Virus record (IMG/VR): IMGVR_UViG_3300042380_000187 | Span: 1-41,565 of that record | Reading direction: 5' to 3' (one strand) | Origin: a virus | Length of the DNA: 41,565 nt | Part shown: positions 1 through 41,565 of the stretch, in pieces | How positions within the stretch are numbered: the stretch's first letter is position 1 | Layout of the letters: the number at the start of each line of letters is the position of its first letter | Position numbers and translations under genes: made by a program | The notes under the pieces: generated by a model | What the model was told of the DNA's origin: nothing | Database searches by the model: none | The model's input: the letters and a program-made list of their open reading frames with translations, nothing else

Positions 1-263
1 ACTTCCCAGAAATTCGGGCCAAAAGAGCAGACTACAAACACATCGCTGGGATTGTTGTTCTGGGACTCCAAGCATACCAAAACATGCATGGGAAACAGGC
101 AGCAGCACCCAAGCCTATCAAGCGAGCACCAAGCCAACCCGCAATCAAGGCTGCGCCTATGGTTAAGGACAATGGCAAAAAGGTGTTTGATAGCTTCGCT
201 AGAAACAACGGTGACTCAAAGCTGTTCTCTGACCTGCTCAAAGCCAAAGGTTTCGTAGATTAA
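1..263 (+). CDS. Scaffolding protein, C-terminal fragment (cut by window edge)
   Basis: This is the last 86 codons plus stop of the scaffold gene whose full copy lies at 40544-41542; the truncation is only a result of where the circular genome was opened. It differs from the full copy by three residues: Leu for Ile, His for Gln and Met for Val. The Lys/Pro/Ala-rich linker and the C-terminal KLFSDLLKAKGFVD segment are conserved. Scaffold C-termini commonly bind capsid protein, which fits its position 12 bases before the capsid start. Confidence 0.85.
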   Translation, partial: FPEIRAKRADYKHIAGIVVLGLQAYQNMHGKQAAAPKPIKRAPSQPAIKAAPMVKDNGKKVFDSFARNNGDSKLFSDLLKAKGFVD

Positions 264-286
264 CAACTCAATACTATGCCTCTATT
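1..286. repeat. Left copy of contig-end overlap (circular or permuted genome)
   Basis: This segment matches 41280-41565 over its full 286 bases with five substitutions, at 47, 66, 89, 92 and 159. It contains the scaffold gene end and the first bases of the capsid gene, so it is ordinary coding sequence and not a mobile repeat. The simplest reading is the overlap of a circular or circularly permuted assembly with a unit of about 41,279 bp. The mismatches suggest population variation or unpolished sequence. True phage terminal repeats are normally identical, which argues against this being the physical end. Confidence 0.9.
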
Positions 287-1370
287 AACTGAACCCAACC
301 TCTCCGGTCGCGGTAAACGCGAAGACCTCATGGACATGATTGCCTTGGTGGATGCCAAGGACACGCCATTTACTTCAATGGCGCGTAAAGGCTCCAAGCC
401 TGGCAACATGTACTTCCGCTGGCAAGCTGACCAGAACCCTGGCCCTACCATTGGTGGGGTTGTTGACGGGACTGATGTGAACAATGCAAATGCGAACTCC
501 TACACGAACTTCGTGACTGGGTATCGCAAGGAACTCGCCAACTACGCGCAGATTTTCCGGCAAGCTGTTCGTGTGTCCAAGCTCACGCAGGACATCGCAG
601 ACGTTGCAGGGATTCGCGACGAGTTGAGCGACAACATCGCCAAAGCCATCATCGCCATCAAGCGTTCGATGGAAGCGACGTTCACGTCCGACCAGCTTGG
701 TCAGGCCGACAACGCTACGGTTCCTTACCTCACGGCAGGGATTCAAAGGTGGATTGGAAACGCAACTGTTGGAAGCGGACTGCTGCCCCTAGACGCCAGC
801 ACGACTGCTCCGTCATTTGTGACCCCAGCAGGGTCGATTGTTTCTGGGTCGAACGCTTCCGCTTTGACGGACGCAACGGTGCAAAACTTGCTGAAGTCGA
901 TCTACGACCAGACGGGCAAGTACAAGTCCTTCGACGCAATCGTTGGAACTGACCTCAAGCGTGCATTCACGAGCTTGCTCGGCACGACGGCATTGACCAC
1001 CACGATTGCCCCGAACACTGCTGCTGGCGCAACGAAGGTGCAGACCTTCCAGCGTGATGCTGCTGCTGACACGTTCATCCAGAGCGTTGACGTGTTCCAA
1101 GGGGACTTCGGGACGGTGCGCTTGCACCCAACTACGTTCATCGGGACTGTGACCAGCGGCGGATCAAATACAACCACATACACCTCAATGCCAGCATATG
1201 GCTTGGTGCTCGACATGGACTTGATCGAAGTTCGCTACGGCGGGAATGTCGCCAACGTCACGGCATTGCCTGACTACGGTGCTGGCCCTGCTCGCCTGAT
1301 TGAAGCAGTTGCTGGCCTTGTGGTCGGCAACCCGCTCGGACTTGGCAAGTTCACCTACGCTGCGGCTTAA
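276..1370 (+). CDS. Major capsid protein (DUF5309-type)
   Basis: This 364-residue protein is the likely major head subunit. The N-terminal third, with DLMDMIALVDAKDTPFTSMARKG, then a Trp-containing strand and a long helical stretch rich in Gln, Arg and Glu (about residues 85-140), has the pattern of DUF5309/SU10-like HK97-fold capsid proteins of podoviruses. The C-terminal half is strand-rich, with LHPTTFIGTV and MDLIEVRYGG. It starts just after the scaffold gene, the normal order in this type of phage. There is no long N-terminal delta domain, which agrees with use of a separate scaffold. The family assignment rests on recalled patterns, but the role is well supported by context. Confidence 0.85.
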   Translation: MPLLTEPNLSGRGKREDLMDMIALVDAKDTPFTSMARKGSKPGNMYFRWQADQNPGPTIGGVVDGTDVNNANANSYTNFVTGYRKELANYAQIFRQAVRVSKLTQDIADVAGIRDELSDNIAKAIIAIKRSMEATFTSDQLGQADNATVPYLTAGIQRWIGNATVGSGLLPLDASTTAPSFVTPAGSIVSGSNASALTDATVQNLLKSIYDQTGKYKSFDAIVGTDLKRAFTSLLGTTALTTTIAPNTAAGATKVQTFQRDAAADTFIQSVDVFQGDFGTVRLHPTTFIGTVTSGGSNTTTYTSMPAYGLVLDMDLIEVRYGGNVANVTALPDYGAGPARLIEAVAGLVVGNPLGLGKFTYAAA

Positions 1371-1453
1371 TCGCCATTCGCGACACCTGCGTGGCTTGAC
1401 TGAGGTTGAGCTAAAAGTGGTGCGACAGCTCGGAGAGACGAGCACATTTTCTT

Positions 1454-1765
1454 ATGATACACATTCCAGAAGAGTTCCGTGAGCGAGCACATGGCATGAT
1501 GGATGCCAAGTGGCAGAAGTCCCGCATCGACGCAAAGAAAGCTGCTGAAGAACTCGGCAAGCTCAACTCACAGGAGCACAAGTCCGTTGAAGGCATTGGC
1601 GAACTTACAGCCCGTATCCCTGGGGTTGCCTTCCATTTCTGGGGACAAAAGCTGGGCTACGATTGCTGGAAAGACCAAGAATTTTTGCGAGAGTTTTTGC
1701 GCGACAATCCCGAATGCAGAGTGAATAGTAAAGGGACGAAGTTGCAGGTAGGATTCGGAAACTAA
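1454..1765 (+). CDS. Small conserved phage protein between capsid and neck genes
   Basis: This 103-residue protein begins MIHIPEEFRERAHGMMDAK and ends in a compact region with AFHFWGQKLGYDCWKDQEFLREFLRDNP. Its stop overlaps the start of the next gene (TAATG). I recognise the general look of a small protein found next to capsid genes in podoviruses but not a defined function; head completion or decoration would be guesses from position. An 83-base spacer separates it from the capsid gene. There is no strong Shine-Dalgarno site before the ATG, so the start is only moderately certain. Confidence 0.65.
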   Translation: MIHIPEEFRERAHGMMDAKWQKSRIDAKKAAEELGKLNSQEHKSVEGIGELTARIPGVAFHFWGQKLGYDCWKDQEFLREFLRDNPECRVNSKGTKLQVGFGN

Positions 1766-2946
1766 TGAAAACTGTCCCGTATAGCGACATCTTGAACGCA
1801 ACCCTGCAACTCGCTGGCGTTGATAGGGTAAGCCTGAGCAACAAGACGTTCGCAACCTTTCGGGACTTTTTTAGCAAGCGGATTGCAGAAGCGTGGAACA
1901 GAGAACGCTGGCCAGACTTCGTCCAGTATATCACAAGATACCCAGGACTCCAGATGTACTCGCTGGACTATGCTCCAGCTACAGGCACACTGACCCTGCG
2001 CTTCTCTAGCGACGAGAGCAGTCCGTACTACGAGGACACCACGTTCACAAGCTACAGCGTTGGCGGGTCTGTTTCTGTGCAGATTCCAAAGGGAGTGCTC
2101 ACGCTCACGCCAAATGATGCGGATGTAAGCCAAGCCTGCACCATCTCAGCAGGGCCAACAACGGTGACATCCAACGGGATGACGTGCATCCAGATTGTGG
2201 CGCAAGCTGACGAGCTTATCAACTCGGCATCCACGGCAACGGAGACGGTCGTTATCACGGCAAGCCAGTTTCAGCGGTATCCGTACAACAACTACATCGG
2301 CTCTTGCTTACACACCAAGAACGGAACTGACGGAGCGCAAATCCTGCCAATTAACCGTATCAAGCTGCCAGAGGACGCGGACACAGTGCAGGGGGTGTAC
2401 TCACGCGATCCACGCACGACGACACGGACGCAAGAGGTGGCATTCATTTTGGAGGATAGCGGCGTGGCATCCGGCTATGTCGCAGCGTCGGAACAGAAGT
2501 TCCTCATCACCCCAAACACGGACAGCGTGTGCATCGAGTACTCCATCGAGAATCCTGTTGTATGGGGAGACGTGTACAACCAATCCACCCTCTATCAACC
2601 TGGAGCACAATTCTTCTACTTCCGCTTTCACGACCCATCCGCTGACCATTTGAACCCGACGAATGACAGGCAGATGCGCGGGGACTTCTATTCGCCAATC
2701 GTCTCGACCCTAAGCGGACAGTCTCCCTACACGAACCCGCAGAACTACAAGCTCATCCCGATTCCCGACCTGTTCAAGGACTTCCTCATCAACGCCATGC
2801 TGTCAGATTGGCTCAAGTCTGAAGGACAGTTTGAAGCAGCCATAATGGCAGATCAGCTTGCAGAGAAAGGGATTCAAGACGCTATCGACAAGGTGCTGCG
2901 CCAAGAAGGACAAGTGCAGCGAATGAACATGCAATACACCTACTAG
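1765..2946 (+). CDS. Putative head-tail adaptor / tail tubular protein A-like
   Basis: This 393-residue protein opens with MKTVPYSDILNATLQLAGVDR and a helical stretch with FRDFFSKRIAEAWNRERWPDF, a pattern typical of phage proteins that form the ring under the portal. A middle region of strands (about 60-150) and a C-terminal helical segment (FKDFLINAMLSDWLKSEGQFEAAIMADQ) follow. T7 gp11 is about half this length, so an inserted domain is likely. Its place between capsid and fibre genes supports a neck role. The assignment is by position and helix pattern, not by a catalytic motif. Confidence 0.6.
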   Translation: MKTVPYSDILNATLQLAGVDRVSLSNKTFATFRDFFSKRIAEAWNRERWPDFVQYITRYPGLQMYSLDYAPATGTLTLRFSSDESSPYYEDTTFTSYSVGGSVSVQIPKGVLTLTPNDADVSQACTISAGPTTVTSNGMTCIQIVAQADELINSASTATETVVITASQFQRYPYNNYIGSCLHTKNGTDGAQILPINRIKLPEDADTVQGVYSRDPRTTTRTQEVAFILEDSGVASGYVAASEQKFLITPNTDSVCIEYSIENPVVWGDVYNQSTLYQPGAQFFYFRFHDPSADHLNPTNDRQMRGDFYSPIVSTLSGQSPYTNPQNYKLIPIPDLFKDFLINAMLSDWLKSEGQFEAAIMADQLAEKGIQDAIDKVLRQEGQVQRMNMQYTY

Positions 2947-2947
2947 T

Positions 2948-4363
2948 ATGCCTGACGTAAAGATTTCAGCACTCCCGACAGCAACCACCATTGCCGATGC
3001 GGATATTCTTGTCGTAAACCAAGGTTCGCCTGCTGTAACGAAGAAGATTTCGTATGGAACTCTGCTGCCAGTTGCAGCGACAAATACGGGCACTTTTGGC
3101 AATGATCACGAAGTTGCACAGGTGACTATCGACTCCAAGGGCAGGACAACCGCAGCGGCATCAGTGCCCATCAATGCGTCCAACATCTCTGTTGGCACAC
3201 TCCCAGTAGACCACGGAGGCACTGGGGCTGCAACGCACACGGCTGGAGCTTATCTAAAGGGGAACGGGACAGCAGCAATTACAACGGCAGCAACAGTTCC
3301 AGTTGCAGATATTGCAGGGACACTGCCTGTAGCCAAAGGCGGGACTGGAGCAGCAACACTCACGGGGTTCGTCAAAGCAAGCGGCACGAATGCCATGACG
3401 GCATCCGCAACCGTTGCGCTAGGCAGCGAGGTATCCGGCACATTGCCAGTGGCAAACGGAGGCACGGGCGCAGCAACGCTCGCAGCAAGCGGATATCTCA
3501 AAGGCAACGGAACTAGCGCAATCACCTCCCAAACTGGAGTGCCAGCGGCAGACATCACAGGAACGCTAGGGATTCCGGCAGGAGGCACGGGGCAAACAAC
3601 GCAGCAGGCAGCATTGAACGCTCTAGCTGGAGCGACAACGAACGCGCAGTATCTACGAGGCAACGGCACGAACGTAGTGATGTCAGCACTGCAAGCGGCA
3701 GACTTGAGCGGCACAATCCAGTCCTCAAACTTGGCTGACACTGGCGTATCCGCAACGTCATACGGATCATCAACTCAAGTTGGGACATTCACGGTAGATT
3801 CAAAAGGGAGATTAACGACAGCAGCTTCAGTTGCAATTTCAGCATCTGGGATTGGCGCAATAACGACGACTACTGGAGGAACCATTTCAAGTGCTGGAAT
3901 CACTGGAACAGCCTTGGCTATCAATTGTCCAAACTCGTTATTCGGAATAACGTCAACGACGACGATTGCCTCGCCAACCCTGTTTGCCTCATCGGACAAC
4001 TTGACGGGGACGACGATTACGACAAACGGCGTGTCGCTCAAAGCATCCGCTGGAATCACATTCGGCTCATCAGGGACTCAGACAGTCCCATATATAGCTC
4101 CGCTGAAATTCTCAACAACACTTGGGATATTGGGTCTGAACCCAGGGGCAACAATGTCGATTACAATTACAGGTTCGGGACTGTTGAAAACATATCCAGT
4201 GCTTGTGGCGATAAATCAAACGTCAAATATACCAAATTATCTGCTACTTACAGCGTACTGCTCAAACTCGACGACAATCTCCGTTACAATAAGAAACTCC
4301 TCATCAGCAACGACAGCCAACTTTGACTCTGGCGCAACAATAGAAGCTACGGTATTTAGATAG
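2948..4363 (+). CDS. Tail fibre protein with NGGTGAAT repeats
   Basis: This 471-residue protein is rich in Thr, Ala, Gly and Ser. It carries repeated units around GTLPVANGGTGAAT and YLKGNGTSAIT, each about 35-45 residues, between about residues 55 and 240. Such repeats are typical of trimeric fibre shafts in phages. The N-terminus (MPDVKISALPTATTIADADILVVNQG) matches the virion-attachment segment often seen in fibre or baseplate proteins. The C-terminal 130 residues are less repetitive, less GC-rich and hydrophobic, and probably form the receptor-facing tip. It is the first of three fibre genes in this genome. Confidence 0.8.
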   Translation: MPDVKISALPTATTIADADILVVNQGSPAVTKKISYGTLLPVAATNTGTFGNDHEVAQVTIDSKGRTTAAASVPINASNISVGTLPVDHGGTGAATHTAGAYLKGNGTAAITTAATVPVADIAGTLPVAKGGTGAATLTGFVKASGTNAMTASATVALGSEVSGTLPVANGGTGAATLAASGYLKGNGTSAITSQTGVPAADITGTLGIPAGGTGQTTQQAALNALAGATTNAQYLRGNGTNVVMSALQAADLSGTIQSSNLADTGVSATSYGSSTQVGTFTVDSKGRLTTAASVAISASGIGAITTTTGGTISSAGITGTALAINCPNSLFGITSTTTIASPTLFASSDNLTGTTITTNGVSLKASAGITFGSSGTQTVPYIAPLKFSTTLGILGLNPGATMSITITGSGLLKTYPVLVAINQTSNIPNYLLLTAYCSNSTTISVTIRNSSSATTANFDSGATIEATVFR

Positions 4364-4387
4364 AAGAAACCCTGCAAAGCTCTACTA

Positions 4388-4606
4388 ATGGCTAAGATCA
4401 CAAAGTTCATCCGCAAGCGGAACGTAAATCCCGCATTGACGCAGAACAAGACCTTTGCAAGAGTGCAGGTCGCTGGAGACAGTCTGACTTTCCGCTTTAA
4501 GAAAGTCGCTTCCGCAGCCCCTCCTCCTAGCGGATTTACATACCTCCAGCCAGACGGTTTTAACTACTTTCAACCAGACGGGGAATCCCTCTACATCCAA
4601 CCGTAA
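4388..4606 (+). CDS. Small tail-associated protein with QPDG repeats
   Basis: This 72-residue protein lies between two fibre genes. It begins with a basic stretch (MAKITKFIRKRNVNP) and ends with a short tandem motif, YLQPDGFNYFQPDGESLYIQP without its last residues, in which an aromatic-x-QPDG unit recurs. Its position suggests a fibre accessory or adaptor, but no family was recognised. The next gene begins two bases after its stop, so the two are probably translated together. Confidence 0.55.
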   Translation: MAKITKFIRKRNVNPALTQNKTFARVQVAGDSLTFRFKKVASAAPPPSGFTYLQPDGFNYFQPDGESLYIQP

Positions 4607-4608
4607 CC

Positions 4609-7600
4609 ATGCCAAACTACAACGTCACAAACAACATCGACACGCTGCTCCGCTCGACGAGCAACGCTGCTGCTAGAACCAACCTTGGCTTGGGTGATTC
4701 TGCAACCAAGAACACGGGAACGACCGCAGGCACGGTAGCCGCAGGGGACGACTCGCGCATCACGGGGGCGTTGCAGACTTCTGGCGGCACGATGACTGGC
4801 AAGCTCACTGCTGCTGCTGACAATACGATTGCAAAACTGAGCGTTGGATCAAGAACTGTGGGCAGTTCGCCAACTACACTTTCAGATGGCGATATATGGA
4901 TTTCAAACCAAGGTGCTCTCAGCTATCGAGACTCAACAGGGCCAACTTCCCGTGCAGTTGCAGCAACGTCTCTATCAAACACATTCAATCAGCCCCAAAC
5001 GATAGGCAGCACGGCAAACGCTGGAGCTGTGCTTTCGGTGTCAAATAGCGGAACACGCGAGGTTGTCACAATCTCAAACACAGCCACAGCAACGAGCGAT
5101 GCGGTTGTCATCACGAATCTCGGCTCTGGGAACAGCCTAGTTGTCAACGACGAGACAACTCCTGATAGCACTCGGTTTGCCATAGCAAACAACGGGAAGG
5201 TTGGCATCGGGGTGACTCCAGACACATCAGTTGCGTTGTCGGTGGATACTACGGGGATTAAGTTCGGGGACGGTACGATTCAAACGACAGCAGGAGGCGG
5301 CGGTGGTGGAGGTGGAACGGTCACCAGCGTCACAGCAGGCGCGGGGTTAACAGGCGGCACAATCACAAGCACTGGAACAATCGCAGCGGATTTCGGAGCG
5401 GTTGCAGGCAAGGTGACTGAAGGTGGCACGACGGTGCTGAAGACTGGGGACACGATGACAGGCAAGCTCACGCTTCCTGCGGCTACGTCGGCGTCTGCTC
5501 CATTGAGCCTTGGGTCTAGTGGCGTTCAACCAACTTCTCCAGCGGTTGGAGATGTTTGGATTAGAAACAATGCACTTCAATACAGGGGATCAAGCTCAAC
5601 GGTAAATACTGTAGCGGCAACAGCAGAGCCAAACGTATTCAGCGTAAGGCAAGCTATCAATGCTACCGACACTCTCCCAGCCTTGCGTGTTACGCAGCTT
5701 GGCACAGGCGAAGCCCTGCGAGTGGAAGATGAAGCGAACCCAGACACAACCGCATTTGTCGTATCAAACAACGGACGTGTTGGCATTGGCGTTACACCGG
5801 ATACAGCGGTTGCATTGTCCGTGGACACGAGCGGCATCAAGTTCGGGGATGGAACCATCCAGACCACTGCAACCGCAGGCGCAGCAGGAGTCTCCTCATT
5901 CTCCGCAGGAACCACTGGGCTTACGCCAGCCACTGCATCCACCGGAGCGGTTACGCTCGCAGGGACTCTGGCTCTTGCAAACGGAGGCACAGGCGCAACC
6001 ACTCAACCAGGCGCAGCCAATGCAGTGCTGCCATCACAAGCGAGCAACAGCGGCAAGTTCCTCACGACGGACGGGTCGAATGTATCGTGGGCTACGGCAG
6101 GCGGTGGAGGGGGTGGGACTCCTGTTGACAGGCAGGTTTTCACCTCCAGCGGGACGTGGACGAAGCCAGCGGGAGCAAAGTTCATCCAAATCACCGCCAT
6201 ATCACAAGGATCTTCTGGAGGCCCTGGCTTTAAGGCAATCGCAGGAACATCAACAGCAGCATACGGAGGTTCTGGAGGGGCATCTGGGGGAAGGGTAATA
6301 GTGGCAATGCCAGCAGACAATCTGCCAAGTCAATTTAGCGTAAGTATTCCAGCATTAAAAAGCCTGTATTATCCATCATATTTAGCAAACACATACGGAC
6401 AAAGCACAACAGGCACGGATGCATCGGGCATTTTGATACCTGGAATACTTGGACTTCCTGCAAACGCAGGCGGGATGGGAACATTAAGTCCGTTCAACGG
6501 TTCAACACCAGGTGGAACTAGTGCTGGATACGACGGCAATCCAGGGTTAGCACCAGGTTCAAGTTTCAGTGCCAGCACAAATACTGGAAGAGTCGCAGCA
6601 GGAGGGTCTGGCGCAGGGGGAGAGAAATCTACGATATTTGCAACCCCGACGCTTATTGGGCCGACTATAAATCCCATAACCACAAACTTCACAGCTCAAC
6701 CCGAAGCTGCGTGTATGGCCGGAACGGGCTCGTTTGGCGACAGAAACTCCTCTGGAGGTGCAGGAGGAATTACGGCACTTACTTCAACGGGATTAAGCGG
6801 GAGCGGAGGCGATGGTGGGAGCTGGTATCCACCAGTTAATCTTACTGGGGTTTCAACAACAAACGGACAGACAACTGTAACTTGCACATCAACGGCAGGA
6901 TTAGTTGTTGGGATGGGGATTGCAAATTGCCCGACCATTTCAAGCCCAGCTTCAAGCGCTGCGCTAAACACAGTTGCTTCAATTGTAAACGCAACTACAT
7001 TCCTACTGACGGCAAGCGCAACAGGAACGGCAACAAACCAGACAGCACTTGCAACTTGCGGATACGGAGGAGGCGGGGGAGGAGGAGGCATTGCAAGGGC
7101 AGGCACGCCAATTCTAGTAACAGGGATCAATCTCACGTCGGGCAGCACCACGGTTAACTGCACTTCAACAAGAGGCGTCATTGTCGGATTGACCATTTTC
7201 AACAACGCCAACATCCCAGCAGGAACAACAGTCGCATCCCTAGTTAGCGAGACGCAGTTTACAATCAGCGCAGCGGCTACAGGCAACGAGACAGGTGGAA
7301 AACTGGTAGTTGCTGGGATAGGCACGATGGCTGGTCTTTCAACAACAGTAAACTCCAAAGCAGCAACAGTTTCATCAACGCTTGGGCTAACATGGGGACA
7401 GGCGTTGTGGGCGAGCACTGGGATTACACCAAGCACTTCAGACTCTGGATACAGGCACGTTGAAGGAGTGTCTTCAGCAACGGCATTCACGTTATCAACG
7501 AACGCATCGTCAACAGTAAGCAATCAAACGCTTACCGTAATGAACTGCGTTGGGTTCCTTAGCGGGGCAAACACAACATCTGGATCTCCAGTTGTAACTG

Positions 7601-8073
7601 TATCTGACGTAACGCCACTTTACGTTGGAATGGCAGTTTCAATCGTTGGCTCTGGGACATGGTCAACAACTTCCGGCTCGACAACAGCAACAGCCTCGGC
7701 GGCATTTCCCGTTGACGTAACATCTGTTATGTTCTTAGGGGATGGAGTTGGGGCAGCAGGAGCGGTTGTGTCAGGATCCGCAACCGCTGGATCAACTAGT
7801 GTTACATTAGCATCGGCAGCAACTGCAACTGTTTCAAACAAGCCATTCTATTACACTTGCCCAACAAACACGCTGGTTTTTCCTACGGTCGGCTCTGCAA
7901 AGGCTAGGCTTTCATACGCAAAAATCGTATCCATAAATAGCGGAACGAACGAAATAACGCTGGATCAAAATGCGCTTGCAACAGTATCAAATCAGTCGCT
8001 TGCATATGCGTTTGTTGGAGGAGCAGGTGGGCGCGGCGGTTCCGCTGCAGTCGAAATCGTAACGTATTTCTAA
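4609..8073 (+). CDS. Large tail fibre / glycine-rich adhesin
   Basis: This 1154-residue protein is the largest fibre. The N-terminal part (MPNYNVTNNIDTLL, then a DDSRITGAL segment) is a common fibre start. Two near-identical modules follow, each running from a DIWI or DVWI block to a VGIGVTPDT...VALSVDT block (about residues 90-230 and 310-425), a clear internal duplication. Near residue 505 a glycine-rich domain with VFTSSGTWTKPAGAKF begins, and poly-Gly tracts recur to residue 830. Several copies of a Thr-Cys-Thr-Ser...VVGM unit lie between 740 and 1050. The modular repeats suggest receptor-binding variation by recombination. Confidence 0.8.
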   Translation: MPNYNVTNNIDTLLRSTSNAAARTNLGLGDSATKNTGTTAGTVAAGDDSRITGALQTSGGTMTGKLTAAADNTIAKLSVGSRTVGSSPTTLSDGDIWISNQGALSYRDSTGPTSRAVAATSLSNTFNQPQTIGSTANAGAVLSVSNSGTREVVTISNTATATSDAVVITNLGSGNSLVVNDETTPDSTRFAIANNGKVGIGVTPDTSVALSVDTTGIKFGDGTIQTTAGGGGGGGGTVTSVTAGAGLTGGTITSTGTIAADFGAVAGKVTEGGTTVLKTGDTMTGKLTLPAATSASAPLSLGSSGVQPTSPAVGDVWIRNNALQYRGSSSTVNTVAATAEPNVFSVRQAINATDTLPALRVTQLGTGEALRVEDEANPDTTAFVVSNNGRVGIGVTPDTAVALSVDTSGIKFGDGTIQTTATAGAAGVSSFSAGTTGLTPATASTGAVTLAGTLALANGGTGATTQPGAANAVLPSQASNSGKFLTTDGSNVSWATAGGGGGGTPVDRQVFTSSGTWTKPAGAKFIQITAISQGSSGGPGFKAIAGTSTAAYGGSGGASGGRVIVAMPADNLPSQFSVSIPALKSLYYPSYLANTYGQSTTGTDASGILIPGILGLPANAGGMGTLSPFNGSTPGGTSAGYDGNPGLAPGSSFSASTNTGRVAAGGSGAGGEKSTIFATPTLIGPTINPITTNFTAQPEAACMAGTGSFGDRNSSGGAGGITALTSTGLSGSGGDGGSWYPPVNLTGVSTTNGQTTVTCTSTAGLVVGMGIANCPTISSPASSAALNTVASIVNATTFLLTASATGTATNQTALATCGYGGGGGGGGIARAGTPILVTGINLTSGSTTVNCTSTRGVIVGLTIFNNANIPAGTTVASLVSETQFTISAAATGNETGGKLVVAGIGTMAGLSTTVNSKAATVSSTLGLTWGQALWASTGITPSTSDSGYRHVEGVSSATAFTLSTNASSTVSNQTLTVMNCVGFLSGANTTSGSPVVTVSDVTPLYVGMAVSIVGSGTWSTTSGSTTATASAAFPVDVTSVMFLGDGVGAAGAVVSGSATAGSTSVTLASAATATVSNKPFYYTCPTNTLVFPTVGSAKARLSYAKIVSINSGTNEITLDQNALATVSNQSLAYAFVGGAGGRGGSAAVEIVTYF

Positions 8074-8074
8074 T

Positions 8075-8266
8075 ATGACAAACAACTGGGCCATAGTATC
8101 AAACAGCACGGCTATCGTGCAGATGGTGATAGCATGGGATGGTGTAACGCCGTATACACCGCCAGAAGGAACAACGCTTTACCAGTTGCAGTATGCTGGG
8201 CAAGCATTTGAAGGCTGGACACGCAACGAAGACGGCAGTTTCACTCCTCCTCCTCAAGATGCCTAA
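8075..8266 (+). CDS. Small protein of the fibre-assembly type
   Basis: This 63-residue protein contains IAWDGVTPYTPPEGTTLYQL followed by a Trp-rich end and FTPPPQDA. The layout (a WDG, PYxPPEG, Gly-Trp and FxPPP) recurs in small proteins encoded just downstream of phage fibre genes. It begins one base after the large fibre stop, and its last eight bases overlap the next gene. A role in fibre assembly or as a fibre-tip subunit is inferred from context only. Confidence 0.6.
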   Translation: MTNNWAIVSNSTAIVQMVIAWDGVTPYTPPEGTTLYQLQYAGQAFEGWTRNEDGSFTPPPQDA

Positions 8267-8519
8267 ATCAGTATCACTCTCCGTAGGGCGCGGCGAAAAG
8301 CTCCCAGCCTCCAAAGGGGCAGGGCTCACAGCCAAGGGTCGCGCCAAATACAACGCAGCCACAGGCTCCAAGCTCAAGCCTCCAGCTCCTAGCCCCAAGA
8401 CCAAGGCAGACGCAGGCCGGAAAGCCTCTTTCTGCGCGAGGATGAAGGGTGTGGTCGCCAAGGCCAAGGGGCCAGCAGAACGCGCTAAAGCAAGCCTTCG
8501 CAGGTGGAAATGCAGCTAG
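8259..8519 (+). CDS. DUF6321-like basic protein
   Basis: This 86-residue, strongly basic protein has the pattern LTAKGRAKYNAATGSKL, then KTKADAGRKASFCARMKGV, ending ASLRRWKCS. I recognise this as the DUF6321 type found in many environmental phages, including cyanophages. The function is unknown; the high Lys/Arg content would suit nucleic-acid binding, but that is inference. The ATG chosen lies inside the end of the previous gene, because the homologous pattern begins immediately after it (MPKSVSLSVGRGEKL). Confidence 0.75.
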   Translation: MPKSVSLSVGRGEKLPASKGAGLTAKGRAKYNAATGSKLKPPAPSPKTKADAGRKASFCARMKGVVAKAKGPAERAKASLRRWKCS

Positions 8520-8528
8520 AACACGACT

Positions 8529-8696
8529 ATGAAATACATCTTTGACCGCCTCTTTGAACCCTCCACATGGAGAGGGCTTGTCTCGCTTGCAACCCTGCTA
8601 GGCATCAAGATTGCGCCAGACCATGCAGACGCAGTTTTCACCGCAGGAGCTAGTGTTTACTCGGCAATAAACATCCTCCGAAAGGAGCGCAAATGA
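8529..8696 (+). CDS. Putative holin
   Basis: This 55-residue protein (MKYIFDRLFEPSTWRGLVSL) has a TWRGL motif, a hydrophobic segment (LVSLATLLGIKIAP), a second small apolar segment (AVFTAGASVYSAINIL) and a basic end (RKERK). This resembles a class of small two-helix phage holins in which TWRG precedes the first helix. It lies two genes before the endolysin, as expected for a lysis cassette. The stop overlaps the next start. The hydrophobicity is modest, so the call is mainly by pattern and context. Confidence 0.65.
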   Translation: MKYIFDRLFEPSTWRGLVSLATLLGIKIAPDHADAVFTAGASVYSAINILRKERK

Positions 8697-8857
8697 TGGA
8701 GAAAGCGATGGAGCAGCTTGTTGCTCAAGGCCCATTAGCCGCAGCAATGGCAGTCGCCATCTGGTGGCTTGCCTCCAAGATCAAGGACTGCGAAATCGAC
8801 CGCCAGAAGCTCTGGGACAAGATCACCGAAATAGCCAGTAAGCACGACAATGCTTGA
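8693..8857 (+). CDS. Small membrane protein in lysis cassette
   Basis: This 54-residue protein has one probable membrane helix near the N-terminus (PLAAAMAVAIWWLASKI) followed by a charged helical tail (DCEIDRQKLWDKITEIASKH). One helix plus a cytoplasmic or periplasmic coiled tail is seen in spanin-like or second-holin proteins. It is squeezed between the holin-like gene and the endolysin with overlaps on both sides. The exact role cannot be decided from sequence. Confidence 0.6.
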   Translation: MMEKAMEQLVAQGPLAAAMAVAIWWLASKIKDCEIDRQKLWDKITEIASKHDNA

Positions 8858-9314
8858 TCCTCGCACAGAGAAGACGCTAGGCACGCTGCATGAGAAGGTG
8901 CAGCCCAAGTTCCGTGCATTCATGGAAGACGCGCAAAGGCTTGCTGCGATGAAAGGGCTTGAATACCGCGCCATATCTGGGCTACGCACATTCGACGAGC
9001 AAGCTGCCATTTATGCCAAAGGACGAACGACCCCAGGCAGGATTGTTAGCAATGCAAGACCAGGCACAAGCTATCACAACTACGGACTGGCTATCGATTG
9101 CGGGGTGTTTCGCTCTGGCAAGTATCTCGATTCTGATGAGCCTAAGACTGCGGAGGCTTTCCACAAAAAGGCAGGAGAGATTGCCGAAAGCTACGGACTG
9201 ACGTGGGGCGGAACATTCAAGGGATTCAAAGACACTCCTCATTTCGAGTTGAGTCACGGACTTCCAATACTTACACTGCTAGACAAGCACAACAAAGGTC
9301 AAGATATCCTATGA
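8850..9314 (+). CDS. Endolysin, M15-family peptidoglycan peptidase
   Basis: This 154-residue enzyme has the zinc-site pattern of VanY/T5-type L-alanyl-D-glutamate peptidases: SYHNYGLAID gives His76 and Asp83, and DTPHFEL gives His131. The upstream AISGLRTFDEQAAIYAKGR block is the usual substrate-side motif. It would cut the peptide stems of peptidoglycan at the end of infection. No signal peptide is visible, so release depends on the holin-like proteins encoded immediately before it. The length is close to the family norm. Its start overlaps the upstream stop by eight bases. Confidence 0.88.
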   Translation: MLDPRTEKTLGTLHEKVQPKFRAFMEDAQRLAAMKGLEYRAISGLRTFDEQAAIYAKGRTTPGRIVSNARPGTSYHNYGLAIDCGVFRSGKYLDSDEPKTAEAFHKKAGEIAESYGLTWGGTFKGFKDTPHFELSHGLPILTLLDKHNKGQDIL

Positions 9315-9547
9315 GCAAACTTGAAGACTTAATGAATGCGCTTGTCGGTGGCGGCGAGAGCGAGGAAGAGGGCGGCGAGCACATGGAGAAGATGAAGAAA
9401 GCCTACAAGCTGATGAAGAAGGCTACAGAGCTTATTGGAGAGTGCTGCGGCGAAGGCGAGGAGGACGACTACGAAGAAGAGGATGAGGAAGAGGGCAAGG
9501 CCATGCCAGTGGCAACCACGTTCGTCATTCAGAAGAGCAAACGCTAA
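9311..9547 (+). CDS. Acidic small protein
   Basis: This 78-residue protein begins MSKLEDLMNALVGGGESEEEGGEH, has a Lys/Met-rich helix (MEKMKKAYKLMKKATELIGECCG), then a tract of almost only Glu and Asp, and a short apolar end (PVATTFVIQKSKR). Both ends overlap neighbouring genes in ATGA and TAATG fashion, which supports translation. Function is unknown; placement between endolysin and nozzle gene suggests a virion or assembly role. Confidence 0.6.
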   Translation: MSKLEDLMNALVGGGESEEEGGEHMEKMKKAYKLMKKATELIGECCGEGEEDDYEEEDEEEGKAMPVATTFVIQKSKR

Positions 9548-11565
9548 TGGCATACCAGCAACAGACTGATGGGGATATGGGGTTCAAGGGATTTGCGTCC
9601 CGACTCAACCCTATCGCTCTGGAGCCAGGGATGCTGCAACTCGCGCAGAATTGTCGATTGGAGAGAGGCGTTGTCACAGCCAGAAAGGGGCTGGAGAAGC
9701 TAACGGGGCAAACCCTAGCCAACGACACGCTCATTACCACATTCGCCTATACGGACGACTCCAATGTAGACCAGATCATGCTCGTCTGCATGGACGGGCT
9801 CTACATCTACACGCCAGAGCAATACGGTCAGCCTGGGTCGTTGTCAGCCAAGAAGAGCTTTGCTGCTGGCAGATACATGTCCACGACATTCCTGCTCACA
9901 ACCGAAGCAGGCGCCAACTTGACCGCAGAGGACGGCTCAAGGCTCACGGAAGGCAATCCGGCATCCATCAAGTTCGATGTGCAAGGCCCGTTTCCATCCA
10001 ACGGAGAGAACCACTTCGTTATCTTCCGTGGACGCACAGACGAGCCAAGGCTCACAGGCACATTCTCAAAAGACAACGGAACGAACATTCCAGTAACCGT
10101 CACAACTGCAATTCCGCACGGATACTCCGTAGGCGAGGAAGTCAGCTTCTATTCTTTCGACAACAACGCACTGCCAATCAATAACAACTACGTTATAGCC
10201 AGCGTTCCGTCATCGACGACATTCACGTTCCTTTACACAGGAGCAACTACAACACAGCACAACAACACCGCTTGCTACACTCAGCGTGGAAGACCGCCTT
10301 TGTTCTGGAATGGCGTATCATCAACCGTTGACATTGTTCCGCAAACAAGTCCTGCGTTTATGATTGGCGTTGGCGGGTTTTCCGCTGGCGCATGTTCAGT
10401 GCCTCCAGGTGACTTCGGACTCCAGTTCCAGAACAGGCTCGTTGTAGCCTACAAACGCGACAAGCTAGCGGTATCCGACATCCTTGAGTATGGCACGTTC
10501 GATCTCACGCTGAACAACTTCACCATAAACACGGGGCTCAACGACACGCTCGTGGGCGTATTGCCTTGGGTGCAAGACCAGTTCCTCGTGTTCATGCAGA
10601 AGAGCATCTACGTCTGCTATATCGAGACGAGCAGCTATGCGGTTGGCGCATCCCCAGGGGTAAACTCGTCCATCACGGTGGTGACAACGGAGCTAGGCTG
10701 CATTGCCAGAAGAAGCATCGTATCTGCCGGACAGTTCGTGTTCTTCCTGTCAAACAGAGGCATAAACATGCTCACGCCGCAGCTTGATCTCAAGCTCATT
10801 GGCAACACCAAGACGCTCTCTGACAACATCGACGACTGGATTCAGCGAATCAACTACAACTTTGTTTTCGGAGCCTGCGCTGCGTATTTCAACAACCGCT
10901 TGTGGGTATCCATGCCAATCGACGGGGCTCAGAGCAATAGTCACATGTTCATCTGGAACATGCTGAATGACGCATGGGAGAGCATCGACACTTACCAGCC
11001 AGTTGCCCCTGACACCATCATGGGAGCGGACGAGTTGCAGATTGCCCAGTTCAAGGCGGCAAAGCAGTTGTTTGTCATCCGCAGGTTCGACCAATCAGGC
11101 ACGGTTACAACGGACAATGGGGGCGTGTATGTGAGCGACCAGAAGGCTGATGGCGACTACGTCAAAAACGAAACTGGAGATGGTCCAGTCCTCACGTTCA
11201 CCCTGCCTGCAACGCTCACTGTAGGCACTTCCGTTCCTTCAGCAATCTTGTCCTCACTCAAGAGCAGGCAGTATACACTTGGGACTTTGCAGGAGAAGTA
11301 TTACTCCAACGTGCAGGTTGTCTCGAAAGCGAGCACATCCCAAGACCAGATTGCAGTGTCGATTAGCACGAGCAACCAAGACATCACGCAGAACAATGGC
11401 GTTATCTCCTTCACCGACGCTACGGACAAAACCTATCGCGACCGTATTGGTTTGCGTGGGTATGCAGTTGATGCGACTCTCTCCTTGCAGAAGGGCCAGC
11501 CAGAAGTGCGTGCAATCACCATTACTGGCAGCGTAGCGTCCAGACCAATGATTTCACAGCAATAG
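9547..11565 (+). CDS. Tail nozzle / tail tubular protein B-like
   Basis: This 672-residue, strand-rich protein starts with a region typical of phage tail-tip or DNA-stabilisation proteins (LALEP-like block, ARKGLEKLTGQ) and continues with repeated blocks such as FWNGVSS, FQNRLVVA, VSDILEYGTFD, QFLVFMQKSIYVCY and FNNRLWVSMP. These match the beta-propeller organisation of T7 gp12 and P22 gp10 tail proteins. It would form the lower tail through which DNA leaves. The gene sits between lysis and the third fibre and starts on the TAATG of the upstream gene. Confidence 0.75.
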   Translation: MAYQQQTDGDMGFKGFASRLNPIALEPGMLQLAQNCRLERGVVTARKGLEKLTGQTLANDTLITTFAYTDDSNVDQIMLVCMDGLYIYTPEQYGQPGSLSAKKSFAAGRYMSTTFLLTTEAGANLTAEDGSRLTEGNPASIKFDVQGPFPSNGENHFVIFRGRTDEPRLTGTFSKDNGTNIPVTVTTAIPHGYSVGEEVSFYSFDNNALPINNNYVIASVPSSTTFTFLYTGATTTQHNNTACYTQRGRPPLFWNGVSSTVDIVPQTSPAFMIGVGGFSAGACSVPPGDFGLQFQNRLVVAYKRDKLAVSDILEYGTFDLTLNNFTINTGLNDTLVGVLPWVQDQFLVFMQKSIYVCYIETSSYAVGASPGVNSSITVVTTELGCIARRSIVSAGQFVFFLSNRGINMLTPQLDLKLIGNTKTLSDNIDDWIQRINYNFVFGACAAYFNNRLWVSMPIDGAQSNSHMFIWNMLNDAWESIDTYQPVAPDTIMGADELQIAQFKAAKQLFVIRRFDQSGTVTTDNGGVYVSDQKADGDYVKNETGDGPVLTFTLPATLTVGTSVPSAILSSLKSRQYTLGTLQEKYYSNVQVVSKASTSQDQIAVSISTSNQDITQNNGVISFTDATDKTYRDRIGLRGYAVDATLSLQKGQPEVRAITITGSVASRPMISQQ

Positions 11566-11568
11566 CAT

Positions 11569-12891
11569 ATGGCACAGATTCAAGCAGGAACGAGTTACTC
11601 GACAGGGATGGCTGTTACGGCAGCAAATCTGAACGCGCATGTAAACAACGCGACACTGCAAGAGGGCTGTATCAGCGCGCAAGCAGCATCTGCTTCAGTA
11701 TCCAGCACAGACAACATTCTTATCAGCAACGGTTCTGCCCTCAACAAGACCACGCTGGCTTCTATTGTTGCTCCATTGAATCTGTTCGATAAATCGCAGG
11801 CACAAAGCCTGTCACAGAACTTGTCGATGGTTAGCGGAGCGGACATTGCTTTGGCATCCGGCAGCATCATGGCTCTGTCGTCAGGAGCGCAAATCACCCT
11901 TGCGTCTGGATCGTCAATGACGCTCTCCTCTGGAGCTATCCTTACCTTGGGACAAGACCCAGTGTCTGCCTTCCAAGCAGTGCCGAAGCAGTATGTGGAT
12001 AATGGGTTTCTGAACAGGTCAACTGGCGGACTTGTCAGTGGCTCAATCTCGATGATTGGCACATCGTCTATCCTGACGCTATCAGCAGACCCAGTGAGCG
12101 CATTGCAGGCTGTGCCCAAGCAGTACGTTGACAACTCAACGGCAAATGCGGTTGCAAAAATAAGGCTGCAAACAACGCAGAATCCTAACGTAAACAACAC
12201 GCTTATTGCGTCGTTTCAAATCAACGCTACATACTCCCAAGGAACAACAACGACTGGAACAATCTCTGTTGCCGACGCAACATTTTGGGCATCCTCAAGC
12301 CAACCTTTCTTCTTGGAAGGGCAATACATTGGAATCCTATCATCAACGCTGACACCAACTAGTCCAGCTTTCCCATCAAGGCTATATAGGATACAATCTG
12401 TAAATTACGCAGCAAAAACATTTACAATTACATCTCCAGATTCAACAGCAAGAACTGGCACTGTAATACTAAGTTGCGTATACAGAAACGCCACACCTCC
12501 TCCTTCAGACAATAAAATCGACGCAAACGGCAACAAGAACATCAAAAGCGTCTATGTCTGCAATGTGTCAAACAAGTATTACATTAACTACTGGTACGAT
12601 ACCAAAGGAACTGCGCTCGATGTTGTTCCTACGCAGCTAAATAGTGGGGTTGATGATGACCAGAAAACGCTTGTCATGGGTATGGGATATGTAACTGGGC
12701 CATTCATGTTAAACATGTTAATGATGGCACAAGCGCCAGCAAGCCTTGCGTCGACAGCTCCATACGCACAAGACCAACCAATGGGATTTGGAGCAACATC
12801 AAAAGGCGTTCATGTGGGAGCGTTTTACGGCTATAATAATGGAAATGGTGTCAATTACATCTGGGATTCCAATATCTTCATTTTCAAATGA
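11569..12891 (+). CDS. Tail fibre protein with duplicated DPVSALQAVPKQYVDN module
   Basis: This 440-residue protein has an N-terminal segment (GTSYSTGMAVTAANLNAHVNN) common in proteins attached to virion tails. Then come short Ser/Gly/Ala repeats (ALASGSIMALSSGAQITLASG) forming a thin shaft, and two copies of a block LTL..DPVSA(F/L)QAVPKQYVDN near residues 125-145 and 165-190. VPKQYVDN-type blocks are typical of phage fibres. The last 230 residues are unique, with lower GC in the DNA, and probably carry the host-binding tip. It overlaps the next gene by ATGA. Confidence 0.75.
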   Translation: MAQIQAGTSYSTGMAVTAANLNAHVNNATLQEGCISAQAASASVSSTDNILISNGSALNKTTLASIVAPLNLFDKSQAQSLSQNLSMVSGADIALASGSIMALSSGAQITLASGSSMTLSSGAILTLGQDPVSAFQAVPKQYVDNGFLNRSTGGLVSGSISMIGTSSILTLSADPVSALQAVPKQYVDNSTANAVAKIRLQTTQNPNVNNTLIASFQINATYSQGTTTTGTISVADATFWASSSQPFFLEGQYIGILSSTLTPTSPAFPSRLYRIQSVNYAAKTFTITSPDSTARTGTVILSCVYRNATPPPSDNKIDANGNKNIKSVYVCNVSNKYYINYWYDTKGTALDVVPTQLNSGVDDDQKTLVMGMGYVTGPFMLNMLMMAQAPASLASTAPYAQDQPMGFGATSKGVHVGAFYGYNNGNGVNYIWDSNIFIFK

Positions 12892-13283
12892 CCGTATGGG
12901 ACAAAATCCTTGAAGCAGAACTAGCCGCTGCGAAACGCTATCCCAAGCTCTGGGATGGCACAAGCGAAGCGGAGATTAAGAACATACTGACATATTACGG
13001 ACTGCACGGAGGACTATTCTACTCCATAAACCAAGAGGATGAGATTGAAGCTGTGATGCTCGCGCACCCTGGCTGCAAGCTGCCGGATTGGGAGTGGGAC
13101 GAACTCACGAACGACTGGACAATCTACACGCTTTGGGCCAAGAACCGAAAGGCGTTTGAGGACATGGTTGGACGTGCAATCCAAGACAAGAAACCCGACT
13201 TGATTTACGCCGTAAGAAACGGAATCATCAGGGAAGTAACACCGGAAAAACTACTGCGACTATTCTATGGGCGGATCTCCTAA
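12888..13283 (+). CDS. Internal-virion-A-like protein (unassigned)
   Basis: This 131-residue protein (MTVWDKILEAELAAAKRYPKL start) has alternating helices and strands: GGLFYSINQEDEIEAVMLAHPG, then DWTIYTLWAKNRKAFEDMVGRAI and a C-terminal basic helix. In T7-like phages a protein of this size (gp13, with a GNAT-like fold) precedes the first internal virion protein, and this gene has that place and length. No acetyl-CoA-binding RxxGxG motif is visible, so the comparison rests on position. It overlaps the next gene by 17 bases. Confidence 0.5.
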   Translation: MTVWDKILEAELAAAKRYPKLWDGTSEAEIKNILTYYGLHGGLFYSINQEDEIEAVMLAHPGCKLPDWEWDELTNDWTIYTLWAKNRKAFEDMVGRAIQDKKPDLIYAVRNGIIREVTPEKLLRLFYGRIS

Positions 13284-14136
13284 AATCAACATGCCTGCGG
13301 CTCCGACGTACACTGGCTCGATGGAGGAGATTCTCCGCGCCCAGCTCAAGTATGCTCCAGAGGTATACGCAGCGGAGCAGCAGTATCAGCCTTTATACGG
13401 AGCCTTGCAGCAGCGGATGATGCAAGATGAGGCAGCAGCACAGCTCAAGATGTATCAAGGCTTGCAGCCAGAGCTATCAAAGCTAGAGGAGAGCTATCAG
13501 ACAGCAGATCAATTAGCGCAGGCTAGAGCTTTGAAAGAAAGAGCTCCTGATTTCGTGCAGCAGTTTCAAAGGGCTCAAGGGACTGAAGGCATTCTCTCTG
13601 GATTGCAAAAGTACGCGCAAGAACAACAGGCGATTGCACCTCAATACGATCTCAACCCCGAAGAAGAACGGGCTATCCAGCAGAGTACCCGCGCAGCTTA
13701 TGCAGCACGGGGAACGGTAATGGGAGATCAATCGGTTCTAAGCGAGATTCTCAATCGCCACCAATTCCAGCGGCAACGCAGACTGGAGGAAGACCAGCTT
13801 GCAGCGCAGCGTCAGCAAATGGCATCAGGAATAGCAGGGGTGCTGCAACAGCAAGCCGCGCCAGCCATGCAGAGTTTCTACAGGCAACCAATGTACGGAG
13901 GCAACTTTGCCGGAAACGCTGTGCAGAGCGCACTCATGGGCCAGCAGCAAGCTGGATCGCAATACTTCAACCCAGAATCGCAAACAGGGATGGGACTTAT
14001 TGGCGGCACATACAACTCCAAGGTTCAAGCAGCAATGGCGCAAGCGCAAGCGAAAGCGGCGGCTGGCGCAGGAGGGATGGGGCTTGGAGGGTCGCTTGGC
14101 GGGTCGGCTATAATGGCGACTGGGATGGTTTTGTAA
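13267..14136 (+). CDS. Internal virion protein B-like (gp14-type)
   Basis: This 289-residue protein begins MGGSPKINMPAAPTYTGSME, then becomes very rich in Gln, Ala, Glu and Leu in long helices (residues 20-205) and ends in a Gly/Ala/Met-rich segment (GAGGMGLGGSLGGSAIMATGMVL). Proteins with this N-terminus and composition are internal core or ejection proteins of podoviruses. The apolar end could insert in the host membrane during genome entry. Its stop shares a base with the start of the PP-loop gene. Confidence 0.7.
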   Translation: MGGSPKINMPAAPTYTGSMEEILRAQLKYAPEVYAAEQQYQPLYGALQQRMMQDEAAAQLKMYQGLQPELSKLEESYQTADQLAQARALKERAPDFVQQFQRAQGTEGILSGLQKYAQEQQAIAPQYDLNPEEERAIQQSTRAAYAARGTVMGDQSVLSEILNRHQFQRQRRLEEDQLAAQRQQMASGIAGVLQQQAAPAMQSFYRQPMYGGNFAGNAVQSALMGQQQAGSQYFNPESQTGMGLIGGTYNSKVQAAMAQAQAKAAAGAGGMGLGGSLGGSAIMATGMVL

Positions 14137-15017
14137 TGAAAAATAAAACGGAACATACAATACAGAAAGCACTAGCTAGAGCAAAACGTCCCGCAGTTCT
14201 ATGGAGCGGCGGCAAAGACTCGACTGTCCTTTTGGATATCGCTCGTCGTCTAAAGCCAGACATTGAGGTAATCCACTTCAAGCTGCCATTCCTGCCAAAC
14301 AAGTATCGGCATCACCACAACGTGCAAGAGCAGACAGGACTCACCGTCCATGACTGGCTTCCGCAGCGAGTTGCGCTAACCCACGGAAACGACCGCATCG
14401 ATGTGTGCGAAACATACGACATTGGATCAGGAACACTGAGCGTCATGCGTGGCACGGAACCTTTTGATGAGCGCAGACCCTGGGTGTGTGGGCTGGATTG
14501 GCTGAATCGTCCAACTTCAAAGACGTTCTCAAACTTCGATGTGCTTTTGTGCGGTCACAAGTCCGTCGATATTGACCCGCTTACAGGAGGCATGCCACTG
14601 CACATTGACATGAAACGCCTTGGCGCGTTGACTGAGATGTGGTTCCCATTAAGGGAATGGACGGACGAAGACGTAGCTGAATACATACTGGCAAACGGCA
14701 TTCCTTACGACAAGTACCGCTACGACGAGGAGGTGGTCAGCAAGCCTGACAAACACTTCAACTCTGACTATGTGCATTCATGCATGCGGTGCGTGGATAA
14801 GAGGGAGGGCAAGTTTGTCCATTGCCCAAAATTACATGCAGACATTGAAAACATCTCCGAGTTCGTATTGCACGAACAGCCCCGACACGACTACTGCAAT
14901 GTCCGATCTGGATTGCCAGACGTGCGGAGCGTGTTGCAGCCACAAGTGGTCATGGCCGATTCTCAAGAAGGATCGGTCGGATGCGAGTGGAATCCCAGCG
15001 GAGATGCAGCGAGATGA
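14136..15017 (+). CDS. PP-loop / PAPS-reductase-like protein
   Basis: This 293-residue protein has the ATP-pyrophosphatase loop SGGKDS at residues 24-29 and the later LLCGHKSVDID and MWFPLREWTDEDVAEYILANGIPY blocks of the phosphoadenosine-phosphosulphate reductase family. A C-terminal cysteine cluster, C216-x2-C219 and C230 in VHCPK, could hold metal or sulphur. Members act in sulphate reduction or, as DndC, in DNA phosphorothioation; phage versions are mostly uncharacterised. It lies between internal virion genes, an unusual place for an enzyme. Its last 119 bases overlap the following gene in another frame, and that tail (after about residue 255) shows no family pattern. Confidence 0.8.
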   Translation: MKNKTEHTIQKALARAKRPAVLWSGGKDSTVLLDIARRLKPDIEVIHFKLPFLPNKYRHHHNVQEQTGLTVHDWLPQRVALTHGNDRIDVCETYDIGSGTLSVMRGTEPFDERRPWVCGLDWLNRPTSKTFSNFDVLLCGHKSVDIDPLTGGMPLHIDMKRLGALTEMWFPLREWTDEDVAEYILANGIPYDKYRYDEEVVSKPDKHFNSDYVHSCMRCVDKREGKFVHCPKLHADIENISEFVLHEQPRHDYCNVRSGLPDVRSVLQPQVVMADSQEGSVGCEWNPSGDAAR

Positions 15018-15246
15018 TTACCCGCTACTAAAGACGTGCAACAATAGATGCATTGCTTTGCAAGGTATAGTTGGAGTACAAACATCTTGTTCGATATACA
15101 GCAACAGGCCACAGGCTTGCAGGAATTTCAAGAAAGGCAGTGAACTTTGTTTAGAAGCTAGGAGACATCTATATGGCAAAACCACAAATGTTGTTCGGGC
15201 AACAAGCCCCGCAGTCAATATCCATGATGGGTCAGGGTGTCGCTGA
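14899..15246 (+). CDS. YkgJ-like cysteine-cluster protein
   Basis: This 115-residue protein begins MSDLDCQTCGACCSHKW and later has TCNNRCIALQG, TSCSIYSNRPQACRNF and SELCLEARR. Four N-terminal cysteines followed by Cys-x-Leu and a C-x-IY-x-x-RP-x-x-CR-x-F block are the signature of the YkgJ/UPF0153 family, thought to bind zinc or an iron-sulphur cluster. The gene overlaps the end of the PP-loop gene by 119 bases and the start of the next virion gene by 74 bases, so its final 25 residues are constrained by another frame. The ATG chosen is the last one before the first cysteine. Pairing with the PP-loop gene suggests a joint job. Confidence 0.75.
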   Translation: MSDLDCQTCGACCSHKWSWPILKKDRSDASGIPAEMQRDDYPLLKTCNNRCIALQGIVGVQTSCSIYSNRPQACRNFKKGSELCLEARRHLYGKTTNVVRATSPAVNIHDGSGCR

Positions 15247-15664
15247 TTCAGGAGCAAGGATGGCGCAGATGTACGCGCAGGGTCTTGAGTCCATAGGCAA
15301 GAATGTTGGCAACGCAATTCTTCAAACTGCTGGCATTTACGAGAACGAGCAGCAGACGAACCAGGCAGCAGATGCTGTTAAGAAGTTTATCTCGGTCATG
15401 CCAGACAAAGAAACCGAAGGCTCGATGGGGTTCATGCTCAATCAGTATGTAAAGGATCCGAATGTATCGAATGCTCAGATTGCCAAGTTTGGCACTGGAG
15501 CGATTAGCGAGTACATGAAGAGCGTCTTCGATATGCAACGGATTCGCGAGCAAAACAAGGGACGCTTGGATGTTGCAGGGATGAGGGCAGGAGGAGGAGG
15601 AGGAACAACTGGAGCATTGCTCGGAGGATTCTCAACAGAAGCCAACCCATCTGGAGCGAGGTAA
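15173..15664 (+). CDS. Internal virion-associated protein
   Basis: This 163-residue protein (MAKPQMLFGQQAPQSISMMG) is mostly helical, rich in Ala, Gln and Met, and ends in a Gly-rich tail (MRAGGGGGTTGALLGGFSTEAN). The style resembles the internal protein at 13267-14136 and fits a minor ejection protein. It is in a run of virion genes that continues to 21762. No specific family was recognised. The start overlaps the YkgJ-like gene. Confidence 0.6.
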   Translation: MAKPQMLFGQQAPQSISMMGQGVADSGARMAQMYAQGLESIGKNVGNAILQTAGIYENEQQTNQAADAVKKFISVMPDKETEGSMGFMLNQYVKDPNVSNAQIAKFGTGAISEYMKSVFDMQRIREQNKGRLDVAGMRAGGGGGTTGALLGGFSTEANPSGAR

Positions 15665-15666
15665 TA

Positions 15667-17043
15667 ATGGACGCAGCACCTAAAACATACTACGAGGAGG
15701 CTGTATTCCCAGAAGTGTGGGACTTGCCTACACCTCCAGTAAAAATTCGTATTCCAGAAGGATTCGATCCAACAAATCCCGCTCACGCTGAAGCAGCGAA
15801 ACAGACATATCAGAAAGCGTATGATATGGGGGAGCTTGGAAAAGCCGCGCAAAAATACATAGGGGATATTGAAGCGAAGAATGTAGAGTACGCAGCAAAC
15901 AACACTGCTGTTGCAGAATACTCGCAGCGCATCAAGCGTCTTGAGGACGAAATGAAGCGTGGAACAAAGCCGGAAATAAGCGGGATTAGAAGGTTCTTTA
16001 ACACAGAAGGAAACCCTGATGTTCCGCTAACGGCAAAAGACTATAGCGCAAAAATGATTGCGCTAGATGCGGCTAAAAAGGGACTTGCAAGTGCAGAGCA
16101 AAAGCTAAAGCAAGCCAGCGAAACTCCGTCTCCGACAGTTTACGAAGTGCAGCTTCCTCAGCCAGCAAAACAAGAGCCAGCGACAGAAAGCAAAGTTGCA
16201 CAGCAAGAGCAACAGCCAGCACTGCCAAGCAAGGCAAGCCTTGAGTCAACAGGCATGTCTGAGCAAGAGAGTTGGTATAGACGGCAAATGGACAGGCTTG
16301 GACAATGGACGCAGCAACAAATTGCTGGTGGAGCAGACCCGTCAAAAGTTCGTGCTGCCAGAGAAATGTACATGGCCGATATTGAGAACCAATGGGTTCC
16401 AGAGATTAAACGCTATGGCGGAAAAACCTGGAGGCTTGATGCGCCAAATAAGCATGTCGAAGTAAGCAACGACGCTGCGGCAGTCAAAGAACCGTTTACT
16501 CACTCTGTACAGAAAGCAACTGATCAGATTGCTAATGTTGATCAAATTGAAAAAATGATTCAAACCGCTGAAAGAGCGGCGTCTACAAAAGATAAGAACG
16601 AAAAAATTGCGCTAATCACAGGGATGCAAAATTCGTTCAAGGCTATTACAACTGGCGTATCAGGAACATCAGACGCCGTTCAACAACAAGAGTTCATCCG
16701 AGCAAATGCTCCGTTAGATGCTTGGAACTTCTTTAAGGCAATTGACCCAAATTCACCTTCTAAATTTGGTAGAACGAATCCGCAAGGATTTGCTGATATG
16801 TTGAAGGCAATCAGGGATATAGCTGCATCAAAAGCTATAAAGCATTTTGTAACAGCAGAAGATATTGCAAAAGAGTTTCCGACATACAAGCCAGCATTGC
16901 CATCTATTCCAAGCTACATGCGTAATTTGATGCAACAATCGGATTCGTCTGGAGTCATCCAAAAAGGCCAGCCAGCGGCACAGCAACCAAGTCAGCCAAT
17001 CGTCACAAAAAGCGGGACGGGATTTGAAATCAGAAAGAAGTAA
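15667..17043 (+). CDS. Putative internal virion protein, coiled-coil
   Basis: This 458-residue protein has charged helical stretches (AAKQTYQKAYDMGELGKAAQ; SQRIKRLEDEMKRG; AEQKLKQASE), a Pro/Gln-rich linker near residues 155-190 and a helical C-terminal half, ending in GQPAAQQPSQP and GTGFEIRKK. It lies immediately before the giant internal virion gene, where a gp15-like ejection protein would be expected, although T7 gp15 is longer. Its DNA looks more AT-rich than the capsid and fibre genes, possibly reflecting recent acquisition or relaxed codon use. Function is inferred from position. Confidence 0.55.
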   Translation: MDAAPKTYYEEAVFPEVWDLPTPPVKIRIPEGFDPTNPAHAEAAKQTYQKAYDMGELGKAAQKYIGDIEAKNVEYAANNTAVAEYSQRIKRLEDEMKRGTKPEISGIRRFFNTEGNPDVPLTAKDYSAKMIALDAAKKGLASAEQKLKQASETPSPTVYEVQLPQPAKQEPATESKVAQQEQQPALPSKASLESTGMSEQESWYRRQMDRLGQWTQQQIAGGADPSKVRAAREMYMADIENQWVPEIKRYGGKTWRLDAPNKHVEVSNDAAAVKEPFTHSVQKATDQIANVDQIEKMIQTAERAASTKDKNEKIALITGMQNSFKAITTGVSGTSDAVQQQEFIRANAPLDAWNFFKAIDPNSPSKFGRTNPQGFADMLKAIRDIAASKAIKHFVTAEDIAKEFPTYKPALPSIPSYMRNLMQQSDSSGVIQKGQPAAQQPSQPIVTKSGTGFEIRKK

Positions 17044-17046
17044 AAT

Positions 17047-20000
17047 ATGCCGCAAGAAGTCTTCATCCCATCCAAGAACAAGACGCTCACTTTTGCGGAC
17101 GACTTTACTGAGCAAGAGATTGGCGAGTACATCGACCAGAACTTCCCGCGCACAGGGGAGGACGTGGCCTATGACCTTAAGAACCGCTTGCTCGACCCAA
17201 GCTGGAACCCGACCTACGACGATTTTGAGAAGCTAAGGAGCTACAATAAGAGCAAGGACATCGACACCGCAGAGGTGGTTGGCAGCATTTTCGATGGGGC
17301 TGTGCAAATGGGAAGGAACCTGCTTGGAGCCATCCCAGCAGTTGCGTCCGATCCAGCTTCAGTCCCTGGTTCGCTGGTGCGTGGATTAGCCAACAATATC
17401 GAGAACTACTCCATGCTGGCACAAGGTGGCACAAGCCCAGGCTCGCCGCTCTTTGAGCTAATGAACGGGGATAGCGCAACGGCATACTCCACTTGGCGCG
17501 ACTCCATCAACGCTGCACGCTCCCTGCACGAGACGAGCAACGCCGCTATTGCCGGAATGCCAGTGAACCCGCAGCAGGTTGCAGCGGCAGAGATTGTCGC
17601 TGACCCAATGAACCTTGTTCCCATGGCGGGAGTCGGAGGCAAAGCCGCAGCTATGGCAGCTAAGGCCGTTGGAGCAGCGGGGAAACTAGCTGAACGCGCA
17701 GGGAAAGCAGCAGTTCGTGTAGCAACGTATCCAGAGCGCATGCTTGCTGGAGCAGCAGAGAAACTCGCCGGAGTGCCTGCAAGCGTGGCAGAGCGTACCG
17801 CACAAGATTTAGCGACTAAAGCAGCGGTTGTGGATGTGGCGACAGGCTTTATTCCAGGGGCTACGGAGATTGCAGCAACCAAGGCAGCAGGGCGCGGAGT
17901 TGCCGCAGCAGGAGAAGCTGTAGCCGCAGCAGCAGGGGAAGCAGTAGGTGGAGCAGGGATGCTCAGTTCCGTTGAGAAAGCTGCGATGAACCCCAACCTC
18001 AGCACTGGGGCGAGAGCAATCCTCAATGTCACCGCAAGGCTTATCCCACGGGACGCTGCGCTTATTGCTTCAGATGCTACCAAAGCTGGGCTTATTGGCG
18101 CAGGGATTGGTGGAGGACTTGGCTACTTGCAGAGCAGGGACGAGAAGGAAATCGGGCAGGCTATCGGTGGAGGACTCGCAGCAGGAACCATTATTGGTGG
18201 CGGCCTCAAGCTGTACGATGTCGCAAGCGGCAAGGTGGCAAAGGAGCGTGTGTTCAACGATGCAGCTAGGAACATTGAGAAAGCACAAGCTGCCGGTGAG
18301 ACTCCTGCCGACATTGGATTCCGTGCAGACCTGTACGACCGTCTTGGCAAGATGGATCGCAAAGGGGAGGCTCTTGGCACGTTCCTCGCAATGGACGACC
18401 TCATTTCCCAGCGGGGAGGCAAGGTCAAGGTGGTGGATGGCGATATCGTCAAAGGCCCAGGGGGAGAGACGGGCTGGAACGCTTACTTCGATCCCAAGGA
18501 CAAGACCATCTACATCAACTCCAAGAGCGCAGATGCCACAACGCTCCCGCACGAAGCTGTCCACTCGTTTGTAGCCGACAGGCTTGCAGATGACATCACT
18601 GCACGCATTTTCACCCGTGACGCTGACGGCAGGTTGCAGCAGACGGTGCCAGGAGGGGAGATTGCCAAGCTCATCGAAGGGTATCTCAAGGATGCGGACA
18701 ACGTGGACTTGGGCGATGGCACAACTGAAGGGCAACGCTTGCGCGAGAGACTTGATGCTGCATTTGACCCAGCAACTCCAACTTCGGAGCAGGTCAGCAG
18801 ACTGCGGGACATCACGCATGAAATCACTGCTCGCTATGCCGAGGACTGGGTGAAGAAAAAAGGCCCACGGGACTTCTTGCCTGGAACTATCCCAACCATT
18901 TGGGGCGAAGCTATCAGTGCAGTTCGAGGGAAGCTGGATCAGACCTTTGGACGCAATACGGGCAATCCGATTCTAGACCCTGTCCTCAAGCGCATCTTTG
19001 ACCCCAAAGAAACCGGAGTGCCTGAGCGCACATCAATCCCTCTCGACCCGCGAGCGTTGTCCTACGATTGGTCGGACAAGAAGGGGATGTTCATGACTCG
19101 CTACACGGCGAAGAGCGAAGCTAGGGGCGAGCAGCACTGGCGCGAAGTCACGAAGGTTGTGGAGCCTATCCTAAAGGCAGCAGGCGGAGAGACACCAGAA
19201 AGCGACAAATACTCCAAGAACAACATCTCACTTCGCAACGTCGGAGAGGATGTCATCAACTCGCTGACCACTCGCAACATCGAGACAGACCTGCGCTCTT
19301 CAGCACCTATCATGGGGGTCAAGGAAGCCGAGATGACCAACACGCTCATTCGGGCGATGAAGACTGGGGAGCTTGTGGATTTGCGGGATTACATGGCATT
19401 CCTCAACGAAGGGAAAGCCGAGTCTGGCGTAGCGCGGCAAGGCACTCCGCAGGATAAGCGAGTTGCTGTTATCGACGTCTTCTGGAGCAAGGACAACGGG
19501 GTGCAGGCACTCACGCTGGATATCGCATCAGCCATGTCTCGCCTAGCAAAAGCGGTGAAAGCCAAAGGAGATGCCTCTGGGTTCACTTCGGTTGCGGAAG
19601 CGCAATCAGCATTGAGCCAGTACCTGCGCCATGTTGCAGACTCCGAGACGAACTTCGATGCAGCCAAGAAAGGCTGGGAAATCGAGATTGGCGGACGTCC
19701 AATGGGCAAGACAGCGCACAAGACGCTGCACGAGGCTCTAGGTGTGCCTGACATTGGCAAGAGCGGACTGCCTCCATTCCGACCGGACATTGCTATTGGC
19801 CGAGAAGGCATCAACCGCATCAGCGGGATTGAGTTTGTGCTCCCACGCCGAGTGACAGGGCAAGCTGTGCAAACGGGGGTTATCACGCCGATTAGCAACA
19901 AGGGAGTGGACGCTGTTCAGCGGAGGTTCCAGCCCAACCGCACGGCAGTCGAAAATCTGCCAAATGGCATGGTGGCACAAGACGCTGATGGTGCTCGCAT

Positions 20001-21762
20001 CGTCAAGACGGACACATCGGGCTATCGCCTGTTCGACCCGCTAGGTGAGCGCATCGGCGTGTTCAGCACGCTGGAGAAAGCAGCAGAGGCAGCTACAGCA
20101 CAGGCTGGAAAAGATTTAGCAACCGTAAAGGAGATTCAATATGCCATTCAAGAGCAACGCGCAAAGGAAGTATCTGTACGCCAACGAGCCCAAGATCGCG
20201 AAGCGGTTCGCCAAGGAAACGCCCAAGGGCAAGAAGCTGCCGGAGCACGTTTCCAGCCGACAAAAGAAGAAATCCAAATAGCCAACAGAACTGCACGGAC
20301 AGCAGGTGCAGTGGGAGGGAAGGCTATCACTCCGCGATATGTTGCCGACACGATTCGTCCAGGTCAGTCGGTGTTAAACTTCGGCGCAGGCAAGCCGGAA
20401 ACGCAAGGGCCATTAGCTGGCAAGTACAAGCACTCAGAAACCATTCGGGAGTCTGGAGGAATTGTCAGTGAATACGACTTCGGAGACAACGCAACTGGCT
20501 CACTGGGAAGGCAGCACGATGTCACCATGGCGTCGAATGTTCTTAATGTGCAGCAGTCAGATGCAATGCTTCGCTCGACGCTCAAGCAAATCAAAGACGC
20601 TACAAAAGACGGTGGAAGAATAGTTTTCAACTATCCATCAAATCCTCGTAAGTGGCTAATTGACGGAAAGGAAGCATCGCCAACACAAGTTGCTAGAGTC
20701 ATTTCTGAAGAGTATGGTGTTCAGCCAAGAATCGTAGGTGGCACTTCATCCGCTCCGCTTTGGGAGGTTAGCGTTGAATCAGGCGTTCGCTTCCAGCCTA
20801 AACGGAAGAAGGATACGCTTCCCAAAACCCCATTTGCCATGGGGCAGCAGATTGAAGCTGGCATCCGTGCAGCCAAGAAAGCTGACGTAGCGCAAGTCCG
20901 CGAGCGCATCACACGAGAAGGCACTGGCACTTCCGCTGAACGTCTGGCCGCGCAAGAAGCAATGGCGCAAGAAGCTGCGCTCTTTGCCAAGCCAAAGAAG
21001 GTGGCATTGTCCGACGAGCAGATTGCGGCTATCCGCGATGCAGGCATTGCTGAGACGTATGTGAGAGCACTCCTCAACTTTGAGGACGCATACACCAAGC
21101 TCACTGGGGAAGAGCCTGTCGGCAAAGCATATCGCAACGAAGCGATGAAGATGACTTCGCGCCAAAAGGACGCAATCCTCAGACTGGCTCTGTCCTCCGA
21201 CTTGCCACAAGCAAAGCTGGCAATGGAAGTCGCTCGTGAAGCAGCAGGCCCAGCAATGCGGACGGCAATCGAGAGGATGTTTGAAGCGCAACAACGCGCA
21301 GCAGAGCGTCCACCAACAAAGCAGGAAGCTGGTGTTGAGGATGTTCGCCGCTCATTGCAGACGGTTCTTCCGCAAGACTTTGGAGTGCCATCCATGCGCG
21401 AGCTTCAAGGACTCCGCAGGGGCGTTCGTGAAGCAACTGAAGGAGCATTACAGGACGTGCGTGCAAGAGGCGAAGCAGAAGCCACACAAATCGCAGCAGA
21501 ACGCGAAGCAAAGCTAGCACAAGTCGAGGAATCAGCCACAGAGGCGGCAGCAGCACTGAGTGAGGAAATGGCGCAACGGTTCAAGAAGATTGAGGCAGAG
21601 ATTGCTAAGGCAGAAGAAGTTGTGACAGCAGAGCAAGAGCCGATTCGTAAAGACCGCATCATCCTCAAGCTCAACGGAAAATATCGACTCTACGGAGCAA
21701 CTGCTGGACTCATCGGGGTGTTTCGGAATAGAGAAGACGCCATAAAGAAAGCCAAAAAATGA
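17047..21762 (+). CDS. Giant internal virion (ejection) protein with HExxH and methyltransferase-like domains
   Basis: This 1571-residue protein is the largest in the genome and sits where podoviruses encode gp16-like ejection proteins. The N-terminus (EVFIPSKNKTLTFADDFTEQEI) leads to Ala-rich helices and an apolar Gly-rich segment near residues 350-390 that could cross a membrane. A zinc-peptidase-like motif, HEAVH at 502-506, follows a strand pair (GWNAYFDPKDKTIYIN). Around 1100-1260 a methyltransferase-like domain appears, with VLNFGAGKP as the SAM loop, DVTMASNVLNV, and DGGRIVFNYPSN. Two YRL(F/Y)...IGVF motifs (about 992 and 1545) and three RFQP linkers (about 960, 1068, 1248) separate domains. 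The C-terminus is a long coiled coil. The layout recalls polyvalent phage proteins delivered with DNA. Confidence 0.8.
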   Translation: MPQEVFIPSKNKTLTFADDFTEQEIGEYIDQNFPRTGEDVAYDLKNRLLDPSWNPTYDDFEKLRSYNKSKDIDTAEVVGSIFDGAVQMGRNLLGAIPAVASDPASVPGSLVRGLANNIENYSMLAQGGTSPGSPLFELMNGDSATAYSTWRDSINAARSLHETSNAAIAGMPVNPQQVAAAEIVADPMNLVPMAGVGGKAAAMAAKAVGAAGKLAERAGKAAVRVATYPERMLAGAAEKLAGVPASVAERTAQDLATKAAVVDVATGFIPGATEIAATKAAGRGVAAAGEAVAAAAGEAVGGAGMLSSVEKAAMNPNLSTGARAILNVTARLIPRDAALIASDATKAGLIGAGIGGGLGYLQSRDEKEIGQAIGGGLAAGTIIGGGLKLYDVASGKVAKERVFNDAARNIEKAQAAGETPADIGFRADLYDRLGKMDRKGEALGTFLAMDDLISQRGGKVKVVDGDIVKGPGGETGWNAYFDPKDKTIYINSKSADATTLPHEAVHSFVADRLADDITARIFTRDADGRLQQTVPGGEIAKLIEGYLKDADNVDLGDGTTEGQRLRERLDAAFDPATPTSEQVSRLRDITHEITARYAEDWVKKKGPRDFLPGTIPTIWGEAISAVRGKLDQTFGRNTGNPILDPVLKRIFDPKETGVPERTSIPLDPRALSYDWSDKKGMFMTRYTAKSEARGEQHWREVTKVVEPILKAAGGETPESDKYSKNNISLRNVGEDVINSLTTRNIETDLRSSAPIMGVKEAEMTNTLIRAMKTGELVDLRDYMAFLNEGKAESGVARQGTPQDKRVAVIDVFWSKDNGVQALTLDIASAMSRLAKAVKAKGDASGFTSVAEAQSALSQYLRHVADSETNFDAAKKGWEIEIGGRPMGKTAHKTLHEALGVPDIGKSGLPPFRPDIAIGREGINRISGIEFVLPRRVTGQAVQTGVITPISNKGVDAVQRRFQPNRTAVENLPNGMVAQDADGARIVKTDTSGYRLFDPLGERIGVFSTLEKAAEAATAQAGKDLATVKEIQYAIQEQRAKEVSVRQRAQDREAVRQGNAQGQEAAGARFQPTKEEIQIANRTARTAGAVGGKAITPRYVADTIRPGQSVLNFGAGKPETQGPLAGKYKHSETIRESGGIVSEYDFGDNATGSLGRQHDVTMASNVLNVQQSDAMLRSTLKQIKDATKDGGRIVFNYPSNPRKWLIDGKEASPTQVARVISEEYGVQPRIVGGTSSAPLWEVSVESGVRFQPKRKKDTLPKTPFAMGQQIEAGIRAAKKADVAQVRERITREGTGTSAERLAAQEAMAQEAALFAKPKKVALSDEQIAAIRDAGIAETYVRALLNFEDAYTKLTGEEPVGKAYRNEAMKMTSRQKDAILRLALSSDLPQAKLAMEVAREAAGPAMRTAIERMFEAQQRAAERPPTKQEAGVEDVRRSLQTVLPQDFGVPSMRELQGLRRGVREATEGALQDVRARGEAEATQIAAEREAKLAQVEESATEAAAALSEEMAQRFKKIEAEIAKAEEVVTAEQEPIRKDRIILKLNGKYRLYGATAGLIGVFRNREDAIKKAKK

Positions 21763-21908
21763 AAAAAGAAATCTCATTTAAGCACATCAAGTCCATCGAC
21801 CAGACCGACAAGCGTTCTGCCAAAGTTCTGCACCAAGAGCTAGGCACGCAGAAAGGCTCAAAGCCCAACACGGCACATACTTACAGGGATTCAAAAAAAT
21901 CCTGTTGA
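21759..21908 (+). CDS. Short basic peptide after the giant virion gene
   Basis: This 49-residue frame (MKKEISFKHIKSIDQTDKR start, ending RDSKKSC) begins on the ATGA overlap with the giant gene and is rich in Lys, Ser and His. The overlap favours translation, but the peptide has no recognised family and could be fortuitous. Confidence 0.4.
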   Translation: MKKEISFKHIKSIDQTDKRSAKVLHQELGTQKGSKPNTAHTYRDSKKSC

Positions 21909-22000
21909 CCGCTTGCGTGAACACTGGCAGTTGTTGAGTATCTGCCGCACGAAGCGGTGGATGCTCGCCAAGGGCAACTTGGCATGACAGGAATATACAT
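21909..22000 (+). promoter_or_regulatory. Short spacer before replication genes, candidate promoter
   Basis: This 92-base gap separates virion genes from replication genes. It opens within a TTGACC hexamer (21905-21910) and contains the small inverted repeat GGCAG...CTGCC, and ends in AATATACAT directly before the ATG of the SSB-like gene. A promoter here would make sense between modules, but no convincing -10 element is placed at the normal distance. Confidence 0.25.
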
Positions 22001-22666
22001 ATGCGATTAGTAGAACTCAGTGACGTTGCTGGCCTCTCCGACGGAGAGATTGTTCCAGCGGTAAAGGCAGTGGTGAAGGCAGTGTTTCCACCACGCACAG
22101 GGCAAGGCAAGCATGGCGAATGGCGTGTTCAGAACGCTATCCTCACACAGAACGGCACAGAAGTGCGTGCATCTTTCTGGGGAATCGACGTGAGCGATTT
22201 GAAGGGCAAGGAAGTGTGCTTGCAGTCGCAGGCAGGCAAGCGTGGCTTGGAAGGTATCAAAGTAAAACTCAATGATCAGAAGGGCGAAAACGAACTTAGC
22301 ATCACCGACAAAGTCCGGTTCGATGGGCCAAACGCAGGGACTGCTCCCTCTAGCTCCAAGACTTCAGCGTCAGCTTCGCCCCAGCCGATTGTCGCCACCG
22401 ACGTGGATGGTGTACGGAAGAGGGCAATGCAGTTGGCGAACCTCTATCTTGTGGCACATCGCGCTGCTAAGTGGGTTAAGGATGAGAACCCCGAAGTGGA
22501 TCTCCCTGCTGCTACCGCTACTCTATTTATCGCTCTCAACAAGGGCAGCCTAGAGAACGCGATGCCAACACATCCGCTTGACCAAGCTCCAGCCAAGGCA
22601 GCTCCGGCCAAGAAAGAGCCTCTGTTTGCGGAGGAAGACTTAACCGAGGATGACGTGAAGTGGTAA
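22001..22666 (+). CDS. Single-stranded DNA-binding protein-like
   Basis: This 221-residue protein has an N-terminal strand-rich region (about 25-105) with GEWRVQNAILTQNGTEVRASFWG and the pattern of an OB fold, then a Ser/Ala/Pro linker, a helical part (RKRAMQLANLYLVAHRAAKWV) and an acidic tail ending EEDLTEDDVKW. Acidic tails with a terminal aromatic residue are used by SSB and T7 gp2.5 to contact partners. It heads the replication/recombination cluster and ends in overlap with the RuvC-like gene. The helical domain is not part of classical SSB, so the identity is probable and not proven. Confidence 0.6.
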   Translation: MRLVELSDVAGLSDGEIVPAVKAVVKAVFPPRTGQGKHGEWRVQNAILTQNGTEVRASFWGIDVSDLKGKEVCLQSQAGKRGLEGIKVKLNDQKGENELSITDKVRFDGPNAGTAPSSSKTSASASPQPIVATDVDGVRKRAMQLANLYLVAHRAAKWVKDENPEVDLPAATATLFIALNKGSLENAMPTHPLDQAPAKAAPAKKEPLFAEEDLTEDDVKW

Positions 22667-23136
22667 ACTTCGCTGCCATTGATCCTGGGGTGAAGGGCGG
22701 AATCGCCACCTGCATTGAGGGCAAAGTCAGTGCGTGGAGCATGCCATCCTCTCCCGTTGAACTAGCAGAGCAACTTCGCCAGCTTTCATTGTCTGGGGTT
22801 TATGTCGAAGATGTTCCTAAGTTCACAGGGAAAAACATCCCAGGTTCAATGGTGGCAGTCTTATTCCAGTCCGTGGGCGTAGTGCTAGGGGTTTGCGCTG
22901 CGCTCAACCTGCCCGTCATTATGGTAAAGCCCAAGGAGTGGCAAAAGGCGTGCGGCGTGGGTGGACGAGACGGACTGACCTACAGCAAGTGGAAGCAGAA
23001 GCTGCGTGACGTTGCGCGGATGCGCTTCCCTGAAGTCAAGGTGACGCTAGAAACAGCCGATGCCCTGCTAATGGCATCCTCATACATACATGCAAATACA
23101 CATACAAACGAAGGACGGCCACAGCATCACGATTAA
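22660..23136 (+). CDS. RuvC-like Holliday junction resolvase
   Basis: This 158-residue protein has the RNase-H-fold resolvase pattern: AAIDPGVKGG with Asp8, VYVEDVP with Glu50, a KPKEWQK block and ETADALLMA with the C-terminal acidic pair near residue 130. It would cut branched DNA before packaging and in recombination. The start is a GTG that overlaps the end of the SSB-like gene, and no ATG is available before the catalytic Asp. The last 20 residues overlap the next gene and are not conserved-looking. Confidence 0.8.
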   Translation: MVNFAAIDPGVKGGIATCIEGKVSAWSMPSSPVELAEQLRQLSLSGVYVEDVPKFTGKNIPGSMVAVLFQSVGVVLGVCAALNLPVIMVKPKEWQKACGVGGRDGLTYSKWKQKLRDVARMRFPEVKVTLETADALLMASSYIHANTHTNEGRPQHHD

Positions 23137-23542
23137 GTTCGATGCTGAAGGAATCTCAATCGACAAGGAAAGCTTGGTTGAGGAAGATCGAGAGGTAATC
23201 GCTGAGACGCACCCAGAGCTTATCGAGGCTCCAGAGAAGCCAGACGAGCTTCCTGCGAGGCCGGACGACACATGGCCATGGTATTTCCCTAGCCGAGACA
23301 GAGCATGGTACAGGCTCAAGGAACAAGACTATCGGGATTTCACACGCTCGTATGGTCGGGAGTTGGTTGAGAAGGAGTTGAAGGTCATCCTCATGTGGAG
23401 CAACGCGAACTTTTCAAAAAGGAAGTCGCTGCGTGGCATGATGCGGTTTATCAACTCGTGGCTCTCACGGGCCTATGCACAAGCTCCAACTGCCAAACCG
23501 TCCCTCACGAATGCGCCACAAAGCACAGCAACAAGCTGGTGA
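23090..23542 (+). CDS. Putative primosomal / helicase-loading protein
   Basis: This 150-residue protein starts MQIHIQTKDGHSITIKFDAEG, has an acidic/Pro linker, and ends with YGRELVEKELKVILMWSNANFSKRKSLRGMMRFINSWLSRA. The last segment, K-x-x-RGM-x-RFINSWLSRA, is the typical C-terminal helix block of phage replication-initiator and DnaT/DnaD-like primosomal proteins. It directly precedes the DnaB-like gene and overlaps it by 68 bases, which supports a role in helicase loading. The exact family is not certain. Confidence 0.55.
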   Translation: MQIHIQTKDGHSITIKFDAEGISIDKESLVEEDREVIAETHPELIEAPEKPDELPARPDDTWPWYFPSRDRAWYRLKEQDYRDFTRSYGRELVEKELKVILMWSNANFSKRKSLRGMMRFINSWLSRAYAQAPTAKPSLTNAPQSTATSW

Positions 23543-24212
23543 TTCTGTCACCTTGACCGTCCCGTCCTGCGATGAAGCAGAGCGTGGTCTAGCCTCGATT
23601 GCGCTGAACCACCCGAACGAGTTCCTACACGCTTCCATGGAGGCTAGGCTCAGTCCATCGGACTTCAGTAACCCATTGTGCAAGATGGTTATTGAGGTGG
23701 TGCTTGAGCAGACCACACGCAATGCCTCGTGCGATTTGCGTATAGTTTACGAAAAGCTACGCGAAAAGAATCCTGCGATTCAGCTCCATGAAGTCTCCGA
23801 CCTGTACCACTTGTGCGGAGTTGTGCAGGCGATGCCGGAGTTCATCAACCTGGTGCGTGGCGCGAGCAAACGCAGAGCTTTGATGATGCTGGCTTACCAA
23901 GCCGTTCAAGACGCTCAGACAAACGAGCAGCCCACTTCGGACTTGATCGCTGCGCTCTCCATGAAAGTGGATGCGCTCATGCGGGAGACAGTGCCGCCAA
24001 AAGCGATGGACACGAAGAGCCTGCTTGTTGATGCAGCCAAGCGATACCAAGAGGGGGATGACTCTAGCATGCGTATCTCCACTGGCTTTAAGAAATTGGA
24101 CGACATGTGCCCTATTCGGTACGGTGACTATGTGGTCATCGGCGGGGAAACCAAGAGCGGCAAGACGATGCTTGCGCTCAACATCATAAGCAACTTACTG
24201 AACAAACAATGA
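23475..24212 (+). CDS. Split DnaB-like replicative helicase, N-terminal half
   Basis: This 245-residue protein carries the N-terminal helical domain of DnaB (CDEAERGLASIALNHPNEFL through MKVDALMR), the linker, the start of the RecA-like domain (STGFKKLDDMCPIRYGDYVVIGG) and the complete Walker A motif GETKSGKT at residues 224-231. It stops 14 residues later, at LLNKQ, where DnaB normally continues into the SLEM strand. That continuation is encoded separately at 25485-26099. The stop overlaps the next start by ATGA, so translation appears coupled. Alone it cannot hydrolyse ATP because Walker B and the arginine finger are missing. Confidence 0.85.
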   Translation: MHKLQLPNRPSRMRHKAQQQAGDSVTLTVPSCDEAERGLASIALNHPNEFLHASMEARLSPSDFSNPLCKMVIEVVLEQTTRNASCDLRIVYEKLREKNPAIQLHEVSDLYHLCGVVQAMPEFINLVRGASKRRALMMLAYQAVQDAQTNEQPTSDLIAALSMKVDALMRETVPPKAMDTKSLLVDAAKRYQEGDDSSMRISTGFKKLDDMCPIRYGDYVVIGGETKSGKTMLALNIISNLLNKQ

Positions 24213-24517
24213 AAGTAGTGAATTACATGGCGCATGAGGTAGACGCATGCGGGAACAAGTATCCTCCATCGGGGCATGTTGCTCGTGTGGCGACAACGCT
24301 CCGAAAAGTCGGGGACATCGACGGAATTCCGTTGATGGTGTGCGATTCTGGCGCAGTGCAGAACTGTCCGCCCAAGAAGGATGGCGTTGTTTACATCGTG
24401 TCGCAATACGTCCGCCAAGCGTTGCCAGAGCGCAGCGATCTAATCTCTCCAGCGAAACTGCACCGAGATAACAACGGAAAGGTTGTTGGCTGTGGGGCAT
24501 TTGAAAAGAACCCATGA
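24209..24517 (+). CDS. Conserved small phage protein inside split helicase
   Basis: This 102-residue protein (MKVVNYMAHEVDACGNKYPPSGHVAR) contains VYIVSQYVRQALPERSDLISPAKL and GKVVGCGAF. I recognise the layout, with N-terminal N-x-x-xH, a SGHVARV block, YIVS-x-x-V-x-QA and a final GK-x-xGC-x-x-F, from a widespread family of small phage proteins of unknown function. It begins on the stop of the helicase N-half and ends on the start of the nuclease gene, so it belongs to the inserted segment. Confidence 0.7.
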   Translation: MKVVNYMAHEVDACGNKYPPSGHVARVATTLRKVGDIDGIPLMVCDSGAVQNCPPKKDGVVYIVSQYVRQALPERSDLISPAKLHRDNNGKVVGCGAFEKNP

Positions 24518-25296
24518 TAACGAAGATACATACAGATATGGAAGCCCTGGACTACAGGGCTGCACACGGCCTGAGCAAGCACGAGTTCGACGCATTCTGT
24601 TTTGCGCCAGTTCTCTATAAGCATCGGCACGAGCACAAGAAAACGAGCAAAGCCATGGAGATGGGGACGGTCATCCACTCTCTGGTATTGGAGAACCGAG
24701 TCGAATACGCAGTTCTCCCTGCGGACACGGACAGGCGCACCAAGGCTGGCAAGGAGGCGTACCAGGCTTTCTGCGAGGACAACACTGGCAAGTACATCAT
24801 CACCGCCGAAGAAGAGCGCATGGTGCTTGGGGTGCAAGCCGCTGCAACGCCAATGCTGGACGAAATCACTGAAGGCTGTAAGCGCAAGGTGGCTGAGGCA
24901 TCCATGTTCTGGGAGCGTGGAGGAGTCCAATGCAAGGGAAGGCCCGACCTCATCGTGCAGCAGGGAGGCAGGTTCATCTTGGTTGACCTCAAAACCACCT
25001 CCGGCATTGCAGCGTTCGACCGCAACTTCTTCTCGCTCAAGTATCACTGGCAAGCTGCATGGTACATGTACGGGCTGCACAAGACGCTGAATGTGCCGCT
25101 GGATGAAGTGGAGTTCTACTTTGCTGTTGTTGACACAGAAGAGCCTCACTTGGCGCAGGTTGTGATTCCGGCTACCCCGCTTATCCAAGAAGCGCAGGAC
25201 TCGATAGATGCTGAACTGGAACGCTTTGCTGGCTGCGTCAAAACCGACACATGGCCTGGGCTTCCCAAACGGAGGATTATCCATGGCCGCGACTAA
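24514..25296 (+). CDS. RecE/Exo VIII-like PD-(D/E)XK nuclease inside split helicase
   Basis: This 260-residue protein has the ordered active-site pattern of phage RecE-type and RecB/Cas4-fold nucleases: MGTVIHSLVLE with His55, GRPDLI with Asp145, LVDLKTT with Asp158 and Lys160, and HWQAAWYMYG with Gln180. These enzymes resect double-stranded DNA for recombination together with a single-strand-binding or annealing protein; the SSB-like gene lies about 2 kb upstream. The first ATG overlaps the upstream stop. A second in-frame ATG at 24538 sits one base after an ACATACAGA element, so the start may be there, giving 252 residues. Its position within the helicase gene is highly unusual. Confidence 0.82.
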   Translation: MITKIHTDMEALDYRAAHGLSKHEFDAFCFAPVLYKHRHEHKKTSKAMEMGTVIHSLVLENRVEYAVLPADTDRRTKAGKEAYQAFCEDNTGKYIITAEEERMVLGVQAAATPMLDEITEGCKRKVAEASMFWERGGVQCKGRPDLIVQQGGRFILVDLKTTSGIAAFDRNFFSLKYHWQAAWYMYGLHKTLNVPLDEVEFYFAVVDTEEPHLAQVVIPATPLIQEAQDSIDAELERFAGCVKTDTWPGLPKRRIIHGRD

Positions 25297-25531
25297 CTGG
25301 ACGGTCATTCGCATCAGCACGGTGGTCAAAAAGCTCAAGCTGCCTAGGCCAAAGATTGTGCGGACAGTCTTGTTCACAGGCACTTACGATGCGTGCGAAG
25401 ATTTTTTGAAAGAATTCAAAAAAGACCTAAAGCCCGTGGACAAATCCACCGATGACATAAAGGTAGACTTCACCATCACCAAGAATGGACGCAACACAAC
25501 CAGCGCAAGGCCAGGTAACGGGCAAAGGTAA
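25283..25531 (+). CDS. Unknown small protein inside split helicase
   Basis: This 82-residue, basic protein (MAATNWTVIRISTVVKKLKLPRPKIVRTV) has strand-rich N-terminal half, a helix (YDACEDFLKEFKKDLK) and a tail overlapping the helicase C-half in another frame. GGAGG seven bases before the ATG is one of the best Shine-Dalgarno sites in the region and decides this start over the upstream ATG at 25208. It overlaps the nuclease by 14 bases and the helicase C-half by 47 bases. No family is recognised. Confidence 0.6.
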   Translation: MAATNWTVIRISTVVKKLKLPRPKIVRTVLFTGTYDACEDFLKEFKKDLKPVDKSTDDIKVDFTITKNGRNTTSARPGNGQR

Positions 25532-26099
25532 GATTCTGGTCATCTCGCTTGAGATGCCAGCAAGTCAAATCCTTGACCGTCTCGTGGCCAAGCAAGCCAA
25601 TGTGTCGCTTCGGACGCTGGCAGAAGGCGTGAGGAACGAGGGAGACTTCCGGCGTGTCGCCACGGCTATCTCGAATCTTGCACGCACTGGGCTGGTTGTA
25701 CGGGACGACCTGTACGACCTTGCTAGCATCTGCGCTACAGCACGGGCTATGGCAAAGAGCGGCGGGTTGGAGGCAATCGTTGTCGATTACATCCAGCTCG
25801 TGCGGTTCGATCTTGGCAAGGATGGCACTCGTGAGCGGGAGGTAGCCGAGGTTTCTCGTGGACTCCGCTTGCTGGCCATGGAACTCAAGTGCGTCCTGTT
25901 TGCGATTACTCAGCTTAACGAGGCTGGCAAGGCTCGTGAGTCTAGGGCGATTCAGCAGGATGCAACTGCGGTTCTGGTGGTGAAGGTCGAAGACGAAGAA
26001 TACCGTGAAATCTCCATTCCTATCCAACGCAACGGCCCCTGCGGGGTCAGCACATCACTCCGCTTCAGCGGAAAAACAGCAAGTTTTCACCACGATTAA
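25485..26099 (+). CDS. Split DnaB-like replicative helicase, C-terminal half
   Basis: This 204-residue protein supplies the parts of DnaB missing from 23475-24212: SLEMPASQILDRL (motif H1a), Walker B in IVVDYIQLVRF near residue 101, the FAITQLN sensor block, and the arginine-finger strand QRNGPCGV near residue 182. Walker A is absent. The conserved sequence begins about 13 residues after the ATG, at GKGKILVISLEM, exactly where the N-half stops. It has no strong Shine-Dalgarno site and overlaps the preceding gene by 47 bases. The halves together give about 440 residues, a normal DnaB size, and are in the same reading phase. Confidence 0.85.
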   Translation: MDATQPAQGQVTGKGKILVISLEMPASQILDRLVAKQANVSLRTLAEGVRNEGDFRRVATAISNLARTGLVVRDDLYDLASICATARAMAKSGGLEAIVVDYIQLVRFDLGKDGTREREVAEVSRGLRLLAMELKCVLFAITQLNEAGKARESRAIQQDATAVLVVKVEDEEYREISIPIQRNGPCGVSTSLRFSGKTASFHHD

Positions 26100-26223
26100 A
26101 AAGTGGAGAAAAGCAACCCACTGCCAAACTCCAGAGGAAGCAGCAATGCTCTTTGAGGAAATGAAGCAGAGGATACATGACCTAACAGTCATCACATCAG
26201 CACTAATAGACAAACAAAAATGA
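26005..26223 (+). CDS. Small protein overlapping helicase end
   Basis: This frame of up to 72 residues overlaps the last 95 bases of the helicase C-half and continues to the ATGA start of the HTH gene. Its non-overlapping part reads KWRKATHCQTPEEAAMLFEEMKQRIHDL, a plausible helical protein. The coupling at its end favours translation; the start is uncertain, and ATG 26145, with a GAGGAAG upstream, would give only 25 residues. Confidence 0.4.
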   Translation: MKSPFLSNATAPAGSAHHSASAEKQQVFTTIKKWRKATHCQTPEEAAMLFEEMKQRIHDLTVITSALIDKQK

Positions 26224-26615
26224 AAAAGAAAAAAGGCAGACCAGGGCTTTCGCAAGAAACCAAAAACGACATCACCTACCTCCGCAAGGCTGGCAAAACA
26301 TACAGCTTCATCGCACGCAAGTTCGGCATTCACCCGCAAACGGCGTATCTGGTTTGCAAAGCCGCTGGAGCTTTACCAATTAAAGCAACTCAGTCCTTGC
26401 AGTCTGAACTCAAGCAGGAGTTGAAGAAGCAGTTGGATTGGGATACAGACAAGCGCATCATTGGCACTCTTAAAGATACCATCGAGCGGCTTGTGCGGGA
26501 GGTGCAGGCTAATGAGGAGCGCAATGCTGACCTCGTGAGGCAACTGGACGATCTACAGGAGGCGTTCAACAAGGAGAAGGGCCGGACGTGGCTGGACAGA
26601 CTTATCGGGTTCTGA
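26220..26615 (+). CDS. HTH protein with C-terminal coiled coil
   Basis: This 131-residue protein begins MKKKKGRPGLSQETKNDITYL, followed by a helix-turn-helix (LRKAGKTYSFIARKFGIHPQTAYLVCKAAG, residues about 22-50) like those of Hin-type recombinase ends and small regulators. Residues 60-125 form a charged coiled coil (KDTIERLVREVQANEERNADLVRQLDDLQEA). It probably binds DNA as a dimer or oligomer; a regulator or replication accessory is possible. There is no recombinase catalytic domain. It starts on the ATGA of the upstream frame. Confidence 0.65.
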   Translation: MKKKKGRPGLSQETKNDITYLRKAGKTYSFIARKFGIHPQTAYLVCKAAGALPIKATQSLQSELKQELKKQLDWDTDKRIIGTLKDTIERLVREVQANEERNADLVRQLDDLQEAFNKEKGRTWLDRLIGF

Positions 26616-26618
26616 GTT

Positions 26619-26765
26619 ATGGCCAAGAAGCTAACAATAAAGCAGCTTGCGGACATTGCGTGGAACATCTGGGAGAGCACGCAGTTCTACCTGCAGGAGC
26701 ACGAAATCGAGGAGTTGAAGGCTCTGTTTGAAAAAGAACTAGAGATTATCAAGAACGCCAAATGA
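26619..26765 (+). CDS. Short helical protein
   Basis: This 48-residue protein (MAKKLTIKQLADIAWNIWE start) is almost entirely helical and charged, ending in ELEIIKNAK. It follows the HTH gene after three bases and overlaps the next gene by ATGA, so it is probably translated in the same message. Function unknown. Confidence 0.55.
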   Translation: MAKKLTIKQLADIAWNIWESTQFYLQEHEIEELKALFEKELEIIKNAK

Positions 26766-26914
26766 ATCTGCCAAGCTGGTACGACCGTTGGCTAACCAAC
26801 GATCCGAATGAACAGCCCGAAGCACCGGACTGCCGTTGCGGGACGATGATGGAGTGGAACGAGATGAGCGAAATGCTCAAGTGCCCCGAATGCGAGAAGG
26901 AGGTGCAGCAATGA
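26762..26914 (+). CDS. Short zinc-ribbon-like protein
   Basis: This 50-residue protein has two cysteine pairs, DCRCG near residue 25 and KCPECEKE near residue 43, about 14 residues apart, a simple zinc-ribbon pattern. The remaining sequence is Trp- and Met-rich. ATGA overlaps link it to both neighbours. It may be a small nucleic-acid or protein adaptor. Confidence 0.55.
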   Translation: MNLPSWYDRWLTNDPNEQPEAPDCRCGTMMEWNEMSEMLKCPECEKEVQQ

Positions 26915-27225
26915 CAAACGATCAAATCAACGCCGCCATCGCCGAAGTGTGTGGGTGGACTGAAATCGGTATCTGCGATTGCGGGTTCAAGATTGGCGGA
27001 ATGCCGCCGTATCGGTCAGCACATAAAAAGCACATTCCAGATTACTGCACCGACTTGAACGAGATGCACCATGCGGAGGACTTTTTGCGCGGGAATGAGT
27101 TCCTGCGATACGCCGAAATGCTGGATTCCATCATTGGGAGTTTAAACGGCATTCGAGCAATCGCACGCGAGCGTGCAGAAGCGTTTCTCCGTGTGCTTGG
27201 CAAATGGAAGGAGGTGCAGCCGTGA
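26911..27225 (+). CDS. Phage ABA-sandwich (BC1872-like) protein
   Basis: This 104-residue protein (MTNDQINAAIAEVCGWTEIG) contains HIPDYCTDLNEMHHAEDFL and ends RERAEAFLRVLGKWKEV. The N-terminal I-x-x-A-x-AE-x-CGW, the central PDYC-x-DLN-x-MH-x-AE and the final RAEAFLR-x-LGKW are the pattern of a very common small phage protein called the phage ABA sandwich or BC1872 family; its role is unknown. The ATG overlapping the previous stop is preferred to an upstream in-frame ATG at 26836 because the family begins here. Confidence 0.75.
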   Translation: MTNDQINAAIAEVCGWTEIGICDCGFKIGGMPPYRSAHKKHIPDYCTDLNEMHHAEDFLRGNEFLRYAEMLDSIIGSLNGIRAIARERAEAFLRVLGKWKEVQP

Positions 27226-27860
27226 ACGTGAAGCTCGTATCGTACACCGTCCCCATGATGATGGAGACGCCGGAGATTCGCACTCCCGAAGACCTCATGG
27301 TTTACTGCGCTAGGGTGAGCAACCCTAGCAACCAGACCAACGTGGAGACAGGGCACAAGCTGCTGCGATACTGCATGGAGCATGGACACTGGAGCGTGTT
27401 TGAGCAGGCATCGATGACCGTGGAGATTCAGACCTCCCGTGCAATCGCAGCGCAGTTGCTACGACATCGCTCGTTCTCATTCCAAGAGTTTAGCCAACGC
27501 TACTCTGAGGCCATTGGCATTGAGCCTGTAGAGCTACGCAAGCAGGCTGAGAAGAATCGGCAATCAAGCGCAGAGCCAGTTGAGGAGGCTGGGCTGGAAG
27601 CACGGGTGCGGCTGTTCAACAGAGAAGCAGCGTCATTCTACCGTGAGTTGCTCAACGCCGGAGTTGCCCGTGAATGCGCGAGGATGGTGCTGCCGCTAGC
27701 TACCTCAACTACCCTGTACATGAGCGGTACATGCCGCTCGTGGATACACTACTTGCAGCAGCGGCTATCGGAGCACACGCAGAAGGAGCACAGAGAGGTG
27801 GCGCAGGAGGTACGGAAGTGGTTTGCCTTCGTGTTCCCGACAATCAATGAGTTGATATGA
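27222..27860 (+). CDS. thyX: Flavin-dependent thymidylate synthase ThyX
   Basis: This 212-residue enzyme would convert dUMP to dTMP using FAD, NADPH and methylene-tetrahydrofolate. The ThyX signature RHRSFSFQEFS lies at residues 81-91, followed by SQRYSE; the early HWSVFEQASMTVEI and late LPLATSTTLYMSGTCRSWIHYLQQR blocks also match. Length is at the short end of the family. The start is the GTG at 27222, 6 bases after GGAGGT and overlapping the previous stop as GTGA; the ATG 18 bases earlier is inside the neighbour and lacks such a site. It supplies thymidine for phage DNA synthesis. Confidence 0.92.
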   Translation: MNVKLVSYTVPMMMETPEIRTPEDLMVYCARVSNPSNQTNVETGHKLLRYCMEHGHWSVFEQASMTVEIQTSRAIAAQLLRHRSFSFQEFSQRYSEAIGIEPVELRKQAEKNRQSSAEPVEEAGLEARVRLFNREAASFYRELLNAGVARECARMVLPLATSTTLYMSGTCRSWIHYLQQRLSEHTQKEHREVAQEVRKWFAFVFPTINELI

Positions 27861-28108
27861 CGAGAGAGGAAATTCAAAAAATGTGTGAGGAGCAGGAGCT
27901 AGAGCTTGTGCTGGCAGACGGACTGGACGAAGCCTTCATCGGCTACACGGACGATTATCCGGCACGAGCCATCTACGACAAAGCTCTGTGCGTGCAGTGC
28001 ATGATGGATGAAGGCATGTCCATGGAGGACGCAATCGAGTATCTGGAGTTCAACACGTTCTACACATATGTAGGCGAGCAAACTCCGCTATTTGTGACGA
28101 TAGTATGA
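27857..28108 (+). CDS. Conserved acidic phage protein
   Basis: This 83-residue protein has LVLADGLDEAFIGYTDDY, IYDKALCVQCMM, SMEDAIEYLEFNTFYTYVGEQTPLFV. The order ADG-x-x-xAFIG, YD-x-x-x-C, and EYxEFNxxxxYVGExTPxF is a recurrent small phage protein family of unknown role. ATGA overlaps tie it to ThyX upstream and the next gene downstream. Confidence 0.7.
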   Translation: MTREEIQKMCEEQELELVLADGLDEAFIGYTDDYPARAIYDKALCVQCMMDEGMSMEDAIEYLEFNTFYTYVGEQTPLFVTIV

Positions 28109-28323
28109 ACAGAACAGAGCAACTATTAGATAGGGCCATGTGCCTGATCGAATCGATGGAGCAGCGTATTCGCACTCGCATTACCAACGACATGGATACA
28201 CGCCCTGGAGATAGGTCTGTGCTATTAGAGTGCGACATGCTAAAGTCCGCAGTGTACAAAGAGATAACCATGCCGAGGCTCATCAAACATGAAAGAGAAG
28301 GAACGCCAACGACGACCTGCTAG
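28105..28323 (+). CDS. Small unknown protein
   Basis: This 72-residue protein (MNRTEQLLDRAMCLIESMEQR) is helical and charged in its first half and shows no recognised family. It overlaps the previous gene by ATGA and the next by 35 bases. The overlap with the HTH gene makes its last 12 residues suspect as functional sequence. Confidence 0.5.
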   Translation: MNRTEQLLDRAMCLIESMEQRIRTRITNDMDTRPGDRSVLLECDMLKSAVYKEITMPRLIKHEREGTPTTTC

Positions 28324-28828
28324 CTACAAGAGCGAGACGGCAAGGGCAAACCAGCTTGCTGGACTATCCGGCGTGCGGGTCAAAGACCACGTCAATGTGG
28401 ACGTTGAGAAGATCAATGGCCGTGGCGCACTTGCCATCGCAACCGACGAGGTACGCAAGCGAGTCATCGATATGTATCAGCAGGGGAATGCCACCTCAGC
28501 GATCGTCGCAGCAACGGGGTTTGGGGTGGACGTAGTGGAATCCATCAAGACGCATGCTCTGGACACGGACTCGCAGTTTCGGGAGGCGTACTATCGGCAC
28601 AATCTGAAGGCCAAGCTGCAACGGGTGGCGGACGCTTCACTGGACAGGCTCACTGACCTCATGCCCACAATGGGCGGACGAGATGCTGCGATTGCCGCTG
28701 GCATAACCATGGACAAGCTGTTAGCCATGGAGCGTAGCACGCCGGACATCATGCACCAGCATGTGCACATTCATGGGGCGCAGGATATCTCCAAGATGTT
28801 CAACGATGCCTTGAAGCCGAAATCGTAA
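28289..28828 (+). CDS. HTH protein, candidate small terminase subunit
   Basis: This 179-residue protein has a basic N-terminus (MKEKERQRRPASYKSETARA), then a helix-turn-helix-like stretch (VRKRVIDMYQQGNATSAIVAATGFGVDVVESIKT, about residues 52-86), and helices with LQRVADASLDRLTDLMPTMGGRDAAIAAGITMDKLL. An N-terminal HTH plus a helical oligomerisation part is how many small terminases are built, and no other TerS candidate is obvious. Its distance of about 6.5 kb from the large subunit is unusual, so a transcription regulator remains possible. Confidence 0.5.
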   Translation: MKEKERQRRPASYKSETARANQLAGLSGVRVKDHVNVDVEKINGRGALAIATDEVRKRVIDMYQQGNATSAIVAATGFGVDVVESIKTHALDTDSQFREAYYRHNLKAKLQRVADASLDRLTDLMPTMGGRDAAIAAGITMDKLLAMERSTPDIMHQHVHIHGAQDISKMFNDALKPKS

Positions 28829-28840
28829 ATTCAAAAAAGT

Positions 28841-29080
28841 ATGAGAGTCGAAGGAGTGCCGTTCAAGGAGTTGCTCAGACAATACACAGGCATGGATGCC
28901 CCTGCTGGGCTCGTGGTGCTATCGAAGCCATCCCCTGGTGCAGCCGCAGGGCCGATTCAGCAGATGGGGCATAACCCGCCGCAGGATGGGATCGTTCCCA
29001 AGGGCGCAGGCATCTACGATGAGCGAGGGTTACTGCCTTCGATTAAGGGGACTGGGCTGAACTTCATGGCCTGGGCTTGA
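28841..29080 (+). CDS. Small Gly/Pro-rich unknown protein
   Basis: This 79-residue protein begins MRVEGVPFKELLRQYTGMDAP and continues in a Gly, Pro and Ala-rich, probably unfolded manner. The ATG follows AATTCAAAAAAGT, a sequence like the TTCAAAA units in the downstream gap. It is the last gene before a strong terminator. No family recognised. Confidence 0.45.
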   Translation: MRVEGVPFKELLRQYTGMDAPAGLVVLSKPSPGAAAGPIQQMGHNPPQDGIVPKGAGIYDERGLLPSIKGTGLNFMAWA

Positions 29081-29083
29081 TTT

Positions 29084-29128
29084 CCAAAATTCAAAAAATC
29101 TGGATTTCAAAATTCAAAATTCAAAAAT
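29084..29128. repeat. TTCAAAA heptad array 1 (in 330-base gene-free gap)
   Basis: Five close copies of TTCAAAA, some with an extra A and one beginning TCCAAAA, lie in this AT-rich stretch, three of them in perfect 7-base register at the right end. The array sits at the start of the gene-free gap 29081-29410. The same heptad is arrayed at 31209-31259. Possible roles are protein-binding iterons, a DNA-unwinding element or a promoter region. Right of the array lie a terminator (29190-29222) and an AAAACTTTTTGCAAAAAAA stretch near 29325. Confidence 0.6.
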
Positions 29129-29189
29129 GTGCTTGAGCCGCATGGTGGTTTGCCGATAGCTTGAGCGCACGACGGGTGCGAATGGAACT

Positions 29190-29222
29190 CCCCCTTGCAG
29201 CGGGTGCTGCTTGGGGGTTTTT
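29190..29222 (+). terminator. Rho-independent terminator
   Basis: CCCCC, then TT, then GCAGC pairs with GCTGC, TT and GGGGG around a GGGT loop, giving a ten-pair stem with one T-T mismatch step, and is followed directly by TTTTT. This closes the replication/metabolism operon before the accessory genes. Confidence 0.8.
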
Positions 29223-29400
29223 CGCGTAGCGGTGTGGTGCTGCGGTAGCCGTGTCCCTGGAGCATGGACGCTCGCGCAAATAATCGTAGCTCGCGGGGCA
29301 GTCAACGGGATTTGTGGGGCGCAAAACTTTTTGCAAAAAAAGGTTTAAGGGCGTGGAGAACTGTGCCGATTATCCATGCGACGGGCAAAACCCCCCGTCC

Positions 29401-29409
29401 ACATACAGA
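29401..29409 (+). promoter_or_regulatory. Start-proximal ACATACAGA element
   Basis: Exact ACATACAGA ends one base before the ATG at 29411. No purine-rich Shine-Dalgarno site is present. This is one of seven copies in the genome. Confidence 0.6.
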
Positions 29410-29410
29410 T

Positions 29411-30067
29411 ATGAAACGCACTATAATCATCCGCTGCGAGGAGCACGTTGACTGCAACATCGTCCTGTGGACTTCTGGGAGCAACGCTAAGATAGACTAC
29501 CATCTGATGGTTGCAAAACCCTTCGGGCTGAAATGGGACAGTGAGCGTGGGCCATTACCATATGAAATAGACAAGGAAATGACGCTCGACCAGTTGGACG
29601 AGAGAATTTGTTCGATTGCGGCGAAATACCGAATGAAGGTACGGCGCGTTGGCCCGACCGTATGGGCGGTCACCCGCCGAATTGCCATTCGCAAGCAGCA
29701 TCGCTTCCCGACCGTCTCAGGTGCATCAGCCACCAAATGGGGGCCAACCGACTTTTACGACGATGTTCGCGACGATGTCCTAGCAGCAGTGCGCTCTGGG
29801 CTGGATTTCTGTACCGATTGGCTAAGCTGCAAAAAGGAACCTGTCTCATGCCGCATCACCCGCTCGCGGGGCAGGACTCAAGTTGAGGTTAGCGTTTGCG
29901 GCGAAGGCGACGAATCGGGTCATGCGACTACCACCACGCAAGTCCACAAGCATATGACAGATGATGAGATTTTATCTCGATTAGACCGTGCAGGGAACAA
30001 GGCGTGGCGACTCGCGCAGCAGGGCATGGAAGGTTGGATTGCTGAAGCTGAAGCGCAGAATGATTAA
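29411..30067 (+). CDS. Unknown accessory protein
   Basis: This 218-residue protein (MKRTIIIRCEEHVDCNIVLW) is mixed alpha/beta, with a central basic part (KYRMKVRRVGPTVWAVTRRIAIRKQHR) and a C-terminal helix (KAWRLAQQGMEGWIAEAEAQ). The ATG at 29411 is chosen because ACATACAGA ends just before it; an in-frame ATG at 29264 lies in the terminator-proximal gap and would add poorly structured residues. It opens the accessory operon. No family was recognised. Confidence 0.6.
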   Translation: MKRTIIIRCEEHVDCNIVLWTSGSNAKIDYHLMVAKPFGLKWDSERGPLPYEIDKEMTLDQLDERICSIAAKYRMKVRRVGPTVWAVTRRIAIRKQHRFPTVSGASATKWGPTDFYDDVRDDVLAAVRSGLDFCTDWLSCKKEPVSCRITRSRGRTQVEVSVCGEGDESGHATTTTQVHKHMTDDEILSRLDRAGNKAWRLAQQGMEGWIAEAEAQND

Positions 30068-30070
30068 CCA

Positions 30071-30079
30071 ACATACAGA
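30071..30079 (+). promoter_or_regulatory. Start-proximal ACATACAGA element
   Basis: Exact ACATACAGA, preceded by ACCA, ends two bases before the ATG at 30082. Confidence 0.6.
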
Positions 30080-30081
30080 CT

Positions 30082-30279
30082 ATGAAAGTTTACTCAGTTG
30101 CAAGGCTAGCTAACACGTTTGATTCTCATGGAGAAATCGAGTGCATTTGCGCGACCGAAGAACTTGCGCAACGGGTGAAAGCGATTCTCAAAAAAACGGA
30201 CGACGACGAGTGCGCTCGCACTAATGAAAAGAACTACGTTCGCTACATAATAGCAGAACACACATACATAACAGCATAG
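30082..30279 (+). CDS. Small unknown accessory protein
   Basis: This 65-residue protein (MKVYSVARLANTFDSHGEIECIC) has a strand-helix-strand layout with EELAQRVKAILKK as the helix and ends in hydrophobic strands. The start is supported by the ACATACAGA element. No family was recognised. Confidence 0.55.
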   Translation: MKVYSVARLANTFDSHGEIECICATEELAQRVKAILKKTDDDECARTNEKNYVRYIIAEHTYITA

Positions 30280-30282
30280 CCA

Positions 30283-30291
30283 ACATACAGA
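30283..30291 (+). promoter_or_regulatory. Start-proximal ACATACAGA element
   Basis: Exact ACATACAGA, preceded by CCA, ends one base before the ATG at 30293. Confidence 0.6.
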
Positions 30292-30292
30292 C

Positions 30293-30604
30293 ATGAAGAC
30301 CACATCCATCACACCACACGAGGCAGCTAGAATCATCAACCGCCAGTTTGCAGACGACGAACTGGTGTACGTCTCAGCCTCTCAGTTGTACGACGATGAG
30401 CTAGGCAATCCAGAGACGCAGTTCACGGTTGATATCGTCGCATACCGAATCAGAGGGGGAGTAAAGCCAGAGGACGCATGGAACTACTTCGACTCCACGC
30501 TATCAGATATCTGTTTCCACCCATTCATCGAATGGGTTGACGAAATCGGCTGGGTCGATACCGAACACGGCTCTGGCAGAGCGTATCTGGTAACCGTCAA
30601 ATAA
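30293..30604 (+). CDS. Small acidic unknown accessory protein
   Basis: This 103-residue protein (MKTTSITPHEAARIINRQFADD) is acidic and aromatic-rich, with YFDSTLSDICFHPFIEWVDEIGW. It appears to be a compact alpha/beta protein. No family was recognised; the leader element and codon continuity support it as real. Confidence 0.55.
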   Translation: MKTTSITPHEAARIINRQFADDELVYVSASQLYDDELGNPETQFTVDIVAYRIRGGVKPEDAWNYFDSTLSDICFHPFIEWVDEIGWVDTEHGSGRAYLVTVK

Positions 30605-30614
30605 CCACTAACCA

Positions 30615-30623
30615 ACATACAGA
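30615..30623 (+). promoter_or_regulatory. Start-proximal ACATACAGA element
   Basis: Exact ACATACAGA, preceded by ACCA, ends four bases before the ATG at 30628. Confidence 0.6.
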
Positions 30624-30627
30624 TACT

Positions 30628-30951
30628 ATGAGCACAAACGACCAACTGACTGACGCCATCCGCGCTGTCCTCAATAACCCCAACGAGTCCCTCTGTTATT
30701 GCGATGAGGGCTGGATAGCGGTCTATAGCGACTGGGCGGAGCAATACCGCGACGAATACATGATTGTGAGCGACCGCGAAGGGCTATACGCCATGGCAGG
30801 TGATGCCGAACCTACTGACATTGTGGAGGGACTAGCAGAGTACTGCGAGGACAACCTGCAAGTGTGGCTGAGGGAGTCGCTCGATGACGAGTTGGATGCG
30901 CCGGAGCCGGACGAGGATAGGGTAACGATGCTGAAAGGGCTAATCAAATGA
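30628..30951 (+). CDS. Acidic unknown accessory protein
   Basis: This 107-residue protein (MSTNDQLTDAIRAVLNNPNES) is strongly acidic, especially in the C-terminal LRESLDDELDAPEPDEDRV segment, and could be a DNA-mimic or a protein-binding inhibitor; that is inference from charge alone. It overlaps the following gene by ATGA. Confidence 0.55.
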   Translation: MSTNDQLTDAIRAVLNNPNESLCYCDEGWIAVYSDWAEQYRDEYMIVSDREGLYAMAGDAEPTDIVEGLAEYCEDNLQVWLRESLDDELDAPEPDEDRVTMLKGLIK

Positions 30952-31118
30952 CACTGGAACAGGCAATGCAAGCCCTGGCTAATGGGCGTGAGGTGTATTG
31001 GATGAGCCTAGCCTATAGGCTAATTATAGACAAACTAGGAAGAGCCATGGTCAAATGCAGCACCACGGGTGACTGCTCACTGGCTATCCACTATAAGGAG
31101 GGATTCTTTGCTGTATGA
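30948..31118 (+). CDS. Short unknown protein
   Basis: This 56-residue protein (MTLEQAMQALANGREVYWMS) resembles the start of small phage proteins in which L-x-x-AM-x-x-L-x-xG-x-x-V precedes a strand, followed by a beta hairpin and HYKEGFFAV. ATGA overlaps on both sides support translation. Function unknown. Confidence 0.55.
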   Translation: MTLEQAMQALANGREVYWMSLAYRLIIDKLGRAMVKCSTTGDCSLAIHYKEGFFAV

Positions 31119-31207
31119 GTGAAGACCCCTACGCCGCACCTGCCTTCTGGCTGTTGCTGGCTCTGTTCCTAGCAATCCGACTGAGCATCTCGATGATGCA
31201 CGGCTAG
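31115..31207 (+). CDS. Short single-pass membrane peptide
   Basis: This 30-residue frame (MSEDPYAAPAFWLLLALFLAI...) is a short acidic head and one clear membrane helix. It overlaps the previous stop by ATGA. It might alter the host membrane, but size alone limits confidence. Confidence 0.45.
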   Translation: MSEDPYAAPAFWLLLALFLAIRLSISMMHG

Positions 31208-31208
31208 T

Positions 31209-31259
31209 TTTCAAAATTGAAAATTCGAAATTCAAAAACGCAGATTCAAAAATTCAAAA
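31209..31259. repeat. TTCAAAA heptad array 2 (in gene-free gap 31208-31554)
   Basis: At least six exact or one-off copies of TTCAAAA (variants TTGAAAA and TTCGAAA) occupy the first 50 bases of a 347-base gap without genes, matching array 1 in sequence and in position, just after an operon's last stop and before a strong hairpin. Beyond it the gap contains an alternating CGCAC tract (31281-31297), the hairpin at 31331-31364, an AAAACTTTTTT stretch near 31464 and a run of nine T's near 31485. Confidence 0.6.
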
Positions 31260-31330
31260 ACCTCACACATACACGCCCCCGCGCACGCACGCGCACCCGC
31301 CCACTGCATGGGCAGCATGATCCCGCTGCT

Positions 31331-31364
31331 CCACGGTTGGGAGGCCACAAAGCCTCCCCCGTGG
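31331..31364 (+). terminator. Strong hairpin, probable terminator, inside an 8-bp outer inverted repeat
   Basis: CCACGG, TT, GGGAGGC pairs with GCCTCCC and CCGTGG around a CACAAA loop, a 13-pair stem with a two-base bulge. It lacks a good T run, so termination may be incomplete. CATGATCC at 31316-31323 and GGATCATG at 31378-31385 form a perfect outer stem around it, making a larger cruciform-like structure. Confidence 0.6.
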
Positions 31365-31520
31365 GGTTGGCGTGTTTGGATCATGTGGTGCCGAAGGCCA
31401 GGGCTTGGGGTCGGGCGCGATTAACACAGAACGGGGTGGATGCAAGGGCGTAAAGGGGGGTGAAAACTTTTTTATTTTTCCCGCTTTTTTTTTGCGCCAA
31501 TTCGGTAAAATGGAGACTCG

Positions 31521-31540
31521 GTCAGTCAGTCAGTCAGTCA
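31521..31540. repeat. GTCA tetranucleotide repeat (five units)
   Basis: Five perfect GTCA units stand 14 bases before the ATG at 31555. Such tracts change length by slippage, so they could alter leader spacing, or the reading frame if translation starts upstream at 31510. Confidence 0.75.
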
Positions 31541-31554
31541 GAAACAATGAAATA

Positions 31555-31872
31555 ATGAAACCTATGAAGCAGATACTCACCTGGAACACGGGACGGCATT
31601 ACACAGAGCACGGACAACGCATTGCAGCGACCATGCTGGACGACGGTACAACCGTCTATTTCGTCGATATCGACAGGATGATTGATGGTCACGTCCCCAA
31701 CGGGACGTTGGAACGTAATGCAATCATGCGCGCCTACGATTATTATTCGCGTGAATGCGCATCAATGGTAGAGGGCTATCCATACGATCAAAGGTGCACA
31801 CAATCGGGCTACGATAGGCGCATGGAAATTTACAACGCCCTCCGCGAAGCGGCCGAAACCGAAGCCCTCTAA
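31555..31872 (+). CDS. Unknown accessory protein
   Basis: This 105-residue protein (MKPMKQILTWNTGRHYTEHGQ) has strands around ATMLDDGTTVYFVDIDRMIDG and a helical C-terminus with YDRRMEIYNALREA. Three ATGs are possible: 31510 (through the GTCA repeat), 31555 and 31564. 31555 is favoured because the reading before it encodes only repeat-derived Ser/Val/Gln. No family recognised. Confidence 0.55.
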   Translation: MKPMKQILTWNTGRHYTEHGQRIAATMLDDGTTVYFVDIDRMIDGHVPNGTLERNAIMRAYDYYSRECASMVEGYPYDQRCTQSGYDRRMEIYNALREAAETEAL

Positions 31873-31882
31873 TACAACCAAC

Positions 31883-32029
31883 ATGGAAGCGAACCTGTTT
31901 CTCCTTTTGGCCTCACTCGATGCGATTGCTTGTGCTTGCTACGCGGGAACCCTTTGGGCTTTGCCTTGGGGTGTCCTTTGCGTGGTTTGCTATGGCATGG
32001 GGCTGAGCAAAGCTTTCGGCGGTAAATAA
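31883..32029 (+). CDS. Small membrane protein
   Basis: This 48-residue protein (MEANLFLLLASLDAIACACYAG) has two apolar segments separated by a short turn, ending in GLSKAFGGK. The ATG follows CAACCAAC, a shortened form of the leader seen before neighbouring genes. It is probably an inner-membrane peptide; function unknown. Confidence 0.5.
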   Translation: MEANLFLLLASLDAIACACYAGTLWALPWGVLCVVCYGMGLSKAFGGK

Positions 32030-32051
32030 TAAAACAAACAAACAAACAACA

Positions 32052-32060
32052 ACATACAGA
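32052..32060 (+). promoter_or_regulatory. Start-proximal ACATACAGA element
   Basis: Exact ACATACAGA, preceded by an A/C-rich AAACAAACAAACAACA-like tract, ends five bases before the ATG at 32066. Confidence 0.55.
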
Positions 32061-32065
32061 AAATC

Positions 32066-32431
32066 ATGAGCACAATAATAAACCCACAAGTCGGCGATGA
32101 GGTCACCCACATCCGTTGGACGGATGCAACAGCTGGATGGGTCAAATCCGTCTCCAAGAGCGGCAACACCGTTGAAGTCGAATACGCACAGCAGACTTTG
32201 CTGAACGGGGCAAACTCTGGTGAACCTGACGCGTTGAAGGTCTCTCCGGGCGGGTTCGTCGGACACACTAGCGGAGTGCAACGCTGGAAGATTGAGCGCA
32301 CAGAAAACACCTTCACTCAGAAGTTTACGCGGCGAAGCAACGGTCGGTGGTTGGTCTCCGGTCAGAGCATGAAGTCACCGGGCGGGGATTTGATTGCAGG
32401 ACACCATCCTCATTACGATTTTAATTTCTAA
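32066..32431 (+). CDS. Conserved phage protein with HHPHYDFNF-type end
   Basis: This 121-residue protein begins MSTIINPQVGDEVTHIRWTDA, has a small-barrel-like GWVKSVSKSGNTVEVEY segment, a GFVGHTSGVQRW block and an end with RRSNGRWLVSGQ and GHHPHYDFNF. The order VGD-x-x-T, V-x-x-VS-x-SGNTV, G-x-x-RW and final H-x-xYDxNF is a widespread phage protein family of unknown function. The ATG is supported by the leader element. Confidence 0.7.
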   Translation: MSTIINPQVGDEVTHIRWTDATAGWVKSVSKSGNTVEVEYAQQTLLNGANSGEPDALKVSPGGFVGHTSGVQRWKIERTENTFTQKFTRRSNGRWLVSGQSMKSPGGDLIAGHHPHYDFNF

Positions 32432-32455
32432 TCACCAACTAACCAATAAACCAAT

Positions 32456-32464
32456 ACATACAGA
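32456..32464 (+). promoter_or_regulatory. Start-proximal ACATACAGA element
   Basis: Exact ACATACAGA ends three bases before the ATG at 32468, in a spacer made largely of repeated AACCAA-like words. Confidence 0.55.
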
Positions 32465-32467
32465 CAC

Positions 32468-32881
32468 ATGAAAAACAAAGTGACTAATTGCAAACCAGCT
32501 TCCAACACCCTTGGAAGCTACCGAAAGGAAAAATCGGGACTATTCCGGCAGTATACACTAGTTGACCTAGACAACCCGCGATTGCTGGGGGTTGTGCACC
32601 ATGCAGAGCCGTTAATCATACGAGTATACTGGCCAGCTCAAACGGCCTTTGCATGCGTTTGGCTATCCACTCGCGATTGGTACGCTGTAGGCAAAGGGAA
32701 AGCTGGTGGCTGTGGCTATTGCAAAGAAAGCGCGGCTGTTGAATCGGCACTGCGTGATGCGGGGTTGACGCTGGAGCACTCAATTCACGGTGTGGGGACA
32801 CAGGCAATTATCGGGGCAATTACGGCGTTCGCTGAGTTTCTCGGGTTAACCAATTGGACAATCGTGGAGGCTCACGCATAA
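32468..32881 (+). CDS. Unknown accessory protein with GKAGGCGYCK motif
   Basis: This 137-residue protein (MKNKVTNCKPASNTLGSYRKEK) contains RDWYAVGKGKAGGCGYCKESAAVESALRDAG and IHGVGTQAIIGAITAFAEFLG. A GGCGYCKxSAAxExAL block recurs in small phage proteins, and its C-x-x-C could bind metal. Function is unknown. The lower GC of the first 150 bases differs from the second half. Confidence 0.55.
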   Translation: MKNKVTNCKPASNTLGSYRKEKSGLFRQYTLVDLDNPRLLGVVHHAEPLIIRVYWPAQTAFACVWLSTRDWYAVGKGKAGGCGYCKESAAVESALRDAGLTLEHSIHGVGTQAIIGAITAFAEFLGLTNWTIVEAHA

Positions 32882-32885
32882 GGCT

Positions 32886-33155
32886 ATGACGACAATTAAC
32901 TACACTTACCCATGGGGCCTCATCCGGCGGAATGGCAACAGGCTATTGTGTGCAGATGGTAAAGTTCGAGCGGCGGAGTTGGCACAAACGCCTGACACTT
33001 TCTTTTCCATTCCCGCTAGCGTGCGGGTTCGTGGCAAGCACATCACTGGCTATGCCACAACGGATGAAGCGAACGGCGAGAGAGTCCACACCTTCAGACC
33101 GCATACTGCACACTATCAGACCGCACCCCAACTTGTATGGGAGGTGGCGAGATGA
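32886..33155 (+). CDS. Unknown accessory protein
   Basis: This 89-residue protein (MTTINYTYPWGLIRRNGNRLL) has strands with LCADGKVRAAELAQTPDTFFSIPA, and a basic His/Thr-rich end. A repeated V-R-G-K-H-x-TGYAT element suggests a small barrel. It overlaps the following start by ATGA. Confidence 0.5.
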   Translation: MTTINYTYPWGLIRRNGNRLLCADGKVRAAELAQTPDTFFSIPASVRVRGKHITGYATTDEANGERVHTFRPHTAHYQTAPQLVWEVAR

Positions 33156-33499
33156 ACGCACCAGGCGCAAAACGGCTGAGAGAGTATTTGGGACTGTCCG
33201 ACGAGCAGGCGAGACTCGTGAGGGGATTGATTAGGCGGGAAGTGAAGACAATGGATGCGACACTATTCCCTGAGGCAAACAAGCATTTCGCTGCTTGCTA
33301 CAACCCCCTCCCGTATACAGACAGACTGATGGAGTGTTTGGATGAAGTTGTCGGATCCTACGGCGTTGAAGGGCTGGATGATGGCTCACTGTACCTTAAT
33401 ACAGGGGACACTTACTCACCTACCCTGCTCTATTCAGCGAGGAGCGGCACAATACGGCTGACCACATGGGGCGACTACGTTGAAGGGGGAATGAGATGA
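33152..33499 (+). CDS. Unknown accessory protein
   Basis: This 115-residue protein (MNAPGAKRLREYLGLSDEQARL) starts with a helical basic region and continues alpha/beta (CLDEVVGSYGVEGLDDGSLYLNTG). A good GGGAGGT site precedes the ATG, which also overlaps the previous stop, so this start is preferred to the in-frame ATG at 33137. No family recognised. Confidence 0.55.
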   Translation: MNAPGAKRLREYLGLSDEQARLVRGLIRREVKTMDATLFPEANKHFAACYNPLPYTDRLMECLDEVVGSYGVEGLDDGSLYLNTGDTYSPTLLYSARSGTIRLTTWGDYVEGGMR

Positions 33500-33603
33500 G
33501 CGAGGATAACGGCGGAGATTTGTTGGGAACCGTGCTTGCTGTGCTGTGCATTGGCGCGGTGATGCTGGTGAGAGGATGCGCCAGGATGGCGAGCATGGGG
33601 TGA
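33496..33603 (+). CDS. Short membrane peptide
   Basis: This 35-residue frame (MSEDNGGDLLGTVLAVLCIGAV...) has an acidic head and one membrane helix ending in a basic tail, much like the peptide at 31115-31207. It overlaps the previous stop by ATGA and is the last gene before a terminator. Confidence 0.45.
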   Translation: MSEDNGGDLLGTVLAVLCIGAVMLVRGCARMASMG

Positions 33604-33670
33604 TGTTAGGCTAGGCTAAGATTGTTAGGTGATGCGTTAGGCTCACGAAGCAGAGACTGAAGGTGCACGA

Positions 33671-33700
33671 GCCTCTAGGGATATCCCCTAGGGGCTTTTT
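33671..33700 (+). terminator. Rho-independent terminator
   Basis: GCCTCTAGGG pairs with CCCCTAGGGGC (one T-G pair and a one-base offset) around an ATAT loop, followed by TTTTT. It closes the accessory operon. Confidence 0.8.
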
Positions 33701-34048
33701 CGCGTCGTCATCCATCCCGCAAAGCACCGTACAGCACCGATGCACCCCCGATTCCTGACGCAATACAATGACGCATCATGGATACTTGCCAGCAGCAGCA
33801 GCAACGGAGCAGCAGCAGCGGAGCAACGCAGCAAGCCCGAATCCAGATAGGGGGGGAGGGGGTCGAGTCCAGGTTGGGCGAGAGAGCTGCGACGCATCCC
33901 CACCCATACAATTTTTCCACCAAACGCGAGCCCGTCCGCGCATGGCTCCGTGCAGCACATTGAAAGGAAACTGCCATTTCCTTTCAATAGGGTGCTGGCA
34001 TAGCAAGGTTGCTTTCATTCTGCTGCGGGGCTAGGGTGTGCGGCACAT
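33701..34048. other. Gene-free gap with CAG-rich tract, G-rich tract and perfect hairpin
   Basis: No convincing gene is visible. The gap holds a CAG/CAA-rich tract (33790-33825), a G-rich run with GGGGGGGAGGGGG (about 33850-33862) and a perfect 12-bp hairpin, ATTGAAAGGAAA with its complement around CTGCCA, at 33959-33988. Open frames across the CAG tract translate only into low-complexity Gln/Ser. Promoters for the genes from 34049 onward probably lie here, but none is clear. Confidence 0.5.
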
Positions 34049-34480
34049 ATGGCTACATACATCAATAGGAAGCAAGCAATGACGCAGTACGGGGTTGATC
34101 CACGCAAGCACGAGTGGGAGCCTGGGCAGGTGCAGGAGCGCAAGAAGGGGATTGGCATGGAGAAGTGGTATGACGAAGCAGCAGTGCGAGCCAAGGTGAG
34201 CGCAGCGGAGCCAGTGCCCGTAGCAGTGCCCATCGTGGAAAATGACGTGATCGTGGAAGTAGTGCCTGCGTTGCTATCGCCGGAGCCAGAGACTGCGCCA
34301 GAATCAGGGGAGTATGTGGAGGTGAAGATTGCGAAGAAAGCGATGAACTACCGTTTTGTGATTGGGACGAAGGGCGAGGTGGTGCGGGTGCAGGATAGTG
34401 CTAGGGTGAAGGTGGGTATGCTGCTATTGGCGAAGAAGAATGCGCGTGGACAGTTTGACACCAAGGAGGTGGTGCGATGA
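34049..34480 (+). CDS. Unknown protein with basic N-terminal domain
   Basis: This 143-residue protein has an N-terminal region (MATYINRKQAMTQYGVDPRKHEW) rich in basic and aromatic residues that could be a small winged-helix domain, a Pro/Val/Glu linker (about 55-90) and a strand-rich C-terminal part (KAMNYRFVIGTKGEVVRVQD). It comes before the Nmad1-like gene and shares ATGA with it. DNA binding is only a possibility. Confidence 0.5.
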   Translation: MATYINRKQAMTQYGVDPRKHEWEPGQVQERKKGIGMEKWYDEAAVRAKVSAAEPVPVAVPIVENDVIVEVVPALLSPEPETAPESGEYVEVKIAKKAMNYRFVIGTKGEVVRVQDSARVKVGMLLLAKKNARGQFDTKEVVR

Positions 34481-34782
34481 ACGCTGTGGGCGATATGGCC
34501 GACAAGCTGGGCTTAAAGACGAAGCAAGGGCGGGAGCTATTGTACGCAGCCGTGCAGCTTGTGCAGCTAATGGACAAGAAGCAGCAGGATTATGGGCCAA
34601 GGAACATCGACGAGTTTGGGATACTGGGCGTTGTGGTGCGAATGAACGACAAGATGGAGCGCATCAAGAATCTGCTGCGGAAGGATAAGCAAGCGGCATG
34701 TGAGGCGTATATGGACTCGTTCAAGGACATGGCTGGCTATGCGCTCATTGGAGTGCTGCTTGAAGAGAAGAAGTGGAGCTAG
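34477..34782 (+). CDS. DUF1599 / Nmad1-like protein
   Basis: This 101-residue protein has MDKKQQDYGPRNIDEFGILGVVVRMNDKMERIKNLL and DSFKDMAGYALIGVLLEEKKW. The KKxxDYGPxNIxxFGxxGVxVRxNDKxxRxKNLL block followed by D-x-AGYA is the DUF1599 (nucleotide-modification-associated domain 1) pattern, a relative of MazG-like nucleotide pyrophosphatases. It may act on modified or host nucleotides. Together with ThyX it forms the visible nucleotide-metabolism set. Confidence 0.8.
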   Translation: MNAVGDMADKLGLKTKQGRELLYAAVQLVQLMDKKQQDYGPRNIDEFGILGVVVRMNDKMERIKNLLRKDKQAACEAYMDSFKDMAGYALIGVLLEEKKWS

Positions 34783-34785
34783 AGG

Positions 34786-34854
34786 ATGGATAAGGACATA
34801 GCTATCCCTTTGCTATGTGCTTTGTATGTGGCTTACTTTATCCTACGGAGATAA
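34786..34854 (+). CDS. Very short membrane peptide
   Basis: This 22-residue frame (MDKDIAIPLLCALYVAYFIL...) is a single apolar helix with a basic end. GAGG immediately before the ATG and the similarity in style to peptides at 31115 and 33496 are the only support. Confidence 0.3.
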   Translation: MDKDIAIPLLCALYVAYFILRR

Positions 34855-35393
34855 GGTGAGCTAAAGGGCGAAGTCGGGTTCTTGCGATAAGCAAGAAGCA
34901 GACGCAGCATGGAGGTGATGCAGGTGAGAGGTGGGAGAGGTGAACTTCGCAAACGCTGCTCGCTTCGCTCACCCGCGCTTTGCTTGCGCATGTTGAACCT
35001 TATGCCTCCGCCCATTCGGGCTTCGAGCATAAGCCTCAACATTTGCACGGTGTAGCTATTCTCTTGCGAAGCAACCACATCCAGAGCGTGAGCGATGGAG
35101 ATGAGTGAGCAGAATAAGCCCCTTCCCATAAAGAAGGAGCTTTATCATGCTTGGAAACAACGACATCCGTCGCGGTCGCGTATCGAATCGTTTCGCATTT
35201 TTGCCGTGGCACGAGCGAGGGTTTACCCATCAATGTACTCTAGTCTACTCTAGCGGACTCCACGGAAAGCAGTGCTTATGAGGCACTTCTATTAAGAGTG
35301 TGGGGCAAACCCACTCTCCCTCCCTTAGCCGGTATGACGATTTTACTCGTAGCATGACGGTTACGCTGGTTCTATTTGAACCGAAGCCAAGAT
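34855..35393. ncRNA. Structured gene-free region before terminase
   Basis: No gene is convincing on either strand in these 539 bases, yet hairpins are dense. TTCTTGC/GCAAGAA forms a perfect stem at 34879-34897. GTTGAACCTTATGC pairs with GCATAAGCCTCAAC (two mismatches) at 34992-35041 around an inner GCCC/GGGC stem. AGAGTG...CCCACTCT forms a hairpin near 35296-35326. The region could hold a leader RNA, the packaging recognition site or a late promoter. No tRNA features were seen. Confidence 0.4.
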
Positions 35394-37112
35394 ATGCAAG
35401 AGATAGACAAAGAGCAAGAGGAAAAGTTGGTGGAGCAGATACTCCGGCTCAAGCAAGAGCCGCATCCGATTATCCCCATGTTGAGCGTGGATGAGCGCAA
35501 ACGGATGATTGGGAATGTTGGCGCGTTTCGGACAATCGAGTTGCTAGAACTGCGAGAGAACAGAATCCGCGCAGAGCAGTCTGACCCGATACGCTACGGC
35601 ACAGAGTTCGATTCATGGGCAGACTCAGACAAGCTGCTCTCCGAATACAACGAGATGATTATCTTGGGCGGAAACAGGGCAGGCAAGACGGAGTATGCTG
35701 CAAAGAGAGCCGCGCAGATGTTCGTTGGCGCAGACTTGGGCGGCATGCCGGATTGGATCAAGGAGCGTATCGAGAAACGCAATCTGAGGATATGGATGCT
35801 CCACACGAGCCACTTCACTTCCGTGTCAGCGCAGCAGAACGTCTTCTACAAGTATTTGCCCAAGGAGCTAAAGAACCTCAAGAAGAGCGTCCACACCCAG
35901 ATTGGCTACAGCCAGAAGAACGGGTTCACGGACAATACTGCCGTATACATGGGAAACCAGGTGTGGTTTATGAACTACTTCCAGGACATCAAGGTGATTG
36001 AAGGGGGCGAAGTGGACTTCATCTGGTGTGACGAGCTTGTGCCGCAGGATTGGCTGGAGACGCTGAGATACCGTTTGGTGACAAGGAACGGCAAGATGCT
36101 CATCACGTTCACCCCTGTCGAGGGCTATACATCCGTTGTGAAGGAGTACGTCAACTCAGCCAAGATTACGCACTGGAAAGAGTCCGACCTGCTACCGAAT
36201 AGCAACGTCATCGGCGTTCCAGCGGGACACATGCCGTACATGGCCAAGAACGTGTTCGGGAAACACGCCTGCATTTGGTATCATTCGAGAGATAACCCCT
36301 ACAACAACTGGAGCCGGATGAAGGAGACGCTCCGAGGGAAGACAACGAACGAGATTAAGATTCGCGCCTACGGCTGGGCAGAAGCAACAGCAGGTAGCCA
36401 GTTCCCTCTGTTCAACGACCACAACATCTTTAGCAAGGATCCGAGGGAGATTGAGGGCACGAACTACATGGTGGTTGACCCAGCAGGCGCACGAAACTGG
36501 TTCATGCTCTGGGTGAGAGTGGACAAGAACGGAGTGCTCTGGGTGTACAGAGAGTGGCCTGACCAAAGCTATGGCGAGTGGGCACTGCCGTGCGAGAAGC
36601 CGGACGGGAAACCTGGGCCAGCACAGCGCAGTTCAGCAGGCAGAGGCGTGGACGAGTACAGTCTGCTTATCCAGACGCTGGAGATTAACGACAAGGACAA
36701 GGAAGAGATAGCAGAGCGATACATCGACCCAAGAAGTGCTGGAACAGCCGCTATGACGAAAGAAGGCGGGGTTACGCTGCTTGATATGCTCGCAGACGCC
36801 GAGATACCGACATACTTCATCCCAGCAGCTTCAGCCAGTGTGGACGAGCGTGTGCTCATCATCAACGACCTGCTGTGCTACGATAGGGAAAAACCCCTAG
36901 AAGAAGGGGTGAACCATCCAAGGCTCATGGTGCATGAGACGTGTCAGAACCTGATTTACTCGCTTCGGGAGTGGACAGGCGCAGACGGGCAAAAAGGAGC
37001 TAGTAAAGACCCTATTGACGCACTAGGATATTTGGTAATGATGAATCCGCAGCATTCGGATGCGACGGATGAGCTTATGAAGGCGGGACAAAAATTTGCA
37101 GGAGCGTACTAA
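35394..37112 (+). CDS. Terminase large subunit
   Basis: This 572-residue protein is the DNA-packaging motor. Walker A GGNRAGKT is at residues 92-99, Walker B VDFIWCDE at about 207-214, coupling motif LITFTPVEGY follows, and the RNase-H nuclease begins with VVDPAG near 361, with later acidic sites (YIDPRSAG; ASKDPIDALGY). It cuts and pumps the genome through the portal encoded next. An in-frame TTG at 35376 would add six residues; the ATG is preferred though neither has a clear ribosome site. Stop and portal start overlap as TAATG. Confidence 0.92.
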   Translation: MQEIDKEQEEKLVEQILRLKQEPHPIIPMLSVDERKRMIGNVGAFRTIELLELRENRIRAEQSDPIRYGTEFDSWADSDKLLSEYNEMIILGGNRAGKTEYAAKRAAQMFVGADLGGMPDWIKERIEKRNLRIWMLHTSHFTSVSAQQNVFYKYLPKELKNLKKSVHTQIGYSQKNGFTDNTAVYMGNQVWFMNYFQDIKVIEGGEVDFIWCDELVPQDWLETLRYRLVTRNGKMLITFTPVEGYTSVVKEYVNSAKITHWKESDLLPNSNVIGVPAGHMPYMAKNVFGKHACIWYHSRDNPYNNWSRMKETLRGKTTNEIKIRAYGWAEATAGSQFPLFNDHNIFSKDPREIEGTNYMVVDPAGARNWFMLWVRVDKNGVLWVYREWPDQSYGEWALPCEKPDGKPGPAQRSSAGRGVDEYSLLIQTLEINDKDKEEIAERYIDPRSAGTAAMTKEGGVTLLDMLADAEIPTYFIPAASASVDERVLIINDLLCYDREKPLEEGVNHPRLMVHETCQNLIYSLREWTGADGQKGASKDPIDALGYLVMMNPQHSDATDELMKAGQKFAGAY

Positions 37113-39214
37113 TGACTTACGACAAAGATCCACTAGCGATTGCAGGAGCAACGCCCGATATTGGCGACCTTCTGGACGAGTATAACCGCTCCATGGTGAA
37201 CTCAAGCCAAGGCAACTTGGCGACCAAGTTCGATAACATCCGCTTTTGCAGGTGGTCTGGACAGACAGACGACGGCAAAAAGTGGAGCAAATGGCGTGAA
37301 GAAGGCAATCCAGCGTGGCCTTTCGAGGGCGCAAGCGATGTTAGGCTCCGGCTTGTGGACAGCACCTGCAACGAGTTGTCCGCCCTGCTAGTTACAGCCT
37401 ACCAGAGAGCTGACATCAACACGCAAGCTGCAAACCTGCAAGACCTCCCGCTATCGACGATTGCGAACAGCCTAATGAACTGGGTTCGCGACAACAAGAT
37501 GGCGAACGAGCTTCGCAAAGAAGCAGAGCTAGCAGCGCAGTACGCTCTTCAGTACGGCTGGACAGCATTCTACGTTGGCTGGGAGCAGCACATCAGCAAG
37601 CGTCCGCAGTCCATTTCCATGGAACAAATCATGGGCCTAGCGCAGCAAGCAGGCAGCGAGCAACTAGCGCAGCTTCCCATGCTGATTGTGGAACAACCCG
37701 ACGTAGCAGCGTCCATCGTGCAAGCTGCCCTTGGGATTGACCTCTCCGAATGCAAGCGCATGGTCAAGGAGCTAGCCGAGACAGGCGAAACTTCATACGA
37801 CGAAGAGTACGTTTCCCGCAACTTGCCAACGGTGCAAGCTCTCAAGCCTTGGGACGAAATCATCTTCCCGCCTGAGACAGCAGACTTGCAGAGGAGCAGG
37901 GTTATCTTCCGCAGAACGTGGATGAGCGAAGTGGAGCTGCGCGAGAAAATCACCACAGACGGCTGGGATCCAGACTGGGTTGAGAGAGCACTCCAGCAGA
38001 TTGGCAAGAGCAGCACGCTCTACAACATCAACCTGCTCCCCACGACGACGATGCTCGTCTACAACGGGGTCAACTACAACAACATGGTTGAGGTGGTGTA
38101 TGCGTACCAGAAGAGCTTGGACGGCAAGGCTCCCTGCATTTACTACACCGTGTTCTGTCCGCAGGCTGCAAGCAACAGGCGCGAGGATGACGCAAGCTGG
38201 GCTATCTACGAGAAGCTGGACTACGCGCATGGCGAGTATCCGTTCGTGGAGTTCCGCAGAGAACAGCTCCGCAGAGCGATTGCAGATAGTCGCGGGATTC
38301 CTGAGTTGGCGATGACTGATCAGGACGAGATTAAGGCGCAGCACGACTCTATCCGCGATTACACAGCATTCGCAACGCTGCCTCCCATCAAGGTGGTCAA
38401 GCGCATCGGAGCCATCAACAAGGTTGGCCCAGGGGTGCAACTACCAGTGACGCAGCGGGACGATTACACATGGATGGAGCCTCCGGCACGGGAGCCAAGC
38501 ACAGCGTTCAACCTCATCAAGTCCGTTGAGATGCGGCACTGCGCGTACTTCGGAGTCTCGCACGAGCTTGTGAATCCGGTGAGAACGCAAACGCTCCAGC
38601 AGTTGCTCGTGAACAACTGGCTTATGAGTTGGAGAGGCGTGTTCCGGCAAGTGTTCGCTCTGTGCGCTCAGTTCCTCTCGCCAGAAGAGATTGCTGCTAT
38701 CACGGGCGGCTTCCAGATTCCGCAGAACCTGTCCGCAATCCACAACGAGTTCGACATCAACATCCGCTTCGATGTCAACGACATGAACCCTGACTATATC
38801 GACAAGAAGATCCAGTTCTTGCAAACGATTAGCCAGATGGATGTGGGCGGAGCAATCGATAAGAACGCCTTAACCCGCATGATGCTGCAAGCCGTGGCTC
38901 CAGAGGTGGCGAACCAACTCATCGTGAACCAAGCGCAAGCGAGCCAGCAGATGTACAAGGACGTGCAGAGCGACATTGCCAACATGCTGCTAGGCAACGA
39001 AGCCATTTACTCTGAGAACGATCCAGCCGCACAGACCAAGATGCAGTTCGTGCAGGACATCATGTCGAAGAACCCGAAAGCGCAAGCGGCATTGCAACAG
39101 GACGAGAACTTCAAGGCTCTGTTTGAGAACTATGTGAAGAACATCCAGATGAGCCTGATGCAACAGCAGAACGCTCAGATTGGGAGATTGGGAGTGAACC
39201 AAGTCAATGGCTGA
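37112..39214 (+). CDS. Portal protein
   Basis: This 700-residue protein forms the dodecameric head-tail connector. It follows TerL directly, begins with a region containing WPFEGASDVRLRLVDSTCNEL and PLSTIANSLMNW, has the central stem-type block ERRE-like FVEFRREQLRRAIADSRGIPEL, LTDQDEIKAQHD-like helices, and a Gln-rich helical C-terminus (barrel) ending QQQNAQIGRLGVNQ. It is longer than T7 gp8 (536) and closer to P22-type portals. It overlaps the next gene by eight bases. Confidence 0.88.
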   Translation: MTYDKDPLAIAGATPDIGDLLDEYNRSMVNSSQGNLATKFDNIRFCRWSGQTDDGKKWSKWREEGNPAWPFEGASDVRLRLVDSTCNELSALLVTAYQRADINTQAANLQDLPLSTIANSLMNWVRDNKMANELRKEAELAAQYALQYGWTAFYVGWEQHISKRPQSISMEQIMGLAQQAGSEQLAQLPMLIVEQPDVAASIVQAALGIDLSECKRMVKELAETGETSYDEEYVSRNLPTVQALKPWDEIIFPPETADLQRSRVIFRRTWMSEVELREKITTDGWDPDWVERALQQIGKSSTLYNINLLPTTTMLVYNGVNYNNMVEVVYAYQKSLDGKAPCIYYTVFCPQAASNRREDDASWAIYEKLDYAHGEYPFVEFRREQLRRAIADSRGIPELAMTDQDEIKAQHDSIRDYTAFATLPPIKVVKRIGAINKVGPGVQLPVTQRDDYTWMEPPAREPSTAFNLIKSVEMRHCAYFGVSHELVNPVRTQTLQQLLVNNWLMSWRGVFRQVFALCAQFLSPEEIAAITGGFQIPQNLSAIHNEFDINIRFDVNDMNPDYIDKKIQFLQTISQMDVGGAIDKNALTRMMLQAVAPEVANQLIVNQAQASQQMYKDVQSDIANMLLGNEAIYSENDPAAQTKMQFVQDIMSKNPKAQAALQQDENFKALFENYVKNIQMSLMQQQNAQIGRLGVNQVNG

Positions 39215-40214
39215 CAACGAACTATACGCAAGAATTCGGCAGCTTGCCGAAAAGACAAGGGAAGCAATCCAGAACAATGGATCGCTATCACAGCTTGCTA
39301 GGCTTGGCAGTGAACCAGGTCTTATCTCACCAAGAGAGATTGCTGAAACATATTACGGCTCAGATACGGAAGAACAAATAGCGGCAGCGCGGGAATACGC
39401 GCAGCAGTTAATGGAGGAGAAGGCGAAAATAAACCCCAATTGGGAGGCTGTTCGGGCGGTTCCATTTACAATAACATCAGACTACTACAACGCTCTGTCT
39501 AATAAAGTTCCAGTAAACTTTGTGCCAAATGCGGTTCCGCAGTATTCTTACGAGCAAAAAGAAGTGTATATGCCCCATGCCATGGGGTACGTCAGTCAAG
39601 AAGCAAGAAATCTAGGGAATGAAAACACAGAAGAATACTTAAGGAGAAACAACTTGCTAGAGAGCGAGATAGTTCCAGAGAACGTCTTGAAAAACCTTGA
39701 GCAAGAATACAAAGGTGCCATAGAGCACGAAGTCATGCACTCTGTGTTGCCGTCCGAAATGGACATACGTCCATTTAGCACAAGCGAAGCTGGATACATG
39801 GGAAGCCAAGGTCACTTGGCTATTGGACTTTCGCAGATACAACGAGAGCACTATCGAATGACGGGAAGCAGGCTTGATTCAGAAGGATTCATCAATCTCG
39901 TAAAGACGCTGGCAACTTCAGAAAACCCAGAAGAGTTGATGCAGGGCTATTCAACGGAAGCCAAAAGGGCATTGAGAGCGCAAATCAGCAATGCAAAGCC
40001 GATTGTTGAAAAAGAAGAGCAGTTCAAGAAGGAGGTGGAAAAATACGACACATTGCCTCGATGGAAGAAATTCCTGACACCAGCACCAAAAAGTCCTTGG
40101 GAACTTGACCCAAACAAACCAAGCAAAAACAGGAACATCTATTTCCTGGAATCAAGCGCAAAGATAATTCCAGCACTGGTAAGCACAAACAGAACAAACA
40201 GACAGGCAGTATGA
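39207..40214 (+). CDS. HExxH metallopeptidase-like protein between portal and scaffold
   Basis: This 335-residue protein contains IEHEVMHSVLPSE, a zinc-peptidase HExxH motif at residues 174-178, followed by GHLAIGLSQIQREHYRMTGSRLDSEGF, in which a third ligand could lie. An N-terminal helical part (ARIRQLAEKTREAIQ) and a basic C-terminal part complete it. Its DNA is visibly more AT-rich than the portal and terminase genes. Prohead proteases are often found here, but they are serine or cysteine enzymes, so a maturation or virion-delivered metalloprotease is a hypothesis. Confidence 0.6.
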   Translation: MADNELYARIRQLAEKTREAIQNNGSLSQLARLGSEPGLISPREIAETYYGSDTEEQIAAAREYAQQLMEEKAKINPNWEAVRAVPFTITSDYYNALSNKVPVNFVPNAVPQYSYEQKEVYMPHAMGYVSQEARNLGNENTEEYLRRNNLLESEIVPENVLKNLEQEYKGAIEHEVMHSVLPSEMDIRPFSTSEAGYMGSQGHLAIGLSQIQREHYRMTGSRLDSEGFINLVKTLATSENPEELMQGYSTEAKRALRAQISNAKPIVEKEEQFKKEVEKYDTLPRWKKFLTPAPKSPWELDPNKPSKNRNIYFLESSAKIIPALVSTNRTNRQAV

Positions 40215-40462
40215 CAGAAGAACAGGCTCTAGCATTCAGCTTCACTGGCGAAAACAAGCTATGGGATAACATCCTGGCTGTTGCAGACTCGTACATTGAG
40301 CGTGAAGTTTTCTCTGCAATCGACAGAAATACCACGGGAGAAGCCAGAACACACGCTGCTGGACGAGCGGACGGGGCTAATGGACTCAAGGAAACTTTGC
40401 TATGGTTTAGAGAAGAAGCCCTTAAAAAAAGAGGGTTGACAGATACAGATTTGACCGCATAG
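40211..40462 (+). CDS. Conserved small protein between portal and scaffold
   Basis: This 83-residue protein contains NILAVADSYIEREVFSAIDRNTTGEARTHAAGRADGANGL. The EREV-x-x-AI-x-x-x-x-xGEAR-x-HAAGRA block is familiar from small proteins near portal genes in podoviruses and marine phages; its role is unknown. It starts on ATGA of the HExxH gene. Its stop lies inside a small inverted repeat. Confidence 0.65.
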   Translation: MTEEQALAFSFTGENKLWDNILAVADSYIEREVFSAIDRNTTGEARTHAAGRADGANGLKETLLWFREEALKKRGLTDTDLTA

Positions 40463-40543
40463 TGCGGTTAATTGCCTGCTAGTCTGGGCAACAACAAACA
40501 GACTTGGTTAATGATAGCGGTTCTTGCACCGCAATAAAACAGC
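40436..40543 (+). promoter_or_regulatory. Candidate promoter and hairpins before scaffold
   Basis: TTGACA at 40436-40441 is followed after 16 bases by CATAGT, a weak -10 match. ACCGCA-TAG-TGCGGT (40454-40468) is a perfect hairpin that spans the upstream stop codon, and GCGGT/ACCGC near 40517-40532 repeats the same bases. A promoter or processing site that raises capsid and scaffold expression would fit. Confidence 0.3.
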
Positions 40544-41542
40544 ATGCCACAAGATGAAACACAACCTGTGTCGCAGTCGCAGGGGGAAGAAAGTTCTGCG
40601 GAACAAGTCGGTTTGCTCGATGAGTATTCGCTTAGTGCGATGATCAAAGACACGTTCCTATCCGACGAGGGACAAGCACAAGCTCCCGCTCAAGAGGAGC
40701 AATCGGCAGAGGAGGAGGAAGAGCCGCAGGCTGAAGAAGCCGAAGCTGAAGAATCCGAATCTGAAACGCAGGAAGAATCGGAAGAAGAATCCGAAGAATC
40801 CAGCGACGATGTGTCCAAGGGCGTTCAAAAGCGAATCAACAAGTTAGTTGCCGCTAAGAAAGCTGCCCTTGCTGAAGCGCAAGCCTACAAGGAGAAACTC
40901 ACGGAGCTTGAGAGCAAGCTCAATGAGGCTCCAGCCCAAATCGCAAAGCAGGAGAACATCTCTGATGCAGTTGCCAAGCTCACGAGTATTGAGCAGGTGG
41001 ATGCAGAGTGGAGAAAAGCTACTGAGGTGCTGATGTGGTGCGAGGAGAATCCAGATGGCGGCGTTATTCAGATGCCTAATGGCGAAGAAGCTGATGTGGA
41101 TGAATCCCAAGTGCGGCAAATGAAGAAACTTGCGCTCCGGCGCAGGGAACTGGAGTTGCCAGCACGAAGACAATATCTGCTAGTTGAGCGAGAAGCTGAA
41201 GCTCAGACGGTGAAGGAGTTCCCATGGTGGAAAGACCCTTCTACGAAAGAGTATCAGACCGCCCAGCAGGTGTTGAGGGACTTCCCAGAAATTCGGGCCA
41301 AAAGAGCAGACTACAAACACATCGCGGGGATTGTTGTTCTGGGAATCCAAGCATACCAAAACATGCAAGGAAAACAGGCAGCAGCACCCAAGCCTATCAA
41401 GCGAGCACCAAGCCAACCCGCAATCAAGGCTGCGCCTGTGGTTAAGGACAATGGCAAAAAGGTGTTTGATAGCTTCGCTAGAAACAACGGTGACTCAAAG
41501 CTGTTCTCTGACCTGCTCAAAGCCAAAGGTTTCGTAGATTAA
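40544..41542 (+). CDS. Scaffolding protein
   Basis: This 332-residue protein has a strongly acidic, unfolded first third (EEEEEPQAEEAEAEESESETQ region), then a coiled coil (RINKLVAAKKAALAEAQAYKEKLTELES), a Trp-containing helical region (EWRKATEVLMWCEENPDGG; KEFPWWKDPSTKEY) and a basic Pro/Ala linker leading to the C-terminal capsid-binding type helix. Position between portal and capsid genes and composition are those of podovirus assembly scaffolds. It is the complete copy of the gene truncated at the window start. Confidence 0.85.
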   Translation: MPQDETQPVSQSQGEESSAEQVGLLDEYSLSAMIKDTFLSDEGQAQAPAQEEQSAEEEEEPQAEEAEAEESESETQEESEEESEESSDDVSKGVQKRINKLVAAKKAALAEAQAYKEKLTELESKLNEAPAQIAKQENISDAVAKLTSIEQVDAEWRKATEVLMWCEENPDGGVIQMPNGEEADVDESQVRQMKKLALRRRELELPARRQYLLVEREAEAQTVKEFPWWKDPSTKEYQTAQQVLRDFPEIRAKRADYKHIAGIVVLGIQAYQNMQGKQAAAPKPIKRAPSQPAIKAAPVVKDNGKKVFDSFARNNGDSKLFSDLLKAKGFVD

Positions 41543-41565
41543 CAACTCAATACTATGCCTCTATT
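41280..41565. repeat. Right copy of contig-end overlap
   Basis: Same 286-base segment as 1-286, with five substitutions: synonymous at 47 and 92, and amino-acid changing at 66, 89 and 159 (left-copy numbering). It shows that the genome continues from this end into the capsid gene. Confidence 0.9.

Follow-up and report, generated by a model that had tools for sequence, protein, structure and literature searches.

Few molecular motors are as conserved as replicative helicases, whose ATP site is generally assumed to require one continuous RecA core. Several other phage enzymes are produced in pieces. In Aeromonas phage Aeh1, NrdA (mobE) consists of two polypeptides that are fully active without splicing, a precedent that the original prediction, made from the letters of the present DNA, had cited for two parts that still assemble and that the literature supports (PMC2988022). 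In phage 25, gp43A and gp43B likewise purify together, with polymerase activity, and the large subunit of T4 topoisomerase (mobA) is another phage enzyme encoded by genes in pieces (PMC2988022). As at the locus described here, a single enzyme is encoded as two polypeptides in these systems, with no splicing. However, their break lies next to a homing endonuclease or an untranslated spacer, and they are confined to single phages or small groups.

A split of broader scope is found in MEP401-type OM43 phages, most members of which carry a DNA polymerase divided into two ORFs with a small ORF between them; the authors of that work raise intron and homing possibilities (PMC10580990). In scope, this group-wide split of a replication gene in aquatic phages comes close to the present case, although it affects a polymerase and not a helicase. 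Fractured phage genes that combine split inteins with homing endonucleases were reportedly described by Dassa et al. 2009, and a gp41 helicase is said to be in that set. Such fractured genes resemble the present locus in that a phage replication gene lies in two pieces with other genes between them. In those systems, however, intein halves rejoin the protein, whereas the split DnaB has no room for them.

The split DnaB reported here occurs in an uncultured group of ~40-kb phages. Two ORFs, each with its own start and stop, encode complementary parts of one enzyme without a splicing element, and their products would be expected to assemble into an active helicase. In contrast to the Aeh1, gp43, and T4 cases, the enzyme is a DnaB-type motor, the cut passes through the ATP site, a whole clade is affected, and recombination genes lie between the halves. 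Unsplit phage DnaBs, such as those of P1 (Ban), Marinomonas phage P12026, and C75C1, have the same domains and motifs and are 30-34% identical to the C-terminal half. They are nevertheless single genes of 441-454 residues, whereas in the split family the break separates Walker A from strand 2. C75C1 also shares a distant portal protein with the split-DnaB phages. The open-licence literature gave no example of an intein-free DnaB split between Walker A and Walker B, and a clade-wide, splicing-free cut at this place is, to our knowledge, new.

The two half-genes and their surroundings

The window, that is, the whole stretch of DNA that was analyzed, is a viral record of 41,565 bases. It is close to a complete genome, because its ends overlap by 286 bases, 281 of which are identical. 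The upstream half-gene (N-chain, 23475..24212, plus strand) encodes 245 amino acids comprising the N-terminal collar domain, the linker helix, strand 1, Walker A (GGETKSGKT), and the next helix, and it ends in LLNKQ. It matches the DnaB N-domain in Pfam (PF00772, E 2e-6, above the cut-off) and, of the 255 positions in the DnaB_C model PF03796, only 2-45. The downstream half-gene (C-chain, 25485..26099, plus strand; 204 amino acids) matches positions 47-254 of the same model (E 2e-32). It carries H1a (SLEM), Walker B (VVDYIQL), H3 (AITQLN), and the arginine-finger motif (IQRNGPCG) without a Walker A. The two DnaB_C matches are complementary and do not overlap, which bears out the original prediction that the DnaB N-domain and Walker A reside on the upstream gene and the remaining core motifs downstream. 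A profile scan of the 41,565-base record gave no third DnaB_C match.

Comparison of the profiles with solved structures locates the break. Because the N profile ends at residue 228 and the C profile begins at residue 233 of the 454-residue chain of 2r6a, the cut is placed in the loop that joins the Walker A helix to strand 2, and about four residues are missing there. All features of the DnaB family (SF4), namely the N-domain together with Walker A, H1a, Walker B, H3, and the arginine finger, are present but distributed over two chains; a core on one polypeptide was found neither among the 89 distinct loci listed nor in 22 near-full-length records. In cellular DnaB, a lysine stands two residues before the finger arginine (KQRNGP). 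This residue is I or Y in the split family, so the chemistry of the ATP site may differ.

Three genes lie between the halves, including the RecE-like nuclease that had been anticipated. The first (24209..24517, plus strand; phrog_30542) encodes a small protein of 102 amino acids, and its ATG overlaps the N-chain stop (ATGA). It is followed by a RecE/exonuclease VIII-like PD-(D/E)XK nuclease of the DUF3799 type (24514..25296, plus strand; PF12684, E 1e-20; phrog_412, E 1.5e-51). The third gene (25283..25531, plus strand) encodes a small basic protein with the conserved tail TSARPGNGxR. Its longest ORF spans 25208-25531, but translation probably begins at the ATG at 25283 (MAATNWTV...) and not at 25208, because relatives begin at the equivalent MSDWVLIRR...; these relatives read MSDWVLIRRT... 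at the start and mostly end in TSARPGNGTR/KR.

Upstream of the N-chain lie a putative single-stranded-DNA-binding protein (22001..22666, plus strand), named by the look of its sequence and without a Pfam or PHROG match, and a RuvC-like Holliday junction resolvase (22660..23136, plus strand; phrog_1770, E 1.2e-17). In addition to this resolvase, the same genome encodes an SU10-type capsid protein, a large terminase, and ThyX.

Conservation and origin of the split

Relatives were collected by scanning IMG/VR with a C-chain query and then with C- and N-chain alignments. The first query returned at least 74 loci, and all those with both flanks show the same split and the same order of N-chain, small protein, nuclease, basic protein, and C-chain. 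Further scans brought the family to at least 89 distinct N/C pairs, at least 100 distinct N ends, and at least 91 distinct C starts. Among the 89 distinct N/C pairs listed from IMG/VR, none is fused. Two loci (L085 and L119) had been flagged as fused by a regular expression that picked up a GKT occurring by chance in an open frame upstream; a stricter expression returned none. Each of 22 sister records (39-45 kb) has exactly two partial DnaB_C matches and no other DnaB. The second intact helicase that, according to the original prediction, would tell against a split enzyme was therefore found by DnaB_C scans neither in the record nor in its sister records, and the search for an uninterrupted DnaB in related phages, which the prediction had proposed, yielded none among the close relatives found. 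A scan of genome contigs identified a sole locus, also split, on a 13-kb contig of a Pedosphaera (Verrucomicrobiota) MAG, a weak hint of the host. A C-chain search of INPHARED gave 535 matches.

Sequence divergence within the family is considerable, with N-chain identity to the window falling as low as 35-37%. The catalytic motifs are invariant in the family alignments, comprising KSGKT on the N-chain and H1a, Walker B, H3, and the finger on the C-chain. All 74 non-redundant loci have the three middle genes in one order, and the spacing of these genes differs by up to 1.7 kb through the insertion of other genes. The whole N-to-C spacer ranges from 1.3 to 3.8 kb, with other genes gained and lost inside it. 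Across 91 loci, some of them redundant, spacer length modulo 3 equals 0, 1, and 2 in 41, 27, and 23 cases, respectively. An insert that is a multiple of three, as originally noted, is thus a property of the window and not of the family. Because the spacer is not constant modulo 3, neither read-through nor a recent in-frame insertion explains the arrangement; spacer phase alone does not argue against an intron.

In 71 of the 74 non-redundant loci, the C-chain ATG lies exactly four codons before the xxxxSLEM strand (M-x-x-G-ILVISLEM), and in 15 loci it directly follows a stop codon or the edge of the locus. The exceptions are the window and two near kin, in which the C-chain starts inside the final part of the basic gene and is 8-12 residues longer. 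The resulting 12-residue leader of the window, MDATQPAQGQVT, is confined to its close kin, so the originally proposed C-chain start holds for these and does not extend to the other relatives. Shine-Dalgarno motifs are not enriched before the C-chain start (11 of 74 loci vs a 22% background), and the case for separate translation of the C-chain consequently comes from the conservation of starts and stops. On the N-terminal side, the stop falls about 11-40 residues past GKT across relatives. One contig, present as loci L070 and L267, has a frame break within the N-chain.

In a tree with outgroups drawn from unsplit phage DnaBs, the split clade forms one side of a branch with 100/100 support and a long stem. 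The split/unsplit label requires one change on this tree, and 0 of 500 shuffles gave a value as low, which points to a single ancient origin of the split. The nearest unsplit row is C75C1, which joins with weak support (89/84) on a long branch. Pattern scans for an uninterrupted close relative (Walker A ETKSGKT, then SLEM within 54-84 bases) found none. Two unsplit loci with a similar P-loop (L107 and L108) are unrelated DnaBs that fall outside the split clade on a very long branch. The initial event appears ancient, because there is one origin on a long stem and the pattern scans found only unrelated unsplit helicases. It may have been a homing-type insertion that gave way to recombination genes long ago. 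The description of the locus as an insertion holds only in part: genes lie between the halves, but the split itself appears old and clade-wide, and no empty site was seen among the close relatives found.

Selection and competing explanations

Both halves are under strong purifying selection. In pairs with unsaturated dS, dN/dS per whole half is 0.05-0.13, with N-chain values of about 0.05-0.09. The last 45 N-chain codons, which contain the P-loop, give 0.02-0.12 in all pairs but one, a very close pair with few changes and a value of 0.37. Because the P-loop on the N-chain and Walker B on the C-chain are both strongly constrained, their presence on separate proteins would make sense only if the two chains meet. 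Single-chain models of N and C are of moderate confidence (pLDDT 69 and 72, respectively). In the AlphaFold model of the lone N-chain, the collar is confident and residues 217-236, including the P-loop, score <50 pLDDT, as expected for a fragment predicted without its sheet. Against the PDB, the C-chain model matches DnaB cores (E 3e-12); the N-chain model matches DnaB (E 9e-7) and also isolated N-domain structures (2r5u).

These patterns favor an ancient gene fission that gave rise to an obligate two-chain DnaB, co-folding without splicing, and we regard this explanation as very probable. A two-chain helicase with a split ATPase core was among the options of the original prediction, and clade-wide conservation, purifying selection, and the lack of an intact copy support it strongly at the sequence level. 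It is also conceivable that the halves parted ways and that one took on a new role, such as poisoning or recruiting host DnaB, with no phage helicase assembled. A DnaB N-domain able to fold alone, as suggested by the confident collar and the 2r5u-type match, would suit such a role. However, the Walker A and its helix on the N-chain are strongly constrained although useless without the C-chain, and the H1a, Walker B, H3, and finger motifs of the C-chain are invariant, which makes this divergence of roles improbable. Lower still is the likelihood that a recent mobile insertion of the homing-endonuclease type has disabled the gene of this phage or only just split it. The gap does contain a nuclease gene, and homing endonucleases have produced split phage genes elsewhere (PMC2988022). 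Yet every relative listed is split, including those with the most divergent N-chains, and dN/dS is low. Moreover, the nuclease belongs with the exonuclease VIII-like recombination enzymes, and its codon use is like that of the structural genes; apart from this DUF3799 protein, the window's insert contains no candidate of the LAGLIDADG, GIY-YIG, HNH, or VSR-like homing types. The nuclease-linked mobile insertion that had been envisaged also fits poorly with a spacer of varying length and content.

Rejoining at the RNA or protein level is harder still to reconcile with the locus. Removal of an intron-like element (group I/II or other) from the RNA would restore one continuous DnaB, and joining the flanks in the window indeed gives a near-seamless protein of about 437 residues. 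A search of the window and 12 diverse relatives, however, gave no Rfam match, whether to a group I or II catalytic core or to anything else, although an intron-like element had been among the original options. The insert has neither conserved ends nor conserved content, and it always holds three protein-coding genes in the same order. The position of the C-chain ATG is conserved, in some loci with an in-frame stop directly before it, and the N-chain tails, whatever their length, still end in a stop. The intron is disfavored because of this combination of no catalytic RNA, variable insert content, and fixed start and stop codons, and we give it a very small chance. The smallest chance of all falls to a split intein that trans-splices the protein halves, despite the published precedent of fractured phage genes with split inteins and homing endonucleases (Dassa et al. 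2009, as cited in PMC10448857). In most C-chains only four residues precede strand 2, too few for a C-intein; the N-chain tails past GKT are short; and no intein domain appears among the Pfam matches.

A candidate two-chain motor

Because the same cut is present in every family member examined, the split DnaB looks like an old, working two-part enzyme rather than a recent accident. A single break would have divided an ancestral phage dnaB within the loop that leads from the Walker A helix to strand 2 of the RecA-like core. A run of recombination genes, encoding the small protein, the exonuclease VIII-like nuclease, and the basic protein, would have come between the halves, each of which became a separate gene with its own stop and start. 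The N- and C-chains would then be translated separately and co-fold. In a RecA-type sheet, the P-loop strand is in the middle, and the last ~40 residues of the N-chain would be built into the sheet of the C-chain. The two chains are predicted to be an obligate co-folding pair because the P-loop strand sits mid-sheet and the other strands come from the C-chain.

Twelve polypeptides, in six N/C pairs, would make up a DnaB-type ring. Three of them would contribute to each ATP site: an N-chain with Walker A, its partner C-chain with H1a and Walker B, and a neighboring C-chain with the arginine finger. The ring would unwind the phage fork, probably together with the primase and polymerase of the host, since neither enzyme was detected in the phage ORFs scanned. 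More speculatively, and with rather low probability, the cut may itself be useful: the joining of the P-loop and Walker B chains could control assembly, and the small proteins always present between the halves might assist or gate it, coupling helicase loading to the recombination nuclease, which would be translated from the message that also carries the helicase halves.

If this two-chain explanation is true, a natural, long-lived, and widespread DnaB would show that a RecA core can be built from two chains. It would also provide a ready-made split helicase for study and engineering, in which the halves could be labeled or switched separately. For the phages themselves, annotation would be corrected, since in such genomes either half alone resembles a broken or partial helicase gene.

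Genes between the helicase halves

The interval separating the two DnaB halves combines constant and variable genes. The first gene downstream of the N-chain is invariably the small protein phrog_30542 (window 24209-24517), relatives of which also occur in unrelated phages of Paenibacillus and Microcystis and in an Altiarchaeum virus. Equally invariable, in the window and its relatives, is a small basic protein encoded between the nuclease and the C-chain (window 25283-25531; relatives include L072:5672-5920 and L017:5762-6016). This protein contains an internal LPRPK motif, and its tail, TSARPGNG(T/K/Q)R, is remarkably uniform; searches of Pfam and PHROG returned no match for it. Additional genes have been gained and lost in the gap among related loci (L007:2202-2888, L010:5007-6020, L053:4535-5005, L086:4168-4650, and L103:2827-3636). 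Named by eye, they include a possible cytosine methyltransferase, a kinase-like protein, and a ThyX-like gene, among others.

Finger motif of the C-chain

The C-chain carries the motif IPIQRNGPCG (window ~26018-26047). In cellular DnaB (KQRNGP), the finger arginine is preceded at a distance of two residues by a lysine, which is replaced by isoleucine or tyrosine across the clade.

Other genes and genome ends

Several small paralogues per genome start with MTNEQIN and end with ARQRAEAFLRTLGKWEE (L048, L051, L017, and window 26836-27225). A 1571-aa protein (window 17047-21762), probably a virion protein, includes an apparent methyltransferase-like stretch, SVLNFGAGKPETQ... The ends of the window (1-286 and 41280-41565) share a 286-base overlap containing 5 mismatches, which suggests that the genome is complete, redundant or circular, with slight assembly noise.

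Possible indications of the host

Upstream of the C-chain starts, no Shine-Dalgarno enrichment was found in the window or its relatives, perhaps a sign that the host starts translation without this element. The sole relative found in species genomes is L103 (JAFMIZ010000069.1); the contig on which it lies, 13 kb long, belongs to a Pedosphaera (Verrucomicrobiota) MAG, a weak hint as to the host.
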